A stretch of 64,000 nt of DNA from Hymenobacter jeollabukensis (GTDB lineage: Bacteria; Bacteroidota; Bacteroidia; Cytophagales; Hymenobacteraceae), in assembly GCF_005771675.1 (NCBI RefSeq), contig NZ_VAJM01000002.1:496001-560000 (forward strand), in the 5' to 3' direction. The notes below the pieces were generated by a model. It searched no databases. It saw only the letters and a program-made list of their open reading frames with translations, and was not told the origin of the DNA. A program made the translations under genes and the position numbers. Positions within the stretch are counted from its first letter, which is position 1, and every line of letters starts with the position of its first letter. Shown in pieces: positions 1-64,000 of this stretch.

Positions 1-1
1 A

Positions 2-271
2 GGCGAGTACATGAGCTTCAAGAACGACGGCCAGCCCGACTGGCACGGGCAGTTCGAAAACGGCAAAAAAGTGGGCCTGTGGACCAAATACTGGGGCTTC
101 CGCAGCCGCCGCCACTACGAGTACGAGTACGGCGAATCGGGCTACGAGCCCGAAACCGAGCCGGTGCTGCTGAAGGAGTACAACCGCAACGGCGTACTCA
201 TCTACGAGAAGGACAAGCTCGACAAGCGCGAAGCCGACGCCAAGAACCCCAGTCAGCCCCGCCGGAACTGA
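2..271 (+). CDS. MORN/YwqK-like repeat protein, C-terminal part (5' end outside window)
   Basis: The reading frame is open from the first bases of the window, so the gene probably starts upstream. The internal ATG at 11 is not convincing as a start because residues GEY precede it in frame. The visible 86-90 residues contain motifs such as WHGQFENGKKVGLW and LKEYNRNGVLIYEK, which resemble the short beta-hairpin repeats of the YwqK/MORN-type proteins common in Bacteroidota. The tail is charged (DKLDKREADAKNPSQPRRN). The role is unknown: YwqK-like proteins are often labelled antitoxins without proof. A repeat-armed hairpin begins two bases after the TGA stop and could end transcription. The family call is moderate because only the C-terminus is seen. 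Confidence 0.6.
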   Translation, partial: GEYMSFKNDGQPDWHGQFENGKKVGLWTKYWGFRSRRHYEYEYGESGYEPETEPVLLKEYNRNGVLIYEKDKLDKREADAKNPSQPRRN

Positions 272-272
272 A

Positions 273-374
273 TTTTAATGTGCTGATGTGGTTGAATGTG
301 CTGATGTGCTAATGGACCCGATGAACGACCATTAGCACATCAGCACATTCCTACATCAGCACATTCATTTAAAA
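273..374. repeat. Hairpin with arms made of short direct repeats (element A)
   Basis: The left arm (273-315) contains two copies of AATGTGCTGATGT followed by GCTAATGG. The right arm (329-374) is its reverse complement with a few indels, and the centre is about 13 nt. It fills the whole gap between the upstream gene and the convergent yraN, and the yraN stop codon (369-371) lies inside the right arm. It could act as a bidirectional terminator. The architecture recurs elsewhere in the window with unrelated sequence. Confidence 0.75.
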
Positions 375-722
375 CGCGTCCTCGAACGCGTCGATGCGGA
401 AGCCCTGGGAGTTGGGCGTGAGGCTCAGGATGTCGAAACGGATGTCGTGCTGCCAGTCGTGGCGGAGAATGAACTGCTCGGCGGCCCGGCGGATGCGCTT
501 CTGCTGGGCCGGCGTTACAAACTCTTCGGGGTAGCCATAGCGCAGGTCCGTGCGCACCTTCACTTCCACGAATACCAGGCGCGGCGGCTGCGGTTGCTGC
601 ACAATCAGGTCGATTTCGGCTCGGCCGGCGCGGTAGTTGCGCGCGGCCACGGTGTAGCCGCGGGCCGCGTAATAATCGGCCGCGGCCTGTTCGCCGGCAG
701 CACCGAGGGTAGGGGAGGGCAT
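369..722 (-). CDS. YraN family (UPF0102) endonuclease-like protein
   Basis: The 117-residue product fits the usual UPF0102 length. It shows GEQAAADYYAARGY near the N-terminus, GRAEIDLIVQ, then FVEVKVRT and a C-terminal QQKRIRRAAEQFIL helix. The E-I-D and E-V-K spacing is the restriction-endonuclease-like PD-(D/E)xK core of this family, whose biochemical role is not settled (related proteins are linked to DNA processing). The ATG at 722 is chosen because MPSPTLGAAGEQAAADYY matches typical family N-termini. A longer in-frame extension runs upstream through lipB on the opposite strand and is not coding. The gene is divergent from lipB and convergent with the partial gene at the window start. Confidence 0.88.
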   Translation of the reverse strand: MPSPTLGAAGEQAAADYYAARGYTVAARNYRAGRAEIDLIVQQPQPPRLVFVEVKVRTDLRYGYPEEFVTPAQQKRIRRAAEQFILRHDWQHDIRFDILSLTPNSQGFRIDAFEDAF

Positions 723-857
723 AGCATCAGGCGGGTAGATCCGGCCGGAAACTAGCGTTTTTGCCCGAGCCGGCGCCGACGTGCTGCAGCACCGGCCAAC
801 GGCCTCTGCGAACCAGCTGCCGACGCCGATGGTTTGGGTTTCGTAATTTTGCTTTTC

Positions 858-1661
858 ATGGAAACCGACTTCCTCTCTGCCTGCGTGCAGCCCGTGGTGC
901 CCGCCGCCGCTGAGGCTACCCCCGAATTTGCCCCGATTGCCGGTGCCAACCGCCGCGTGCTGGTGCAGCGCCTGGGCCATGTGGCCTACGTGCCCACCTG
1001 GGACCAGCAGGAGGAGTTGCTGGCCGCCACCGTAGCCATCAAAACGCGCAACCGCCAGGGCGAAGCCAGCGGCGCGGCTCCCGAAGCCACGCCCAACCAC
1101 CTGCTGCTCTGCGAGCATCCGCACGTGTACACCCTCGGCAAAAGCGGCAAGCCCGAACACTTGCTGCTCGACGAAGCGGCCCTGGAAGCCCACGGTGCCA
1201 CGTTTCACCGCATCAACCGCGGCGGCGACATCACCTACCACGGCCCCGGCCAGCTCGTCGGCTACCCCATCCTCGACCTCGATAACTTCCGGCCCGACAT
1301 TCACTTCTACCTGCGCACGCTCGAAGAAGCCGTCATCCGTCTGCTGGCCGACTACGGCCTCTTGGCGGGCCGCATTGCCGGCCTCACCGGTGTCTGGCTC
1401 GATTTTGAGGAAGGCGCCCCCAACCCGCGGAAAATCTGCGCCATGGGTGTGAAGTGCAGCCGCTGGGTGACCATGCACGGCTTTGCCCTGAACGTCAACA
1501 CCAACCTCAGCTACTTCGGCCACATCGTGCCCTGCGGCATCACCGACAAGGATGTCACCTCGCTGGCGCGGGAGTTGGGCCGCGAAGTGCCGTTGCGCGA
1601 AGTAGAAGACCGGCTGCTCGGGCACCTGGCCGAACTCCTCCAAGCTGAAATCGTTGAATAA
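858..1661 (+). CDS. lipB: Octanoyltransferase LipB
   Basis: LipB transfers octanoyl groups from acyl carrier protein to lipoyl domains in de novo lipoate synthesis in the cytoplasm. The signature RGGDITYHGPGQLVGYP is complete. The catalytic lysine lies in ICAMGVKCSRW and the acyl-accepting cysteine in GHIVPCGITDKD. At 267 residues it is slightly longer than E. coli LipB because of an N-terminal extension and an insertion (RQGEASGAAPEATPN) before the HPHVYTLGK motif. The ATG at 858 (METDFLS) is preferred over an in-frame TTG at 834. It is divergent from yraN and followed by a small conserved hypothetical on the same strand. LipA is not in the window. Confidence 0.95.
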   Translation: METDFLSACVQPVVPAAAEATPEFAPIAGANRRVLVQRLGHVAYVPTWDQQEELLAATVAIKTRNRQGEASGAAPEATPNHLLLCEHPHVYTLGKSGKPEHLLLDEAALEAHGATFHRINRGGDITYHGPGQLVGYPILDLDNFRPDIHFYLRTLEEAVIRLLADYGLLAGRIAGLTGVWLDFEEGAPNPRKICAMGVKCSRWVTMHGFALNVNTNLSYFGHIVPCGITDKDVTSLARELGREVPLREVEDRLLGHLAELLQAEIVE

Positions 1662-1718
1662 TTCCGGGCTTCGGCCCATTTAGAGCCTGCTCAGCAGAAC
1701 CATTCAGAGCAGCCCCGC

Positions 1719-2135
1719 ATGAAAGCAGACATCAATTTTGACCCCGTAGAAGGCGTGGCCGTGGCCATCGTCCCCGATGAGGCCGCCGCCGTGGAAGCCG
1801 GCAAAGCCGGCTGGCTGGTATACCTGCTCAACCACAACCGGTTTGCGTTGGACAACGTCATCGTCAGCTCCAACGGCTACGGCCTCGACGCCGAGGGCCA
1901 CACCGTGCGCACTTCCACCCTGCGTCACCACTTCCCCGAAGTGGCCGCCCAGTCGGCCGTGCCCGTCGAGCCCATCGACCCGGCGCTGTTTCACCTCAAC
2001 AACCAGTACTGGATCAGCTACTACCGCGACGGGCAGATTTTCGACAAGAAATTCATCTTCGTGCCCGATTCCATCGTGGCCGACAACCTGATTTCCATCG
2101 GGCTGCTCGGGCGCGAAGGCGTGCTGCACAGCTAA
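1719..2135 (+). CDS. Conserved hypothetical protein, 138 aa
   Basis: No named domain is recognised. The protein starts MKADINFDPVEGVAVAIV, has no signal peptide or membrane segment, and mixes beta-type stretches (GWLVYLLNHNRFALDNVIVSS, split by short turns) with a C-terminal segment ending FVPDSIVADNLISIGLLG. Composition and codon use match the neighbours, and it is a clean open frame between lipB and the glycosyltransferase, both on the same strand. This supports a real cytoplasmic protein of unknown function. A role in lipoate metabolism is not implied by the sequence. Confidence 0.75.
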   Translation: MKADINFDPVEGVAVAIVPDEAAAVEAGKAGWLVYLLNHNRFALDNVIVSSNGYGLDAEGHTVRTSTLRHHFPEVAAQSAVPVEPIDPALFHLNNQYWISYYRDGQIFDKKFIFVPDSIVADNLISIGLLGREGVLHS

Positions 2136-2190
2136 CGGGCGTCCGGCTTCGTTTGCAGTTCCGTACCTTTACCCCTCTCACTACCGATCT

Positions 2191-3264
2191 ATGACACCTA
2201 ACGGCGTGACACTGGGGTTGGCCTTCTTATGGGCGTTTTTGGTGGCCCTGTTCGCGGTGCCTTCCGTCATCTACATTGCCCACCTCAAGAACATGCTCGA
2301 TCTGCCCAACAAGCGGACCGTGCACGCCGTGCTCACGCCGCGCCTCGGCGGGGTGGCCATTTTCGCCGGCTTCATGTCGGCCCTCACCATCTTCGCCGAT
2401 TTGCGCAACGGCATTCAGCAGCTGCTGGCCGGCTGCATCGTGCTGTTCTTCGTCGGCCTGAAAGATGACCTGGTGACGATTTCACCGGCCAAGAAGTTGG
2501 TCGGCCAGCTGCTGGCTACGGGCATCGTCATGTTCATGGCCGATATCCGCATCACCAGCTTCCAGGGCATCCTGGGCATTCACGAGCTGCCCGACGGCAT
2601 CAGCTACGCCTTTACCTTCCTGGCCATTGCCGGCATCACCAACGCTATCAACCTCATTGACGGGCTCGATGGCCTAGCCGGTTCCATCGTCATCATCATC
2701 GTCAGCACCTTCGGCTACTACTTCTTCCGCTACGGCGGCGCCGACTACGGCAACTACGTGTTCGTGTCGGTGTGCGTCATCGGTGGCATGTTGGGCTTTC
2801 TGCGCTACAACTTCCACAAGGCCACCATCTTCATGGGCGACACCGGCTCGTTGCTGTGCGGCTTCATTGTGTCGATTCTGACCATCAAGTTCATCGAGAT
2901 GGGCGCCGATCCGCAGGCTCCGCACCCCTTCCTGTCGGCCAATCCTTCCGTGGCTATCGGCGTGCTGTTCGTGCCTTTGTTCGATACCATCCGCGTCTTC
3001 ACGGTGCGCGTGCTGAACGGCACTTCGCCCTTCACGCCCGATAAAAACCACATTCACCACCGCATCCTCGCCATGGGTTTCCAGCAGATCAGCACCGTGC
3101 TGCTGCTGGCGCTGCTGAATGTGGTGGTCATTCTGTTTGTCATCAACTTCGCCGAGCAGGGCAATACCATTCTGATTGCTGCCTTGCTGGCCTTCTCGTT
3201 GCTGCTCAGTGTATTCCTCGGTACCTATCGTAGCCGTAGCGCCCAGCAGCGGGTGGCTTCGTAA
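2191..3264 (+). CDS. MraY/WecA-type undecaprenyl-phosphate sugar-1-phosphate transferase
   Basis: This is a polytopic membrane enzyme of the glycosyltransferase-4 family, which moves a sugar-1-phosphate from a UDP-sugar to undecaprenyl phosphate and starts envelope glycan synthesis. Seen in order are: an N-terminal membrane segment, the HAVLTPRLGGVAIFAGF stretch, the cytoplasmic acidic motif KDDLVTISPAKKLVGQ, the hallmark NAINLIDGLDGLAGS, FMGDTGSLLCGF, and the histidine-rich PDKNHIHHRIL typical of WecA/TagO rather than MraY proper. At 357 residues with about ten membrane helices it is full length. The next gene overlaps its 3' end. The exact sugar (GlcNAc is likely) cannot be read from sequence. 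Confidence 0.9.
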   Translation: MTPNGVTLGLAFLWAFLVALFAVPSVIYIAHLKNMLDLPNKRTVHAVLTPRLGGVAIFAGFMSALTIFADLRNGIQQLLAGCIVLFFVGLKDDLVTISPAKKLVGQLLATGIVMFMADIRITSFQGILGIHELPDGISYAFTFLAIAGITNAINLIDGLDGLAGSIVIIIVSTFGYYFFRYGGADYGNYVFVSVCVIGGMLGFLRYNFHKATIFMGDTGSLLCGFIVSILTIKFIEMGADPQAPHPFLSANPSVAIGVLFVPLFDTIRVFTVRVLNGTSPFTPDKNHIHHRILAMGFQQISTVLLLALLNVVVILFVINFAEQGNTILIAALLAFSLLLSVFLGTYRSRSAQQRVAS

Positions 3265-4423
3265 GGCCTGCCGCCGGCTGGTTGGCTTCGTCGGCCTGCT
3301 GCTGGCCCTTGGCCATGCCGTAGCCGCCGCCGAATACCGCCCGCTGCCACCGGCTGCCCCCACCGGCCTTGGCAGCGACTGGCTGATATACACTCCCGCC
3401 AGCAACAAGCTGGTGCTCTACCTGCCGGGCTACCACGCGCCCGCCCGGGCCTACTACCAGTGGGTCAATATCCGCCCGGGCCAGCCGTTTCGCATCACCT
3501 TCACGGCCCGGCAGCAGCTCACGCTGTTCCTCGACAACCAGTTGGTTTTTCGGGCCCCCAACACCGCCAATTATACCCTCGACCTAGCTACGCTGCTGCC
3601 GCCCGGCAGCAAAAATACCACCCACCTGCTCTGCGTGTGGCACCCCGAGCAGTCCCCCAACTACGCTTCCTTTGCCAACGCCGCTGCCCCAGAGTCTAAA
3701 GTCGGCCGCACGCAGGGCGCAGGGCGCTGGCGGCCCCAGCCCCGCCTGGCCGGGCACGAGGGCGAGAATATATTTCTCTGCTTTCTGCTGTTGATTGGCC
3801 TGCTTTACGGGGCCATTCGCACCATCTATCGTCCGGGCTTCGCGCGTATCTATGAGCTATGGAGCAATGCGGCCAGCGAACAGAATTTCCTCTCGCGCCC
3901 TACCATCACCTGGCTCAATCTGCTGCTGGTCCTGATCTTCTCCCTGTCACTAGGGCTGCTCATCGTGGCTATTCACACCAATGTGCAGAGCCTCGTGATA
4001 CTGCGCCGACTCTTTGCTATATCCGAGTCGGGCTTGGTGCTGCGCGTACTCACATATGCCGTTTTGGTAGCCGGCTTCGTCCTGGCCAAGGTAGTATACC
4101 TATCTCTGATGGGCTATATATTTAATGTGTCCTCCCTGGTCTTGGTTCAGTACCGCGAGTTTGTGCGCAGCCTGCTATTCATGGGTTTGTTCCTGCCCAT
4201 CGTCATGCTACTGTATCTGGTACTCAATCAAACCTGGCCTGAAGGCGTGCTCCTGGTCTCCAATGGAGTGGTTTCGTTGATGTTATTGGCCACCGTGTTC
4301 CGCGTCGCCCGTACTCTGCACCGCCGCACCTCCCTGCTGAATCTGCATTTGTTTTCGTACCTTTGCACCACCGAAATCATTCCCTTGACGGTGTTACTCA
4401 AGTTGTTGGTAATCACCTCTTGA
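3209..4423 (+). CDS. DUF4271-type membrane protein
   Basis: The frame overlaps the end of the transferase gene. No ATG is available: the candidates are a TTG at 3176 or a GTG at 3209. The GTG is chosen because it precedes a signal-peptide-like stretch (LVGFVGLLLALGHAVAAA). The N-terminal half is predicted extracytoplasmic (YRPLPPAAPTGLGSDWLIY onward). The C-terminal half has about five membrane helices, beginning with IFLCFLLLIGLLYGA and including FSLSLGLLIVAIH, matching the DUF4271 family of Bacteroidota, which sits next to hemD in many relatives. The function is unknown. hemD follows 70 nt downstream, and a TACCTTTG element at 4358 inside this gene may feed hemD. Confidence 0.8.
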   Translation: MYSSVPIVAVAPSSGWLRKACRRLVGFVGLLLALGHAVAAAEYRPLPPAAPTGLGSDWLIYTPASNKLVLYLPGYHAPARAYYQWVNIRPGQPFRITFTARQQLTLFLDNQLVFRAPNTANYTLDLATLLPPGSKNTTHLLCVWHPEQSPNYASFANAAAPESKVGRTQGAGRWRPQPRLAGHEGENIFLCFLLLIGLLYGAIRTIYRPGFARIYELWSNAASEQNFLSRPTITWLNLLLVLIFSLSLGLLIVAIHTNVQSLVILRRLFAISESGLVLRVLTYAVLVAGFVLAKVVYLSLMGYIFNVSSLVLVQYREFVRSLLFMGLFLPIVMLLYLVLNQTWPEGVLLVSNGVVSLMLLATVFRVARTLHRRTSLLNLHLFSYLCTTEIIPLTVLLKLLVITS

Positions 4424-4493
4424 CAATACCGCGCTCAGGGGCTTCGTCCACACCCTGCCCCTTCGTATCGCTTAGTTTTACTTTCTTCTCTTT

Positions 4494-5324
4494 ATGGCCG
4501 AGAGCACAGACAAGCCGGGCACTGGTCGGCACGCCAAGCGTATTCGCAGCATCTTGGTGACCCAGCCTAAGCCGGCCAACGACGTGTCGCCGTATTTTGC
4601 CATTGCCGAGAAATACGGCATCAAAGTGGATTTTCGCGAATTCATCCAGGTTGACCCCGTTTCCTACAAGGACTTCCGCAAGGATAAGGTTAACATCCTG
4701 GAGCATACGGCTATCATCTTCACCAGCCGCAACGCCGTCGACCACTTCTTCCGCATTTGCCAGGAAGCCAAGCTGGAAATGCCCGCTGAAATGAAGTATT
4801 TCTGCATTTCCGAGCAAACGGCTAACTACCTGCAGAAGTACATCGTGCTGCGTAAGCGCAAGCTGTTCATCGGCCAGCGCACGGCCGCCGACCTCTTCGA
4901 TGTCATCAAGAAGCACAAGGGGGAGAAGTTCCTCTACCCCTGCTCTGATATCCGGAAGGACGACATTCCGGAGTTCATGCGGGCCAACGGCTTTAAGTTC
5001 ACCGAAGCCGTCATCTACCGCACCGTTGCCAGCGACCTGTCCGATCTGTCGGACGTGAAGTACGATTGCCTGGCCTTTTTCAGCCCCTCCGGCATCAGCT
5101 CGCTGTTTATCAACTTCCCCAATTTTGTGCAGGAGGGCACCCGCATTGCGGCGTTTGGCCCCACTACGGCCAAAGCCGTGCGTGATGCCGGCCTAGAACT
5201 CGATATCGAGGCACCGCAGCCTAACGCTCCTTCCATGACCGGAGCTATCGAGGCGTATATCCGCTTGCATCACGGTGCGGAAATAGCCAAGGAGCAGGCC
5301 CGCAACAACAAGCAAAAAGCGTAA
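4494..5324 (+). CDS. hemD: Uroporphyrinogen-III synthase
   Basis: HemD cyclises hydroxymethylbilane to uroporphyrinogen III in haem and sirohaem synthesis. The 276-residue protein has the two-lobed HemD layout: IRSILVTQPKP at the start, IIFTSRNAVDHFF, then FLYPCSDIRKDDIPE at the hinge, a YRTV motif, DCLAFFSPSGISSLF, and AAFGPTTAKAVRDAG near the end. The family is poorly conserved, but these segments are characteristic. A charged extension (EIAKEQARNNKQKA) ends the protein. It follows the DUF4271 gene on the same strand and is closed by a strong hairpin at 5345-5384. The other haem genes are not nearby. Confidence 0.87.
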   Translation: MAESTDKPGTGRHAKRIRSILVTQPKPANDVSPYFAIAEKYGIKVDFREFIQVDPVSYKDFRKDKVNILEHTAIIFTSRNAVDHFFRICQEAKLEMPAEMKYFCISEQTANYLQKYIVLRKRKLFIGQRTAADLFDVIKKHKGEKFLYPCSDIRKDDIPEFMRANGFKFTEAVIYRTVASDLSDLSDVKYDCLAFFSPSGISSLFINFPNFVQEGTRIAAFGPTTAKAVRDAGLELDIEAPQPNAPSMTGAIEAYIRLHHGAEIAKEQARNNKQKA

Positions 5325-5344
5325 AGCAGCGCGATACACCCTTA

Positions 5345-5388
5345 AAACAAGCGGTAAGCATATAATTATGCTTACCGCTTGTTTTTTT
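5345..5388 (+). terminator. Rho-independent terminator after hemD
   Basis: There is an 18-bp perfect stem (5345-5362 with 5367-5384), a 4-nt TAAT loop and a following T-run. It separates hemD from the T9SS promoter just downstream. Confidence 0.9.
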
Positions 5389-5395
5389 AGGGGGA

Positions 5396-5426
5396 TTTGT
5401 TGGGGGGTGATTTTTCTATACATTTG
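5396..5426 (+). promoter_or_regulatory. Bacteroidota-type promoter for porP-gldKLMN
   Basis: TTTG at 5396-5399, a 19-nt spacer, then TACATTTG at 5419-5426. This matches the RpoD consensus of Bacteroidota (TTTG / TAnnTTTG) in sequence and spacing. It lies directly after the hemD terminator and 58 nt before porP. Transcription start is not proven. Confidence 0.75.
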
Positions 5427-5483
5427 AAAAACTTACGCTGACCCACCCATCAACCGTAACCACCCACCTCTCAGTCGCTTCCT

Positions 5484-6482
5484 ATGAAGGGAAATTTACT
5501 TGCCACCCTCCTGCTTTCAGCAGTGGCAGGCTCGGCTGTTGCCCAACAGCAACCGCAGTTCAGCCACTATGCCTTCAACGGCATGTACTTGAATCCCGCC
5601 TACGCCGGCATTAAAGGTCAGGGGGAGATTACGGCTATCGGGCGCTACCAGTACTTTAATTACAAGGCCACGCTGGACCGCGGCGGTGAGCCTAAAACCT
5701 ACGCGCTGACGGCCAATCTGCCTGTACGCGCTATCGGGGGCGGTCTGGGCATAAGCATCTACCGCGATGAAATTGCCAAGTCGGAAATTACCTCTGCTTC
5801 GCTTTCTTACTCCAAGCATTTTAAAGTTGGTGAGGAAGGTCGTTTCGGGGTAGGTCTTCAAGGCAGCTATAACAACTGGCACCGCGACGGCGACTACCGC
5901 TTCGTTGACCCTAACGACCCGAACATTCCCGCCAACAGTTCTGACAATAAGTTCGACGCTGGCGTAGGGGTGTGGTATGAATCGCCGCGCTGGTATGCTG
6001 GTCTGAGCGTAAACAATCTGCTCCGCTCGCAATACAGCTTCCAGAGCGCCAACGATGCTACTAAAAAAGCCACGGCTACGGCCGAAAACCACGGCTACCT
6101 CTCTGTTGGCTATAATTTCGACCTGACCGATAACATTGTGCTGACGCCCACGGCCGTCGGCAAGCTGGTATTGCCCGGCAAGTTTGGCGACGGCAAGAAG
6201 TTCTCGTTTGACAACAACTCGTTTGAATTAGGTGCCCGCGCCACTATCAACGACAAATTCTGGGGCGGCGTAGGCTACCGCTACGACGAATCACTGACGG
6301 GTATGCTCGGAGTAGCCGTGCTGAAGGACAATGTGCTGCGGATTGGCTACGCTTTCGACTGGATTGCATTTAATCAGGACGCTCGCGCCTTCAGCTCGCA
6401 CGAGATTATGCTCTCCTACCGCCTGCCCAAACCCGGGTTGGCCACGCGCCCCGCTATTCGTACCCCCCGCTACAGCTTCTAA
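5484..6482 (+). CDS. porP: PorP/SprF family outer-membrane protein of the type IX secretion system
   Basis: The signal peptide MKGNLLATLLLSAVAGSAVA is followed by QQQPQFSHYAFNGMYLNPAY, the standard N-terminus of PorP/SprF proteins. The rest is an alternating-residue beta-barrel with many GYRYDES-type strands, 332 residues in all, which is normal for the family. PorP/SprF proteins sit in the outer membrane and help attach or move T9SS components and cargo. It leads the gldK-L-M-N genes, an order known from many Bacteroidota. Many paralogues of this family exist per genome; its position upstream of gldK supports the core copy. Confidence 0.92.
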   Translation: MKGNLLATLLLSAVAGSAVAQQQPQFSHYAFNGMYLNPAYAGIKGQGEITAIGRYQYFNYKATLDRGGEPKTYALTANLPVRAIGGGLGISIYRDEIAKSEITSASLSYSKHFKVGEEGRFGVGLQGSYNNWHRDGDYRFVDPNDPNIPANSSDNKFDAGVGVWYESPRWYAGLSVNNLLRSQYSFQSANDATKKATATAENHGYLSVGYNFDLTDNIVLTPTAVGKLVLPGKFGDGKKFSFDNNSFELGARATINDKFWGGVGYRYDESLTGMLGVAVLKDNVLRIGYAFDWIAFNQDARAFSSHEIMLSYRLPKPGLATRPAIRTPRYSF

Positions 6483-6715
6483 GCCGCGGGAAACGGCGAT
6501 AATCGGCAAGGCTACCACGCTTTTCGAACCGGAATTTGGTGCTGGTGTAATAACTCAGCACCACTTTCCGTTTGACGGGTTGGCTAACCAATTCGTAGAC
6601 AAACGAATGAGGTTTGGCTAAACGCTTGTTTGCGAAAAGCATTGTCGCTAAATTTGCCAAGCGCTAAATTGTAATCTTTGGGTATCGCCGCCTGAACAGT
6701 CACTTTCACCCTCAC

Positions 6716-7732
6716 ATGAACAAGTTTCTTGGTTTGCCCCTCATCGCCTCCGTGGCCTTGATGTTGGGGGCTTGCAGCTTCGGCAAAGGCCCCCAGGGTG
6801 ACCTGGTAGGAGCTCAGGACCGACCGGAATTTAACCCGCAGGAAGTTCCCTTCGGGATGGTTCCTTGCCCCGGTGGTACCTTCCACATGGGCCAGACCGA
6901 CGAAGACATTGCCGCTTCGATGGTTAACATGAACAAGCAGGTGACCATCGCCGGCTTCTACATGGACGAGACGGAAATCACCAACAACGAGTACCGGCAG
7001 TTCATGAACGCCGTGATGCAGGACTCGGTGGACGTGCTGGGGCAGGAGTACATCATGACGGAACTGTACCCCGACACCACGGTGTGGGTACGCGACTTCA
7101 CCTATCACATGGGTGACCCGCTGATGGAATATTACTACAGCCACCCGGCCTTCGACGACTACCCCGTCGTGGGTGTTGACTGGTTTGCCGCCAAGTATTT
7201 CTGCAACTGGCGCACGAAGAACAAGAACGCCGCTGCCGCCGAGGAAGGCGTAGCCGGTGTTCCCGGTTTCCGTCTGCCCTCCGAAGCGGAGTGGGAATAC
7301 GCTGCCCGCGGTGGCCGCGAACTGGCGACGTTCCCCTGGGGCGGCCCGTACCTGCGCAACACCAAAGGCTGCATGCTGGCTAACTTCAAGCCCGGCCGCG
7401 GTGACTACGCTTCCGACGGCTACGCTTACACTTCGCCGGTAGGTTCCTATTTCCCGAATGACTTTGGCCTGTACGATATGTCGGGCAACGTATCCGAGTG
7501 GTGCGACGATGCCTTCCTGGAGGCTTCGATGCCGGTGGTGTGGGACATGAACCCGACCAACCCGGATGACAACGAGCCCCGCAAAGTAGTGCGCGGCGGT
7601 TCGTGGAAAGACATTGCCTACTACCTCGAAACGGGTACCCGCAACTTCGAATACCAAGATTCGGCCCGTTCCTACATCGGTTTCCGCTGCGCGCTGATTC
7701 AGATCGGTATGGGTACCAACAACCGTTTGTAA
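6716..7732 (+). CDS. gldK: T9SS ring-complex lipoprotein GldK/PorK
   Basis: The lipoprotein signal ends in LMLGAC with Cys20 as the lipidated residue. The rest is a formylglycine-generating-enzyme-like (SUMF1) fold: CPGGTFHMGQTDED, GFYMDETEITNNEYRQFM, VVGVDWFAAKYFCNWR, FRLPSEAEWEYAARGG, DMSGNVSEWCDDAF, VVRGGSWKD and SYIGFRC. GldK with GldN forms the periplasmic ring under the outer membrane. At 338 residues it appears shorter than the well-studied gliding-bacterium protein, as far as I recall. It is followed by gldL 69 nt downstream. The ring lipoprotein is not expected to be an active enzyme. Confidence 0.95.
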   Translation: MNKFLGLPLIASVALMLGACSFGKGPQGDLVGAQDRPEFNPQEVPFGMVPCPGGTFHMGQTDEDIAASMVNMNKQVTIAGFYMDETEITNNEYRQFMNAVMQDSVDVLGQEYIMTELYPDTTVWVRDFTYHMGDPLMEYYYSHPAFDDYPVVGVDWFAAKYFCNWRTKNKNAAAAEEGVAGVPGFRLPSEAEWEYAARGGRELATFPWGGPYLRNTKGCMLANFKPGRGDYASDGYAYTSPVGSYFPNDFGLYDMSGNVSEWCDDAFLEASMPVVWDMNPTNPDDNEPRKVVRGGSWKDIAYYLETGTRNFEYQDSARSYIGFRCALIQIGMGTNNRL

Positions 7733-7801
7733 CCACCCAAGGGATTGTCCCTCTTTTTTAAGTCAACCTCCAACACCCACTTTCTTTCCAACTTTTAACT
7801 A

Positions 7802-8605
7802 ATGGCACAAAAAGAGAACTTCCTGTTCGACGTGGTGATGCCGAAAATTTACGGCATCGGTGCTGCCGTTGTAATCATCGGCGCACTCTTCAAAATCGAA
7901 CACTGGCCTGGTGCTGACGTGGCAATTATCGCCGGTCTGGGCACGGAAGCACTTATCTTCTTCCTGAGTGCCTTCCAGCCGCAGCACAAGGAGCCGGATT
8001 GGGCGCTGGTTTACCCGCAACTGTCGGAAGGCTACGACCCTTCGACCGACAGCAACTCGTTCGCAGCCGATAACTCGGGCAAGGGCCTGACCCGCAAGCT
8101 CGACGACATGCTGAAGGATGCCAACGTAACTCCCGACGCCATCAAGTCGCTGGGTGAAGGCCTGAACCGCCTGAGCACCACGACGGCTCAACTGGGCACG
8201 CTCGGCGATGCTACCAACGCCACCGACGAATACACGGCGAAAGTGCGTAATGCAGCCCAGTCGTTGGACAACATCAACGTGGCTTACAAGCAGACCGCTG
8301 AAGCCATGTCGGCTATGTCGAGCGCTACGGCTGATGCTAAAGAATACCACCTGCAGGTGCAGAACGTGACCAAGAACCTGGGCGCACTGAACGCAGTGTA
8401 CGAAATGGAGCTGCAGGATGCTAACACGCACCTGAAGTCCATGAACAAGTTCTACGGCACGCTGAGCCAGGCAATGGAAAACCTGGTAAGCGCTGGCAAA
8501 GACACCGAGCAATTCAAAGACGAAGTCGCTAAGCTGACCGTCAACCTAAACTCGCTCAACCGCGTGTACGGCAACATGCTGAACGCCATGCGTGCTACCA
8601 GCTAA
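7802..8605 (+). CDS. gldL: T9SS inner-membrane motor protein GldL/PorL
   Basis: Two N-terminal membrane helices (around KIYGIGAAVVIIGALFKIEH and VAIIAGLGTEALIFFLSAF) are followed by a long cytoplasmic helical region rich in N, T and A (QLGTLGDATNATDEYTAKV). The charged residues in the helices, KIEHWPGAD and GTEALIF, are those conserved in GldL, which forms a pentameric stator-like ring around a GldM dimer and converts proton-motive force into motion. The length of 267 residues is typical. The position between gldK and gldM confirms the call. Confidence 0.95.
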   Translation: MAQKENFLFDVVMPKIYGIGAAVVIIGALFKIEHWPGADVAIIAGLGTEALIFFLSAFQPQHKEPDWALVYPQLSEGYDPSTDSNSFAADNSGKGLTRKLDDMLKDANVTPDAIKSLGEGLNRLSTTTAQLGTLGDATNATDEYTAKVRNAAQSLDNINVAYKQTAEAMSAMSSATADAKEYHLQVQNVTKNLGALNAVYEMELQDANTHLKSMNKFYGTLSQAMENLVSAGKDTEQFKDEVAKLTVNLNSLNRVYGNMLNAMRATS

Positions 8606-8671
8606 TTGCTGGCCACGTTAAGAATTGGTTCTCAACATCCACCCAGGTCTCTTTTATAGGAATCCAATACA

Positions 8672-10267
8672 ATGGCGGGAGGTAAAGAAACACCGCGGCA
8701 AAAGATGATCGGCATGATGTACTTGGTACTGACTGCCCTTCTCGCGCTGCAAGTAAACTCCGCAATTCTGCTCAAATTCAAGTTCCTCGACGACAGCCTG
8801 TCGAACATCAACCAAAAGGTGTCGACGGCTAACGATGGTGCGGTAAAAGGCATCAAAGCACAAGTCGAGAAGAACCATAACCTGCCCAAAGACGTGGCAG
8901 TGTTGAAGAAGGGCGAGGAAGTGCGTGAAAAGACGAAGCAGACCATTGCATATCTGCAAGATGTGCGTGACAAGCTGCTCGTAGCTACCGAAAACGGTAA
9001 GGCTGGCAAAGGCAACAATGCCTACAAGAACATGAGCATGGAGGACAAAGTCGCCATTACCATGCTCGGCCCCAGCAAGAACGGCCTCGGCTACAAGATG
9101 AAAGACGAGCTGAATGGCTATTCGTCCTACATCAAGGGCATCGTACCGACCGCAGGTCCTCTGGCGCTCGATGCCAAGGAAGATCCGGGCGTGACGGAAC
9201 AATCGCAGAAGAGCAAAAACTTCGCGGAGCTGAACTTCGAAAACACGCCGCTGGTAGCTGCTCTGGCAGTACTGTCGCAGAAAGAGGCTGAGGTTCTGAA
9301 ATACGAATCGGACGCTCTGGCTGAACTCTCGAAGCAGGTAGGTGGCACCATCATCGTATTCGACAAGATTGGTGCTTTCGCCAGCGCTGAGTCGAACACG
9401 GTAGCTGCTGGTACCAAGTACAAGGCTGAACTGTTCCTGACGGCTTCGGCCACGGGCATGCGTCCGTCGATGACCCTGAACGGTTCGCCGCTGCAGGTTG
9501 GTCCGGATGGCAAAGGCAAGATTGAGTTCACGGCTACCCCCGGCGCATTCGATGCTTCGGGCAACGCCAAGAAAAGCTGGACGGGTACGGTTCGCATCAA
9601 AGGCAATAGCGGCCGCGATACGACGTTTAAGGTTACGGTGCCCTACATCGTAAGCAAACCCGTCATGCAGATTCAATCGGCTTCGGTACAGGCGCTGTAC
9701 TTCAAGTGCGGCAACAAGCTGACGGTATCGGTACCGGCGCTGGGTGCCAACTACAAGCCGGGCTTCTCGGCCTCGGGTGCTTCGGTTATCCAAGGCGGCA
9801 AGCTGGGCGAAGTAACGCTGGTGCCGAACTCGGGTGAGGTGACCCTGAACGTGAGCAGCGGCGGCAACGCCATCGGCTCGCAGACCTTCAAGGTTCGTCC
9901 GATTCCCAAGCCGGAAATCAAATGCATCGTCGGTGGCCGCGAGGCTAACGAGAAGCAGGGCACCCCGATTACGGCCGTGCGTAACCTGAGCCTGCGCGCT
10001 GTGCCGGACCAGGGTTTCGCCAACTTCCTGCCGGAAGACGCCCGTTTCCGTGTAACCCGCTACGAAGTAACGCTGGTGCGTGGCCGTCGTCCGGCCATCC
10101 CGACAATGACCTTCGAAGGCCCGGATGCTAACCTGACCAACGTTGTAAACTCGGCCCGTGAAGGTGACCGTCTGTACATCGAAGTGAAGGAAGTGCGTCG
10201 CATGAACTTCCGCGGCGAGCAGGAGGAAGTGCGCATGACGAAGCAATTCAACGTGCCGCTGCTGTAA
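8672..10267 (+). CDS. gldM: T9SS motor/periplasmic protein GldM/PorM
   Basis: The N-terminus MAGGKETPRQKMIGMMYLV is the family signature. One membrane helix (MYLVLTALLALQVNSAILLK) is followed by a large periplasmic part that in GldM forms four domains, with the last ones beta-rich (for example IKCIVGGREANEKQGTPI). The dimer spans the periplasm and transmits energy from GldL to the GldK-GldN ring. The length of 531 residues is usual. It starts 66 nt after gldL and is followed 49 nt later by gldN. Confidence 0.96.
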   Translation: MAGGKETPRQKMIGMMYLVLTALLALQVNSAILLKFKFLDDSLSNINQKVSTANDGAVKGIKAQVEKNHNLPKDVAVLKKGEEVREKTKQTIAYLQDVRDKLLVATENGKAGKGNNAYKNMSMEDKVAITMLGPSKNGLGYKMKDELNGYSSYIKGIVPTAGPLALDAKEDPGVTEQSQKSKNFAELNFENTPLVAALAVLSQKEAEVLKYESDALAELSKQVGGTIIVFDKIGAFASAESNTVAAGTKYKAELFLTASATGMRPSMTLNGSPLQVGPDGKGKIEFTATPGAFDASGNAKKSWTGTVRIKGNSGRDTTFKVTVPYIVSKPVMQIQSASVQALYFKCGNKLTVSVPALGANYKPGFSASGASVIQGGKLGEVTLVPNSGEVTLNVSSGGNAIGSQTFKVRPIPKPEIKCIVGGREANEKQGTPITAVRNLSLRAVPDQGFANFLPEDARFRVTRYEVTLVRGRRPAIPTMTFEGPDANLTNVVNSAREGDRLYIEVKEVRRMNFRGEQEEVRMTKQFNVPLL

Positions 10268-10316
10268 TCCGCTCAGTCGGTTGAACCTACTAGCTGCCTT
10301 TTATCTTTCTCCTCAC

Positions 10317-11309
10317 ATGAACAAGTACACTTCCTTTGCCGCGCTGGCGGTTGGTCTGACGTTGTCGGTATCGGCGTCGGCTCAGGAACAGGCCACCACG
10401 GCGAGCAGCAATGGCTCCTACCGGCCGATTCCGAGCTCGGATATCATGTTCCGCAAAACCATCTGGCGCCAGGTTGACCTGCGCGAGAAGCAGAACAAGC
10501 CGATGTTCTCGGAAGGCAAGGAAATCACCCGCGTGATTCTGGATGCCGTGAAGCGTGGTGAGCTGCAGGCTTACCGTAACGACTCCCTCACCTCCTCCTT
10601 TACCTCGGACGAGGTAAAGAACAACTCCTCGTACGCCGAGCAGAGCCAAGGCCTGTCGGATGAAGAGAAAGCTGCTGGTCTGAAAGAAGACGACAGCTGG
10701 GGCGGTGGCGGCGGAGGTGGCGGTGACGCCTGGGGTGCTCCGGCTAAGTCGGGCGCCAAAGGTGGTGCTACTACCAAGCGCCAGCCTAAGCTGGGAGCCA
10801 ACGGCAAGCCGCTGAAGGACAAGAAAGGCAAGATTATCTACGAAACCGTAGCCGTTGAGCCCCCGAAGCCGGCTGCCCCGCCGAGCTACGAGTATCGTCC
10901 GAAAGACCTGTACCAGCTGGAACTGAAAGAGGATATGATTTTCGACAAGAAACGGTCGAGAATGTATCACGACATCAAGACCATCACGCTGGTGGTGCCC
11001 GCAACGGCTCCCGGTAACACGGCTGGTATCGACAAGCCCATCGGCACGTTCAAGTACAGCGACTTGGTGAAGGTGTTCCGCGCCAACCCGGATAAGGCTA
11101 TCTGGTTCAACCCGCAGAACGATGCCCAGCACAAGAATCTGGCTGACGCCTTCGAGCTGTGGCTGTTCAACTCGTACATCGTGAAGGTGTCGAACCCGGG
11201 TGACCAGCGTCTCGACGAAATCTACGGTGACCAGCGTCAGGGCATCCTGGCGGCCTCGCAGGCTGCTTCAGACCTGATCGACTACGAGTACAGCCTGTGG
11301 AGCTTCTAG
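10317..11309 (+). CDS. gldN: T9SS ring protein GldN/PorN
   Basis: The ATG at 10317 is used because MNKYTSFAALAVGLTLSVSA is a normal signal peptide, cleaved near ASA-QEQ. A TTG twelve codons upstream is less likely. The family motifs are present: YRPIPSSDIMFRKTIWRQVD, REKQNKPMF, DLYQLELKEDMIFDKKRSRM and the C-terminal AIWFNPQNDAQHKNLADAFE. A glycine run (SWGGGGGGGGDAWGAPAKS) and a lysine-rich stretch interrupt the middle and look like an unstructured insertion of this lineage. GldN binds GldK in the periplasmic ring. The gene ends the T9SS operon, with a long bidirectional terminator beyond. Confidence 0.94.
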   Translation: MNKYTSFAALAVGLTLSVSASAQEQATTASSNGSYRPIPSSDIMFRKTIWRQVDLREKQNKPMFSEGKEITRVILDAVKRGELQAYRNDSLTSSFTSDEVKNNSSYAEQSQGLSDEEKAAGLKEDDSWGGGGGGGGDAWGAPAKSGAKGGATTKRQPKLGANGKPLKDKKGKIIYETVAVEPPKPAAPPSYEYRPKDLYQLELKEDMIFDKKRSRMYHDIKTITLVVPATAPGNTAGIDKPIGTFKYSDLVKVFRANPDKAIWFNPQNDAQHKNLADAFELWLFNSYIVKVSNPGDQRLDEIYGDQRQGILAASQAASDLIDYEYSLWSF

Positions 11310-11313
11310 GACC

Positions 11314-11360
11314 ACGGATTTAGACGGATTTTTCGGATTCCACGGATTTCGTGGACGATT
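11314..11360 (+). repeat. 47-bp dispersed repeat, copy 1
   Basis: This AT-richer stretch carries several CGGATTT-type units and ends TGGACGATT, starting 4 nt after the gldN stop. A copy of the same length with about ten differences lies at 36511-36557 beside nnr. Confidence 0.7.
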
Positions 11361-11364
11361 AGCC

Positions 11365-11412
11365 CAGAAAGCAAAAGCCCCTGCCACAACTGGCGGGGGC
11401 TTTTGCTTTCTG
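11365..11412. terminator. Bidirectional terminator between gldN and uvrC
   Basis: A 22-bp stem (11365-11386 with 11391-11412, one G-T pair) encloses a CAAC loop. The AGAAAGCAAAAGCC and GGCTTTTGCTTTCT flanks give T-rich sides on both strands. It lies between convergent genes. Confidence 0.9.
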
Positions 11413-11427
11413 CTATTTCTGGTAATA

Positions 11428-13248
11428 TCAGGTGGTTTCAGCAGCGGAATCTTGGCTGGCGAAGTAGTCGAGCAGGACTTTGGTTTTGGCTTTGCCGATT
11501 TCGGTTATTAGCTCCGATTCGCTCAGCTCTTTGATCTTCTTGACCGATTTGAACTTGTTCAGGAGCTTGTCGGCGGTGACGGGGCCGAGGCCTTTCACGT
11601 CGGTAAGCTCAGTTTTGAGCGTAGCGGCGTCGCGGCGGGAGCGGTGGAAGGTGATACCGAAGCGGTGAGCTTCGTCGCGCATGCGCTGGATGAGGCGCAG
11701 CGTCTCGCTCTTCTTGTCGATGTAGAGGGGCAGCGGGTCGTTGGGCACGTAGATTTCCTCCAGGCGCTTGGCAATGCCGATGATGGGTATCTGGCCCCAG
11801 ATGCCGAGGTCCTTCAGCGCCTTGACGCCCATGCCGAGCTGGCCCTTGCCGCCGTCGACGATGATGAGCTGGGGCAGGCTGGCGCCTTCGTCGAGCAGGC
11901 GGCGGTAGCGGCGGGTGACGATTTCGTACATCGAGTCGAAGTCGTTGGGACCAACGACGGTCTTGATGTGGAAATGACGGTAGTCCTTCTTGCTGGGCTT
12001 GGCGTTGCGGAAGCACACCATGGCCGCCACGGGGTTGTCGCCCTGGAAGTTGGAGTTGTCGAAGCACTCGATATGGCGCGGCAGCTCCTTCAGGTGCAGG
12101 TCCTTTTTGGCCGTTTCGAGGATGCGCACCTCGTTGACGTCCTTGGACTTCTCGTTCATCGACTCCTTCTCCTTGCGCAGGTACAGCACATTCTTGATGG
12201 AGAGGTTGAGCAGCTTGCGCTTGTCGCCGATTTCGGGTACGGCCACCTTCACGCCGGGCAGGGGCAGGTCGGGCAGCTCCACGTTGACCAATATGTCGCG
12301 GGACTCACTCTCAAACTCCTGCCGCAGCTGCATGACCATGGGCGCCAGGATTTCGGCGTCGGTTTCGTCGAGCTTCTTCTGCACCTCCAAGGACTGCGTC
12401 TGGATGATGGAGCCGTTCATCACCTTGAGGTAGTTGATGAAGGCCGATTTTTCGTTGGAGGCAATGCTGAACACGTCGATGTCCGACAACGACGGGTTGA
12501 CGATGGTGCTCTTGGCCTGGAAGTCGTCGAGCTTGTCGAGCTTGGTTTTGAACTGGTGGGCCAGCTCGTACTGCTGCTCGGTGGCCGCCTGCATCATGCG
12601 GTCCTTGAAGTAGTTCTTGGCCACCGTCAGGTTGCCGGAGAGGATGTTGCGGATCTGCTGAATGTGCTGGTTGTAGCTGTCCTCGTCAATCAAGTCCTGG
12701 CAGGGGCCCTTGCAGTTGCCGATGTGGTATTCCAGGCACACCTTGTACTTGCCGGCAGCCACGTTTTCCGGGCTCAGGTTGTACGTACAGGTGCGTAGCG
12801 GGTACAAGGCCCGGATTAGCTCCAAAATGACGTTTAGGCCCGTGCCTGTGGCGTAGGGGCCGTAGTAGCGCGAGCCGTCGTTGATTTTGTTGCGCGTGGG
12901 CAGCACCCGCGGAAACCGCTCGTTGGTGATGCAGATGAACGGGTAGGTCTTGCCGTCCTTGAGCAGGATGTTGTACTTGGGCTGGTGCTGCTTGATCAGG
13001 TTATTTTCGAGCAAGAAGGCATCCGACTCCGAATCCACGATGGTGAATTCGATGCGATGAATGTTCTTGACCAGCTGCTGGGTCTTCTTGTTGTGGTCCT
13101 GCTTGGTGAAGTAGCTGCTGACGCGCTTGCGGATGTCCACGGCCTTGCCGACGTAGATGATGGTATCCTCGGCGTCGAAATACTTGTAGATGCCCGGGCG
13201 GTGCGGCAACTGACGAATTTGCTCTTGCAGGTGAGCTTGGGCAGCCAT
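11428..13248 (-). CDS. uvrC: Excinuclease ABC subunit C
   Basis: UvrC makes both incisions in nucleotide-excision repair. In order the 606-residue protein shows a GIY-YIG nuclease domain (RPGIYKYFD, then IIYVGKAVDIRKRVSSYF), cysteines in CLEYHIGNCKGPC, the UVR motif in the helix with EQQYELAHQFKTKLD, the RNase H-like second nuclease (HIECFDNSNFQGDNPVAAMV and IIVDGGKGQLGMG), and a C-terminal helix-hairpin-helix pair (DVKGLGPVTADKLLNKFKS). The ATG at 13248 (MAAQAHLQEQIRQLPHRPG) is chosen since the longer frame upstream runs antisense through the next gene. It is convergent with gldN. Confidence 0.97.
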   Translation of the reverse strand: MAAQAHLQEQIRQLPHRPGIYKYFDAEDTIIYVGKAVDIRKRVSSYFTKQDHNKKTQQLVKNIHRIEFTIVDSESDAFLLENNLIKQHQPKYNILLKDGKTYPFICITNERFPRVLPTRNKINDGSRYYGPYATGTGLNVILELIRALYPLRTCTYNLSPENVAAGKYKVCLEYHIGNCKGPCQDLIDEDSYNQHIQQIRNILSGNLTVAKNYFKDRMMQAATEQQYELAHQFKTKLDKLDDFQAKSTIVNPSLSDIDVFSIASNEKSAFINYLKVMNGSIIQTQSLEVQKKLDETDAEILAPMVMQLRQEFESESRDILVNVELPDLPLPGVKVAVPEIGDKRKLLNLSIKNVLYLRKEKESMNEKSKDVNEVRILETAKKDLHLKELPRHIECFDNSNFQGDNPVAAMVCFRNAKPSKKDYRHFHIKTVVGPNDFDSMYEIVTRRYRRLLDEGASLPQLIIVDGGKGQLGMGVKALKDLGIWGQIPIIGIAKRLEEIYVPNDPLPLYIDKKSETLRLIQRMRDEAHRFGITFHRSRRDAATLKTELTDVKGLGPVTADKLLNKFKSVKKIKELSESELITEIGKAKTKVLLDYFASQDSAAETT

Positions 13249-13345
13249 GTAGGGAGAGTTAGGCGGAAACGGCGAAGGATGGCTAGATGCGCGCTGCCAG
13301 TCGGCGGGTAAGCGGACTGCCGGGCGTAAAAGCTGGTACGAGTTA

Positions 13346-13379
13346 AACAAAAAACGTGGCCGGGAAATCCCGGCCACGT
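13346..13379 (-). terminator. Terminator after the class A PBP gene
   Basis: An 11-bp perfect GC-rich stem (13354-13364 with 13369-13379) and an AAAT loop are followed, in the minus direction, by a T-rich run (complement of 13346-13353). Confidence 0.85.
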
Positions 13380-13409
13380 CGGCTATTTGTGCTAATGCAC
13401 GCGACTGGG

Positions 13410-15764
13410 CTAGATGTTGTCTCGGTCGATGTCCTGCAGATCGGTCGGGTTCTGCTTTTGCTCGTAGGGAATCGTGTCGCGCTGGCCGCCGTAGTACTTC
13501 GAGCAGTCGATTTCGATGCTGAGCGGCTTGCTGGGCACCGGGAAGTCCTTGGTGTCGATGTCGAGGTCCTTGGCCTTGTTGTTCTTGTACACCTGCTGCA
13601 TGAAGATGCCGTAGATGGGCAGCGCGAGGCGGGAGCCTTGGCCGTAAGCACCGGTGCGGAAGTGAATGCTGCGGTCTTCGCCGCCCACCCACATGCCGCA
13701 GACCAGGTTCGGCGTCATGCCCATAAACCAGGCGTCGGAGTAGTTGGAGGTGGTACCGGTTTTGGCCGCAATCTGGTTCGGGAACTTGAAGCCCCCGCGC
13801 AGAATGATGGACGTACCGCCCTTTTCCTCCACCGCGCCGCGCATCATGTAGGTCATCAGGTAGGCCGTTTCCTCGCTGAGCGCCTCCTTGGTCTGCGGCA
13901 CGAATTCGCGCAGCACGTTGCCGTTCTTGTCCTCGATGCGCGTCACCATCATCGGGGCCGTCCACACGCCCTTGTTCACGAAGGTGCTGTAGGCGCCCGA
14001 CAGCTCATAGATGCTCACGTCGGAGGAGCCGAAGCCCACGGCGGGCACGGCCTCGATGGGGGAGGTGATGCCCAGGCGCTGGGCGTACTTCACCACGTCC
14101 TCGGGCCCGATTTCCTTCACCAGCCAGGCGGTGATGGAGTTCAGGGAGCGGGCCAGGGCCTGGCGTAGCGTAAAGGTGCGGCCCGAATAGCTGCCTTCGA
14201 AGTTCTTGGGTGTGTAGGCCGGCCGGCCGGCCACGGCCGGGAAGGTGGTGGCAATGTCGGGGCGCTGGTAGCAGGGCGAGTACCCGCGGTCGATGGCGGC
14301 CACGTACACGAAGGGCTTGAACGTGGAGCCCGGCTGCCGCTTGCCCTGCTTGACGTGGTCGTACTTGATGTACTTGAAGTTGATGCCGCCCACCCAGGCC
14401 TTCACCTGCCCGTTGAGCGGGTTCATGGCCATGAAGCCGGCGTGCAGCAGGCGCTTGTAGTAGGCCAGGGAGTCCATCGGCGACATCAGTACTTCCTTCT
14501 CCCCGCCCTTCCAGGTAAACACCTTCATGCGGTACTTCTTGTTCAGATAGTACTTGACGGAATCGGAGTTATCCGGGAAGCGGGCCTGCAGGGCGCGGTA
14601 CCGTTCGGTGCGCTTGATGGAGGTGCTCAGAAAGTTCGGGATGAGCCGGCCGTTTTCGTCGCGCCAGGGCTGCTGGCCTTTCCAGTGCGCGTCGAACCAC
14701 TTTTGCTGCAGGCTCATGTGGTCGGCCACGGCCGTTTCGGCGTACTTCTGCAGGCGCGAGTCGATGGTGGTGTAAATCTTCAGGCCGTCGGAGTACAGGT
14801 CGTGGTCGGTTTCCTTGGCCCATTGGCGCAGCATCTTGCTGACCTCCACCCGGAAATAGGGCGCAATGCCCTCGTTCTGGTTTTCGACCTTGTAATCGAG
14901 CTTGATGGGCTTGGCAATGGCGGCCGTGTACGCCGCGTCGTCGAGGTACTGGTACTTGCGCATCTGGCCCAGCACCCAGTCGCGGCGCTTGCGGCTGCGC
15001 TCGGGGTTGCGCACCGGGCTAAACCACGTCGGGCCGTTTACCAGGCCCACCAGCAGCGCCGATTCTTCCAGCGTCAGGTTCTTGGGCTTCTTGTTGAAGA
15101 AGGTCTTGGCGGCGGTGTAGACGCCGTAGGCGTTGGACCCATACTCCGCCTGGTTCAGGTACATGCGCAGGATTTCGCGCTTGGTGTAGTTGCGCTCCAG
15201 CCGCACCGCCAAAATCCACTCCTTGGTCTTGGTGATGAGCATACGCAGGCCCGGCACGTCGTTGAGCAGGCCGTCGTTGAGGTCCTCGCGGGTGCGGAAC
15301 AGCATCTTGGCCAGCTGTTGCGTCAACGTCGAGCCGCCGCCGCTCTTGCCCAGAGCCCCGGCCGTCAGAATGCCGCCGGCCACCCGGGTCATAGCCTTGG
15401 CGTCGATGCCGGAGTGTTGCTCGAAGCGCGAGTCCTCAGTGGCCACCAGCGCATCGACGAGGTTCTGCGGCAGCTCGTCGTAGGAAACCGGCGTGCGGTT
15501 TTCCCGGAAGTACTTGCCCATCAGCACCCCATCGGCCGAGTACACTTCCGAAGCCACTTCGCTCTTGGGGTTTTCCAGCGACTTCAGGTTGGGCATGCTC
15601 CCGAACAGGTTCAGGAAGTTGACGCTGACGGCCAGCACGTACAGAATAACGCCCAGCACGCCGGCGCTGAACAGCACCCACAGGGTGCGCGTCAGCGCGC
15701 CGAAACGCTCGGGACGGTTGGGCTTGGCCCGGAAAGCAGGTTTGGACCGCGAAACGGTAGGCAT
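13410..15764 (-). CDS. Class A penicillin-binding protein (glycosyltransferase and transpeptidase)
   Basis: This bifunctional peptidoglycan synthase has a cytoplasmic N-terminus, one membrane helix (LWVLFSAGVLGVILYVLAVS) and two periplasmic enzyme domains. The GT51 domain shows the catalytic ATEDSRFEQHSGID and GGGSTLTQQLAK. The transpeptidase shows QPGSTFKPF (active Ser and Lys), RSLNSITAW (SxN) and AAKTGTTSNYSDAWF (KTG). At 784 residues it is PBP1A-like. The extended C-terminal tail is acidic (LQDIDRDNI). It is followed by a terminator and is transcribed in the same direction as the upstream porW/sprE, across a hairpin gap (15772-15884). Confidence 0.95.
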   Translation of the reverse strand: MPTVSRSKPAFRAKPNRPERFGALTRTLWVLFSAGVLGVILYVLAVSVNFLNLFGSMPNLKSLENPKSEVASEVYSADGVLMGKYFRENRTPVSYDELPQNLVDALVATEDSRFEQHSGIDAKAMTRVAGGILTAGALGKSGGGSTLTQQLAKMLFRTREDLNDGLLNDVPGLRMLITKTKEWILAVRLERNYTKREILRMYLNQAEYGSNAYGVYTAAKTFFNKKPKNLTLEESALLVGLVNGPTWFSPVRNPERSRKRRDWVLGQMRKYQYLDDAAYTAAIAKPIKLDYKVENQNEGIAPYFRVEVSKMLRQWAKETDHDLYSDGLKIYTTIDSRLQKYAETAVADHMSLQQKWFDAHWKGQQPWRDENGRLIPNFLSTSIKRTERYRALQARFPDNSDSVKYYLNKKYRMKVFTWKGGEKEVLMSPMDSLAYYKRLLHAGFMAMNPLNGQVKAWVGGINFKYIKYDHVKQGKRQPGSTFKPFVYVAAIDRGYSPCYQRPDIATTFPAVAGRPAYTPKNFEGSYSGRTFTLRQALARSLNSITAWLVKEIGPEDVVKYAQRLGITSPIEAVPAVGFGSSDVSIYELSGAYSTFVNKGVWTAPMMVTRIEDKNGNVLREFVPQTKEALSEETAYLMTYMMRGAVEEKGGTSIILRGGFKFPNQIAAKTGTTSNYSDAWFMGMTPNLVCGMWVGGEDRSIHFRTGAYGQGSRLALPIYGIFMQQVYKNNKAKDLDIDTKDFPVPSKPLSIEIDCSKYYGGQRDTIPYEQKQNPTDLQDIDRDNI

Positions 15765-15771
15765 TGGGAGG

Positions 15772-15884
15772 AATTAATAATTAAGAATTAACAATTAATA
15801 ATTGATGGTCAGAACGAAACGGGGAAAACCGAGGCGTCGGGCCAGAAGCAATTATTAATTACTAATTGCTAATTCTTAATTGAG
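15772..15884. repeat. AT-rich hairpin with repeat-built arms (element B)
   Basis: The left arm (15772-15804) and right arm (15849-15884) are runs of AATTA-type units (AATTAATAATTAAGAATTA and its complement) around a 44-nt GC-rich centre. The right arm includes the last codons and TAG stop of porW/sprE (15869-15871), so the protein tail YSIKN is encoded by the repeat. Its AT content contrasts sharply with the surroundings. Confidence 0.75.
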
Positions 15885-18856
15885 TAAACGGGCTGGGCGA
15901 AGCGTTGATACTCCTCCAGGTTGCCGCGCGTCAGCAGCACGGGCAGATTATCAATACCGATCTGGAAGGATTGGTAACCCGCGTTGCGCAGTTTCAGCAG
16001 CGGGCCCTGCGGGCCGCGCAGCTTCAGGGCGTAATTCTGGGCCACTTTGTTGTTGGCAAAGGGCTGTACCACCACCAGCTGCTGCGTGGCGCCCAGCGGC
16101 TGCACCTGAATCTGCAGGTTGCTGGCCTTGAAGAAGCGGTTGTTGTAAGCGGCCAATTGGGTCTGCAGGTCGTTGAACGCCGCGGCATCCTTCGGGAAGA
16201 CAATGGCTACGGCGTGCGGCGCGGCCAGGTTGAACGCGTAGGGCGAGGGCTCGGGAGCCGGCGCGGTAACGGGTGGCGTCGAGGTCGGTGGTACCGAAGT
16301 GCCCGGCGCAGGCGTTGGGGTAGGAGCAGGGGCTTTGTCGGCCGCTTTATCCGGCGCCTTAGCGGCCGGCTGCGGGCCCGCGCTTACGCCCGGAACCGTC
16401 GCCGGTACGTTCGTCTTATCCTTGGGCTGGGGCTCGTCCTTCTTCGCCGGAGTCACCGCCGGGGCCGGCGCGGCCGGGCGCGGCGCGGGCAGCGGCTCGT
16501 CGTAATCGATGCGCATGCGGTTGTCGACTTCGCCGGGGCGGAAGAACGATACTACCGGCTTTTCCGTCGAGGCCAAGGCCCCGGCCAGCTGGCCCGATTC
16601 GTACTTGGTATAGCTCTGCAGCATTTCCTGCGCCCGCGGCGTCAGGGGGCTTTCGGGGTATTTCTGCACGAAAGCCGTCAGGGCCGCCTTGTGGGCCGCC
16701 GGCGGCTGGGTCCGGATGACCAGCAGCGCGGCCAGGTAGTCGGCGCGGTCATCCAGGTCCGTTTGCGGGTTCTGCTTGCGGGCCCGTTGCAGGGTGGCGT
16801 TGGCCTTGCGGAACTCCTGTTTCTTGTAGAAGGCAAAAGCCGAGTCGAGGCGCACCGTCATCTGCTCGTTGGCCAGGGAAGCGCGGCGCAGGTACTCGGG
16901 GTCGGCCACTAGGCGGGCGTAGGAAGAGTTCGGAAACTCCGTGCGCAGCCGCTGGGCGTACTGCTCGGCCTTGGGGTCGTTTTGATCCTTGAGAATGAGG
17001 TAGAGCGTGTAGTACGTTTCCACCGTGTGCGGCCCCTTCGGAAAGCGCTGCAGCAGTTGCTCGTAGGTCTGCACCGCGTTGGCCGGCTCCTTGAGCTGCT
17101 GATTATAAATGGCGCCGAGGGCAAACAGGGCCTCTTCGATCTGGGATTCGGACTGCTGCTGCTGCGGGGCCGCGAAGGGCAGGCTCTGCCGGTACTCCGC
17201 TATCAGGGCTGCCCGCTCGTCCTGCGGCGTCGCCTGCTTAGCCGAAGCATCACCCGAAGGATTGATAACGGAATTGTCAGCCCCGCCCACCGTGACGGGG
17301 GCGCCCGCGCCCGGGGTCGGAGCGCCGGTGGTGGCCAGGCTGCTCAGGCGCCAGTTGTCGGTGAGCGGGCGGTTGCCCCAGCGGCGCTCGAAGTCGCCGC
17401 GAGCCGTGCTCAGAGCCTGCGGGTTGTCGAAATACCAAGCCCGGCCGGTGTTGTTGGAGGCAAAGGCCAGCGGGTCGGCATCCGAATTGCCGGTGCGCGC
17501 CGGGTCCTGCCCGGTACCGGTCTGGTTGGCGCCGCGGGCGGCCAGGGCAGCCTGCCGCTCGGCTTCGCGCTTGCGGCGCAGCATTTCCGCGTCGGCGTAG
17601 GCCGTCAGGCGGCCGCGCAGGGTGGCCGTGTCGAGGCGCACCAGCGTGAGCAGGCTGTCCTGGGTCTGGATGACGGTAATCTGCTTGGCGAAGTCGCGCA
17701 GAATGTCGCTGCGCTCCTTGATGGCGGCGTAGCCCGGCGTTTCGCGCGGCAGGCTCTGGGTGGTGCTGTCGTAGTAAGCGGCGGCCAGCTGGTACTTGCG
17801 CAGGTTCTCGTAGTAGATGCGCCCGGCCAGCAGGAAGGCGTAGCCGCGCTGGGCCTTGTTCGTCGTGTTGGCCCGCACCGACTGGTTCACCAGCTTCAGC
17901 GCCGAGTCGAAATGCTGCTGGCGGTAATCCAGCCGCGCCATTTCGTAGTAGATCTTGTCGCGGTACTCCTTGTTCTTCGGGTCCTTCAGCAGCTTGCTGA
18001 AGTACTTGTCGAGCCGGGCCCGGTCCTGCTGGTTGAGGTCCGATACCTGCCCGAGCATGAGCTTTGAGAAGAAGTCCAGCTCGTAGGGCGGGTTGCGCTT
18101 CAGGATCCGATTCAGCTCGGCGTAAGCTTCCTTGTCCTGCCCGTTGTTCTGGTAGAGCTGGGCCAGGATGTAGCGCGTGCGGCTGCGCTCATCCTTCTTC
18201 GGAATGTAGGGAATGGCTTTCTGGATGTTGGCAATGGCCAGCTGCTCCTCGCCCTCGTGCAGGTAGTACTCGGCGCGGGTCAGAAACAGCTCCCTCGCGT
18301 TGGCCTCGGTGCCTTCCTCCTTGTCCAGCAGGTCCGACACCGACGAGGCGTTGTCCCACTGCTTGGTCACCATATACGTGCGCATCAGCCAGATCAGCGC
18401 CTCGTGGCGGGCGTTGGCGTCGTTGCTGGTGGTGTTGACGTACTTAAAGGTCTTGATGGCCTCTTCGAACTCGCGCTTATAAAAACGAGTCTTGCCGATC
18501 AGAATGTAGGCGTCGTCGGTCCAGTCGCTGCTGCTGCGGCGCACCACCGGGATGGAGGCCTTCTTCACCACCTCGTCCATGGCCGCCGTCAGGCCCACCG
18601 CCTTCACCGAGTCTACGACCGGAAACAGCGGCAGCACGCGGTTGTAGTCGTTGGGCCGCTCATTATAGAGCTTGGCTTCTTCGGCGCGCATTTTCTCGCG
18701 GGCCAGGAAGTAACCATTGTCGCGGGCCGTAATGTTCTGGTAAGTACGGGCCACCACGTTGTGCCGCTCGGCCGAGCAGCCGCTCAGCAGCAGGGCCGTG
18801 CCGGCCACGAACAGGCCACAAACGGAGGATAAAGCAAAACGCGCGGAATTCGGCAC
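15869..18856 (-). CDS. T9SS-associated TPR lipoprotein PorW/SprE
   Basis: The product is a long periplasmic lipoprotein with a lipobox LLLSGC after VCGLFVAGTA, then the PorW/SprE hallmark ARTYQNITARDNGYFLAREK and YNRVLPLFP. Tetratricopeptide-like helices follow (DDAYILIGKTRFYKREFEEA, AYILAQLYQ-type units). A proline/alanine-rich linker and a short C-terminal domain (HAVAIVFPKDAAAFNDLQ) close it. PorW/SprE is needed for T9SS function and is reported to link the PorKN ring to other parts. No ATG suits the start: the GTG at 18856 gives a compact signal peptide (MPNSARFALSS), while a TTG at 18970 would add 38 unlikely residues. The gene lies 4.6 kb from gldN on the other strand. Confidence 0.87.
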   Translation of the reverse strand: MPNSARFALSSVCGLFVAGTALLLSGCSAERHNVVARTYQNITARDNGYFLAREKMRAEEAKLYNERPNDYNRVLPLFPVVDSVKAVGLTAAMDEVVKKASIPVVRRSSSDWTDDAYILIGKTRFYKREFEEAIKTFKYVNTTSNDANARHEALIWLMRTYMVTKQWDNASSVSDLLDKEEGTEANARELFLTRAEYYLHEGEEQLAIANIQKAIPYIPKKDERSRTRYILAQLYQNNGQDKEAYAELNRILKRNPPYELDFFSKLMLGQVSDLNQQDRARLDKYFSKLLKDPKNKEYRDKIYYEMARLDYRQQHFDSALKLVNQSVRANTTNKAQRGYAFLLAGRIYYENLRKYQLAAAYYDSTTQSLPRETPGYAAIKERSDILRDFAKQITVIQTQDSLLTLVRLDTATLRGRLTAYADAEMLRRKREAERQAALAARGANQTGTGQDPARTGNSDADPLAFASNNTGRAWYFDNPQALSTARGDFERRWGNRPLTDNWRLSSLATTGAPTPGAGAPVTVGGADNSVINPSGDASAKQATPQDERAALIAEYRQSLPFAAPQQQQSESQIEEALFALGAIYNQQLKEPANAVQTYEQLLQRFPKGPHTVETYYTLYLILKDQNDPKAEQYAQRLRTEFPNSSYARLVADPEYLRRASLANEQMTVRLDSAFAFYKKQEFRKANATLQRARKQNPQTDLDDRADYLAALLVIRTQPPAAHKAALTAFVQKYPESPLTPRAQEMLQSYTKYESGQLAGALASTEKPVVSFFRPGEVDNRMRIDYDEPLPAPRPAAPAPAVTPAKKDEPQPKDKTNVPATVPGVSAGPQPAAKAPDKAADKAPAPTPTPAPGTSVPPTSTPPVTAPAPEPSPYAFNLAAPHAVAIVFPKDAAAFNDLQTQLAAYNNRFFKASNLQIQVQPLGATQQLVVVQPFANNKVAQNYALKLRGPQGPLLKLRNAGYQSFQIGIDNLPVLLTRGNLEEYQRFAQPVYSIKN

Positions 18857-19049
18857 GGGCAGCAGAAGGCGGTGGATGGAGGATGAGTTGCAGGGAAAAC
18901 GCTGCCGGGCAGCTCTTTTGTTCAGCGGCCGATTCAGCTGGTGCTTCGGCTGCGTCCCGACCACGTACAACGCCGCAAATCAGCTAAAAGTACGCGAATT
19001 TACCCGTTGCCGTCCGGCCACGGCCGGATTCGGCCTCATTTAGTGCGGG

Positions 19050-19084
19050 TTGGCTGCTGATTTGGCAATCATGGCGTACCTTTG
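19050..19084 (+). promoter_or_regulatory. Candidate promoter of the atp cluster
   Basis: TACCTTTG at 19077-19084 matches the Bacteroidota -7 box and lies 19 nt before the first gene. A TTGG at 19050-19053 is a possible -33 element with a rather long 23-nt spacer. The -7 box is convincing; the -33 box is weak. Confidence 0.55.
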
Positions 19085-19103
19085 CAGCCTTCATTTGAAA
19101 TTC

Positions 19104-19325
19104 ATGCCCGAATCCACGCCTCCGCCTAAGAAAAGTACGAGCCAGCTGGCCCGCTACTCCGGCGTGGGCATGCAGATGCTGGTCACCATCGGCCTCAGCG
19201 TCTGGCTCGGCGTCTGGCTCGACGAGAAATACGGCTGGAGCCCCTGGGCCACGGTGGTGCTGTCCTTACTAGGAGTTTTCGCCGCCATGTACCAGATCAT
19301 CCGCAGCGTTTCCAACGACAAATGA
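19104..19325 (+). CDS. AtpZ/AtpI family ATP synthase accessory protein
   Basis: A 73-residue protein has two membrane helices (GMQMLVTIGLSVWLGVWLD and WATVVLSLLGVFAAMYQII) separated by the short polar turn DEKYGWSP, which is the AtpZ/AtpI pattern. These proteins help assemble the c-ring or take part in Mg or Ca uptake. ATG 19104 gives MPESTPPPKKSTSQLARYSG; in-frame codons upstream are in the promoter region. It starts the ATP synthase gene group. Confidence 0.85.
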   Translation: MPESTPPPKKSTSQLARYSGVGMQMLVTIGLSVWLGVWLDEKYGWSPWATVVLSLLGVFAAMYQIIRSVSNDK

Positions 19326-19405
19326 ACTCTTCGGTGGCCGATTTCCTTACGGCTGCCCCACGCTTCGCTCTTTGACTCCGCGCCCGTAGCCCACCCGCGC
19401 CCCGC

Positions 19406-19813
19406 ATGAACCGCTTCCTCCGCAATCTGCTCATCTTCTCCATTCTGCTCGGCGCCGGCATTTATGCCCTGCGGCTGCAGTACGGCGCGGCGGTGGTGCA
19501 TCCGCATGCGGACTGGCTGCTGCTCTTCTTCGTGGTGCTTACGGCGCTGACCTTCTGGCTGACCTGGCGCGCCTTCCAGCGCGACCCGGAGTCCTTGATG
19601 ACGGCCTGGTTCAGCACCACCGCCCTGCGCTTGGTACTGGCTTTAGTGGTTGTTGTAACCTACTTAGTGCGCGGCGGAGCCAAGGCGGGGAATAGTACTT
19701 GGACTTTTTTGGGCCTGTTCTTCCTCCTGTATTTTCTCTATACCGGGTTTGAAGTCTGGAACGTCGTGACTAACTTGCGCCCGTTTTCAAAACAGCCCTC
19801 CGACGAGGCGTAG
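19406..19813 (+). CDS. Small membrane protein of the atp cluster, unknown function
   Basis: The 135-residue protein has four predicted membrane helices (FLRNLLIFSILLGAGIYAL, ADWLLLFFVVLTALTFWL, LRLVLALVVVVTYLV and WTFLGLFFLLYFLYTGFEV) and a short polar tail. Position between atpZ/I and atpB, same strand and close spacing (32 nt to atpB) suggest co-transcription and an accessory role like that of AtpI, but no motif proves it. It resembles the unnamed gene often found at this place in Bacteroidota. Confidence 0.75.
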   Translation: MNRFLRNLLIFSILLGAGIYALRLQYGAAVVHPHADWLLLFFVVLTALTFWLTWRAFQRDPESLMTAWFSTTALRLVLALVVVVTYLVRGGAKAGNSTWTFLGLFFLLYFLYTGFEVWNVVTNLRPFSKQPSDEA

Positions 19814-19845
19814 TTTTGCACTCGATTGACCCTAAATCATTCTGA

Positions 19846-20934
19846 ATGAAGCGGTTTCTGCCCTTTCTCTTCTGGATTCTGACCCTGCCGATTTTCGCGC
19901 AGGAACACCCCACGGAGGTTTCCACTACCGCCGATACGCAGGTTGAAGCCACCGAAGAGGGCAAGTTCAACGCCGGTGAGATGATTCTGCACCACGTGGG
20001 CGATTCGCACGAATGGCACTTTACCTCCATTGGCGAGAACCACGTTACGCTGCCGCTGCCCATCATTGCCTACCGTCCCAATAAAGGCCTGTCGGTCTTC
20101 TCGTCGAGCCGCTTCGGCCACGAGTTCAAGGATAGCTACGACGGCCTGAAGCTGGAGCACGAGCACCTGGTAGCCGAAGACGGCAGCACGGTGTACGACC
20201 TGAGCATCACCAAGAACGTGGCCTCCATGCTCATCAGCGTGCTGCTGCTCATTCTGGTATTTACTTCGGTAGCTGCGGGTTATAAGAAGAACCACGGCCG
20301 CGCCCCCAAGGGCCTGCAGTCGTTCTTCGAGCCCATCATCCTCTTCGTCCGCGACGAAATTGCCAAGAAGGCCATCGGTCCCAAGTACAAGAAGTTTCTG
20401 CCGTACCTGCTGACCATCTTCTTCTTTATCTGGTTCAACAACCTGCTGGGCCTGCTGCCGGGCGCCGCTAACCTGACCGGCAACCTCGCCGTCACGTTCC
20501 TCTTCGCCTTCATCACGCTGCTCATCACCACGTTCAGCTCCAACAAGTACTACTGGTCGCACATCTTCTGGACGCCCGGTGTTCCGCTGTGGCTGCGCCC
20601 GATCATGATTCCGGTGGAGCTCATCGGCGTGATTTCCAAGCCTTTCTCGCTGATGGTTCGACTGTTCGCCAACATCACGGCCGGTCACATCATCATCCTG
20701 AGCTTCATCTCGCTGATCTTCATCTTCAACACGGTGGCCGTGTCGCCGCTGTCCCTGGCCTTCGGTCTGTTCATCAACTGCCTGGAGCTGCTGGTGGCCC
20801 TGCTGCAAGCCTACATCTTCACGCTGCTGACCGCCATGTACATCGGCGGCGCCGTGGAGGAGCACGATGACCACGACTACGGCATTGGCGGCGACGACGC
20901 CGACGCCCCCGTGCACCTGCCCGCCCACCACTAA
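19846..20934 (+). CDS. atpB: F0 ATP synthase subunit a
   Basis: Subunit a forms the proton half-channels beside the c-ring. The 362-residue protein begins with a signal-peptide-like stretch (FLPFLFWILTLPIFAQ) and about 100 extra periplasmic residues, the usual form in Bacteroidota. The membrane part starts near ASMLISVLLLILVFTSVAAG. The essential arginine is in LMVRLFANITAGHIIIL, and the last helix is LVALLQAYIFTLLTAMYIGG. A His/Asp-rich tail (EEHDDHDYGIGGDDADAP) ends it. It is followed by atpE after 69 nt. Confidence 0.95.
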   Translation: MKRFLPFLFWILTLPIFAQEHPTEVSTTADTQVEATEEGKFNAGEMILHHVGDSHEWHFTSIGENHVTLPLPIIAYRPNKGLSVFSSSRFGHEFKDSYDGLKLEHEHLVAEDGSTVYDLSITKNVASMLISVLLLILVFTSVAAGYKKNHGRAPKGLQSFFEPIILFVRDEIAKKAIGPKYKKFLPYLLTIFFFIWFNNLLGLLPGAANLTGNLAVTFLFAFITLLITTFSSNKYYWSHIFWTPGVPLWLRPIMIPVELIGVISKPFSLMVRLFANITAGHIIILSFISLIFIFNTVAVSPLSLAFGLFINCLELLVALLQAYIFTLLTAMYIGGAVEEHDDHDYGIGGDDADAPVHLPAHH

Positions 20935-21003
20935 GGCCGGCTTCCCTCGCTTTTTCTTTTCATTTCGAATTTTTCCTTTTCACACTCCCCAAACCCCTGT
21001 TTT

Positions 21004-21264
21004 ATGCTTCTCACTCTGTTGCTGCAGGTCGTTAATGCTGTTGGTCTGGCCGTAATGGGCGCTGGTATCGGTGCTGGCCTGGCTATCCTGGGTGCCGGCC
21101 TCGGCATCGGTCGCATTGGCGGCAGCGCCATGGAGGCTATCGGCCGCCAGCCCGAGGCTTCGGGCAAAATCCAGACGGCTATGCTGATCGTAGCGGCCCT
21201 CGTTGAAGGTGCAGCTCTGTTCGCCGTCGTAGTCTGCCTGCTGATTGCTCTGAAACTGCAGTAG
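21004..21264 (+). CDS. atpE: F0 ATP synthase subunit c
   Basis: The 86-residue two-helix hairpin has the glycine-rich first helix (GAGIGAGLAILGAGLGIG), the polar loop GRQPEA and the ion-binding Glu68 in AALVEGAALFAVVV. No Na+-type polar ligand pattern is seen around the glutamate or in helix 1, so the ring probably carries protons. Gene order B-E-F-H-A-G is standard. Confidence 0.96.
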   Translation: MLLTLLLQVVNAVGLAVMGAGIGAGLAILGAGLGIGRIGGSAMEAIGRQPEASGKIQTAMLIVAALVEGAALFAVVVCLLIALKLQ

Positions 21265-21404
21265 TAGCATAACTGGCCCGGCCGCCTGCTTTTCGTCAAG
21301 AGAACAGGTGGGCCGGGCTAGATGCTGTTATTGGGTTGTTTCGGGCGGCTCCGCCGCGACGCCGCAAGGGGCCCATTTCTCACCTAGCAATCTGCTAAGC
21401 GACC

Positions 21405-21896
21405 ATGCTTACCAACCCTAGTTTCGGCTTGCTGTTCTGGCAGCTGGCCATTTTCCTGATTCTGCTGCTCATTCTGCGCGCTTTCGCGTGGAAGCCCATC
21501 CTGGCCGCCCTGAGCGAGCGGGAGGAGAGCATTGAAGGCGCCCTGCGGCAGGCCGACCAGGCCAAGCTGGAGATGCAGGCCCTGAAAGCCGACAACGACA
21601 AGCTGTTGGCCGAAGCCCGCATGGAGCGTGACCGTATTCTGAAGGAAGCCGGCGCCATGAGCAACCAGCTCATCGAGACGGCCAAGCAGAAGGCCACCGA
21701 CGAAGGCGCCCGCCTGATCATGCAGGCCCGCGAAGCCATCCAGAACGAGAAACAAGCTGCCCTGGCCGAAGTGAAAAACACGGCCGCGCAACTGTCCATC
21801 GACATTGCCGAGCGCATCCTGCGCCGCGAACTCACGGACGCCACTGCCCAAAAGCAGCTGGTGACCGACTACCTGCAAGAGGTAAAACTGAATTAG
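21405..21896 (+). CDS. atpF: F0 ATP synthase subunit b
   Basis: One N-terminal membrane helix (FGLLFWQLAIFLILLLILRA), then FAWKPILAALSEREESIEGA and a long amphipathic coiled coil rich in A, E, K and Q (EARMERDRILKEAGAMSNQL), ending AEIRILRREL-like residues. At 163 residues it is a normal peripheral stalk. A palindromic repeat starts right after its stop. Confidence 0.95.
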   Translation: MLTNPSFGLLFWQLAIFLILLLILRAFAWKPILAALSEREESIEGALRQADQAKLEMQALKADNDKLLAEARMERDRILKEAGAMSNQLIETAKQKATDEGARLIMQAREAIQNEKQAALAEVKNTAAQLSIDIAERILRRELTDATAQKQLVTDYLQEVKLN

Positions 21897-21897
21897 A

Positions 21898-21996
21898 GTT
21901 GATAGTTGTCGGGTAACAGTTGTCAGTTGTCAGGAGCATATTTCCCCGCTCAGGACGCCCAGACTGACAACCAGCAACTGACAACTGATAACTGAC
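21898..21996. repeat. Hairpin with repeat-built arms in the atp operon (element C)
   Basis: The left arm (21898-21935) carries repeated AGTTGTC units and the right arm (21962-21996) carries the complementary GACAACT units, around a unique centre near 21936-21961. It fills the atpF-atpH gap. A close relative lies between atpA and atpG. Confidence 0.75.
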
Positions 21997-22003
21997 CAAC
22001 CCA

Positions 22004-22561
22004 ATGTCTGAACTACGAGTCGCCGCCCGCTACGCCAAGTCCCTGCTGGATCTGGCGAATGAGCAGGGTACGCTGGATGCGGTAAAACAGGACATGGACC
22101 TGTTCGGCAATACCTTGGAAGGCAGCCGCGACCTGCGGCTGCTGCTGCGCAATCCGATTGTGAAGCACGACAAGAAGCTGGCCATCCTGCGGCGGCTGTT
22201 TGACGGCAAGGTGACGGACATGACCATGCGGTTCTTCACCATCATCACCCAAAAGAACCGCGAAAACGCGCTGGAATTTGTGGCCCCGGAATTCCTGGCC
22301 CAGTTCAACGCCATTCGCGGCATCCAATCGGCGGACGTGACTACGGCCACCCCGCTCACGCCGGAACTCCGCGCCCACGTGGAGCGTCTGGTGCAAGATC
22401 AGACCGGCGGCAAAGTGCTGCTCAAGGAGTACGTGGACCCCTCGCTCATCGGCGGGTTCGTGCTGCGCCTCGGCGACCGGCAGATCGACGATTCGGTACG
22501 TACGCGTCTCAACCGCCTGCGTTCCACTTTCAAAGAGAACCCCTACCAAGCCAACCTATAA
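22004..22561 (+). CDS. atpH: F1 ATP synthase subunit delta
   Basis: The 185-residue protein starts MSELRVAARYAKSLLDLANE, the family N-terminus, has the helical N-terminal domain that caps the alpha3beta3 head, and ends with LLKEYVDPSLIGGFVLRLGD and RTRLNRLRSTF, the conserved C-terminal segment that binds subunit b. It is 9 nt before atpA. Confidence 0.95.
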   Translation: MSELRVAARYAKSLLDLANEQGTLDAVKQDMDLFGNTLEGSRDLRLLLRNPIVKHDKKLAILRRLFDGKVTDMTMRFFTIITQKNRENALEFVAPEFLAQFNAIRGIQSADVTTATPLTPELRAHVERLVQDQTGGKVLLKEYVDPSLIGGFVLRLGDRQIDDSVRTRLNRLRSTFKENPYQANL

Positions 22562-22570
22562 GTCAGCATC

Positions 22571-24154
22571 ATGGCAGAAGTACGTCCGGATGAAGTATCC
22601 GCCATTCTGCGGGAGCAGTTGTCCAATTTCAAGACCGAAGCCGAACTCGAAGAAGTCGGTACGGTGCTGCAGGTTGGCGACGGGGTAGCCCGCATCTATG
22701 GCCTCTCGAAAGCCCAGTCGGGTGAACTGATTGAGTTCGAGAATGGCCTGCAGGCCCTGGTTCTGAACCTCGAAGAAGACAACGTAGGTGCCGTAATGCT
22801 CGGCGACTACTCGGAAATCCGCGAGGGTGCCACCGTGCGCCGCACCAACAAAATCGCCTCGATCAAAGTCGGTGAGGGCATCGTGGGCCGCGTGGTCAAC
22901 ACGCTGGGCCAGCCCATCGACGGCCGCGGCCCCATCGCCGGCGAGCTGTACGACATGCCGCTGGAGCGTAAGGCTCCGGGCGTAATCTTCCGTCAGCCCG
23001 TAAACGAGCCCCTGCAAACCGGTATCAAGGCTATCGACGCCATGATTCCGATTGGCCGGGGCCAGCGCGAGCTGATCATCGGTGACCGTCAGACCGGCAA
23101 ATCGACCGTAGCTCTTGACGCCATCCTGAACCAGCGCGAGTTCTTCGAGCGCGGGGAGCCGGTTTTCTGCATCTACGTTGCCATCGGCCAGAAGGCCTCG
23201 ACGGTAGCCCAGATCGTAAACTCGCTGCAGCGCGGCGGTGCCATGGACTACACGGTGGTGGTTTCGGCTTCGGCCGCTGACCCCGCGCCGATGCAGTTCT
23301 TCGCCCCGTTCACCGGTGCCGCCATCGGGGAGTTCTTCCGCGACACGGGCCGTCCGGCTCTCGTCGTGTACGATGACCTCTCGAAGCAGGCCGTAGCCTA
23401 CCGCGAAGTGTCGCTGCTGCTACGTCGTCCTCCGGGCCGCGAAGCATACCCCGGCGACGTATTCTACCTGCACAGCCGCCTGCTGGAGCGCGCCGCCAAG
23501 GTTAACGCCTCGGACGCCATTGCCCGCAACATGAACGACCTGCCCGACAGCCTGAAAGGCCTCGTGAAAGGCGGTGGTTCGCTGACGGCTCTGCCCATCA
23601 TCGAGACGCAGGCTGGTGACGTATCGGCTTACATCCCGACCAACGTAATTTCGATTACCGACGGGCAGATCTTCCTGGAAACGAACCTGTTCAACTCCGG
23701 TATCCGTCCCGCCATCAACGTGGGTATCTCGGTATCGCGCGTGGGTGGTTCGGCCCAGATCAAGTCGATGAAGAAGGTGGCCGGTACGCTGAAGCTGGAC
23801 CAGGCTCAGTTCCGCGAGCTGGAAGCATTTGCCAAGTTCGGCTCCGACCTGGACGCCTCGACCAAGCTCACCATCGAGCGCGGCCGGCGCAACCTGGAAA
23901 TCCTGAAGCAGCCGCAGTTCTCGCCGGTGAAGGTGGAAGACCAAGTGGCCATCATCTACGCTGCCACGAACGGCCTGCTCGACCGTATCCCGGTGAACCG
24001 GGTGCGCGAGTTCGAGAAGGAATTCACGCAGGTGATGAACACCCGTCACGCCGACGTGCTGGCTGGCCTGAAAGCCGGTAAGCTCGACGACACCATCACG
24101 GGCACCATCCGCCAGGTAATCAATGACCTGTCGGCCTCGTACGCTGCGAAATAA
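22571..24154 (+). CDS. atpA: F1 ATP synthase subunit alpha
   Basis: The regulatory nucleotide-binding subunit is 527 residues. It has the N-terminal beta-barrel ([20 protein letters not shown]), the Walker A loop GDRQTGKST at about residue 171, [40 protein letters not shown] and the C-terminal helical domain. All family landmarks are intact. A second repeat hairpin follows 3 nt after its stop. Confidence 0.97.
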
Positions 24155-24157
24155 TAC

Positions 24158-24252
24158 AGTAGTTGTCAGTTGTCAGTTGTGGGTTGTTAGGACCTGACGA
24201 AGCCCGGCTTCGCAAGTCCAGACTAACAACTGACAACCGATAACTGACAACT
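24158..24252. repeat. Hairpin with repeat-built arms in the atp operon (element D)
   Basis: The left arm has three AGTTGTC-type units from about 24163; the right arm ends in complementary ACAACTGACAACC-type units to 24252. The centre holds a small GAAGC-CCG-GCTTC hairpin. It fills the atpA-atpG gap and shares its unit sequence with element C. Confidence 0.75.
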
Positions 24253-24265
24253 TTTTTTAGCAAGC

Positions 24266-25159
24266 ATGGCTAACCTTAAAGAAATCCGCGGCCGGATTCA
24301 GTCGGTCAGCTCGACGCAGCAGATTACCAAAGCCATGAAAATGGTGGCGGCGGCCAAGCTGCGCCGTGCGCAGGACAACATCATGCGCATGCGGCCCTAC
24401 GCCCAGCGTCTCAACGGCATCCTGTCGAACCTCTCGCAGGGCGGTGGAGCTGAGGTGACCGGGGCGTACGGCGTGGTGCGCGAGGTGCGCCGCGTGCTCA
24501 TCATTGCCATTACCTCGGACCGCGGCCTGGCCGGTGCTTTCAACAGCAACGTGTTCAAGGGCGTAAACCAAGTGGTACAGGAGCGTTACGCCGCCCAGGC
24601 GGCCGCCGACAACGTGAGCATCATGGCCATCGGCCGGAAGGCGCACGACTACTTCGGCCGCCGCGGGGAGCTGGTGGGCAACTACACCCACGTGTTCCAG
24701 CAGCTGTCGTTTGATACGGTGCGCGCCGCCGCGGAGGAGGCCATGGCCGGCTTCCGCGACGGGCAGTTCGACGAGGTGGTAATCGTGTACAACGAGTTCA
24801 AGAACGTGGCTACGCAGATCATCCGCACGGAGCAGCTGCTGCCCATTCTGCCCCCCGCCGAGCCCGTGGGCGCTACCGCTACGGCTTCGAACGTGGATTA
24901 CATCTTCGAGCCGAGCAAGGAGGAAATCGTGCAGACCCTGATTCCGACTTCGCTGAAAGTGCAGCTCTACAAGGCGGTGCTGGAAAGCAACGCCTCGGAG
25001 CACGGCGCCCGCATGACGGCCATGGACAAAGCCACCGAAAACGCCGGTGAGCTGCTCAAGGCCCTCAAGCTGACCTACAACCGCGGCCGTCAGGCCGCCA
25101 TTACCAACGAGATTCTCGAAATCGTGGGTGGGGCCGAAGCCCTGGCGGCCAGCCGCTAG
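24266..25159 (+). CDS. atpG: F1 ATP synthase subunit gamma
   Basis: The rotor shaft protein is 297 residues. It begins MANLKEIRGRIQSVSSTQQI, followed by TKAMKMVAAAKLRRAQD, and ends with ARMTAMDKATENAGELL and NRGRQAAITNEILEIVGGAE, the two helices that enter the catalytic head. ITSDRGLAGAFNSNVFK is also typical. It is the last atp gene here: atpD (beta) and atpC (epsilon) are absent and must lie elsewhere, as is usual in Bacteroidota. Confidence 0.96.
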   Translation: MANLKEIRGRIQSVSSTQQITKAMKMVAAAKLRRAQDNIMRMRPYAQRLNGILSNLSQGGGAEVTGAYGVVREVRRVLIIAITSDRGLAGAFNSNVFKGVNQVVQERYAAQAAADNVSIMAIGRKAHDYFGRRGELVGNYTHVFQQLSFDTVRAAAEEAMAGFRDGQFDEVVIVYNEFKNVATQIIRTEQLLPILPPAEPVGATATASNVDYIFEPSKEEIVQTLIPTSLKVQLYKAVLESNASEHGARMTAMDKATENAGELLKALKLTYNRGRQAAITNEILEIVGGAEALAASR

Positions 25160-25177
25160 TACTGACTCGCAAAAGCT

Positions 25178-25215
25178 AAACCGGCCCGCTTCCCGCAAGG
25201 GAGGCGGGCCGGTTT
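25178..25215 (+). terminator. Hairpin terminator after atpG
   Basis: A 17-bp stem (25178-25194 with 25199-25215, one G-T pair) and a GCAA loop; the following bases are only mildly T-rich (GCGTT). The stem core CCGGCCCGCTTCC is also used in the hairpin at 28009-28044. Confidence 0.7.
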
Positions 25216-25387
25216 GCGTTGGGGGCAGCCAACACCGCGCCGCGCTCCGCAGAAGCCCTACGCGCACCGGGAGGAGTTTCGCGGACTACTTATCTTTGGC
25301 TACCGTACCCCGAGGGGCCCGTCAAAGCCGTTGGCGCAAGCGGCGGATAGTGGCAATAGCTTACACGCGTTATACTCTCCCTTTTCT

Positions 25388-27982
25388 GTGAAAAAACTGC
25401 TACGAAACCCACTCCGCACGATTCATGCGCGGATGCTGCCCGGCTGGCGGCCGGCAGCACTGGCGGCTCTGTTGCTATTGCTGCACTTCGCTTCCTGGGC
25501 CGCCAATCCATCGGCCGGGCCGGTAGCCACGGCAGCACCCTCGCTGGCGCAGGTACTGAATCCTGATGGAACGCTCAAGCCCGGTACCACGGGCTCATTC
25601 GATGCCCGGCAGTTTGTCTTGTCCACGGCGCCGGATGGGCGGCCCGTCTTCCGGCCGGCTGGGGTACGGAGCACGCACGGCCCGGGCGACGACAAATGGC
25701 TGAATGGGTTCACGCTGCCCGGCGTGAATGCGCAAGTGCGGGCCCTTGCGGTCAGCGGCCCGGATGTGTACGTGGGCGGCTTTTTCACGACAGCCGGCGA
25801 CAAGGCGGTCAGCTACGTGGCGAAGTGGAACGGCAGCAGCTGGAGCCGGCTGGGTACGACTGGCCCGAACGGGTTGGTGCATGCGTTGGCCGTAAGCGGC
25901 AGCACCCTGTACGCGGGCGGCGAATTCAACCAGGCCGACGGCGTCGCGGCGCCGGGCGTAGCTCGGTGGAACGGCAGCAGCTGGAGCGGCCTGGGCACCG
26001 GCATTACGGGCGTGGTGTACGCGCTGGCTGCCAGCGGCTCGGACCTGTACGTGGGCGGCGGCTTTACCCAGGCGGGTGGGGCGCCGGCCAGCAACGTGGC
26101 CCGGTGGAACGGCTCGGCCTGGAGCAGCCTGGCCACCGGCGTCAATGGCGTCGTGTATGCCCTGGCCGTGAGCGGGTCGGACCTCTACATGGGCGGCCGC
26201 TTCACGCAGGTCGGGGCCGTTTCGGCGCGGGGGCTGGCCCGGTGGAACGGCAGCAGCTGGAGCGGGGTCGGCGGCGGCGTCAATGGCTGGGTGAATGCCC
26301 TGGCCGTGAGTGGCAGCGACCTGTACGTGGGGGGACGCTTCACCCAGGCCGGCAACGTGTTGGCCAATAACGTCGGCATCTGGAACGGGGGCAACTGGCT
26401 CATGATGGGCAGCAGTTCGGGGACCAACGGCGTGAGTGATGAAGTCTTTGCCCTGACGGTAAATGGCAACGACGTCTACGTCGGGGGCTCGTTTCTGGGG
26501 GCGGGCGGCACGCCCGCCGTGGGGGTGGCCAAGTGGGATGGGGACTGGAGCACCCTGGGCCCTGGCCTGAGCATTGAAAGCGCCCGTACCGTACGGGCGC
26601 TGACCAGCACCGGCGGCGAGGTGTATGCGGGCGGCGACTTTGCCATAGAAGCGCAGCCGACCCCGAGCGGGGCGACGGCGGCCCTCAACGTGGGCAAGTG
26701 GAACGGTAGCCGTTGGAACGGCCTGGGCACCGGGCTCGACGGCCCGGTGCGGGCGGTGGCCGTGAGCGGCAACGACGTGTACGTGGCCGGTAGCTTCACC
26801 CAGGCCGGCAGCGTGGCCGCCGCCCACGTAGCCCGGTGGAACGGCAGCAGCTGGAGCAGCCTCGGGGCCGGCGTCAATGGCGTCGTGAATGCGCTGGCCG
26901 TGAGTGGCCCCGACCTGTACGTGGGCGGTGACTTCACCCAGGCCGGGGGCCTCGCGGCTAACTACGTGGCCCGGTGGAATGGCAGCAGCTGGAGCAGCCC
27001 GGGGGCCGGCGTCAATGGCGTCGTGTTTGCGCTGGCCGTGAGCGGCTCGGACCTGTACGCCGGCGGCTTTTTCTCCGAAGCCGGCGGCGTGCCCGCCAGC
27101 AACGTGGCCCGGTGGAACGGCAGCAGCTGGAGCAGCCTGGGCACCGGCGTCACGAATATCGTGCCCGGCAACGGGGTATTTGCCCTGGCCGCCAGCGGCT
27201 CGGACCTGTACATGGGCGGCAACTTCAACCGCGTGGGCGGGGTAGCCGCCAACAACGTGGCCCGGTGGAACGGCACGGCCTGGAGCAGCCTGGGCACCGG
27301 CATCAGCACCGGCAGCACCGCGGGCGGGGGCGTGGGCGCGCTGCTCGTGAGCGGCGGCACCCTGTACGTGGGCGGCCGCTTTGTGGCCGCTGGCGGGGTA
27401 CCCGCCCAGAACCTGGCCCGGTGGAACGGCGCGGCCTGGAGCAGCCTGCCCACGGGCGGAGCGGGCAGCGCGGCGGTTACGGGCCTGGCGGTAAGTGGCC
27501 CGAACCTGTACGTGGTTGGCGCCGACTCCCAGAGCCCCACGACCCCGACCAGCACCATTGCCCGGTGGGACGGCAGCAGCTGGACTAGCCTGGGCACCGG
27601 CCTCAACGGGGCCGTCGAGGCCGTGGCCGTGGGGACGGGCGGACAGGTGTATGCCGGCGGCGGGTTTGTCGCCGTGGGCGACGGCAGCAAGGTGACGGCC
27701 CATTTCGGGGTGTACGACCCGGCGGCCCTGCCCACGGCCGCGCGCCCGCGCGCCTCGGCCCCCAACCTGGCCATCTACCCCAACCCGGCCCGCGCCGAAG
27801 TACGGGTGCGCGTGCCGGCCGCCGCCACCGCCGTCGTGGTAACGGACCTGGCCGGCCGCACGCTCCGCACCATCCCGCTCCGCCCCGGGCAGGCCGAAGC
27901 GCGGCTGTCGTTGCGGGGCCTGGCGCCGGGCGCCTACTGGCTGCGGGCCGGAGCCGCGGCGGGCAAGCTGCTGGTGGAGTAG
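25388..27982 (+). CDS. Secreted 14-repeat beta-propeller-like protein with T9SS sorting domain
   Basis: The start is taken as GTG 25388 (MKKLLRNPLRTIHARMLPGW then a hydrophobic AALAALLLLLHFAS); ATG 25433 is an alternative. After a short pre-region, 14 repeats of about 46 residues run from residue 117 to near 778, of the type ALAVSGSDLYVGGRFTQAG followed by NNVARWNGSSWSSLGTGVNG. Each looks like one propeller blade; fourteen could make two seven-bladed propellers. The tail (LAIYPNPARAEVRVRV ... LAPGAYWLRAGAAAGKLLVE) is a type A T9SS sorting domain, so the protein should be exported and surface-anchored. No enzyme motif is seen; binding or adhesion is inferred. The repeats are nearly identical in DNA and may recombine. 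A TATCTTTG box at 25291 is a possible promoter. Confidence 0.85.
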   Translation: MKKLLRNPLRTIHARMLPGWRPAALAALLLLLHFASWAANPSAGPVATAAPSLAQVLNPDGTLKPGTTGSFDARQFVLSTAPDGRPVFRPAGVRSTHGPGDDKWLNGFTLPGVNAQVRALAVSGPDVYVGGFFTTAGDKAVSYVAKWNGSSWSRLGTTGPNGLVHALAVSGSTLYAGGEFNQADGVAAPGVARWNGSSWSGLGTGITGVVYALAASGSDLYVGGGFTQAGGAPASNVARWNGSAWSSLATGVNGVVYALAVSGSDLYMGGRFTQVGAVSARGLARWNGSSWSGVGGGVNGWVNALAVSGSDLYVGGRFTQAGNVLANNVGIWNGGNWLMMGSSSGTNGVSDEVFALTVNGNDVYVGGSFLGAGGTPAVGVAKWDGDWSTLGPGLSIESARTVRALTSTGGEVYAGGDFAIEAQPTPSGATAALNVGKWNGSRWNGLGTGLDGPVRAVAVSGNDVYVAGSFTQAGSVAAAHVARWNGSSWSSLGAGVNGVVNALAVSGPDLYVGGDFTQAGGLAANYVARWNGSSWSSPGAGVNGVVFALAVSGSDLYAGGFFSEAGGVPASNVARWNGSSWSSLGTGVTNIVPGNGVFALAASGSDLYMGGNFNRVGGVAANNVARWNGTAWSSLGTGISTGSTAGGGVGALLVSGGTLYVGGRFVAAGGVPAQNLARWNGAAWSSLPTGGAGSAAVTGLAVSGPNLYVVGADSQSPTTPTSTIARWDGSSWTSLGTGLNGAVEAVAVGTGGQVYAGGGFVAVGDGSKVTAHFGVYDPAALPTAARPRASAPNLAIYPNPARAEVRVRVPAAATAVVVTDLAGRTLRTIPLRPGQAEARLSLRGLAPGAYWLRAGAAAGKLLVE

Positions 27983-28008
27983 CCCGGCGAACCGTCGGCC
28001 AAACGCAA

Positions 28009-28044
28009 GCCGGCCCGCTTCCTCGCAGGAGGAAGCGGGCCGGC
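28009..28044 (+). terminator. Hairpin terminator after the repeat-protein gene
   Basis: A 16-bp perfect stem (28009-28024 with 28029-28044) and a GCAG loop, 26 nt after the stop codon. There is no strong T-run. The stem is nearly the same as in the terminator before this gene. Confidence 0.65.
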
Positions 28045-28051
28045 GTCGTTG

Positions 28052-28127
28052 GTAGTGCGCACGAGCGAGCTGGCTCGTGCGCATGAGGCAGCATGGTAGT
28101 GCGCACGAGCGGGCTTGCTCATGCGCA
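28052..28127 (+). repeat. Two tandem REP palindromes with GTAG heads (REP family 2)
   Basis: GTAG at 28052-28055 precedes an 11-bp perfect hairpin (28056-28066 with 28073-28083). GTAG at 28096-28099 precedes a second copy (28100-28110 with 28117-28127, one mismatch). Each stem is TGCGCACGAGC. The pair lies between the propeller gene and the stop of the HU gene (28136-28134). Confidence 0.75.
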
Positions 28128-28133
28128 CGAGCG

Positions 28134-28559
28134 TCAGCCCTTCTTCGCGGCTTTGCGCTCGGCGGCCGGCACGGCCGCTTCTACGCGGCGCAGCACGGCC
28201 TGCCCCAGTAGCTGTTCGAACAGGGCGCTGGGCACGAAGTTGACCTTGATCTTGCGAATCTGGGCGGCCGTAAAGGCCGATTCCGTATCGGTGCCGTCGC
28301 TTTGCAGCGTGACGCGGAACGAGCCCAGGTCGCCGAGCTGCACGATTTGGCCCTCGGCCAGCTCGCGGGGAATTTCCTGCAGCAACGACTCCAGCGCCGC
28401 CTTCACGTCGGAAGAGCTGAGGGAGGTGCTGCGGCTGATTTTGTCGGCCATGCCGCGCTCGGTCGTGACGCCGCGGGAGCGGACGCTGGCGTACCACTTT
28501 TTGGGGCCGGTAGTAGTGCCGGGCAGGCCGCGCTGCACCAGGCTGTATTCGATAGGCAT
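28134..28559 (-). CDS. HU-family DNA-binding protein (HU-HIG type)
   Basis: The 141-residue protein starts MPIEYSLVQRGLPGTTTGPK and has the Bacteroidota HU-like layout: WYASVRSRGVTTERGMADKI, then STSLSSSDVKAALESLLQEI, IVQLGDLGSFRVTLQSDG, and a basic, alanine-rich tail (AVPAAERKAAKKG). Such proteins bind DNA through a two-stranded arm of the IHF/HU fold and may bend DNA. The gene is single on the minus strand, its stop is 6 nt from a REP palindrome, and a gap of 150 nt separates it from the HAD gene. Confidence 0.85.
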   Translation of the reverse strand: MPIEYSLVQRGLPGTTTGPKKWYASVRSRGVTTERGMADKISRSTSLSSSDVKAALESLLQEIPRELAEGQIVQLGDLGSFRVTLQSDGTDTESAFTAAQIRKIKVNFVPSALFEQLLGQAVLRRVEAAVPAAERKAAKKG

Positions 28560-28709
28560 ACGAGAAGAATGGTAAAATGAGGCTAGTAATATAAGGTGAT
28601 TCGCAACAGATGAGGGAAGCCGCTCATCTTTTTTGTAAGACCCACCCCGGCCCGCCGCCGCGCCCCGACGACATATGCGATGCGCGCTGGCCGGCGCGGG
28701 CGGCCCCCG

Positions 28710-29438
28710 CTACCGGTGCATGTACTGGCGCCGGGCCAGCTCCTGGCTGGGCCGGGGCGCCTTCGGGTGGGCCTCCAGCAGCGCCAGCACCAGCGCGGGC
28801 GTGAGCTGGGTGAAGTCCTTGATGACCATCATCGGCGCCTGAAACTGCCGGGCCGCCAGCGTAGTGCCGACGGCTACGCAGCGCATCCCGCCCCGGTAGG
28901 CCGCCTGCTCGCCCAGCAGGGCGTCTTCGAAGACCACGCAGCGCTCCGGCGGCATGCCCAGCTTGCGGGCCGCCACGGCGAAGGTGTCGGCGTGGGGCTT
29001 GCCCCGGTCCACGTCGTCCTTGCCGACGATGACGTCGAAGTGGCGGCGCAGGTCGAGGTGGTCGACGATGTAGCCGATGGTTTCGGCACCCGAGCCGGTG
29101 CCCAGGGCCAGTCGGAAGCCGGCGGCGCGGGCCGCTTCGAGAAACCGGGTGAGACCGGCCAGCTCCCGGCGCTTGTCCCAGTAGAGCACCCGGTAGAGGA
29201 ATTCGCGGCGGTCGGCGTACTGCTTCAGCTCCTTATCGGGCACCGGGCTTCGGAAGACAGTTTTGAGGATGGTGGTGGCGGGCATCCCGTTGAGCCGCCG
29301 CAGCAGGGGCAGGGCTTTGGTGGTCAGGCCCAGCTCGCGGAACAGCAGCTGGAAGGCGCGGGCCTGGTAGCGGGTATTGTCGATGAGCACGCCGTCCATG
29401 TCGAAGATGAGGGCGTGGTCGGAAGCAGCGAGGGGCAT
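28710..29438 (-). CDS. HAD-superfamily phosphatase (beta-phosphoglucomutase-like)
   Basis: Motif I IFDMDGVLIDN carries the nucleophile and acid/base aspartates. The cap is helical (FQLLFRELGLTTKALPLL). Motif II is LALGTGSGAET, motif III VGKDDVDRGKPHADTF and motif IV VVFEDALLGEQAAYRGGM, so it should be an active subclass I enzyme of 242 residues. The likely substrates are small sugar or nucleotide phosphates; the exact one is not readable. The C-terminus is basic (SQELARRQYMHR). Confidence 0.87.
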   Translation of the reverse strand: MPLAASDHALIFDMDGVLIDNTRYQARAFQLLFRELGLTTKALPLLRRLNGMPATTILKTVFRSPVPDKELKQYADRREFLYRVLYWDKRRELAGLTRFLEAARAAGFRLALGTGSGAETIGYIVDHLDLRRHFDVIVGKDDVDRGKPHADTFAVAARKLGMPPERCVVFEDALLGEQAAYRGGMRCVAVGTTLAARQFQAPMMVIKDFTQLTPALVLALLEAHPKAPRPSQELARRQYMHR

Positions 29439-29452
29439 GGCGGGCGGATTAT

Positions 29453-29544
29453 GTAGAGGCGCGACCCATCGCGTCTCAATCGTTGAACGGCGACAACGGA
29501 ACGATGACCGTTTAACGACGAGACGCGATAGGTCGCGTCTCTAC
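29453..29544. repeat. Pair of inverted REP palindromes, downstream side of the RAYT gene (REP family 1)
   Basis: GTAG at 29453-29456 heads a stem AGGCGCGA/TCGCGTCT with a CCCA loop (29457-29476). An inverted second copy (stem 29521-29540) has its GTAG on the minus strand at 29541-29544. Between them the tails GTTGAACGG and CCGTTTAAC are nearly complementary, so the whole unit can form one larger cruciform (a REPIN/BIME arrangement). Confidence 0.85.
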
Positions 29545-30101
29545 CGGTATAGGCCTTCGCCGTTGTCCCATTCCTTTTCCCAGCGGCTGGGGTTGGTGAC
29601 GATATAGTGACGGATACGGGTCAGTTCGTGGGCCGAGCGGATTATACGGTCGTGGAAGCGGGCCTGCCACTGAAACGGCAGGCCGTGCATACGGGCAAAG
29701 GTGGTTACGCCGGATTTAAAGCCGCGCAGCACGGAGGCCAGGTTCTCGCGCTGTGGGCCGAAGCGGTTGGCATACGGCAACGGCGTGTCGTCGGGCGTCG
29801 GTTTGTCAAACAGCAACACGCCGTGTAGGTGGTCGGGCATCAGCACGAAAGCATCCAGCGTGGCAAACGGTGCGAACTGCGGAATGCTGGCCCAGCCCGT
29901 CAAGACCCGCTTGCCCAGCGGAGTGGGGCGTACAATAGCGGCTGCCCAGTCGTGGCCGGGCACTTCTACCGTGCCGAAGTGGGGCTGCCGGCCTTGCGTA
30001 CAGATGGTTACGAAATAGGCCCCGCTCTGCCCGTAATCATAACCGGCCAGCCGGGTAGAGGGGACACGGTAGCGCCCCTGAAATAACTCGTCACTAAGCA
30101 T
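29541..30101 (-). CDS. REP-associated tyrosine transposase (RAYT, Y1 HUH type)
   Basis: The 186-residue protein belongs to the IS200/RAYT-like Y1 transposase group, single-strand nucleases that cut beside palindromes. The HUH motif is PDHLHGVLLF (His91 and His93). The catalytic tyrosine is probably Tyr166 in RIRHYIVTNPSRWEKEW, a stretch typical of RAYTs. GQSGAYFVTICTQGR near residue 25 is the family start. The ATG at 30101 (MLSDELFQGRY) is chosen. REP copies with GTAG heads lie on both sides, and the TAG stop (29543-29541) is part of the GTAG of the adjacent REP. All catalytic residues seem intact, so it may be active or domesticated. Confidence 0.9.
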   Translation of the reverse strand: MLSDELFQGRYRVPSTRLAGYDYGQSGAYFVTICTQGRQPHFGTVEVPGHDWAAAIVRPTPLGKRVLTGWASIPQFAPFATLDAFVLMPDHLHGVLLFDKPTPDDTPLPYANRFGPQRENLASVLRGFKSGVTTFARMHGLPFQWQARFHDRIIRSAHELTRIRHYIVTNPSRWEKEWDNGEGLYR

Positions 30102-30206
30102 AGCAGAAAAATAATGTAGCGCCGCAAGCCATAGCGCCGCGTCGGAGGATGGTAAGTTGTTAGCTGACTTCAAGCTAATCAACGATAACAACCTCAGCAA
30201 CGATTG

Positions 30207-30230
30207 AGACGCGATGGGTTGCGTCTCTAC
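30207..30230 (-). repeat. REP palindrome upstream of the RAYT gene (REP family 1)
   Basis: A stem of 8 bp (30207-30214 with 30219-30226, one wobble), a TGGG loop and a minus-strand GTAG head at 30227-30230. It lies between the RAYT start and the pafA-like gene, near a TAACTTTG box at 30251. Confidence 0.85.
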
Positions 30231-30311
30231 ACGGTTGCGGGTTTGGGCCGTAACTTTGGCGGCCCCGATTGACTGTCAGCTCCTCGAGGCCCGCTTACCA
30301 CCGTTCCGATT

Positions 30312-32039
30312 ATGCGAAATACCTTCCTGACGGGCCTGCTGGCCGCCGCCGCCCTGCTGAGCGGCCCGGCGGCTTCGGCCCAGAAAACCAAGCCCCTGCC
30401 CCGCCCCAAGCTGGTGGTGGGCATTGTGGTGGACCAGATGCGCTACGACTACCTCTACCGCTACTGGAACAAGTACGGCGCGGACGGCTTCCGCCGCCTG
30501 CTCGGCGAAGGGTTCAGCTTCGAGAACTGCCACTACAACTACGTGCCCACCTACACCGGGCCGGGCCACGCCAGCATCTACACCGGCACCACGCCCAGCA
30601 CCCACGGCATCATCGGCAACAACTGGCTGGTGCGCGAGGCCGGCAAGGCCACCTACGTGACCGAGGACAACACCGTGCAGGCCGTGGGCGGCACGGCGGC
30701 GGCCGGGCAGATGTCGCCGCGCCACATGCTGACGACCACCATCACCGACGAGCTGCGCCTGGCCACGAATTTTCAGGCCAAGACCATCGGCGTGTGCATC
30801 AAGGACCGCGGCTCCATTCTGCCGGCGGGCCACGCCGCCTCGGCCGCCTACTGGTTCGACAACGCCAACGGCGCCTTCATCACCAGCACTTTCTACACTT
30901 CGCAGCTGCCCGAGTGGGTGCAGCAGTTCAACGCCCGCAAGCTGCCGCAGCAGTACCTGAGCAAGCCCTGGGAGCCGCTGCTGCCGCTGGCCGCCTACAC
31001 CGAAAGCACCGCCGACGACGTGGCCTGGGAAGCGGCCTTCCGCGGCGAGCAGAAGCCGGTGTTTCCGCACAACCTGCCGGTGCTCAGCGGCGTGGCGCCG
31101 GCCCAGGCCCCCGCGCCCGCGCCCACCGGCGGCGAAGCCCCGGCCACGGCCGCCGCGGCCAACCTCGACGTCATCCGCTCCACGCCCTTCGGCAACACGC
31201 TCACCCTGGACTTCGCCCTCGAAGCTATCCGGGCCGAGCAGCTCGGCCAGCGCGGACAAACCGACTTCCTGGCCCTGAGCTTCAGCAGCACCGACTACGT
31301 GGGGCACCAGTTCGGGCCGAACGCCATCGAAACCGAGGACACCTACCTGCGCCTCGACCGCGACATTGCCCGCCTGCTCAAGGCGCTGGACCAGACCGTG
31401 GGCAAGGGCCAGAGCCTGGTGTTCCTCTCGGCCGACCACGGCGCGGCCCACTCGCCGGAGTTTCTCAAGAGCCAGCGCATTCCGGCCGGCTCGGTAGGCC
31501 CCCGGCTCTGGCGCGACTCGCTGCAGGCCCGGCTGGTGCGCCGCCTCGGCCCCGGCCAGTGGGTGCTCAGCTACGAAAACCAGCAGGTGTACCTGAACCG
31601 CCCGCTCATCGCCCAAAAGAAGCTCGACCTCTACCAGGTGCAGCAGGCGGTGGTGGAGCTGGCAGTGCAGTTTACCGGCGTGTCGCGGGCCATTGCCGCC
31701 ACCGATTTGCAGAAGTCGCACTGGGAGAGCGGCTTGCTGATGTACCTGGAAAACGGCTACCTGCCCAGTCGCTCGGGCGACGTGATGGTGGTGATGGAGC
31801 CCGGCTGGCTGGAGTCGTACGCCTACCCGGTGAACAAGGGCACCACCCACGGCTCGTCGGGTGCGTATGATACCCACGTACCGCTGCTGTTCTGGGGCTG
31901 GCGCGTGCCGCAGGGCGAGTCGGCATTTCCGGCGCGGATTACCGATATTGCACCGACGGTAGCCCGGTTCCTTCATATTCAGGAGCCCGACGGCTGCACC
32001 GGGCAACCCCTGCAGGACGTGCTGACCAAGAAAAAATAG
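30312..32039 (+). CDS. PafA-type alkaline phosphatase
   Basis: The product has a signal peptide (MRNTFLTGLLAAAALLSGPA) and the phosphodiesterase/alkaline phosphatase superfamily core: VVDQMRYDYL (metal Asp41), PTYTGPGHASIYTGT with the likely nucleophile Thr near residue 80, SSTDYVGHQFGPN (Asp and His ligands), FLSADHGAAHSPEF and THGSSGAYDTHVPLLFWG. PafA is a periplasmic, phosphate-insensitive phosphatase common in Bacteroidota, and 575 residues is close to its usual length. Ala/Pro-rich sequence (PAPTGGEAPATAAAA) forms an insertion in the middle. A TAACTTTG box at 30251 is a plausible promoter. Substrate range is inferred. Confidence 0.87.
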   Translation: MRNTFLTGLLAAAALLSGPAASAQKTKPLPRPKLVVGIVVDQMRYDYLYRYWNKYGADGFRRLLGEGFSFENCHYNYVPTYTGPGHASIYTGTTPSTHGIIGNNWLVREAGKATYVTEDNTVQAVGGTAAAGQMSPRHMLTTTITDELRLATNFQAKTIGVCIKDRGSILPAGHAASAAYWFDNANGAFITSTFYTSQLPEWVQQFNARKLPQQYLSKPWEPLLPLAAYTESTADDVAWEAAFRGEQKPVFPHNLPVLSGVAPAQAPAPAPTGGEAPATAAAANLDVIRSTPFGNTLTLDFALEAIRAEQLGQRGQTDFLALSFSSTDYVGHQFGPNAIETEDTYLRLDRDIARLLKALDQTVGKGQSLVFLSADHGAAHSPEFLKSQRIPAGSVGPRLWRDSLQARLVRRLGPGQWVLSYENQQVYLNRPLIAQKKLDLYQVQQAVVELAVQFTGVSRAIAATDLQKSHWESGLLMYLENGYLPSRSGDVMVVMEPGWLESYAYPVNKGTTHGSSGAYDTHVPLLFWGWRVPQGESAFPARITDIAPTVARFLHIQEPDGCTGQPLQDVLTKKK

Positions 32040-32147
32040 CGGCGTTCTGGCTCCGCAGGTGGTTTTTCCGGGCCTCCACTGACTTCACTTCATCTTCTTT
32101 TACCCGCGCTGCCTTCGCGTGCGAACCGGCAGCCCGCAGTTACCACA

Positions 32148-32720
32148 ATGGCTCATTTCAACCCCTGGCACGACGTTAACTACGGTTCCAAGGCTCCCGG
32201 CATTGTCAATGCCATCATCGAAATTCCGAAAGGCTCGAAGGGCAAGTACGAGCTGGACAAGGACAGCGGCCTGCTCAAGCTGGACCGCGTGCTGTTCTCG
32301 GCCGTGCACTACCCCGCCGCCTACGGCTTCATCCCGCAGACCTACTGCGACGACAAGGACCCGCTGGACGTGCTGGTGCTCTGCTCGGTAGACGTGGTGC
32401 CCATGTGCCTGATCGAGGCCAAGGTCATCGGCGTGATGCAGATGATTGACAACAACGAGGAGGACGACAAAATCATTGCCGTGGCCGCCAACGACGTGTC
32501 GATGAACCACTACAACGACATTTCGGAGCTGCCCCCGCACACCCTGCGCGAGATGCGCAAGTTCTTCGAGGACTACAAAGCCCTGGAAAACAAGCAGGTG
32601 GTGGTAGAGAAGTTTATGGGCCGCGAGGATGCCTACAAAATCGTGCAGAACAGCATCGACCTCTACGACGAGACGTTCCGCCACCCCAACAACCACCAGG
32701 CCCAGCTCTCCATGCTGTAG
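32148..32720 (+). CDS. ppa: Inorganic pyrophosphatase, family I
   Basis: Cytoplasmic soluble enzyme that splits pyrophosphate to phosphate. The family I core is present: [40 protein letters not shown] with the metal-binding aspartates, and [12 protein letters not shown]. At 190 residues it is close to other bacterial enzymes. Start ATG 32148 gives [19 protein letters not shown] strong terminator follows. It stands 108 nt after the phosphatase gene, so both might act on phosphate supply, but this is only neighbourhood. Confidence 0.95.
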
Positions 32721-32757
32721 GCCCGGGTAAGTACGCACCCGCTCCGGGTTACTACTG

Positions 32758-32793
32758 AAAAAGCCCCGACTGCCCCGCAGTCGGGGCTTTTTT
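32758..32793 (+). terminator. Rho-independent terminator after ppa
   Basis: A 16-bp stem (32758-32773 with 32777-32792) AAAAAGCCCCGACTGC, a CCC loop and a T-run. Confidence 0.92.
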
Positions 32794-32866
32794 GTTGGGT
32801 TGGTGGGCGGGCGGCCCCACCTTCGGCGGGCCGGGGCGTAGAACGGCGCAGGATTTTCCCACGCCC

Positions 32867-33550
32867 ATGACCCAACACACGCCTAAGACGCCGCTGCGGC
32901 GCTTCCTCTACCAGAACGGCCTCTCGCTGGTCATCACCGCGATGGTGCTGCTGACCCTGGGCGGACAGACGCTCACCGGCTGGCACGACTACAACATTGA
33001 ACTACAGGACCTGCACCTGCCGGAGTTGAGCCTGGGCGAGTACGTCACCTCCGGACACTGGGTGGAGGCCACGTTCGAGAACTGGGAAAGCGAATTTCTG
33101 CAGATGGCCCTGTACGTAGTGCTGACGGTGAGCCTGCGCCAGAAAGGCTCCGCCGAATCCAAGAAGCTCGACGAAGCCGAAGACGTAGACCGGGAGCCCG
33201 ACGCCAGCAAGCCTGACGCGCCCTGGCCGGTGCGGCAGGGTGGGGCGGTGCTCTGGCTGTACCGAAACTCCCTGAGCATTGCCTTCTTCCTGCTGTTTCT
33301 AGGCGCCTTTTTCCTGCACGGGCTCGGCGGCACGGAGGTCTATAATATTGAGCAGCAGGCCAACGGCAAGCCTCCGGTGGACCTGCTGGGCTACATGGCC
33401 ACCTCGCGCTTCTGGTTCGAGTCGCTGCAGAACTGGCAGAGCGAGTTTCTGAGCATCGTGAGCATTGTGGTGCTCAGCATCTGGCTGCGGCAGCACGGCT
33501 CCCCCGAGTCGAAGCCGGTGGATGCGCCACATGGCGAGACGGGCAAGTAG
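32867..33550 (+). CDS. DUF6766-type membrane protein with internal duplication
   Basis: The 227-residue protein is two homologous halves. The first has LYQNGLSLVITAMVLLTLG, HWVEATFENWESEFLQM and SLRQKGSAESKKLDE; the second has LYRNSLSIAFFLLFLGAFF, FWFESLQNWQSEFLSI and WLRQHGSPESKPVD. Each half has two membrane helices, so four in all. The W-x-S-E-F motif suggests a paired charged residue of some transport or sensing role, but none is known for this family. ATG 32867 (MTQHTPKTPLRRFLYQNGLS) is chosen because codons upstream overlap the terminator region. Confidence 0.8.
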   Translation: MTQHTPKTPLRRFLYQNGLSLVITAMVLLTLGGQTLTGWHDYNIELQDLHLPELSLGEYVTSGHWVEATFENWESEFLQMALYVVLTVSLRQKGSAESKKLDEAEDVDREPDASKPDAPWPVRQGGAVLWLYRNSLSIAFFLLFLGAFFLHGLGGTEVYNIEQQANGKPPVDLLGYMATSRFWFESLQNWQSEFLSIVSIVVLSIWLRQHGSPESKPVDAPHGETGK

Positions 33551-33701
33551 CAACCTGGCCCAACGCGTTGCCCCGTTGGCTGCGCTGGTCTTCGATTGTT
33601 GACGCTGTTTTGCTAGCGTCGGCGCGCCTACTCCGCGCGTGGGTGTTGATGGTGGGCTGTCAGAGTGGCGTTGGCTATTCGGTCATAATCGTTCAACGAC
33701 G

Positions 33702-33725
33702 AGACGCGAAGGGACGCGTCTCTAC
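33702..33725 (-). repeat. Isolated REP palindrome (REP family 1)
   Basis: A 7-bp stem AGACGCG/CGCGTCT (33702-33708 with 33715-33721) with a minus-strand GTAG at 33722-33725 and the tail CGTTCAACGAC. It is about 3.5 kb from the RAYT locus and shows the family has spread. Confidence 0.8.
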
Positions 33726-33787
33726 AGCGAGGCGGCGTATTTTGCGGCGTTGAACCGGGCCCGACGTTGGGCCCGACGTTGTTGCGC

Positions 33788-34696
33788 ATGGCCGAGCCCG
33801 CCGTTTCCCATCCTGCTACCTCGCGCCTGGCCCACTGGGCGCAGGCGCTGCTCGATGCCGTGCTCTACAGCAACGGGCTGCTGGCCGGGGCGGCGGCGTT
33901 GCTGACGGTGTCGTCGGCGCACTACTGGCGGCGGCCCTTGCCTTGGGAGGTGCCGGCGCTGGTGCTGGCCGCCACGCTGTTCGTGTACAACCTCAACGGC
34001 GCCCGCCGCCACAACCAGCGCCTGCCGCCCAACGTGCCGCCGCGCCGCCGCTGGATCGTGCAGCACCGCGTGCTGCTGCTGACGCTGGTGCTGCTGTCGG
34101 CGCTGGCGCTGGCGGGGCTCTACCTGCTGAGCCCGTTCACCTTACCGCTGACGGGCTTTCTGGCTCACCTGGCACTGCTGTCGTTGGCGTATTCGTGGCC
34201 GGTGCTGCCGCCCAAGGAGCCCGGCGGCCGCCGCCGCGGCCTGCGCGACTGGCCCGGCCTGAAGACGTTTCTGATTGCCTACGTGTGGTCGAGCGTGACG
34301 GTGTGGCTGCCCGCGCTCTGCCTGGGCCTGCCGCTCAGCGCCGGGCCGGTGCTGCTGCTCTTTGCCCGCCGCTTCTGCTTTATCCTGGCCATTGCGCTGG
34401 TGTTCGATCTGCGCGACTACCAGCGCGACCGGCGCCACGGCCCGCTCACCCTGCCCGGGCTGCTGGGCTACCAGGGCGGCCGCTGGCTGGCGCTGGCCTG
34501 CACCCTGGCTTCGGTGGTACTGGGCCTGCCCACGCTCAGCCCGGCCGGCCAATTGGTACTCCTGCTGCCCGCTCTGCTCACCGCCCTGGTCGTCTGGTTC
34601 GCCAACGAAACGCGCTCCGATTATTACTTCGCCCTGCTCGCCGACGGCGTGCTGCTGGTGCAGGCCGCCGCGCTGATGCTGGCGGTTATGGTGTGA
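33788..34696 (+). CDS. UbiA-like polytopic membrane protein (possible prenyltransferase)
   Basis: About nine hydrophobic helices in 302 residues (LDAVLYSNGLLAGAAALLTV, LVLAATLFVYNLNGA, and so on). The motif DLRDYQRDRRHG matches the second Asp-rich motif of UbiA prenyltransferases, and KTFLIAYVWSSVTVWLPAL resembles their central helices. The first NxxxDxxxD motif is degenerate (YNLNGARRHN), so activity is uncertain. ATG 33788 is used. The TGA stop lies in the first unit of a GTGA microsatellite. Confidence 0.65.
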   Translation: MAEPAVSHPATSRLAHWAQALLDAVLYSNGLLAGAAALLTVSSAHYWRRPLPWEVPALVLAATLFVYNLNGARRHNQRLPPNVPPRRRWIVQHRVLLLTLVLLSALALAGLYLLSPFTLPLTGFLAHLALLSLAYSWPVLPPKEPGGRRRGLRDWPGLKTFLIAYVWSSVTVWLPALCLGLPLSAGPVLLLFARRFCFILAIALVFDLRDYQRDRRHGPLTLPGLLGYQGGRWLALACTLASVVLGLPTLSPAGQLVLLLPALLTALVVWFANETRSDYYFALLADGVLLVQAAALMLAVMV

Positions 34697-34755
34697 GTGA
34701 GTGAGTGAGTGAGTGAGTGAGTGAGTGAGTGAGTGAGTGAGTGAGTGAGTGAGTG
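34693..34755. repeat. Tetranucleotide microsatellite (GTGA)n, about 15.75 units
   Basis: A perfect tract of GTGA repeats from 34693 to 34755. Its first unit contains the stop codon of the UbiA-like gene, so length changes would not shift that frame. No promoter role can be read directly. Confidence 0.95.
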
Positions 34756-34763
34756 GAAAAGCA

Positions 34764-34960
34764 CGTCATCCTGGGGCGTAGCCGAAGGACCTTCCTCGAA
34801 CCCCGCACCGCCGCTACCTACGAAGTGCAGATGCTTTTTTTGATAACCGAAGTAACGGCGAAGCGCGGCCCCGTAGCCCGAACGATAGGCCGTTAGCGGC
34901 TGCGCTTTTCCGTTGGTACAAGGTACGAGGAGAGTCCTTCGGCTACGCCTCAGGATGACG
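34764..34960. repeat. 27-bp inverted repeats with long spacer
   Basis: The left copy (34764-34790) and right copy (34934-34960) are inverted 27-mers with one mismatch, of the type CGTCATCCTGAGGCGTAGCC. About 143 nt separate them. A similar motif makes the 29-bp repeat at 41087. The spacer has no gene I can support. Confidence 0.8.
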
Positions 34961-34987
34961 TCTCTTCTTCATCTGGTTCTCCATACA

Positions 34988-36505
34988 TCAGAAGTCCGCC
35001 TCCGTTGTCAGCTCCTGCAGAGCTTGGCCGATGTAGCGGGGCAGGTCGCCGGCAATGAGGCCGGCCTGGCCGGTGTGGGCGGCGGCCAGGTCGGCGCCGC
35101 GGCCGTGGGCGTAGACGGCCAGCAGGGCGGCATCGAGCGGGGCGAGGCGCTTGTCGGCGCGCAGGGCCAGGCAGAGGCCGGTGAGCACGTCGCCGCTGCC
35201 GCCGGTGGCCAGGCCGGGGTTGCCGGTGGTATTGAAGTAGAGCTGCCCGTCGGGGGCGGCTAGGCAGGAGTAGGCGCCCTTCAGCACCACGTAGCAGCGG
35301 TACTGGCGGGCGAAGTCGCGCAGCAGCTGCAGGCGGTGGTAGTCGTCGCGGGCGGGCTCGGTCAGGCGCTCAAACTCCTTGGGGTGGGGCGTGAGCAGGG
35401 TATCGGGCGGCAGCAGGTCGAGCAGGGCGCGGTTGGCGCCGAGCAGGTTCAGCGCGTCGGCATCGAGCACCAGCGGCACGCGGGCGGTGCCGAGCAGGTC
35501 TTCCAGCGCGGCGCGGGTGTCGTCGTCCTGCCCGATGCCGGGGCCCATACCCACGGCATTGTAGGGCGCCAGCTCGGGCAGCTCGCTCAGGTGGTTTTTC
35601 TCGGGGTCGACCAGGCACATGGCCTCGGGCACGGCGGTCTGCAGCACCGCATAGCCCACGGCGGGCACCTGCACCGTGAGCAGACCCACGCCCCCGCGCA
35701 GGCAGCTGCGGGCGGCCAGCACAGCCGCGCCCAGCTTGCCCTTGCTGCCGGCCAGCAGCAGCGCGTGCCCGAAGGTGCCCTTGTGGGCAAACGTCGGCCG
35801 CGCCGGCAGCCGACCCGCCAGCAGCGCGGCGTCCACCAGGTGCAGGTCGGCGTCGACTTCGGCCAGAAACTGCGGGCTCAATCCTATGGGCAGCGCCTGC
35901 CAGCGGCCCACGTAGCGGGCGTTCTGAGGCAGCAGCAAGGCCAGCTTGGGCAGCTCAAACGTGATGGTGTGCCGGGCCTCCACCACCGGGCTGTCCGGGG
36001 GCTGGGGCGCGTCGGCGAAGAGGCCGGAGGGCAGGTCGATGCTCACCACGCGGGCCCGGGCGGCGTTCAGGTGCTGCACCAAAGCCGCGGCGGCGCCCTC
36101 CAGCGGCCGGCTCAGCCCGGTGCCGAACAGCGCGTCGATAATCACCGTGCCGGGCTCGATGGGCGGCAGCTTCTGCGGCTGCCAGTCGGCCACGGGTACC
36201 TCGGCGGGCAGGCGCTGGCGGTTGTGCTCAAAGTCGGCGGAGTGCTTGTCGGCCGGCAGCAGGCCCACTTGCACGCGGTAGCCGCGCTGGTGCAGCAGGC
36301 GGGCGGCCACCAGCCCGTCGCCGCCGTTGTTGCCGGGGCCGCAGAGCACCAGGATTTCCCCGGCATCGGCGGGAGCAAGGCGGGCCGTGAGCCAGTCGGT
36401 GAAGGCAGTGGCGGCGCGCTCCATCAGCGCCACCGAACGGATGCCTTCGTCTTTGAGGGTGGCGGCGTCGGCCTGGCGGGTCTGGGCGGCGGTGAGGAGC
36501 TTCAT
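34988..36505 (-). CDS. nnr: Bifunctional NAD(P)H-hydrate epimerase/dehydratase
   Basis: This repairs damaged NAD(P)H hydrates. The N-terminal YjeF epimerase domain shows LLTAAQTRQADAATLKDEGI, VLCGPGNNGGDGLVAARLL and IIDALFGTGLSRPLEG. The C-terminal ADP-dependent dehydratase domain shows GLLTVQVPA, VGMGPGIGQDDDTRAAL, LVLDADALNLLG, TPHPKEFERL and TGNPGLATGGSGDVLTGL, the ribokinase-like anion hole. At 505 residues it is full length. Start ATG 36505 (MKLLTAAQTRQ) is preferred over codons that run upstream through the repeat. It is divergent from a lipoprotein gene. Confidence 0.95.
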   Translation of the reverse strand: MKLLTAAQTRQADAATLKDEGIRSVALMERAATAFTDWLTARLAPADAGEILVLCGPGNNGGDGLVAARLLHQRGYRVQVGLLPADKHSADFEHNRQRLPAEVPVADWQPQKLPPIEPGTVIIDALFGTGLSRPLEGAAAALVQHLNAARARVVSIDLPSGLFADAPQPPDSPVVEARHTITFELPKLALLLPQNARYVGRWQALPIGLSPQFLAEVDADLHLVDAALLAGRLPARPTFAHKGTFGHALLLAGSKGKLGAAVLAARSCLRGGVGLLTVQVPAVGYAVLQTAVPEAMCLVDPEKNHLSELPELAPYNAVGMGPGIGQDDDTRAALEDLLGTARVPLVLDADALNLLGANRALLDLLPPDTLLTPHPKEFERLTEPARDDYHRLQLLRDFARQYRCYVVLKGAYSCLAAPDGQLYFNTTGNPGLATGGSGDVLTGLCLALRADKRLAPLDAALLAVYAHGRGADLAAAHTGQAGLIAGDLPRYIGQALQELTTEADF

Positions 36506-36510
36506 GGAGC

Positions 36511-36557
36511 GCGGATTTAGACGAGTGTTCCGAATTACACGGATTTTGGGGACGATT
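36511..36557 (+). repeat. 47-bp dispersed repeat, copy 2
   Basis: Same length as the copy at 11314-11360 and about 75-80% identical by eye, starting GCGGATTTAGACG and ending GGGGACGATT. It lies 6 nt upstream of the nnr start codon. Confidence 0.7.
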
Positions 36558-36673
36558 GATGTCCGGCGGAGCCGAAGGCAGTCGGCCAACGTCCGGCGGC
36601 AGCTGCCACCGGGGGTGGCGTGGCTTGGCATCGGTGCATCCTGCAAGGAGCGCAAAGCGTACGTTTGCCCCGT

Positions 36674-37495
36674 ATGCTACGAACAATCCGCGTTTCGATA
36701 GTGCTGCTGGGCGTGTTGGCCGCCTGCCAGTCGGACCCCAAAACCAGCCGGCTCCCGGCCGCCACGGGCCCGGCCGCTCCAGCCACTGGTACCGACCGGG
36801 CTGCGCCCGCAGCCTGGACCGGCGCCGTCGACTCGCTGGCGGCCGGGCAGCTGCCGCCGCTGGAAAAGCTGCCCGGCAAGCTGCTGGAGGCCCGGCGCTG
36901 GACCGATGTGGCCGGCGAAAACCTGCTGGTGGTATACCGCACCGCGCCGGCCGCCGAGCGCACCACTAAGTACACCGACGAGGAAAGCTACGTGGAGCTG
37001 TTCGTCCGCCAGTACGTGCGTGCGCCCGGGGGGCCATACCGGGAGCTGTGGCGGCTGCAGGACGCGGTGCGCAACTGCCCCTTCGACATGGGCCTGGGGC
37101 TGCTGCCCGGCTCCACCCGCGTCACCGACCTCGACCGGGACGGCACCACCGAAACCACGCTCGTCTACAAGCTTACCTGCCGCAGCGACGTGAGCCCATC
37201 CCAGATGAAGCTCATCATGCACGAGGGCAAGGCCAAATACGCCCTGCGCGGCTTTATGGTGGTGCCCGATTCCCTGCCGGCAGCTCAGCTGGTACCAGCC
37301 AATGCCTGTTGCATGGATACGATCAGCCAGGCACAGTTCGATGCTCCCAACGGCTACCAGCTGCAGGCTGGCCGCTACTACAATGAAAAGGATTTTCGCA
37401 AGGCGCCCCGGGCATTTCTTGGTTTTGCCCGGGGCCAATGGCGCCGTTGGGTACCTCGCGACCTGGAGCCTGGCACCGACGACGGGGACGAGTAA
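36674..37495 (+). CDS. Lipoprotein of unknown function
   Basis: The signal peptide MLRTIRVSIVLLGVLAAC has a lipobox with Cys18. A low-complexity Pro/Ala linker follows. The folded part has motifs such as ESYVELFVRQYV, LWRLQDAVRNCPFDMGLG, TDLDRDGTTETTLVYKLTC and MKLIMHEGKAKYALRGF, with several cysteines. Similar strings appear in a Bacteroidota surface protein family sometimes linked to polysaccharide; I am not certain of it. A TACGTTTG box at 36660-36667 is only 6 nt from the ATG, so translation may be leaderless, or the true start lies downstream. Confidence 0.75.
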   Translation: MLRTIRVSIVLLGVLAACQSDPKTSRLPAATGPAAPATGTDRAAPAAWTGAVDSLAAGQLPPLEKLPGKLLEARRWTDVAGENLLVVYRTAPAAERTTKYTDEESYVELFVRQYVRAPGGPYRELWRLQDAVRNCPFDMGLGLLPGSTRVTDLDRDGTTETTLVYKLTCRSDVSPSQMKLIMHEGKAKYALRGFMVVPDSLPAAQLVPANACCMDTISQAQFDAPNGYQLQAGRYYNEKDFRKAPRAFLGFARGQWRRWVPRDLEPGTDDGDE

Positions 37496-37574
37496 GGCCG
37501 CTGCCTAAACCGCCGGCCCCCCGAAACCGTTGCTAACTATTCTGTCTTCAACTCTGAACCAAACCAACTCCGAT

Positions 37575-38039
37575 ATGCTCACCTGGGCCGACGTCATCCG
37601 CGAAGCCAACAACGGCACCCCCGCCCCCGACCACCGCGTCGAGAAAACCGATGCTGAGTGGCGCCAGCAGCTCACCGACGAGCAATACTACGTGACCCGC
37701 CAGCACGGCACCGAGCGCCCCGGCACCGGCGAGTACTGCGAAGCCCACGACCCGGGCCTCTACGCCTGCGTGTGCTGCGGCACGCCCGCCTACGACTCGC
37801 GCACCAAGTTTGAATCGGGCACGGGCTGGCCGAGCTTCACCGAGCCGGTGAAGGACAACGTGGTGAAGTACAAGAAGGACAGCAGCTTCGGCATGGTGCG
37901 CGTGGAAGTGCTTTGCAACGTATGCGACGCCCACCAGGGCCACGTCTTCCCCGACGGCCCGCGCCCCTCCGGCCTGCGCTTCTGCATCAATTCGGCCTCG
38001 CTGAAGCTGGTGGCCGAAGACGCGAAAGTGCAGCGCTAA
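37575..38039 (+). CDS. msrB: Peptide-methionine (R)-S-oxide reductase
   Basis: MsrB reduces methionine-R-sulfoxide in proteins. The protein is 154 residues with two Zn-binding CxxC pairs (ACVCCGTPAYDS and LCNVCDAHQGHVFPDG), the catalytic cysteine in LRFCINSASL, and the substrate pocket motif SGTGWPSFTEPV. The ATG at 37575 is chosen. No signal peptide is present, so it is cytoplasmic. MsrA is not in the window. A terminator follows. Confidence 0.95.
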   Translation: MLTWADVIREANNGTPAPDHRVEKTDAEWRQQLTDEQYYVTRQHGTERPGTGEYCEAHDPGLYACVCCGTPAYDSRTKFESGTGWPSFTEPVKDNVVKYKKDSSFGMVRVEVLCNVCDAHQGHVFPDGPRPSGLRFCINSASLKLVAEDAKVQR

Positions 38040-38063
38040 GCATCCAAGGCACGCTGGCATGCT

Positions 38064-38107
38064 GCCGCCGCGGCTCGTTTCCGAACGGCCCGCGGCGGCT
38101 TTTTTAT
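38064..38107 (+). terminator. Terminator after msrB
   Basis: A 10-bp GC-rich stem (38064-38073 with 38090-38099) around a 16-nt loop, followed by a T-run. The convergent GNAT gene ends at 38143. Confidence 0.82.
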
Positions 38108-38142
38108 GTTTATTGGCCGAGACTTCGTCCCCATCAGTGGTT

Positions 38143-38583
38143 TTACTGGGGCGGGCGGTACGGGTCGAGCTTGGCGTTTTCCATGAAGCGCGGCGGGTTG
38201 GCCAGTGGCGCGAAGCCGAACTGCGCGTAGAGCGAGTGCGCGTCGCGGGTGGCGAGCATCCAACGGCGCAGGCCCTGCAGCTCAGGGTAGTCGCTGATGA
38301 ACTGCATCAGCTGCTTGCCCAGGCCCTGGCCCCGGAATTCTTCCAGCACGAACACGTCGCAGAGGTAGGCGAAGGTGGCCCGGTCGGAGATGACGCGGGC
38401 GAAGCCGGCCTGCCGGCCATCGGGGGCGTAGAGGCCGAAGCACAGCGAGTTCCGGATGCTGCGCTCCACCAGCTCGCGGCCGATGCCGGGCGCCCAGTAC
38501 GAGTGGTTGCTCAGGAAGTCGTGGATCAGGGCCACGTCGAGGCGGGCCGGGTCGGTGCTGAGGGTGAACTGCTCGGGAGACAT
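38143..38583 (-). CDS. GNAT family N-acetyltransferase
   Basis: The 146-residue protein has the acetyl-CoA binding motif A in VFVLEEFRGQGLGKQLMQFI (R/Q-x-x-G-x-G/A pattern), preceded by beta strands (FGLYAPDGRQAGFARVISD) and ended by RDAHSLYAQFGFAPLANPPR. ATG 38583 (MSPEQFTLSTDPARLDVALI) is the likely start; an ATG at 38616 would add 11 residues. The substrate is unknown. It is convergent with msrB. Confidence 0.85.
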   Translation of the reverse strand: MSPEQFTLSTDPARLDVALIHDFLSNHSYWAPGIGRELVERSIRNSLCFGLYAPDGRQAGFARVISDRATFAYLCDVFVLEEFRGQGLGKQLMQFISDYPELQGLRRWMLATRDAHSLYAQFGFAPLANPPRFMENAKLDPYRPPQ

Positions 38584-38692
38584 GATGGACGAAACGGTCG
38601 GGCAAAGTACTGTCATTAATCGGATGGCAAACGGGCAGATTGGGAAGCGTTATATTTGAAAACCCCATTTTTCATTCTCCCACCTCACTTTC

Positions 38693-39922
38693 ATGAAGGC
38701 ACTGCTACTCCCGGCGCTGCTCCTTGGTACCCTGGCCGGTTCGGCCCTGGCCCAAACCCCAACTGCTCAACGGCACATCGCGCGCCCGCCCGCCGCGGCT
38801 CCGGCCGCGCAGCGACTTACCAGCAACCCCAACTTCCGGCTCACTACCGTTCTGAAGCAGCAGTACCGCGGCGGGGCCTGGCTGGACACGCTGCGCTTCA
38901 CCAACTCCAGCTTCAACGCGGCGGGCCTGCCCATGCGCCAGCTGCGCGAAAACGCGCCCACCCGCGGCGCGGCACTGCGGCCGCTGCGGCAGCAAAACTA
39001 CCGCTACAACGCCTCCAGCAAGCTGCTGTCGGATACGACCTACGTGTACACCAGTGGGGTGCTGAACACTACCCCGACGCTGACCGTCAACTACGCCTAC
39101 GACTTGCAGGGACGCTTGCAGCAGGAAATTACGGCCCTGCGCGTGAGCGGTACGTGGCGGCCGTACGGGCGCACCACCTACTTCTACAACACCCAGGGCC
39201 AGAACACGCGCATTCTGGACGAGTCCTACTTCGGCTCGGCGTGGCTGGCCGACGACCAGGAAGTGTTCATCTACGACACGCAGGGCCGGGTGGCAATGGC
39301 CGATTTTGAGCTGGCCGACGCCGCGGGTACCTCGTTCACCCCATTCATTCGCGACGTCTTCACCTACAACGCGGTGGGCCAACGGACCACCGACGTGCAG
39401 CAGCAGTACGTGAACGGCGCCTTCGTCAATACCTACCGCACCACCAGCAGCTACAACGCTACCGGGCTGACCACCGGCTACGTGCTGGAGAAGGCGGCCA
39501 GTGCCACCACCTGGCAGCCGTTTATGCAGGGCATCAGCACCTACGACGCCGATGACAACCTCACCCAGGAGCTTAGCCTGCTGTACCGCAACGGCGCCTA
39601 CGTCAACGACGAGCGGTATCTGTACACTTACCAACGGGTATTGGCCGTGGCCGCCCCGCAGCGTCTCGACGCCGGCCTGAGCGTGTACCCCAATCCCAGC
39701 ACCGGCTCCGCGCAGGTAAGCTACCAGCTGCCGCAGGCCGCCGTGGCTTCGGTGGAGGTGCTCGACGTGCTGGGCCGGGTGGTGGCCACGCCGCTGCCGG
39801 GCCAGCCGCAGGGTATTGGCGCGCAGCGGCTCACGCTGCGCCAGCCCCTGCCGGCGGGCGTGTACACCGTGCGCCTCTCGGCCGCCGGCCGCAGCCAGAC
39901 GCAACGGCTGCTGGTGCGCTAA
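38693..39922 (+). CDS. Secreted protein with RHS/YD-like repeats and T9SS sorting domain
   Basis: The signal peptide MKALLLPALLLGTLAGSALA is followed by a string of short beta-repeats (YNASSKLLSDTTYVY, YDLQGRLQQEI, YNTQGQNTRILDESYFGSAW, YNAVGQRTTDVQQQY, YDADDNLTQELSLLY) typical of YD/RHS-like extracellular proteins. The C-terminal domain (LSVYPNPSTGSAQVSYQLPQ ... LPAGVYTVRLSA, QTQRLLVR) is a type A T9SS tail. It should be exported by the PorKLMN machine of this window. No catalytic motif is seen. A TATATTTG box at 38651 is a probable -7 element. Confidence 0.88.
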   Translation: MKALLLPALLLGTLAGSALAQTPTAQRHIARPPAAAPAAQRLTSNPNFRLTTVLKQQYRGGAWLDTLRFTNSSFNAAGLPMRQLRENAPTRGAALRPLRQQNYRYNASSKLLSDTTYVYTSGVLNTTPTLTVNYAYDLQGRLQQEITALRVSGTWRPYGRTTYFYNTQGQNTRILDESYFGSAWLADDQEVFIYDTQGRVAMADFELADAAGTSFTPFIRDVFTYNAVGQRTTDVQQQYVNGAFVNTYRTTSSYNATGLTTGYVLEKAASATTWQPFMQGISTYDADDNLTQELSLLYRNGAYVNDERYLYTYQRVLAVAAPQRLDAGLSVYPNPSTGSAQVSYQLPQAAVASVEVLDVLGRVVATPLPGQPQGIGAQRLTLRQPLPAGVYTVRLSAAGRSQTQRLLVR

Positions 39923-40126
39923 ACCCGGGCGCATCCAGGTTTTCCGACCGCCGGATCTGCTTGCCAGGTCCGGCGGTTGTGCTTATAGCTCCGGCGGGCG
40001 GCGGTGGCGGCGCGGAATTAGCGAAATTCGCGGCCCCGCACGGCACCCGCACCGGCCAGTCTACGTTTGAAGCTGCTGGGAAGCGCCGCGCTTTCCGTTC
40101 CATTTCCCCGTTTTTCCACCCCCGCC

Positions 40127-41032
40127 ATGTCTTTGTTATTCACCGATTTTGCCTCCTGGCAGCAGCACTGCGCCAGCACCGGCGAGGCCCTCTGGCAGCC
40201 CGTGCTGACCTACGAAATGGAGCAGAAAGGCCGCTCCGAACAGGACATCTGGGACGGCCTGCAGCGCGCCTACGACGTGATGCGCGACGCCGTGCAGACC
40301 GGCCTGCGCGAAGACATGACCTCGCGCTCAGGCATGATCCGGAACGGCGCCAAGAAAGTGGCCGCCTCGCCCGTCACCGTCCTCTCGCCCGAGTTCAAGA
40401 TGCTCATCACCCGCGCCCTCGGGGCCAAGGAAGTCAACTCCTGCATGGGCCGGGTTGTGGCCGCGCCCACGGCCGGCGCCTCGGGCATCCTGCCCGGCAT
40501 CCTCACCACCCTGCAGGAGCTGCACAAGCTTGAGGACCGCCGCATCCTCGAAGGCCTGCTGATTGCGGCCGGGGTGGCCCTGATCATCGAGCAGAACGCT
40601 TCCCTGGCCGGCGCCGTGGGCGGCTGCCAGGCCGAAACCGGCTCGGCTGCCGCCATGGGTGCCGCCGCCATTGTGTACTGCCTCGGCGGCTCGGTAGAAG
40701 AAACCTTCGCCGGCGTGGCCATTACCATTCAGTGCATGCTCGGGCTGGTGTGCGACCCGGTGGCCGGCCTGGTGGAAGTGCCCTGCGTGGTGCGCAACGC
40801 CTCGGCCTCGGCCATTGCCTTCTCGTCGGCCCAGATTGCCATTGCCGGCGTCGACCCGGTCATCCCCGTCGACCAGTGCGTGGCGGCCCTGGGCGAAGTG
40901 GGGGAGAGTATGGAAACGCGCTACAAGGAAACCGCCCTGGGCGGGCTGGCCAACACGCCCCGCGCCCGGCAAATCGAGCAAAAAGTGCTGGTGCAGGACA
41001 TCCAGATCCTGCCCGACCAGCCGGAAGCGTAA
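40127..41032 (+). CDS. sdaAA: L-serine ammonia-lyase, Fe-S type, alpha subunit
   Basis: The enzyme makes pyruvate and ammonia from L-serine and uses a [4Fe-4S] cluster. The alpha domain shows SRSGMIRNGAKKVA, NSCMGRVVAAPTAGASGILP, GAVGGCQAETGSAAAMGAA and GLVCDPVAGLVEVPC, which supply the cysteine ligands. The beta domain is not fused to it and is not next to it, so sdaAB is elsewhere. At 301 residues the size fits. ATG 40127 is used; a TACGTTTG box at 40062 is a possible -7 element. Confidence 0.92.
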   Translation: MSLLFTDFASWQQHCASTGEALWQPVLTYEMEQKGRSEQDIWDGLQRAYDVMRDAVQTGLREDMTSRSGMIRNGAKKVAASPVTVLSPEFKMLITRALGAKEVNSCMGRVVAAPTAGASGILPGILTTLQELHKLEDRRILEGLLIAAGVALIIEQNASLAGAVGGCQAETGSAAAMGAAAIVYCLGGSVEETFAGVAITIQCMLGLVCDPVAGLVEVPCVVRNASASAIAFSSAQIAIAGVDPVIPVDQCVAALGEVGESMETRYKETALGGLANTPRARQIEQKVLVQDIQILPDQPEA

Positions 41033-41086
41033 GATGGTCGCATAACCAGATGACTGGGTCTGGAAGCCTGATTTTGGCTTGCCGAA

Positions 41087-41167
41087 CGTCATGCTGAGCT
41101 TGTCGAAGCATCTCTGCTGCTTCGTTGCGTCGTTCGGTAGAGATGCTTCGACAAGCTCAGCATGACG
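41087..41167. repeat. Perfect 29-bp inverted repeat
   Basis: The left arm (41087-41115) and right arm (41139-41167) are perfectly complementary over 29 nt, with a 23-nt loop, and start CGTCATGCTGAGCTTG. This kind of motif is known to me as a common interspersed repeat in Hymenobacter-like genomes. It lies between sdaAA and the terminator. Confidence 0.9.
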
Positions 41168-41192
41168 GACTTTTACCAACGCAACCGACGCA

Positions 41193-41227
41193 AAAAAGCC
41201 CCGAATCAAATTGATTCGGGGCTTTTT
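41193..41227. terminator. Bidirectional terminator between sdaAA and the giant gene
   Basis: A 16-bp stem (41193-41208 with 41212-41227) AAAAAGCCCCGAATCA and an AAT loop give A and T runs on the two sides, so it can serve both convergent genes. Confidence 0.92.
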
Positions 41228-41247
41228 AATGCGCAGCTCAAAAGAGG

Positions 41248-44200
41248 CTACTGCTTCACCAGCTTCAGGCGCTGCGGCTGGCCGTCGAGCGTCAGCTGTA
41301 GGGTGTAGAGCCCGGCGGGCAGCGGCTGCAAGTCGCCTAGCGTCAGCTCCGAAGTACCAGCCGGCACCTCGATGGTGCGGGTGAGCACCACGCGGCCCCG
41401 GGCGTCGAGCAGGTGCAGGGTGGTGGCGGGCTGAGCCGCGGGGCTGCTCAGGCGCAGGCGCACTTCCGCGCCGAACGGGTTCGGGTGGGCGCTGAACTGT
41501 ACTGCTTGCACCCGGCCAATCTGCACCGTGCGCGGGCCGAACAGGGCTTCGGTGCCGTCGAGGTCGAGCTGGCGCAGGCGGTAGAAGCGCAGGCCGGGCT
41601 GCTGGGCGTCGCGGTCCACGAAGCTGTACTGGCGGCGGCTGGTCGAGGTGGGCGTGGCGGGCAGCACCGTGCCGATGGTGCGGAACGTGCGCCCGTCGGT
41701 GGATACCTGCACTTCGTAGCGCAGCACGTCGAGCTCCTGGGCCGTTTCCCAGCGCACCAGCACCGTGCCGGCCGCCTGGGCCTGGGCGGTGAGCGAGACC
41801 AGCGAGATGGGCAGCGGCCCGGCGCCCTCGGCCAGCGTCCAGATGGAGAAGTGGCTCAGGCCGCGCTGCACCAGGGTATTGGTGCCGGTGTCGTGGCTCT
41901 GATGGTACTCCTGGTTCCAGGACGTGGCGTTGTTCGAGGAACTGAACAGCGTCAGGTTGTTCTTGTTCAGACCGTTCAGCTCCGCGTCGAGGTAGCGCAG
42001 CTCCATATCCACGTTCAGGCTCTGGTCCACGGCCGGCTGGATGTCGAAGGTGCGGCGGATGCTCAGGCGCATCGGACCTTCCGAGCGACTGTAGTAGAAG
42101 CCGGTGCTGCGCAGCACGGTGGTCAGGCCGGGCAGGGTGCTGCCGTGGGGCGTGAGCTTCAGGCCCAGGCCGGCGCAGGTGCTGGCCACGTCGGCGGCGC
42201 TCAGGTTCAGCGTGGTACGGATGCGCCCGTCCACGTACGCCGTTTCCGATTCGCCCACGAGCTGGGCGCCGGGCTCCAGCGTCACCGGGTCGGTGCCGGC
42301 CGAGATGCGGCCGCTCACAAAGCGCAGCGTGCCGCTCACGAAGATGTGGCCGGTGTGCAGCAGCGCCGCGCCGCTGGTTTTGTTGATGGTCAGGTTGGTG
42401 AAGTGCGCCTCGCCGGTCAGCGGCTGGTTCACGTCGCCGTCGAATTGCACGGTGCCGCCACTCAGCGCGCTGGTATTGCCGGCCGAGTGCTGCCAGCTGC
42501 CCCACACGCGCAGCAGGCCCCCGCTCATCAGCAGCCCGCCGGTGCCATCTACCGTGAGGTGGCGCACGGCCGCCGTGCCGCCGCCGATGCTCGGGTTGGG
42601 CCGCCCGCCGACGGCCGCAATGTAGGCGTCGGTGTTGGCGTCGGGCACGCAGTCGGTCCAGTTGCCGGCGTCAAACCAGTCGTTGCTGACCGCGCCCGTC
42701 CAGGTGCTCAGGGTGCCGCCGAGGGTCAGCACCAGCTGGTCCTGGGCCGGGCCGCAGGCACCGGCCGCGTCGGTGGTCAGCTTCAGGGTCACGGTGCCGG
42801 CCGTGCGGTCGGCTGCCGAGGGCTGGTAGGTGGCGTTCAGGGCCGTGGCATTGGGCGTGAAGGTGCCCGAGCCGGTGGCCGTCCAGGTGGCGCCGGAGGC
42901 CCCGCCGCCGATGCTGCCGCTCAGCGCGTAGCTGCCGCCGCCGCACACCGTGGCCGTAGCCGGGCCGGCGTCGGCGGTAGCCGGCTGGTCGATGAGCACC
43001 TGCACCGCGGTGCGGGCGCTTTCGCACTCCCCGCCGCTGCCGTTGGTCACCACGGCGGCCACGTAGTAGCTGCGGCTGCTGCTCACGCTCAGGATAAACG
43101 AGCTGCTGTTCGATACCACCGTGCCGCCGGTGGGCGCGTCGTACCAGCGGGCGGCGGCCCCGCCGCTCAGGCTGGCCGAGAGGCCCACGTTGCCCGCACC
43201 GCAGCGGCGCACCGGCGAGGCGGCGCTGATGACGCGCGGGGTGCCCACCGTCACGGCCACGGCCGAGGTGGTAGCCACGCGGCTCAGGCAGCGCGTCTGG
43301 GCCCGGAACCAGGTGTTGGCCGTCAGGGCCGGCGAGGTGTAGGTCAGTCCGTTGGCGCCGCTGATGTCGGTAAAGGTCACGTTGTCAGTCGACTGCTGCC
43401 ACTGCACCTGCCCGTTGGCGGAACCGGCCAGGGTGAGCTGCACGCTGGTGTTTTCGCAAACGCCGGTGCTGCTAGGCGAAATGGCCCCGGCCGTGGGCCC
43501 GGCCACCGTGCGGGTAATGGCGGTGCCGAGCGGGTCGTTGGCCGGGTTGGCGTCGCCGCTGGCAGTGGCCGTGAGGGCGAAGGAGTAGGTGCCCGTGGCG
43601 CTCATGTCGAGGGTGCCGGCCGCCGCGTCGAGGGTGGCGCCGGCGGCCAGGGTGCCGGTGTTCAGGGTGCTGGTGAGGGTGCGGGTGCTGCCGCCCGGCA
43701 CGGTTACCACGGCCGTTACGGTGATGGGGTTCAGGCTCAGGTCGAGGAGGCTGGCGCCGTCGTTTTTCACCGTCAGCAGCACCGGCTCAGCCGCGGAAAA
43801 GCAGCCGCCGACGGTCGGTGCGGCCAGGGCTACCGGGCGCACGTCGAGGCTGGCGCCGTTGCGCAGGTACACGTCGTCGAGGTGGAAGTCGTAGTCGGAG
43901 GCATTGCTGACGGCGCCCGAGTAGGCGAAGAACGCCACGATGATTTCCTGGCCGGCGTAGGCGCTAAGGTCTAGGTCGTAAAGGCCGAGCGTCCCGTTGT
44001 TAGGCGGCTGGTTGTTGGCGTCGAAGGTCAGCACGTGCGAAAAGCTCCCGCCGCAGTTTGTCGACACGCCCACGCGCACCACGTCGTCGGTGCCACTCAT
44101 GGCGGTGGGGTCGGCGGCCAGCACGTTGTAATCGGTGATGCCGGCGCGGAACGACAGCCGGGTCGTGGCCGTGGCCAGCAGGCGCGGCCCGATCAGGAAG

Positions 44201-47200
44201 GCATACCGGCCGCTGCTGAAGATGTTGACCTTGGCCGTTTCGGTGAAGGCCACGCGCTGGGCCGGGGCGTTGCTGGTCCAGGCGGAGCTGGCGGGCGTCA
44301 CCCCATCGACCGATTCAAACCAGCCCGGGTAGAGCGTGGGCAGGTTGTCGGCAAAGCCGGTGAAGGGCAGCTGCTGGGGCAGGACGGCCACGCCGTTCTG
44401 GCGGCGCGTCTGCTGGGCCAGCGCGTCGTTGCCGGTCGTCACGTCGCCGGTCAGCTGGGTGCTGGCGTCGAAGGTGTAGAGGCCGGCGGCGGTCAGGCTC
44501 ACTTGGCCCAGCACCACGTCGGCGGTGCCGTTGGCGGGGATGGGCCCGGGCACGGTGGCCGTGAGCGTGGTTGTTACCGGACCGCCCACCGTCACCTGCA
44601 CCGGCACGTTGCTCACCGGGCTGGCGCCGTAGTTCTGCACCCGCACCGTCACGTTTTCGGCGGCCGAGTAGCAGCCGGTGGTCAGCGGATTGAGCAGGGC
44701 CACCACGCCCACGTCGGCCGTGAGCGTGCCAATGAACAGGTCGTCGAGCAGCAGGTCGTAGTCGGGCGTGTTGTCGATGGGGCCGTCGGTGGCTTTCAGG
44801 GCCACGATGATCTGCTGGCCGGCGTAGGCGTCGAGCGGCACGACGAAGTCGACAAAGCCGCCGCCGTTGGTCGGCACATTGTTGTTGGCCGCCGAGATGG
44901 TGAAGACCGGCACGAACGAGCTGCCGCAGTCCGTCGACACGAGCACCTGCAGCGCGTCGTCGGTGCCATTGGCCATGCCGCCGGTGTTGTCGGGCGTGGT
45001 GGCGGGGCTGTTGTACTCGGCAATGGCGGCCTTGAAGCGCAGCACCGTGCTGGCCGTGGCCACCACCTTCGGGCCCACCAGCCAGTCCTGGCGGTTGACG
45101 GTGTAGAGGTTGATGCGGGCCACCGTGTTGCCGGGGAAGGCCGTGGTACTCTGGCCCCAGTTGCCGTCGTTCGGAGTGGGCAGGGCGGCGCCGGTGGCCT
45201 CGTACCAATTCGGAAACGGCGCGCTCAGGTTGCCGCCGGTGTAGCCCGTGAAGCTCACGTCCTGGGGCAGGGCGGCCGTGGGCAGCACCGTGCGGGTGGG
45301 GGCGGGCGTGAGGGTGTTGTTGCCGGCCACCGCGTCGCCGGGCGTGCTGATGCTCACGTTGAAGGTGTAGACGCCGGGCTGGGCCATGGGCAGCGGACCG
45401 GGCAGGCCCACCTGCCAGGGGCTGCCCACCGCCAGCGTGCCCGAGGTGAAGGTGTAGGTCAGTGTCTGCGTCACCGGCCCGCTCACCTGCACGGTGATGG
45501 TGACGGGCTGGGCGGCCGAGAAGGTGATGGGCGCCGAGCCGTTGTTGCGCAGGCGCACGGATACGGGCTCGTCGGTGGGGCTGTAGCAGCTGGTGGCGGT
45601 GGGGTAGAGCAGGGCATCCACGGCCAGGTCGAGGGCGGCGGGGCTGAACTCGTAGGCGCCCGCGTCGGGGGCGCTGCCACGGACGGCGCCGGTCAGGTCC
45701 GTCGTAACGGCGGCCAGCGGCGTGGCCTGGTTGTTCAGCAGGGTGTTGCTGGGCCGCAGCGCGGTGGCCGATTCAAACAGCGGATCCACGCTCAGGGAGT
45801 GCAGATCCTGGTTGACGGCCGGGCGCCAGTCCTCGATGCGGGCCTTGTCGACGGTGCCGCTGTTGAGCTGCGGGTTGCCCGCGGCGCCCACGAAGCCGTT
45901 GCCGGCGGTGGCCACGAACAGGTCGTTGTAATCCGACACCGAGCCCGCGCCGCCGAAGGGCGTGGTCACCGAGGAGTAGGGCGTCAGCCAGCAGTAGTGC
46001 TTGCCCTGGCCGGCGCCGGTGTGGTTGGCCAGCACGTTGTTGCGGAAGTTGAGCTTGGCCACGCTGCTGTTAGCCAGCTCGAAGCAGGTATTCGAGGCAT
46101 TCAGCGAAGCCGAGCCATCGATGCGCACCGAGTTGTGCCACACGTTGGCCTCGTTGTTGTAGCCGCCGCTGGTGCCCAGGAAGAAGCCCGTAATCAGCCG
46201 CGAAATGGTGACCGGGCCGAGGTAAGGCGCGGCCGTCACGTCGGCCACGGCGTTGTTGTAGATGTTGAGAATCTGCCCGTTGTTGTCGTATGTAGTCACA
46301 TACAGGCCAAAGGAGGGTGTGCTGTGGTTGTAGAACTGCCGGATGCCCGTCACCACGTTGCCGTACACGTTGGAGGCGTCGTTGCCCGTGCCGGCGTCGG
46401 TGGTGCTGGTCAGGTTGGTGCCCTTGCCCGAGCAGTACTCCAGGTAGATGCCCTGGGCCGGGGCGCCGATGACGTTCTGCACGCGGTTGTCGTGTACGCT
46501 CAGGCGGCGCACCATGAAGGCGCGGATGCCGTAGGCCGTCGTGGCGTTGTTGCCGATGGGCCCGCTGGCGTCGGCCGAGCCCAGGGTGCAGCCGCCGATT
46601 TCCAGGTCGTACTCCGGCCAGGTGGCGCCCATGCTCAGGGCCACGATGCCACTCTGGGCGCGGGTGATGGTCAGGTTCAGGTAGCGGTTGCCCTGGTTCA
46701 GGCCGGTGGCTGCGCTGGCCGAGGCGCTGCCCAGCTGCCCGTTCGACACCTGCACCACGCCGATAGTGGTGCTGGCCCCGCTCAGCGTGATGCTGGCGTT
46801 GCGGATGATGTTGCTGACGGCCCCGTTGGTGCCCGAGGCGCTGCGCACCCGGTAGCCGTAGCTGGCGCCGCCCGTCACGTCGATGCCGTCGAAGGTCACG
46901 TAGTCGGCGCCGAGCAAGTCGAAACCGGCCTCGGTGCCAGCGGCCGTTTGCAGCACTGGGTTGGCGCCCGCGCCGGTGCGGATGAAGGTGATGCGCCGGG
47001 TGCTGGTGCCGGAGGCCGTCAGCGCCGGCAGGGTTTCGCTCAAGGTCAGCCCGGCGGCCAGCTCAACGGTCACCGGCCCGGCCACGCCGTTGGCGTTCAG
47101 GGTATTGATGGCCGCCGTCAGGCTGCGGAAGTTGCTGGCGCTGGCCGCCTCGGCGGGCCGGATGGTATAAGTGCCGCTCAGCCCGGTCGGTACCTGGCTG

Positions 47201-47844
47201 GTCAGCAGTACGTTGTCGATGGCCGCCGGGGGCTGGGCGCCGCCGCTGCCGTCGTTGGTCCAGGTGAAGATCAGGCGCTGGCTGGTGCCGGCCAGGCTGG
47301 CGGACAGGTTCACGTCGGCCGTGGTGTAGGCGCTCTGGGTGTGCAGGTTGGTCAGCAGCAGCGTCACGCCAGTGCCGGCGGGCAGGGTGCCGGCCGCGGG
47401 CACGTACGAGGTCGGTGCCAGGTACACGCGCAGGTGGTCGTAGATACCCTCCCCCAGGCCGCGCCAGTCAAAGGAGAAGCGGATGGCCGTTTCGCCGGCC
47501 GGGAAGGCGACGTCGCGGTACAGGTGCGCCACGGCCGCCGAGCCCGTGGAATAGGCGTGGGGCAGGGTCGCGGGGTTGTTGCTGATGTAGGCGGCGCCCG
47601 TGCCGCCGGCCGCCGGGCCGTTGCCGGCGTTGGCACCGGCCACCCAGCGGTTGGTCAGCCCGCCATTGACGGCGACGAACGATCCAAATGAGCCGCCCTC
47701 AAACGACTCGGTGACGAGCGTGGTCTGGGCCGAGGCCAGCTGCGCCCAGAGGGCGGCCAGCAGGGTGAGCAGGCCGCCGCGCCGCCACAGGGCGGCGCGC
47801 CCGGCACCGGGTGGCCGCGCCGAACGCGGGAATACGTGTTTCAT
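41248..47844 (-). CDS. Giant multidomain cell-surface protein with T9SS sorting domain, 2198 aa
   Basis: ATG 47844 gives MKHVFPRSARPPGAGRAALW and a signal peptide ending at ASA. Then follow a choice-of-anchor or MAM-like region (SFEGGSFGSFVAVNGGL), a right-handed beta-helix-like region (NASITLSGASTTIGVVQVSN), and alternating CARDB-type domains (LAVDALLYPTATSCYSPTD; GVVALLNPLTTGCYSA; PVALAAPTVGGCFSAAEPVL) and cleaved-adhesin-like domains. Ig-like domains follow (QVQWQQSTDNVTFTDISGAN) and another (CGAGNVGLSASLSGG). The tail (FSAHPNPFGAEVRLRLSS ... LPAGLYTLQLTLDG, RLKLVKQ) is a type A T9SS sorting domain. An adhesin or matrix role is inferred. The terminator at 41193 ends it. Confidence 0.9.
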   Translation of the reverse strand: MKHVFPRSARPPGAGRAALWRRGGLLTLLAALWAQLASAQTTLVTESFEGGSFGSFVAVNGGLTNRWVAGANAGNGPAAGGTGAAYISNNPATLPHAYSTGSAAVAHLYRDVAFPAGETAIRFSFDWRGLGEGIYDHLRVYLAPTSYVPAAGTLPAGTGVTLLLTNLHTQSAYTTADVNLSASLAGTSQRLIFTWTNDGSGGAQPPAAIDNVLLTSQVPTGLSGTYTIRPAEAASASNFRSLTAAINTLNANGVAGPVTVELAAGLTLSETLPALTASGTSTRRITFIRTGAGANPVLQTAAGTEAGFDLLGADYVTFDGIDVTGGASYGYRVRSASGTNGAVSNIIRNASITLSGASTTIGVVQVSNGQLGSASASAATGLNQGNRYLNLTITRAQSGIVALSMGATWPEYDLEIGGCTLGSADASGPIGNNATTAYGIRAFMVRRLSVHDNRVQNVIGAPAQGIYLEYCSGKGTNLTSTTDAGTGNDASNVYGNVVTGIRQFYNHSTPSFGLYVTTYDNNGQILNIYNNAVADVTAAPYLGPVTISRLITGFFLGTSGGYNNEANVWHNSVRIDGSASLNASNTCFELANSSVAKLNFRNNVLANHTGAGQGKHYCWLTPYSSVTTPFGGAGSVSDYNDLFVATAGNGFVGAAGNPQLNSGTVDKARIEDWRPAVNQDLHSLSVDPLFESATALRPSNTLLNNQATPLAAVTTDLTGAVRGSAPDAGAYEFSPAALDLAVDALLYPTATSCYSPTDEPVSVRLRNNGSAPITFSAAQPVTITVQVSGPVTQTLTYTFTSGTLAVGSPWQVGLPGPLPMAQPGVYTFNVSISTPGDAVAGNNTLTPAPTRTVLPTAALPQDVSFTGYTGGNLSAPFPNWYEATGAALPTPNDGNWGQSTTAFPGNTVARINLYTVNRQDWLVGPKVVATASTVLRFKAAIAEYNSPATTPDNTGGMANGTDDALQVLVSTDCGSSFVPVFTISAANNNVPTNGGGFVDFVVPLDAYAGQQIIVALKATDGPIDNTPDYDLLLDDLFIGTLTADVGVVALLNPLTTGCYSAAENVTVRVQNYGASPVSNVPVQVTVGGPVTTTLTATVPGPIPANGTADVVLGQVSLTAAGLYTFDASTQLTGDVTTGNDALAQQTRRQNGVAVLPQQLPFTGFADNLPTLYPGWFESVDGVTPASSAWTSNAPAQRVAFTETAKVNIFSSGRYAFLIGPRLLATATTRLSFRAGITDYNVLAADPTAMSGTDDVVRVGVSTNCGGSFSHVLTFDANNQPPNNGTLGLYDLDLSAYAGQEIIVAFFAYSGAVSNASDYDFHLDDVYLRNGASLDVRPVALAAPTVGGCFSAAEPVLLTVKNDGASLLDLSLNPITVTAVVTVPGGSTRTLTSTLNTGTLAAGATLDAAAGTLDMSATGTYSFALTATASGDANPANDPLGTAITRTVAGPTAGAISPSSTGVCENTSVQLTLAGSANGQVQWQQSTDNVTFTDISGANGLTYTSPALTANTWFRAQTRCLSRVATTSAVAVTVGTPRVISAASPVRRCGAGNVGLSASLSGGAAARWYDAPTGGTVVSNSSSFILSVSSSRSYYVAAVVTNGSGGECESARTAVQVLIDQPATADAGPATATVCGGGSYALSGSIGGGASGATWTATGSGTFTPNATALNATYQPSAADRTAGTVTLKLTTDAAGACGPAQDQLVLTLGGTLSTWTGAVSNDWFDAGNWTDCVPDANTDAYIAAVGGRPNPSIGGGTAAVRHLTVDGTGGLLMSGGLLRVWGSWQHSAGNTSALSGGTVQFDGDVNQPLTGEAHFTNLTINKTSGAALLHTGHIFVSGTLRFVSGRISAGTDPVTLEPGAQLVGESETAYVDGRIRTTLNLSAADVASTCAGLGLKLTPHGSTLPGLTTVLRSTGFYYSRSEGPMRLSIRRTFDIQPAVDQSLNVDMELRYLDAELNGLNKNNLTLFSSSNNATSWNQEYHQSHDTGTNTLVQRGLSHFSIWTLAEGAGPLPISLVSLTAQAQAAGTVLVRWETAQELDVLRYEVQVSTDGRTFRTIGTVLPATPTSTSRRQYSFVDRDAQQPGLRFYRLRQLDLDGTEALFGPRTVQIGRVQAVQFSAHPNPFGAEVRLRLSSPAAQPATTLHLLDARGRVVLTRTIEVPAGTSELTLGDLQPLPAGLYTLQLTLDGQPQRLKLVKQ

Positions 47845-48193
47845 AGCAGGGTAGGGAAAGGGAACGGAAAGGGCAACACCGCGCCGCCCGGGCCCGCAGG
47901 CCCGGTTCAGCCGGAGAAAAAGCAAGGGTGAGCAAGGCCGGCCAAGCCGACTAGGCCAGCGCCGCTGGCGGCGCCCGGCAAGTACCTGGATACAGTACCA
48001 GCGGGCCGCAACAAAAGTAGAGGGGCCCAAGGGCGGGGCTTATCACATGAGAATGTGCCCTCCGCCTCACACAATAATGTGGTGCGCCGCATGGGCCGGA
48101 CACTTATGACGGCCGGGGGGCTGAATGGTCGCTGCCCCGGTTGTGCGGTCCGCTTTAGCGGTACCGGGCCGTCGTATCGGGGCGGTGAAACGC
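47845..48193. other. Gene-free stretch upstream of the giant gene
   Basis: No credible coding frame was found. It should hold the promoter of the giant gene, but no clear TTTG/TAnnTTTG pair was seen on the minus strand. A small imperfect repeat with ACATGAGAATGTG and ACACAATAATGTGG lies near 48046-48082. It joins the fragment of a second surface protein beyond 48247. Confidence 0.5.
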
Positions 48194-48196
48194 AAA

Positions 48197-48227
48197 AAAG
48201 CCCCGCCGGCAGAACCGGCGGGGCTTT
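48197..48227 (-). terminator. Terminator downstream of the surface-protein remnant
   Basis: A 13-bp stem (48197-48209 with 48215-48227) AAAGCCCCGCCGG, with the T-run on the minus strand side (complement of 48194-48199). Confidence 0.85.
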
Positions 48228-48246
48228 CTATGGAGATGCGGGGTGC

Positions 48247-48447
48247 CTATTGCTTCACCAGGCGCACCGTGCCGGTCTGGTCGGCCGAGGTCAGGCGCAG
48301 CAGGTAGGCACCGATGGGCAACTGCTCCTGCAGGCACTGGGCACCGGTCGGGAACGTGTAAGGGGTGGTGCTCGTGCCGGTGACGGTCTGTGGGTTAGCC
48401 CCGTTGGTGGTGTAGGCAAACGTCCACGGACCGGTGCCCGAATCTAC
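48247..48447 (-). pseudogene. Remnant of a T9SS cargo protein, last 66 codons
   Basis: Reading the minus strand from 48447 to the TAG at 48249-48247 gives VDSGTGPWTFAYTTNGA, then PQTVTGTSTTPYTFPTG, and an ending YLLRLTSADQTGTVRLVKQ. The first part is like an Ig/CARDB-type repeat of cell-surface proteins. The last part is the final strands of a T9SS type A tail and resembles the end of the giant protein (RLKLVKQ). A TAA lies immediately upstream in frame, and there is no start codon, so the gene is truncated at 48447, where the sequence becomes AT-rich. Confidence 0.7.
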
Positions 48448-48554
48448 TTATTGGCTTGAATAAATACTGACTTATCGCGCTGATTATTTGCACATTTAGC
48501 GGAATGCGTCCTGTGGCTATCTGAATATCGGATAACAGTGTGCGGATACTATTC

Positions 48555-49625
48555 TCAAGTATTGATTAGCGCCTTGGCCTGCGGAGCTACCGTCAGCTGG
48601 GCCAGGAAAAGCAGCGCCTCGTGGTAGTGCTGGCGCAGGGCGATGAACTGCTGCCAGGCCGCGTCGGCGTCGGGGCGCAGGGGCAGGCCGCAGTCGGCCA
48701 GCTGCCGCCGGGCTTCCTCGAAGTCGGCCCGGCGCGGCTCGTCGGTGAGGGGGCTGTGGCCGTTGTGCAGGAGCGGATTGGGACGGGTATGCATGTGCTC
48801 CGTGAAAAAGCGGTGCACGTGGTCCAGCGCCATGCAGCCGGCCTTGAAGCAGGCGTCGCGGTGGGCGCTGCCGGGCAGGTCCACGCTGCTGGTGAGCAGG
48901 GCGCTGGCGTCGAGAATCACGCCCGCGGCCGTCACCCAGGAGCGGCCGGGCTGCGGCGAGCGGAAAAAGGAGAGAATGGGCAGCGAGGTGTGCGACTCCT
49001 CGATTTCCACAAACCACTCTTCCCAGCGCTGCCACAGCTCCGGGTTGTCGGTGAGGCAGCCGGCCTGCTGCAGCCAGGTGAGCAGGGCCGTAACCGAGCC
49101 CGGCGTGCCGGCGCGCAGCTCCAGCCGGGCTACCACCAATTCCCGCCGCGAAAACGACTGGTAGATGGTGGGCAGGTAGGAAATCAGCAGGGTAAGCAGC
49201 AGCAGGCCCAGCGCCGCTTCGGAGTAGGAGAGGGCCGAGGCTACCAGGCCGCGACTGGGCTCATCGGCCCCGATGGTGAGCAGGGAGCTGGCGCTGATGC
49301 GGTAGCAGCGGGCCCAGGTGCCTTCGTGCAGGGCCCAGAATACGCCCGTGTACGCTATTGAAAGCAGCGTCAGCCAGAAAATGGGCAGGGCCACCAGGGC
49401 CACCGGGGCGTACATGGCCAGCACCCGGTCGCGGCCCCCGTAGGTGCGCGTGCGGGTCGCTACGCCGTAAAACACCCAGCGCACCGCCTGAAACAACCAG
49501 CCGTTGAGCAGCACCGACTGGTTGCGCGGCAGCACAAACGAGCGAATGGCGGCCGACAAGGTCAGCACGACCAGCAGCAGCCCGGCCAGCAGCACCGCTC
49601 CGCGTAACAATAAGTCCCAGGACAT
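48555..49625 (-). CDS. Membrane protein with K+-channel-like pore region
   Basis: The 356-residue protein starts MSWDLLLRGAVLLAGLLLVV. Two helices (APVALVALPIFWLTLLSIAY and EAALGLLLLTLLISYLP) flank YRISASSLLTIGADEPS (residues 108-124), which looks like the pore helix and filter (TIG) of two-helix potassium channels (Ion_trans_2). The filter is not canonical (TIGADEP instead of TVGYGD), so selectivity is uncertain. The C-terminal 200 residues are soluble and helical (NPELWQRWEEWFVEIEES). The name is inferred only from these features. It is single and next to the surface-protein remnant. Confidence 0.7.
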   Translation of the reverse strand: MSWDLLLRGAVLLAGLLLVVLTLSAAIRSFVLPRNQSVLLNGWLFQAVRWVFYGVATRTRTYGGRDRVLAMYAPVALVALPIFWLTLLSIAYTGVFWALHEGTWARCYRISASSLLTIGADEPSRGLVASALSYSEAALGLLLLTLLISYLPTIYQSFSRRELVVARLELRAGTPGSVTALLTWLQQAGCLTDNPELWQRWEEWFVEIEESHTSLPILSFFRSPQPGRSWVTAAGVILDASALLTSSVDLPGSAHRDACFKAGCMALDHVHRFFTEHMHTRPNPLLHNGHSPLTDEPRRADFEEARRQLADCGLPLRPDADAAWQQFIALRQHYHEALLFLAQLTVAPQAKALINT

Positions 49626-49792
49626 CAGGCGGAAAGCGGGCTAAGACGGTGCGGCATACAACGTTGTACGGCCCGGGCGCCCCACTGTTGAGCAGCAGGT
49701 ACTTATCCCCTGAAGATGTGAGGCGCCGGACGGGGCTTTGGCCTGGTGCTTGTTGCCACCGCTCCTACCAACGAAAACAAACCACTACCCCC

Positions 49793-50584
49793 ATGAACCG
49801 CTTCCCGATCTTCGCCTTCCCAAGCCCTGCGCTGCTGCTGGGCGGCGCCTTGCTGGCCCTGGCCAGCTGCTCCACCACCAGCCGCATTTCCATGCAGGTG
49901 CCGGCCCAGCTGTCGGCCGCCGCGCCGCTGCCCGTCACGGGCAAGCAGGGCTTCCGGCACAGCTACCAGTTCGGCGAGTTTGCCACCGCCCAGGTCAAGC
50001 AGGGCTGGTTTGGCACCTCTTCGTGGTCCTGGGGCAATGCTGCCGGCGGCTGGCTGCCCGCGCCGGTGTGGTTCGATCAGACCCGCGCCAAGCAAAAAAG
50101 CTCCTTCACCATGCAGCCGGTGGCCGGCACCGCCTGGGAAGCCCAGTGCGCCTTCTTCGCCCACAGCGACGATTTGCGCCTCAGCCCCACGCCCAACAGC
50201 AACATCGGCGTGACCCTGTTCAGCGAGGAGTTCTACAGCAGCATTATCAAGGCGCCGAACCAGCCCACCTGGCAGCTGATTCTGGAAAGCAAAAACCAGC
50301 TCGGCGACCGGCCCCAATTCGCCCGCGGCACGCTCTCCAACGGCGACTCGGTGCTGCAGGTGCGGCCCATTGCCCAGCTGCTGCGCCGCGACGGCCGGCC
50401 CATGACCCTGCCCTTCGGCGTGCCCGTCGGCTACGAGTTTGCCCGGTCCGACGGCTCGGTGGTGGCGGCCGTGGAGCTGATGGGCCGCGGCCGGGTGTGG
50501 GTGGCGCCCACGCTCACGCCCGCCGTGAAAGGCCCCGTGGCCGCCGCCCTCACCGCCATGCTGATTCACCAGCAGCGCATGTAG
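49793..50584 (+). CDS. Lipoprotein of unknown function
   Basis: ATG 49793 (MNRFPIFAFPSPALLLGG) begins a lipoprotein signal with Cys in LALASCSTTSR. The 263-residue product contains KQGFRHSYQFGEFATAQVK, SSFTMQPVAGTAWEAQCAF, PTWQLILESKN, and a final segment VAAVELMGRGRVWVAPTL with a run of small residues. It has no known domain. A terminator follows 18 nt after its stop and also serves lutB. The start chosen fits the lipobox; an earlier in-frame codon would give an unlikely N-terminus. Confidence 0.8.
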   Translation: MNRFPIFAFPSPALLLGGALLALASCSTTSRISMQVPAQLSAAAPLPVTGKQGFRHSYQFGEFATAQVKQGWFGTSSWSWGNAAGGWLPAPVWFDQTRAKQKSSFTMQPVAGTAWEAQCAFFAHSDDLRLSPTPNSNIGVTLFSEEFYSSIIKAPNQPTWQLILESKNQLGDRPQFARGTLSNGDSVLQVRPIAQLLRRDGRPMTLPFGVPVGYEFARSDGSVVAAVELMGRGRVWVAPTLTPAVKGPVAAALTAMLIHQQRM

Positions 50585-50602
50585 CGGCGCCGCCAAGGCA
50601 TG

Positions 50603-50633
50603 AAAAAGGCCGGAACTGCTTCCGGCCTTTTTT
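50603..50633. terminator. Bidirectional terminator between the lipoprotein and lutB
   Basis: A 13-bp stem (50603-50615 with 50620-50632) AAAAAGGCCGGAA and a CTGC loop, with A and T runs on both sides. Confidence 0.92.
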
Positions 50634-50639
50634 CGGGGG

Positions 50640-52028
50640 CTACTTCTTCGGTCGCTCCTTCCACTGCTGGCGGAACGACTTCGGTGCCAGCTTGATGGCG
50701 TCGCGGCGCTTGCTCCAGCCCACTTGGCCCAACAGGCGCTCCAGCACCCAGTTTTTGGCCGCGGTCGGGGCCAGGCTCCAGGTCCAGCGGTGCTTCATGC
50801 CGTAGAGCCAGAGCTTGATGCCGCGCTCCTCATCCTTGTCGTTCAGGTGTTCCCGCACCGACTGCTGCCGGTTGAGCAGCAGGATGTTGTGAATCGGAAT
50901 GCGGACGGGGCACACCGACGAGCAGGCCCCGCACAGGGAGGAGGCGTAGCTCAGGTGCTTGTTTTCCTCGAAGCCGGCCAGGTGCGGGGTGATGATGGAG
51001 CCGATGGGGCCGGAGTAGGTGGTTTCGTAAGTGTGGCCGCCGATGTTCTTGTACACCGGGCACACGTTCAGGCAGGCGCCGCAGCGGATGCACTGCAGGG
51101 CCTCGCGCTTGTCGGGCTGGGCCAGCAGGTTGGTGCGGCCGTTGTCGAGCAGCACCACGTACATTTCGTCGGGGCCGTCTTTTTCCAGCGGCTGGCGCGG
51201 GCCCAGGTACACCGTGTTGTACACCGTCAGCTGCTGGCCGGTGCCGCTGGTGCTCAGCAGGGGCCAGAACAGGTCCAGGTCCTGCAGCGTCGGAATCAGC
51301 TTTTCGATGCCGACGACGGCAATGTGGGTGCGCGGAAAGGTGGCCGAAAGGCGGGCGTTGCCCTCGTTTTCGGTTACGGCCACGCCGCCCACGTCGGCCA
51401 CCAGGAAGTTGCCGCCCGTCACGCCCACTTCGGCCGCGGTGTACTTACCGCGCAGCAGCTTGCGGGCCGTGGCCACCAGCTTCTGCGCGTCGTCGGTCGG
51501 CTCAATGTGCAGGTGCTTGACGAAGATGTCGGCAATGTCCTTTTTGCTCAGGTGCATGGCCGGCGTCACGATGTGGTAGGGCCGCTCCCCGTTGAGCTGC
51601 ACGATGTACTCGCCCAGGTCCGTCTCCACTGATTCCACCCCGTTTTGCTCCAGGAAGTGGTTGAGGTGAATTTCCTCGGTGGTCATGCTCTTGGCCTTCA
51701 CCACGGTGCGGGCCCGCTTGCGCGCCACGATTTTGCCGATTTCCGTCAGGGCCTCTTTAGCATCCTGCGCCCAGATGACCTTGCCGCCGCGCTTGGTGAA
51801 GTTCTCCTCCCACTGCAGCAGGTACTGGTCAAGGTTGTTGACAATCTGTGACTTGCGGTAGGCGGCGCGGGAGCGGGCCAATTCATGGTCGCGGTACCAG
51901 CCCAGGCCGGTCTGCACCGCCGTGTTGTACTTGCCGATGTTGAAGCGAATCTTGCGCCGGTGCTCCAGGTCGAAGGCTTTCGAGTCGGAGTCAGTCAGAA
52001 ATTGCGCAGCTTTACCCGAAGAAATCAT
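50640..52028 (-). CDS. lutB: LutB/YkgF-type iron-sulfur protein of lactate utilisation
   Basis: LutB belongs to the LutABC system that oxidises L-lactate to pyruvate. Two 4Fe-4S motifs, CIRCGACLNVCPVY and CGACSSVCPVRIP, are in the C-terminal third. The N-terminal 200 residues form the LUD-type domain (AVVGIEKLIPTL, NFLVADVGGVAVTENEGNAR). At 462 residues it is the long LutB form. ATG 52028 (MISSGKAAQFLTDSD) is chosen. LutA and LutC were not found next to it, so partners must be elsewhere. It is divergent from the small hypothetical at 52072. Confidence 0.88.
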   Translation of the reverse strand: MISSGKAAQFLTDSDSKAFDLEHRRKIRFNIGKYNTAVQTGLGWYRDHELARSRAAYRKSQIVNNLDQYLLQWEENFTKRGGKVIWAQDAKEALTEIGKIVARKRARTVVKAKSMTTEEIHLNHFLEQNGVESVETDLGEYIVQLNGERPYHIVTPAMHLSKKDIADIFVKHLHIEPTDDAQKLVATARKLLRGKYTAAEVGVTGGNFLVADVGGVAVTENEGNARLSATFPRTHIAVVGIEKLIPTLQDLDLFWPLLSTSGTGQQLTVYNTVYLGPRQPLEKDGPDEMYVVLLDNGRTNLLAQPDKREALQCIRCGACLNVCPVYKNIGGHTYETTYSGPIGSIITPHLAGFEENKHLSYASSLCGACSSVCPVRIPIHNILLLNRQQSVREHLNDKDEERGIKLWLYGMKHRWTWSLAPTAAKNWVLERLLGQVGWSKRRDAIKLAPKSFRQQWKERPKK

Positions 52029-52071
52029 AGAGTCAATTACCTGAAAATGAGCTGCCCCGGCGGCAGAATCT

Positions 52072-52461
52072 ATGGCGCTACCTCGCATTCCCCAGCCGTT
52101 GCCCGCCGCGGGCTTCGCCGTACCGATTGACGGAATTAAGTACCGGGCGCTGCTGCTGGGGTTCTTTCCGGTGCATTCCCACAACAGCCTGAGCCCGCAA
52201 CTGTTGCTCTACCCGACGCACCTCGTCATCAAGGTCATCGGCACCAGTCAGTACGAATATAAGGCCTTGCGGGAAGTCGGGTACCGGCCCGAGCAGTTTC
52301 TGAGCCGCGCCAAAGTCGAGCTACGCTTCACCGACGGCGCCCGGTACTACCTGACGGTGTCGTACCCGAGCGTGGAGCGGCAACTGCTGCAGTTCTTCTA
52401 CGACCTGGAAGCGCCCCTGTCCGGTGCGGCCCTGCGGACCCTGGAGGCGCCGGCCACCTAA
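52072..52461 (+). CDS. Hypothetical protein, 129 aa
   Basis: A small cytoplasmic protein starting MALPRIPQPLPAAGFAVPID, with YRALLLGFFPVHSHNSL, YPTHLVIKVIGTSQYEYKAL, and a C-terminal RYYLTVSYPSVERQLLQFFY. It has no signal peptide and no known domain. It is 43 nt from lutB, so the two are divergent and could share a promoter region. Its TAA stop overlaps by 3 nt the TAG stop of the convergent M28 gene. Confidence 0.7.
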   Translation: MALPRIPQPLPAAGFAVPIDGIKYRALLLGFFPVHSHNSLSPQLLLYPTHLVIKVIGTSQYEYKALREVGYRPEQFLSRAKVELRFTDGARYYLTVSYPSVERQLLQFFYDLEAPLSGAALRTLEAPAT

Positions 52462-54131
52462 GGCTTGTTGGAGTCGACTACCGGGCGCTGGTCCTGGTTG
52501 GCCAGCTCCCAGGCGGTGAAGAAAACCAGCCGGGCGCGGTCGGCCAGCTTGTCGAACTCAATCTTGTCCACGTCGTCGGTGGCCTTGTGGTAGTCCTGGT
52601 GCAGGCCGCTGGTGTAGAAAATGACCGGGATGCCGTGGCGGGCGAAGTTGTAGTGGTCGGAGCGGTAGTACAGCTTCTCCTCGTCCTTGGGGTCGTTGTA
52701 GAAGTAGTCCAGCTTGAGCTTGGCGTACTTGGTATTGGCCGCCTCGCTGAGCGCGTGAAGGCCCGAGCTGAGCTTATCGGAGCCGATGAGGTAGAGGTAG
52801 CGCTCCGAGGCCGAATGACGTTTGTCGGTGCGGCCCACCATGTCGATGTTCAGGTCCGTCACCGTCTGGGCCAGCGGCACCACCGGGTGGCCGGTGTAGA
52901 AGTCGGAGCCAAGCAGGCCGCGCTCCTCGCCGGCGTTGAGCAGGAACAGAATGCTGCGGCGCGGACCGTGCCCTTCAGCCTTGGCCTTGACGAAAGCCTG
53001 GGCCAGCTCCAGCACCGCCGAGGTGCCCGAGCCGTCGTCGTCGGCCCCGTTGTAGATGGTGTCGTGCTGAATGCCTACGTGGTCGTAGTGCGCCGAAATG
53101 ACCACGACTTCGTCCTTTTTGTCGCTGCCTTCCAGCAAACCCAGCACGTTTTCGGAGGCCAGCTCGGTACGCAGCTGCGGCAGGGTAGCCGTGAAGGCGC
53201 GCGGCGTGAAGACGACTTTCGGCGGCTGCTGATTCTGGTACGCCGTCACCACGTACTGCCCCAGCTCCTGCGGACCGATGCCGAGCAGGGCCGCGCCGAG
53301 GTCCAGCGAGGTGAGGTAGGAGCCGATGCCGGTGGGCGGGGCCTCGGTGAGCATGAAGCCGGTGAGCGGCTGGCGCACCGGAGCCGTCAGCTCGTAGCCG
53401 GGCTCACTCAGGGCCTCGCCCATGCTTTCGGCCATGGGGCCAAAAGTCGCGCCGGGCGCGAAGGTTATCATGAAGATGCTGCGGGCGCCTTTGTCGCGGG
53501 CCAGGGCGGCTTTGCGGAAGGTGGAGCTCCACTCCGATTCCTGCTTGGTGCCCGAGAGCAGGTAGTGCCCGCGCCCGTCGGTCGGCTCGCCCTGCAGCAC
53601 GATGAGGTCCTTGCCCTTCACGTCCAGGCCGGCGTAGTCACTGTACTTGTCGGTTTCGATGCCGAAGCCGAGGAACACCGGCTCGGCCTTGGTTTCGGTG
53701 CGGAAAGGGGAGGGGCCGAAGCCCACGAAGTCGCGGCCGGCCTGGAAGGTCTGCGGGCCCACGCGCAGCTGCCCGGGCCCATCCGGGGCGTAGCGCACCA
53801 GCCCGAACGGCTGCAGGTAGGGGCTCACTCCACCCGGCACCGGCCCGGTCAGCCCCAGCTCCCTGAAGCGGGCCGCGAGGTAGTCGGCGGCCATTTTCTG
53901 GCCCTTCTCCCCGGTAGCGCGGCCTTCGTAGGCATCCGAGGCCAAAATGCCGAGGTGCTGGCGCAGGTCGGCGGCGGTGATGGTGCCGGCGTAGGTGACG
54001 GCCGCGTCGTCGGCTGCCGGGGCGGCGGCGCTGGTTTTGGTCTTGACTTTAACCTTGCCCTGGGCCTGGGCCGAGAAGCTGCTAAGCCCGACGCTGCCGG
54101 CCAGCAGCAGCGTCAGAAAGGAAATTCGCAT
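52458..54131 (-). CDS. M28 family zinc peptidase, tandem copy 1
   Basis: The signal peptide MRISFLTLLLAGSVGLSSFS is followed by a Lys-rich linker (KVKVKTKTSAAAPA). The N-terminal part has DLRQHLGILASDAYEGRATG, then a PA-like insert. The M28 zinc site shows SAHYDHVGI, YNGADDDGSGT, LNAGEERGLLGSDFY, DLNIDMVGRTD and YRSDHYNFARHGIPV. At 557 residues it is a full-length secreted aminopeptidase-like enzyme. Compared with the other two copies it is the most divergent (GHHPV-type segments and a different mid region). It ends, like them, in VVDSNKP. Substrate is not known. It is at the downstream end of the three-gene array. Confidence 0.93.
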   Translation of the reverse strand: MRISFLTLLLAGSVGLSSFSAQAQGKVKVKTKTSAAAPAADDAAVTYAGTITAADLRQHLGILASDAYEGRATGEKGQKMAADYLAARFRELGLTGPVPGGVSPYLQPFGLVRYAPDGPGQLRVGPQTFQAGRDFVGFGPSPFRTETKAEPVFLGFGIETDKYSDYAGLDVKGKDLIVLQGEPTDGRGHYLLSGTKQESEWSSTFRKAALARDKGARSIFMITFAPGATFGPMAESMGEALSEPGYELTAPVRQPLTGFMLTEAPPTGIGSYLTSLDLGAALLGIGPQELGQYVVTAYQNQQPPKVVFTPRAFTATLPQLRTELASENVLGLLEGSDKKDEVVVISAHYDHVGIQHDTIYNGADDDGSGTSAVLELAQAFVKAKAEGHGPRRSILFLLNAGEERGLLGSDFYTGHPVVPLAQTVTDLNIDMVGRTDKRHSASERYLYLIGSDKLSSGLHALSEAANTKYAKLKLDYFYNDPKDEEKLYYRSDHYNFARHGIPVIFYTSGLHQDYHKATDDVDKIEFDKLADRARLVFFTAWELANQDQRPVVDSNKP

Positions 54132-54150
54132 ACGAAGGGACTATACGCTC

Positions 54151-54192
54151 AAATGGCTGGCTGTTCTGAGTCGGCAGAACAGCCAGCCATTT
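54151..54192 (-). repeat. Palindromic hairpin between M28 copies 1 and 2 (element E)
   Basis: An 18-bp perfect stem (54151-54168 with 54175-54192) AAATGGCTGGCTGTTCTG around a 6-nt loop, followed by AACAATTTGGCAATTTAAC direct repeats. A diverged copy is at 55922-55962. It lies just after the stop of copy 2. Confidence 0.85.
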
Positions 54193-54218
54193 AACAATTT
54201 GGCAATTTAACAATTCCC

Positions 54219-55862
54219 CTACGGCTTGTTGGAGTCGACCACGATGCGGTTGTCGCGGTTCACCAGCTCCCAGGCGGTGTGAAACACCAGCTGGTCACGC
54301 TTGGCCATCAGCGGAAACTCGATTTTGTCGATGTCGTCGGTGGGCTGGTGGTAGTCGGCATGGTCGCCGGTGGTGTAGAAGATGACCGGTACCTTGTGCT
54401 TGGCGAAGTTGTAGTGGTCGGAGCGGTAGTACACGCGCTCCGGGTCGTTGGGGTCGTTGTAGCGGTAGCCCAGGTCGAGCTGAGTGTACTTCCGGTTGGC
54501 TTCCTCGTTGATGGCGTGCAGCTCCGAGCTGAGCTTATCGGAGCCCACCAGCTCCACGTACTGGTCGCCGGCCTTGTGCTTGTCGTCGTAGCGGCCCACC
54601 ATGTCCATGTTCAGGTCGGCAATGGTCTGGGTGAGCGGAATGACGGGGTTATCGGTGTAGTACTCCGAGCCGAACAGGCCTTCTTCCTCGCCGGTCACCG
54701 TCAGAAACAGCATGCTGCGGCGCGGGCCGTGGCCCTCGGCCTTGGCCTTGACGAAAGCCTCGGCCAGCTCAATCACCGACACCGTGCCCGAGCCGTCGTC
54801 GTCGGCACCGTTGTACACCTTGCCGTCCTTGATGCCCAGGTGGTCGTAGTGCGCCGACAGCACCAGCACCTCGTCTTTCTTATCCGAGCCTTCGAGCAGG
54901 CCCATCACGTTTTCGGTGGCGAAGGTGTCGGTCTTGCGCGGGTTGCGCAGGGTCAAGGTAGCGGGCTTGAAGGGCGACTTCACCGGCTGCCCGGCGGCGG
55001 CCACCGCCGCCTGGTACTTGGCCAGCCCGTCGGCCGAGGTGCGCAGCAGCTCGTAGCCCACCGCCGGCGACACCGTGAACGAGGCGGCGCGGGCCGGGCC
55101 CTGCTTGCCCGGGAAATTCAGGCGCGGCTGGTTCAGGAAGGGCTTGATGCGCGTCAGCAGCTGCGTGAACTTCTCCGCGTCGGGGCTGATGACGATGATG
55201 GAGCGCGGGTTTTTGCGCATGGCCAACGACTCCTTGGCGCGCCCTTCACCCCACTTGCTGGGCTTGCCGTCTTTGCCCAGCAAGGGCTTGCCGTCCTTCA
55301 GCGGCTCCCCGCCCAGGATGATGAGGTCCTTGCCGGCCACGTCGAGGCCGGCGTAGTCGTTGTAGCCTTCCTGCTCGATGCCGTAGCCCACGAACACCGG
55401 CTCCACCACCGTCGGCTGCGCGAAGGCGGCGCTGCCGCCCACGTAGTAGTCCTCCAGCGGCTTGAAGCTGCGCTTGCCCACCTGCAGCAGCATCTGGTCG
55501 TAGGCCCAGGTGCTGCGCTCCATCGTAAAGTGCTGGATGTAGGGGTTGTCGGAGTTCTGCACCGGCCCGACGAGCCCCAGCGCCTTGAACTGCAGGGCAA
55601 TGTACTCGGCGGCCATCTTCTGGCCTTTCTGGCCGGTTTCGCGGCCCTCGTACTCGTCGGAGGCCAGCACCGTGAGGTGCTTGCGCAGGTCTTCGGGCGT
55701 GATGGTGCTGGCGTAGGTCACCGACCAATCAGTAGGCGCGGCCGCAGCGGCCGGGGCCTGCTCGGTCTTGGTCTTGACTTTCACCTTGGCTTTCTGGGCC
55801 AGGGCGGGCGCGCTGCCGACGGCCAGGGCCGCCAGCAGCAGGGGGAGAAACGGTTTGGGCAT
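54219..55862 (-). CDS. M28 family zinc peptidase, tandem copy 2
   Basis: Signal peptide MPKPFLPLLLAALAVGSAPA, then KVKVKTKTEQAPAAAA. It has DLRKHLTVLASDEYEGRETG, FKALGLVGPVQNSDNPYIQH, SAHYDHLGI, YNGADDDGSGT, VTGEEEGLFGSEYY, DLNMDMVGRYD and YRSDHYNFAKHKVPV. The metal-binding residues are complete. It is clearly closer to copy 3 than to copy 1 in the N-terminal segment. At 547 residues it ends RIVVDSNKP, identical to copy 3. A tandem duplication is inferred because the intervening hairpin is duplicated too. Confidence 0.93.
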   Translation of the reverse strand: MPKPFLPLLLAALAVGSAPALAQKAKVKVKTKTEQAPAAAAAPTDWSVTYASTITPEDLRKHLTVLASDEYEGRETGQKGQKMAAEYIALQFKALGLVGPVQNSDNPYIQHFTMERSTWAYDQMLLQVGKRSFKPLEDYYVGGSAAFAQPTVVEPVFVGYGIEQEGYNDYAGLDVAGKDLIILGGEPLKDGKPLLGKDGKPSKWGEGRAKESLAMRKNPRSIIVISPDAEKFTQLLTRIKPFLNQPRLNFPGKQGPARAASFTVSPAVGYELLRTSADGLAKYQAAVAAAGQPVKSPFKPATLTLRNPRKTDTFATENVMGLLEGSDKKDEVLVLSAHYDHLGIKDGKVYNGADDDGSGTVSVIELAEAFVKAKAEGHGPRRSMLFLTVTGEEEGLFGSEYYTDNPVIPLTQTIADLNMDMVGRYDDKHKAGDQYVELVGSDKLSSELHAINEEANRKYTQLDLGYRYNDPNDPERVYYRSDHYNFAKHKVPVIFYTTGDHADYHQPTDDIDKIEFPLMAKRDQLVFHTAWELVNRDNRIVVDSNKP

Positions 55863-55921
55863 GAATGCGAAGCGGGGTAAGCGAGGTGCTGGTTGTGGGA
55901 GAGAGAAAGGGCAAAACGGAC

Positions 55922-55962
55922 AAATGGCCGGCGGTTCTGCTAACCAGAACGACCAGCCATTT
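55922..55962 (-). repeat. Palindromic hairpin between M28 copies 2 and 3 (element F)
   Basis: Arms 55922-55939 and 55945-55962 are related to element E (AAATGGCCGGCGGTTCTG against CAGAACGACCAGCCATTT) with a few mismatches and a 5-nt loop. Its place just after the stop of copy 3 parallels that of element E after copy 2. Confidence 0.75.
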
Positions 55963-55986
55963 AGCCAGCGGTAAGTTACGCGTCCG

Positions 55987-57666
55987 TTACGGCTTATTCG
56001 AGTCGACTACGATGCGGTTTTCGCGGTTGGCCAGGTCCCAGGCCGAGTAGTACACCAGGCGGGCGCGCTTCTCCATCTTCGGAAACTCAATCTTGTCCAC
56101 CTCGTCCTTGGGGCCGTGGTAGTCGGCGTGCACGCCGTTGAAGAAGAAGGCCACCGGGATTTTGTGCTTGGCGAAGTTGTAGTGGTCCGAGCGGTAGTAG
56201 AAGCGGTTCGGGTCCTGCGGGTCGTTGAAGCGGTAGTCCAGGTCGATGGGGCCGTACTGCTTGTTGGCGTTTTCCACGATGTTATACAGCTCCGAGGAGA
56301 GCTTGTCCGAGCCGATGACGTACACGTAGTCGGGCTTGCCCTCGTGCTCCTTGTCGGTGCGGCCCACCATGTCGATGTTCAGGTCGGCAATGGTGCGCTC
56401 CAGCGGAAACACGGGGTGGTCGGTGTAGTACTCCGAGCCCAGCAGGCCCTTCTCTTCGCCCGTCACCGTCAGGAACAGGATGCTGCGGCGCGGGCCGTGC
56501 CCGGCGGCTTTGGCCTGGGTAAAGGCTTCCGCCATTTCCAGCACTGACACCGTGCCCGAGCCGTCGTCGTCGGCGCCGTTGTGCACCTCCCCGCTGATGA
56601 TGCCGATGTGGTCGTAGTGCGCCGACACCACCAGGATTTCATCCTTCTTGTCGGTGCCTTCGAGGAAGCCCAGCACGTTTTCGGTGGTGAACTGCTCGCG
56701 CTTCTTGGGCGCCGTGACGACCACGGAAGCCGGCTTAAACGAGCTGGCCGGCTTGCCCGCCGCCGCGGCCGTGCGGTACTTGCCCAGGGCCGCCTCATTG
56801 GTGCCCAGCAGCTTCAGGCCCACCGCCGGCGACACGAAGAGCGTGGCCGCGCGGCTTTCCTTTTTGTCCATAAAGCTGATGCTGGGCCGGCCCAGGTAGG
56901 GCGTCAGCCGCGACAGGGCTTTGTCGAAGTCGTCCTTGCTGGCCGCCACGAAGAACACCGAGCGGGCCCCTTTCTGGGTGGCCAGCGCCGATTTGGCGCG
57001 GTAGTCGTTGCCCCATTTGGTCGGCTTTTCGTCTTTGCTGAGCGTGGGCTTGCCGTCCTTCATCGGCTCCCCCAGCAGCACCACCACATCCTTGCCCTTC
57101 ACGTCGAGGCCGGCGTAGTCGTTGTAGCCTTCCTGTTCGATGCCGTAGCCCACGAACACCGGCTGCAGCGTGGTGGCCTGGTCGAAGGGCGAGTTGCCGG
57201 CGGCGTAGAAGTCCTTCATCCACTGGAAGCTCTGCCCGCCCACTTTCAGCGTGCCGGTGCCCGCCCAGGTGCTGCGCTCCATAGTGAAGTGCTGCAGGTA
57301 GGGGTTATCGGAGCCTTGCACCGGGCCCACCAGGCCCAGCTCCTTGAAGCGGTTGGCAATGTAGTCGGCGGCCATTTTCTGGCCCTTCTCGCCGGTTTCG
57401 CGGCCCTCGTATTCGTCCGAAGCCAGCACGGTGAGGTGCTTGCGCAGGTCGGCCTGGGTGATGCCCTCGGCGTAGGTGCGGGCATTATCGATGGGCACCG
57501 GGGCCTGCTTGGTGGGAGCCGGGGCAGCCGGGGCGGTTTCGGGCATGGCCGCGGCCTCAATTTTGGCCTTGCGCTTGACCTTTACTTTCTGCTTGGCGTC
57601 CTGGGCCACGGCCGGGCTGGCCAGCAGCACCGCGGCCAGCAGCACCGGCATTAGTTTATACGACAT
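55987..57666 (-). CDS. M28 family zinc peptidase, tandem copy 3
   Basis: Signal peptide MSYKLMPVLLAAVLLASPAV, then KQKVKVKRKAKIEAAAM. It has DLRKHLTVLASDEYEGRETG, SAHYDHIGI, NGADDDGSGTVSVLEMA, VTGEEKGLLGSEYY, DLNIDMVGRTD and YRSDHYNFAKHKIPVAFFFN. All zinc ligands are present. At 559 residues, it is the first gene of the array in the transcription direction. Functional differences between the three are not predictable; changes are clustered in the PA-like insert and the linker. The start ATG at 57666 is clear. Confidence 0.93.
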   Translation of the reverse strand: MSYKLMPVLLAAVLLASPAVAQDAKQKVKVKRKAKIEAAAMPETAPAAPAPTKQAPVPIDNARTYAEGITQADLRKHLTVLASDEYEGRETGEKGQKMAADYIANRFKELGLVGPVQGSDNPYLQHFTMERSTWAGTGTLKVGGQSFQWMKDFYAAGNSPFDQATTLQPVFVGYGIEQEGYNDYAGLDVKGKDVVVLLGEPMKDGKPTLSKDEKPTKWGNDYRAKSALATQKGARSVFFVAASKDDFDKALSRLTPYLGRPSISFMDKKESRAATLFVSPAVGLKLLGTNEAALGKYRTAAAAGKPASSFKPASVVVTAPKKREQFTTENVLGFLEGTDKKDEILVVSAHYDHIGIISGEVHNGADDDGSGTVSVLEMAEAFTQAKAAGHGPRRSILFLTVTGEEKGLLGSEYYTDHPVFPLERTIADLNIDMVGRTDKEHEGKPDYVYVIGSDKLSSELYNIVENANKQYGPIDLDYRFNDPQDPNRFYYRSDHYNFAKHKIPVAFFFNGVHADYHGPKDEVDKIEFPKMEKRARLVYYSAWDLANRENRIVVDSNKP

Positions 57667-57775
57667 GGGGAGAGGGAGTGAGGATGCCGCCCGAGCAGGC
57701 GGCCGGGGTTTTGGTGAGGGGAATGGAGTGAGGTAGCGGCAAAGACGGCCGCGCCCGCCGAGGGTTGCGGACGAT

Positions 57776-57849
57776 GTAGCGCGAACTTTTAGTTCGCGTT
57801 GCCCAGAACGTAACCGCGCGGGAATACGCGAACTGAAAGTTCGCGCTAC
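57776..57849. repeat. Pair of inverted REP palindromes with GTAG heads (REP family 3)
   Basis: GTAG at 57776-57779 precedes stem CGCGAACT (57780-57787 with 57791-57798). The second copy (57827-57834 with 57838-57845) is inverted and its GTAG lies on the minus strand at 57846-57849, overlapping the TAG stop of ispF (57848-57846). It is a BIME-like unit of a sequence unrelated to family 1. Confidence 0.8.
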
Positions 57850-58325
57850 ATCCGCGTGATGAGTACCGCCGCGTAAGCCGCCACGCCCTCACGCCGGCCC
57901 ACAAAGCCCAGCTTTTCGGTGGTCGTGGCTTTGATGCTCACGTCGTCGATATCGATGCCCATGACCTCGGCCAGTACGCGCTGCATCTCGGGAATGTGCG
58001 GGTTCACCTTGGGCGCCTCCAGGCAGATGGTCGAGTCGATGTTGCCGATCTGGTAGCCCCGCTCGCGCAGCAGGCGCGTCACCTCCGCCAGCAGCCGCTT
58101 GCTGTCGATGCCCTTGTACTGCGGGTCGGTGTCGGGGAAGTGGAAGCCGATGTCGCGCAGGTTGGCCGCGCCCAGCAAGGCGTCGCAGATGACGTGGATG
58201 AGCACGTCGGCATCGGAGTGGCCGAGGGCGCCGTGGGTGTGCGGCACCTGAATGCCGCCGAGCCAGAACGGCAGGCCTTCCTGGAGCTGGTGAACGTCGT
58301 AGCCGAAGCCGGTACGGATGCGCAT
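57846..58325 (-). CDS. ispF: 2-C-methyl-D-erythritol 2,4-cyclodiphosphate synthase
   Basis: The enzyme of the MEP isoprenoid pathway is 159 residues. Metal ligands are Asp10 and His12 in GFGYDVHQL, with a further His in ALGHSDADVLIHVICDALLG. KATTTEKLGFVGRREG is the other signature. ATG 58325 (MRIRTGFGYDVHQ) is chosen over an upstream extension. The last codon plus stop (ATG TAG) lies at a REP palindrome, whose GTAG includes the stop. Other MEP genes are not near. Confidence 0.96.
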   Translation of the reverse strand: MRIRTGFGYDVHQLQEGLPFWLGGIQVPHTHGALGHSDADVLIHVICDALLGAANLRDIGFHFPDTDPQYKGIDSKRLLAEVTRLLRERGYQIGNIDSTICLEAPKVNPHIPEMQRVLAEVMGIDIDDVSIKATTTEKLGFVGRREGVAAYAAVLITRM

Positions 58326-58570
58326 GGGCAAAATGGTGATGTTGTGAAGTGGTGAAATGGTGAGTGGGCCACCGAGGCGCAAGGTACGACGAGGGGGAAA
58401 AGAACCTCGGCCTCGGCTCTGCCTAGGATTGTGGGCTGAGCGAGGCTGTCAGGCCCCGGTGATAAAAATTCATCTTCTCCGATAAAGTATTTCCGCGCCG
58501 GCCGCGTCTGCCCGCGCACAGCTGTTTCGGGAACCAAGCCTCACATGATTATGTCAGCAAAAAAACTGAT

Positions 58571-58598
58571 GGAAACTTTGGATTCACTGAAAGTTTCC
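58571..58598. promoter_or_regulatory. Palindromic operator at the tetR promoter
   Basis: Perfect 9-bp half-sites GGAAACTTT (58571-58579) and AAAGTTTCC (58590-58598), separated by 10 nt. The left half-site overlaps the TTTG (-33) element. This is a typical placement for a TetR autoregulatory operator. Confidence 0.75.
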
Positions 58599-58610
58599 GT
58601 TGTACCTTTG
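58577..58610 (+). promoter_or_regulatory. Promoter of the tetR-efflux operon
   Basis: TTTG at 58577-58580, a 22-nt spacer, and TACCTTTG at 58603-58610. The -7 box ends 10 nt before the ATG of tetR, so the leader is very short or absent. Confidence 0.72.
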
Positions 58611-58620
58611 TGGCGTGAGT

Positions 58621-59235
58621 ATGGAAATCAAGGACCGGATTCTGCTGACCGCCGTCGAGCTGTTTATGCGCAACGGTATCCGCAGCGTTTCGATGGACGA
58701 CATTGCCGCCCAGCTCGGCATGTCGAAAAAGACCCTCTACAAGTGGTTCGATAACAAAGACCAGATCGTGCTAGCCACCATGCAGCAGCACCTCTGCAAA
58801 GAGGAATCGGACTGCGAAATGGTGTTTGCCGCCGGCGCCAACGCGCTGGAGGAGAGCTACAACCTGATGCAGTGGCACAAGACCATGCTCTCGGGCATCA
58901 ACCCGAGCATCTTCCACGAGCTGCAGAAGTACTACCCCGAAGCCTGGGCGCTGTTTGAGCAGCACAAGAACACCTTCATCTTGCGCAAAATCATCGAAAA
59001 CCTGCGCCGGGGCATCGAAGAAGGCCTGTTCCGCCCCGACCTCGACGTGGAAGTACTGGCCCGGCTGAAGCTGGCCGAAATCGAGCTGATGTTCGACGCC
59101 CGCGTATTCCCGACCCGGCAATTCGAGCTGCAGCGCCTGCACACGGTCACCGTCGAGCATTTTCTCTACGGCATCTGCACCCTGAAGGGGCACCGCCTCA
59201 TCAACGAGTACCGTCAGCTGACGGAAGCTGAATAA
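58621..59235 (+). CDS. TetR/AcrR family transcriptional regulator
   Basis: The 204-residue protein starts MEIKDRILLTAVELFMRNGI, followed by the helix-turn-helix SVSMDDIAAQLGMSKKTLYK and WFDNKDQI, the standard TetR DNA-binding domain. The C-terminal two-thirds form a ligand-binding helical domain. ATG 58621 is used; a GTG at 58615 is also possible. Its start lies beside a perfect palindrome, suggesting autoregulation and control of the efflux genes after it. The inducer is not known. Confidence 0.92.
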   Translation: MEIKDRILLTAVELFMRNGIRSVSMDDIAAQLGMSKKTLYKWFDNKDQIVLATMQQHLCKEESDCEMVFAAGANALEESYNLMQWHKTMLSGINPSIFHELQKYYPEAWALFEQHKNTFILRKIIENLRRGIEEGLFRPDLDVEVLARLKLAEIELMFDARVFPTRQFELQRLHTVTVEHFLYGICTLKGHRLINEYRQLTEAE

Positions 59236-59267
59236 ACCACCAACCCGCTCTCACCATTCGTTTCGCT

Positions 59268-60944
59268 ATGAACAAAGCGTTTCGCCTACTGCTGCTACTG
59301 GCAGCCTTGGGCTTCCTGGGGCTGCACGAGCTACTGGCCCAGACGCCCGCCCCGGGCCAGGCGCCCGTGGCCTCCGGCGTGCCCATGTCGCTGAGCCTCT
59401 CGCAGGCCGTTGACTTCGCCCTCAAAAACAAATCCTCGCTGATGGCCACCCGCCTGGGCGAGCAGACCGCCCACGCCCGCGTCGGCGAAATCCGCTCGGC
59501 GGGCCTGCCGCAGGTGAACGTGGCCGCCAACCTGGCCGACAACTTCAAGCTGCAGAAGTCGCTGGTCGACGTGGGCGCCTTCGGGGGCTCCACCGCCACC
59601 CAGCTCACCTCCGCCGACGTGACGGCTGCCCAGGGTGGGCAGAGCGTCAACCTCAAGCAGGTGCAGGTGGAGCGCGTACCGGTGCCGCCCCAGGCCATTG
59701 CCTTCGGCCTGCAGTACGCCGGCAACAGCAGCGCCTCGGTCTCGCAGCTGCTCTTCGATGGCTCGTACCTGATTGGCCTGAAGGCCGCCAAGGTGTACGA
59801 AGACCTGGCCAAGAAGCAAACCCAGCAGGCCGAAATTGACGTGGTGGAGCAGGTGCAGAAGGCCTACTACAGCACCCTGGTGGCCCGCGCCCGCCTGGAG
59901 CTGCTGGCCCGCAACGTGCAGCGCCTCGACACGCTGCTCTACCAGACCAACGCTACTTATAAGGAGGGCTTCGTGGAAAAGCTCGACGTGGACCGCCTGC
60001 GCGTGCAGCGCAACAACCTGGTGGTGGAGCAGCAGAAAGCCCAGCGCCTGACCGAGCTGAGCGTGGCCCTGCTGAAGTTCCAGATGGGCCTGCCCCAGGA
60101 ACAGCCGGTGGTGCTGACCGACCAGCTCGACGGCGCCCTGGTGGATGCCAACTCCCTGCGCCAGCGCCTGGGCGTGGCCAACTTCAACACCGGCAGCGGC
60201 GACCGTAGCCTTGGTGGCGTACCCTCGGCCCCGGCCCCGACCAGCGGCAACGCCGCCGACCAGGCCCGCCAGGACCAGCAGTCGGCGCTGAGCGGCGCCC
60301 GGCCTACCCAAGCCGCCGCGGCCTTCAACTACAACAACCGCATCGAATACACTACCCTGGAAACTCAGCAGGCCCTGGCCGGCCTGGACCTGGCCAACCG
60401 CCGCGCCGGCGCCTACCCGCGCCTGGTGGCCACGGCCGCTTACGGCTTCAACGGCTCGGCCAACAGCCTCGGCAACCTGTTTGCCTTCCGCGGTCCGAAC
60501 TCGGTGGATGGCAACGGCTTCCCCAACCAGAACTGGTTTGGCTTCGGCAACGTGGGCCTGAGTTTGCAGATTCCGGTGTTCGACGGCTTCCGCCGCCGCT
60601 ATCAGGTGCAGCAGGCCCGCATTCAGCAGCAGACCATTGAGCGCGGCTTCGAAACGCTGCGCCAGAGCATTGACCTGCAGGACGCGCAGAGCCGCACCAC
60701 TCTCACCAACGCCCTGGACGTGCTCGACAACCAGAAAGCCAACCTGGACCTGGCTACCGACGTGGCCCGCGTGTCGCGCATCAAGTTTCAGGAGGGCGTG
60801 GGCTCGAACCTGGAAGTCATTACCGCCGAAACCGACCTGCGCTCGGCCCAGACCAACTACTACGCCGCCCTCTACGACGTGCTGGTAGCCAAGGTGGACC
60901 GCGACAAAGCCACCGGCGAGCTGTTCAATCAGACGAAAAAGTAA
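59268..60944 (+). CDS. TolC family outer-membrane efflux protein
   Basis: Signal peptide MNKAFRLLLLLAALGFLGLH, then two OEP repeats. The first has LSLSQAVDFALKNKSSLMAT and AEIDVVEQVQKAYYSTLVAR; the second has LETQQALAGLDLANRRAGAY and LQDAQSRTTLTNALDVLDNQ. A low-complexity insertion (AASAPAPTSGNAADQARQDQ-like) lies between. At 558 residues it is normal. TolC makes the outer-membrane exit duct of the RND pump encoded downstream. It starts 32 nt after tetR. Confidence 0.92.
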   Translation: MNKAFRLLLLLAALGFLGLHELLAQTPAPGQAPVASGVPMSLSLSQAVDFALKNKSSLMATRLGEQTAHARVGEIRSAGLPQVNVAANLADNFKLQKSLVDVGAFGGSTATQLTSADVTAAQGGQSVNLKQVQVERVPVPPQAIAFGLQYAGNSSASVSQLLFDGSYLIGLKAAKVYEDLAKKQTQQAEIDVVEQVQKAYYSTLVARARLELLARNVQRLDTLLYQTNATYKEGFVEKLDVDRLRVQRNNLVVEQQKAQRLTELSVALLKFQMGLPQEQPVVLTDQLDGALVDANSLRQRLGVANFNTGSGDRSLGGVPSAPAPTSGNAADQARQDQQSALSGARPTQAAAAFNYNNRIEYTTLETQQALAGLDLANRRAGAYPRLVATAAYGFNGSANSLGNLFAFRGPNSVDGNGFPNQNWFGFGNVGLSLQIPVFDGFRRRYQVQQARIQQQTIERGFETLRQSIDLQDAQSRTTLTNALDVLDNQKANLDLATDVARVSRIKFQEGVGSNLEVITAETDLRSAQTNYYAALYDVLVAKVDRDKATGELFNQTKK

Positions 60945-61050
60945 GGAGCTAGGAGTCAGGAGCTAGGAGCTGGAAGCTCCTGACCCAGCCACAGTTGATT
61001 GCCCAATACCCCCGATTCTAGCTCCTAACTTCTTGCTACTAGCTCCTTCT
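60943..61050. repeat. Hairpin with repeat-built arms in the efflux operon (element G)
   Basis: The left arm, starting in the tolC stop codon, repeats AGGAGCTAGGAG-type units. The right arm (about 61016-61050) carries TAGCTCCT-type complements. It fills the tolC-hlyD gap. Confidence 0.7.
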
Positions 61051-61053
61051 CCA

Positions 61054-62202
61054 ATGAAATACGTTTCTTCTTCGGCGCTGCTGTTCCTGGCTTTCCTGGC
61101 TTCCTGCGGCGGCGGTGATAAAGACCCCAAAGCCGAGCTGGAAAAGCTCAAAAAGGAACAGGCCACCAACGCCGCCAAAATTGCCGAGCTGGAAGCCAAA
61201 GCCGGTCCGGCCGCGGCTACCGAGCTGGCCGCCACGCCCGTTTCGGTTATCAGCGTGCAGCCCGAAAGCTTCACCAGCTACCTGGAAGTGCAGGGCCGCG
61301 CCGACTTCGACGAAAACGCCAACGTGTCGCCCCGGGTCCCGGGCGTGCTTACCAGCATCCGCGTACAGCGCGGCGACCGGGTGAGCAAGGGCCAGGTAAT
61401 TGCCACCCAGGACGCGGCCGTGCTCGAATCGGGCATTGCCGAGCTGCGCACCCGCCTGGAGCTGGCCAAGACCGTGTACGAAAAGCAGGACCGCCTCTGG
61501 AAACAGCAGATCGGCACCGAAATCCAGTACCTGCAGGCCAAGAATAACTACGAGGCCCTGCAGCGTAGCCTGGCCACCCAGCAGCAGCAGCGCGCCATGT
61601 ACAACGTGGTAGCACCCTTCGGCGGCACCGTGGACGATGTGCCGGCCAAGGTGGGTGAAATGGGTAACCCCGGCGTTCCGGTGGTGCGCCTGCTCAGCGG
61701 CGGCGGCGGCAAGCTGGTCGCCGATGTATCGGAAAACTACGCCAGCACCATCAAGGCCGGTGACAAGGCCCTGGTGAGCATCCCCGACCTGGGCGTGAAC
61801 GATGTGCCCTCGACGGTGCGCACCGTGAGCCGCACCATCAACCCGGCCAGCCGCACCTTCCCGGTGGAGCTGCGCCTGACCGGCCCGGCCGCCGCCCAGC
61901 TGCGCCCCAACATGGTGGCCACCGTCCGCATCCAGAACTACAGCAAGGCCAGCACCACCGTGCTGCCCGTGGACCTGGTGCAGAAGGATGAAACCAACAG
62001 CTACGTGTTTGTGGTGGAAGACAAAGGCGGCAAGAAAGTAGCCGCCAAGCGCGTGGTGCAGACCGGCGCCACCTACAACGGCCGCACCGAAATTACCGGC
62101 GGCCTGAAGGCCAACGACCAGGTCATTTCGGCCGGCTACCAGAACCTCAACGAGGGCCAGACGGTGTCCCTCGCCGGCGCAGCCGGGCAAGCAGGCGCCT
62201 AG
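61054..62202 (+). CDS. RND efflux periplasmic adaptor (HlyD/MFP family)
   Basis: A lipoprotein with lipobox FLASC ([15 protein letters not shown]), then a coiled coil ([20 protein letters not shown]). The adaptor domains show [39 protein letters not shown], a second coiled coil, [20 protein letters not shown] and the beta-barrel [20 protein letters not shown]. At 382 residues it is typical. It links the inner-membrane pump to TolC. ATG 61054 is used. Confidence 0.93.
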
Positions 62203-62282
62203 CGCAAGGACCAGCGCGGCGGGCCCCTAACCCGGCCCGCCGCGCGGCCTGACACGTCACCCATCCTAGCTTCCGACTCCCC

Positions 62283-64000
62283 ATGCAGGATATCGAAAAA
62301 GAGTTTGGACCCACCAGTTGGTCCATTAATAACAAGACCAGCATTTACATCATCACGCTCCTGTTGTGCGTGGCGGGTATCTTCTCCTACATCAAGCTGG
62401 GCAAGGAGAAATTCCCGGACATCGTCATTCCGCGCATCATCGTGGCCACGGTGTACCCCGGCACCTCGCCGACGGACATAGAAAACCTGGTGACGCGCCA
62501 GCTTGAGAAGGAAATCAAGTCGGTGAACGGGGTGAAGAAAATCAGCTCCACCTCCAACCAGGACTATTGCATCGTGGACGTGGAGTTCAACTCCGGCGTG
62601 GACGTGCAATACGCCAAGCAGCTCATCAAGGACGCCGTCGACAAGGCCGGCAACGAGCTGCCGAACGATTTGCCGACGCCGCCCACCGTGCAGGAAGTGA
62701 ACCTGTCGGAGCTGCCTATCATGCAGATCAACCTGGCCGGCAACCTGCCCGCCTCGCAGCTGAAGAAGCTGGCCGACGACTTCCAGGATAAGATCGAGGC
62801 CCTGCCCGAAATTACCCGCGTCGACATTATCGGCGCCCTGGAGCAGCAGGTAAACGTGGACGTGGACCTCTACAAGCTCCGCGCCGCCCGCCTGGGCTTC
62901 GGCGACATCGAAGGCGCCATTGCCCGCGAGAACATCACGATTTCGGGCGGTTCGGTGGACGTGGGTGACCAGAAGCGCGCGGTGCGCGTGGCCGGTCAGT
63001 ACGTCAACGCCGCCGACATTGCCAACATCCAGGTGAAGAACCTCTCCGGCTCGGCCGTGCGCCTCGGTGACATTGCCACCGTGGAGGACGCCTTCAAGGA
63101 CCGCGAATCGTACGCCCGCCTCGACGGCAAGCCCTCGATTACGCTGAACGTGATTAAGCGCCAGGGCGAAAACCTCATCGACGCGTCGGACAAGATCAAG
63201 CAAATTGTCGACGACTCGAAGAAGAGCCTGTCCAGCGACCTGCGCGTGACCATCACCGGCGACACCTCGAACGACACCCGCGTCACGCTGCACGACCTCA
63301 TCAACACCATCGTCATCGGCTTTATCCTCGTGACGGTGATTCTGATGTTCTTCATGGGCACCACCAACGCCCTGTTCGTGGGCCTCTCGGTGCCGCTGTC
63401 GATGTTCCTGGCCTTCGTGGTGCTGCCCATGTTCGGCTTCGCGCTGAACATGATTGTGCTCTTCGCCTTCCTGCTGGCCCTGGGTATCGTGGTCGATGAC
63501 GCCATCGTGGTTATCGAAAACACCCACCGCCTGCTGCACGAGCACCCGAACCTGACCACCGCCCAGGCCGCCAAGTTTGCCGCCGGCGAGGTATTCGTGC
63601 CGGTACTGGCCGGTACGCTGACCACCGTGGCCCCCTTCGTGCCGCTGATGTTCTGGCCAGGCATCGTGGGTAGTTTCATGTTCTACCTACCAGTGACGTT
63701 GATTCTGACCTTGATGTCCTCGCTCATCGTGGCCTTCATCATGAACCCGGTGTTTGCCGTGTCGTTCATGGAGCGCGAAGACCACCACGCCGAGGACAAG
63801 AAGCCCGCGCTGACCAAGATGTTCCTCATCGTGACGGGCGTGATGCTGCTGATTGCGCTGATTGGCTACCTGGCCGGTTCGTTCTTCGTCGGCAACCTGT
63901 TCGTCTTCCTGATTGTCTTCGCCCTGCTCGACAAGTTCGTGTTCGTGCACATGATTGCCTGGTTCCAGACCAAGGCCCTGCCGCGCTTCATGGACGGCTA
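62283..64000 (+). CDS. RND efflux transporter permease (AcrB-like), 3' end outside window
   Basis: The frame opens with MQDIEKEFGPTSWSINNKTS and is uninterrupted for 572 codons to the window end. TM1 (IYIITLLLCVAGIFSYIKLG) is followed by the porter domain: VYPGTSPTDIENLVTRQLEK, INLAGNLPASQLKKLADDFQ and VGDQKRAVRVAGQYVNAADI. Then LHDLINTIVIGFILVTVILM, GLSVPLSMFLAFVVLPMFGF and ALGIVVDDAIVVIENTHRLL, the RND proton-relay helix with two Asp. The transporter is the inner-membrane pump of the operon. The substrate is unknown. Only the first half is in the window. Confidence 0.92.
   Translation, partial: MQDIEKEFGPTSWSINNKTSIYIITLLLCVAGIFSYIKLGKEKFPDIVIPRIIVATVYPGTSPTDIENLVTRQLEKEIKSVNGVKKISSTSNQDYCIVDVEFNSGVDVQYAKQLIKDAVDKAGNELPNDLPTPPTVQEVNLSELPIMQINLAGNLPASQLKKLADDFQDKIEALPEITRVDIIGALEQQVNVDVDLYKLRAARLGFGDIEGAIARENITISGGSVDVGDQKRAVRVAGQYVNAADIANIQVKNLSGSAVRLGDIATVEDAFKDRESYARLDGKPSITLNVIKRQGENLIDASDKIKQIVDDSKKSLSSDLRVTITGDTSNDTRVTLHDLINTIVIGFILVTVILMFFMGTTNALFVGLSVPLSMFLAFVVLPMFGFALNMIVLFAFLLALGIVVDDAIVVIENTHRLLHEHPNLTTAQAAKFAAGEVFVPVLAGTLTTVAPFVPLMFWPGIVGSFMFYLPVTLILTLMSSLIVAFIMNPVFAVSFMEREDHHAEDKKPALTKMFLIVTGVMLLIALIGYLAGSFFVGNLFVFLIVFALLDKFVFVHMIAWFQTKALPRFMDG

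Follow-up and report, generated by a model that had tools for sequence, protein, structure and literature searches.

A RAYT gene flanked by REPINs of its own REP type in a Hymenobacteraceae genome

The 64,000 nt stretch of DNA analysed here (the window) contains what is in all likelihood a REPtron: one RAYT gene with a REPIN of its own REP type on either side, and more REPs and REPINs of that type across the genome, a reading that takes in the arrival and spread of the system. A sequence-only reading of the window had proposed a RAYT with cognate REPs, and this was borne out: the RAYT structure 4er8 was the best match of the protein by fold and by profile, and REPs were present at 30/30 related loci. 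The accompanying hint of novelty for Bacteroidota was wrong, as TnpAREP proteins with REPs have already been published in Bacteroidetes, according to the accessible part of PMC6006769, and the kind of system is therefore known. The added value of our analysis is comparative, and lies in the strict pairing of RAYT and REP type, the probable recent arrival of the RAYT, and one site that suggests the rewriting of REPs in place.

Four copies of the 25-mer GTAGAGACGCGACCCATCGCGTCTC (two mismatches or fewer) begin in the window at 29453, 29520, 30206 and 33701, whilst none was seen in 100 dinucleotide shuffles of the window (chance expectation 0.00), in agreement with the claim that GTAG-footed palindromes lie on both sides of the RAYT gene. 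Each of the four REPs folds into a hairpin with a stem of 7 to 9 pairs, GTAG at its foot and the GTA unpaired (-7.1 to -11.2 kcal/mol, z -4.3 to -6.0). The RAYT gene (29541..30101, minus strand) encodes a TnpAREP-like Y1 HUH transposase of 186 aa. On its 3' side, the inverted pair described earlier at 29453-29544 consists of an outer REP at 29453..29477 (plus strand, GTAG head at 29453), with one mismatch that changes a stem A to G and leaves a G-T pair, and an inner REP at 29520..29544 (minus strand, one mismatch). The two REPs enclose a 42 nt spacer (29478..29519) of class BB, with a B-type arm (TCGTTGAACG-like) at each end. The RAYT gene takes its TAG stop codon from the GTAG of the inner REP, an overlap also seen at loci L033 and L042.

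The palindrome reported on the 5' side at 30207-30230 is indeed present, as a REP at 30206..30230 (minus strand, one stem mismatch), but its description as a single copy did not hold. It forms the outer member of an inverted pair; the degenerate inner member, GTAGCGCCGCAAGCCATAGCGCCGC, lies at 30116..30140 on the plus strand, retains 18/25 positions and was placed by reference to the REPs found upstream of the gene in relatives. This degenerate REP is 14 nt upstream of the RAYT ATG, near the position that an intact REP occupies in most relatives. The spacer between the two halves (30141..30205) carries an A-type arm (AATCGTTGCTGAGGTTGTT) adjoining the outer REP, and from 30232 onward the sequence again matches that of the sister genome G002. 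The degenerate partner places the RAYT gene between two REPINs, and defines the unit as 29453-30230. Both flanking REPINs are imperfect, and the present activity of the system is thus only putative. The further copy expected near 33702 is a single intergenic REP at 33701..33725 (minus strand), with two mismatches, a shortened stem and an adjoining B-type arm (GTCGTTGAACG).

Counted from the ATG of the 186 aa CDS, the catalytic motif of the protein is His91-Leu-His93 with Tyr166, confirming the residue numbering that had been assigned to the Y1 HUH protein. Both histidines, the tyrosine, and the asparagine and proline that follow the tyrosine were invariant in 28/28 aligned proteins (Y1 HUH site HxH, YIxxNP). 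The fold predicted by AlphaFold2 had a mean pLDDT of 77, and its first Foldseek match in the PDB was 4er8, a RAYT bound to its REP hairpin, which we take to be the E. coli protein (E 2.9e-6, prob 1.00, TM 0.49/0.55, rmsd 9.9). A profile built from 28 relatives and searched against PDB sequences also found 4er8, the only match at E 0.01 (E 1.3e-4). A Pfam-A search of the window protein gave no match up to E 1, and its score against the NCBIfam model NF047646 was 54.7 bits, under the curated cut-off of 80, which bars the annotation label but not the kinship. Fold, profile and, weakly, NF047646 support the classification of the window protein as a RAYT-type Y1 HUH transposase.

The whole-genome search proposed in the sequence-only reading, for GTAG plus stem and for RAYTs, yielded 15 copies of the 25-nt REP (three mismatches or fewer; 6.18 Mb in 27 contigs), none of the reversed pattern, and one RAYT match. 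These comprise the 29453 pair, five outward-facing pairs elsewhere in the genome and three copies that stand alone. The five pairs and the 29453 pair are REPINs, each having two inverse REPs with heads outward and a short spacer, in several copies. One REPIN (G000:C1:730615, positions 1471-1632 of L001) is nested between the 20-base arms (ATATAGCGGTTTCGCGAACG and its complement) of another inverted repeat. The single gene copy, the two REPINs in place of subterminal hairpins, and the short non-coding REPs elsewhere bear on whether the locus is instead an ordinary IS200-type insertion sequence or a MITE-like remnant of one. Such an element would share the same Y1 fold, and the IS608 and ISDra2 transposases were the next-best fold matches after 4er8; with a RAYT as the best match and the genomic layout described, we consider this explanation very unlikely.

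To define the pairing of RAYT and REP type, we used a set of 30 loci, comprising the window and 29 others drawn from 150 match places (one per genome, from the best-scoring genomes), in which weaker relatives and second copies are consequently under-represented. GTAG hairpins of the same superfamily were located at the ends of the gene at all 30 loci, on both sides at 29 and upstream only at L039. A recognisable REPIN was present on each side at 19 of the 30 loci, and on one side at the other 11. The hairpins have the form GTAGAGACGC...GCGTCTC, with GTAGAGACAC...GTGTCTC at L039. GTAG begins 123 of the 125 REPs at these loci (the remaining two begin GTGG and GTAA), a count made with search patterns that partly require GTAG. 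A foot lacking conservation, which the earlier reading had named as evidence against itself, was therefore not what we observed.

Four stem types were distinguished: an 8-pair GA..TC stem with a 4-nt loop (25 nt), a 7-pair stem (23 nt), an AA..TT stem, and a single AC stem. Mapped onto the tree of the 30 proteins, stem type required three changes, the minimum for four types, compared with a mean of 12.7 for shuffled labels. Fourteen additional relatives were then considered, and a superfamily REP was found by the strict pattern in 13; the exception was L284, with none within about 1 kb. Locus L287, one of these fourteen, carries the 23-nt type and sits in a 17-row clade (support 85/92) in which the other 16 rows are of the 25-nt type (49-row tree, unresolved fork), and the three-change count is therefore valid for the 30 rows only. 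Genome G150 contains two RAYTs of the clade, one (L017) with 25-nt REPs at its sides and the other (L287) with 23-nt REPs. At the level of sequence, the comparison establishes the specificity of the RAYT–REP pairing, along with the anatomy and distribution of the system, and the window hairpin is very probably the sequence that its RAYT recognises.

The REPINs themselves have a conserved architecture. Among 84 REPINs examined (duplicates and most loci from L178 on were left out), 73% of the 168 spacer ends carried one of two arms, TCGTTGCTGA or TCGTTGAACG, compared with 0.25% in shuffled spacers. These outward-facing pairs with conserved arms, the GTAG foot and the specificity of the pairing with this RAYT clade are difficult to reconcile with the palindromes being ordinary transcription terminators or mRNA hairpins that lie near a RAYT by coincidence. 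In favour of that explanation, the window copies do form stable hairpins in intergenic positions or at gene ends; an Rfam search over 29300-30400, however, found no family that reached its gathering score, and we regard the terminator explanation as most improbable.

The wider distribution of REPs was assessed in 200 genomes of the family. A RAYT match (E 1e-3) was found in 98 genomes, the 25-nt REP (three mismatches or fewer) in 85 and the superfamily in 141, whilst the reversed superfamily pattern was found in none of the 200. We defined a close RAYT by a score of at least 150 bits, a chosen cut (the next match scored 120), which 41/200 genomes reached. Superfamily REPs were present in 41/41 of these genomes, with a median of 43 copies and a minimum of 3. 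In the 159 genomes without a close RAYT the median was 2 copies, with none in 59 genomes and at least 20 (20 to 92) in 26; it should be noted that the genomes in this comparison of 41 with 159 are not independent of one another, so that its p values overstate the significance. Within the largest genus, the medians were 57.5 copies with a close RAYT (34 genomes) and 8.5 without (82 genomes). The sequence-only reading held that a palindrome equally common in the absence of a related RAYT would count against it; the medians of 43 and 2 differ widely, yet 26/159 genomes keep at least 20 REPs, and abundance therefore needs no resident close RAYT at present.

It was conceivable that the REP-rich genomes were free of RAYTs, but this was rejected. 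We took 20 genomes with at least ten 25-nt REPs and no close RAYT: NF047646 matched 19 of them (E 0.01, 57 places), 13 with a score over the cut-off. The model also matched six of 14 control genomes, one of them over the cut-off, which indicates that the weak places may be other Y1 transposases. Yet no place examined was flanked by the window REP type: neither the 25-nt REP nor a hairpin beginning GTAGAGAC was found at any of 49 of these 57 places, all with distant RAYT-like genes in REP-bearing genomes (50 loci, one place represented twice). Several of these distant places carry different GTAG hairpins of their own. In genome G187, for which the two patterns gave 83 and 56 copies, NF047646 had no match at E 0.01; the assembly comprises ~340 contigs.

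Within the window's own genus, the RAYT and the 25-nt REP were confined to one genome of eight, that of the window. With the window RAYT as query, the seven sister genomes gave no match at E 1e-3, and no 25-nt REP was found in them within three mismatches. The notion that the sisters are REP-free was nevertheless rejected, as BLAST matches led to the 23-nt type: the strict pattern detected superfamily REPs in 4/7 sisters (3 to 14 copies) and none in three, and the sister copies inspected were mostly of the 23-nt type. New observations of our analysis are this restriction of the RAYT and the 25-nt REP to one genome in eight, the superfamily REPs of 4/7 sisters that have no RAYT of the window's clade, the REPIN arms common to different REP types, and the site with a 25-nt REPIN here and a 23-nt one in a sister. 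One orthologous 23-nt REPIN is common to the window's genome and G002 (L138, L131), with changed hairpins, so that the window's genome combines an older, shared REP type with a newer type that accompanies the RAYT.

The nearest relatives of the window RAYT belong to another genus, Hymenobacter (e.g. L017, L018, L019 and L021), and the Hymenobacter rows grouped together without the window protein in 0/200 bootstrap trees. An AU test did not reject the arrangement that groups all 37 Hymenobacter rows to the exclusion of the window protein (p 0.268), so this test gave no significant support for a horizontal origin. No neighbourhood was shared between the window RAYT and any of the 29 other loci (1.15 kb flanks), nor at the protein level with five near relatives, four compared at 2.6 kb and the fifth at 1.15 kb. 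Blocks of shared neighbourhood were seen among the other loci, namely L022-L027, L028-L029 (on one side), L032-L038 (in part) and L039-L045. At the place of the RAYT unit, G002 has 64 bases between two aligned blocks; a clean empty site was not found, as the sisters hold other bases there that are missing from the window.

We favour a horizontal arrival of the RAYT as likely, and the window RAYT is a probable recent arrival. The direction of transfer is inferred: a Hymenobacter-like donor was probably the source of the RAYT and the 25-nt REP type, the recipient genome would have contained older REPINs, mostly of the 23-nt type, and the 25-nt type would have spread in it after arrival. It is also possible, but in our view unlikely, that the RAYT and the 25-nt REP were present in the ancestor of the genus and lost in all seven sisters, with no horizontal arrival. 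That history would fit the outcome of the AU test and the superfamily REPs kept in four of the sisters, which suggest that such a system was once present; it is at odds with the lack of a RAYT match or 25-nt REP, at the thresholds given, in all seven sisters, and with the finding that five of the six own-genome sites compared (33702 and sites 1, 3, 4 and 5) were REP-free in the sisters read.

These six sites were taken from the seven REP sites of the window's genome outside the unit, the single copy on C22 being left out. At sites 1, 3, 4 and 33702, no REP was found in the two to five sisters read per site, and at site 5 (G000:C21:282265) no REPIN was found in four aligned sisters, although no base-to-base alignment of the junctions was obtained. 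A clean target for the single REPINs could accordingly not be defined, sites 1, 3 and 4 having no readable junction. In G002, the intergenic place corresponding to 33702 (L083, C41:97000-97500) contains tandem CTCATTG repeats with CAATGAG upstream, which represent a different repeat family.

The remaining site, G000:C3:7059, holds a 25-nt REPIN in the window's genome. In sister G005 the same site holds a 23-nt REPIN in the same orientation, with the same A and B arms and a degenerate second half. A decayed REPIN occupies the site in G006, nothing is present there in G001 and G004, and no match to the site was found in G003 and G007. In G002 (L258, G002:C11:1782500-1782830) the gap is occupied by an unrelated sequence with CGAACGTTCG motifs. 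From this comparison, most of the 25-nt copies look like additions, and one looks like a change of type in place.

Other observations concern the exchange of hairpins. Two hairpin classes were combined within one REPIN in 8/84 cases; the hairpins differ by one base in L024 and L151, and at several positions in L161 (AATATTTT with GACACTTC) and others. The A and B arms occur with all main hairpin types. In the block L039-L045, which represents one orthologous locus, 23-nt, AA..TT and AC hairpins are found in different species, and this change of stem is an orthoswitch in the sense of PMC3686654, as far as the accessible text defines the term. The C3:7059 site, the mixed-class REPINs, the arms common to different hairpin types and the three stem types at one locus lead us to speculate, tentatively, that the entry of a RAYT with a new REP type may be followed by the exchange, one by one, of the hairpins of old REPINs for the new type, whilst the position and inner arms of these REPINs are kept, and that an orthoswitch may be such a conversion and not a replacement by newly made copies.

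The window RAYT is very probably a domesticated IS200/IS605-like Y1 transposase. By analogy with the biochemistry of the E. coli and Stenotrophomonas RAYTs (PMC8266576, accessible part), it would bind the REP hairpin as single-stranded DNA and read the GTAG at its foot. It may cut near this foot through Tyr166 and join the cut strand elsewhere, resulting in a slow copying of REPINs into intergenic DNA. Binding, cleavage and copying of REPs are putative activities of the window RAYT. In Hymenobacter and its neighbours, the RAYT tree, the hairpin type, the REPIN arms and the orthologous sites can be read together, which bears on the spread of REPs and on the joint change of specificity in a RAYT and dozens of scattered hairpins. 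The 26/159 genomes with 20 to 92 REPs and no close RAYT, beside RAYT-bearing ones, make conversion versus fresh insertion, and the need for a RAYT, testable.

Hairpins of this kind recur beyond the family. Our scan of named genomes covered the best 80 of at least 541 RAYT relatives, retrieved with the seeds MPDH[LVI]HG[LIV] or NLA[SA][VI][LVI]RGFK, which place other classes outside its scope. Amongst these best 80, a GTAG hairpin lay within 400 bases at 66 loci, one beginning GTAGAGAC at 57, and none at 14; farther out, 385 kb of the same 80 loci contained 27 such hairpins, 17 of them GTAGAGAC. Many of the near hairpins in this set fall within the gene itself, among them hairpins of MAGs assigned to Nitrospirae, Omnitrophota, Cloacimonadota, Patescibacteria and KSB1, although such assignments can be incorrect. 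Cyanobacteria may have similar GTAGAGACG hairpins. No statement of a wide recurrence of the GTAGAGACG core was found in the accessible parts of the literature cited here; literature on the string GTAGAGACG was unrelated by title among the matches listed, and none was found that links Hymenobacter with repetitive extragenic palindromes.

Among known systems, the E. coli RAYT (TnpAREP) of 4er8 has in common with the window system the Y1 HUH fold and a GTAG-footed hairpin partner, at 19% identity in the fold alignment. REP stems in the subclass of 4er8 are mostly mispaired, according to the accessible part of PMC6006769, whereas the window REP is a perfect palindrome. The same source describes another counterpart, TnpAREP/RAYT subclass 2.4 (Bertels group 4), which also occurs in Bacteroidetes and has long, GTAG-footed flanking hairpins and a WQ motif. 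The subclass motifs given there are NH[IFV]H, WQ and YIxNNP, and the window protein has DHLH, WQ and YIVTNP; YIxNNP is found in the relatives L040, L042 and L044 (as YIANNP and YIRNNP). An in-frame embedded REP, predominant but not universal in subclass 2.4 by that account, is present between the HUH motif and the tyrosine in the relatives L024 (1819-1843), L029 and L031, but absent from the window gene, which we therefore file as a RAYT near subclass 2.4 and not as a member. The embedded REP of these three relatives is read through with no stop codon, as ETRSVASL, and falls in the loop that joins the HUH strand to the following helix. The window family also differs from subclass 2.4 in having mostly single-footed REPs in outward-facing pairs.

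Inverted REP pairs as a spreading unit tied to a RAYT are likewise the hallmark of REPINs as presented in the accessible parts of PMC3116915 and PMC8049555. In the latter, as far as its accessible text goes, RAYTs are vertically inherited and were not observed on plasmids, whereas the distribution in our data is suggestive of transfer, and relatives occur in two plasmid records. The REP orthogroups and orthoswitches of Pseudomonas and Stenotrophomonas (PMC3686654, in part) likewise feature orthologous RAYT loci with different REP types, and REPs without their RAYT. The mechanism of the orthoswitch is described in that text as only open to speculation, and in the model outlined there old REPs decay while new ones spread; in the genome studied here, by comparison, one old REPIN site appears to have been re-typed in place.
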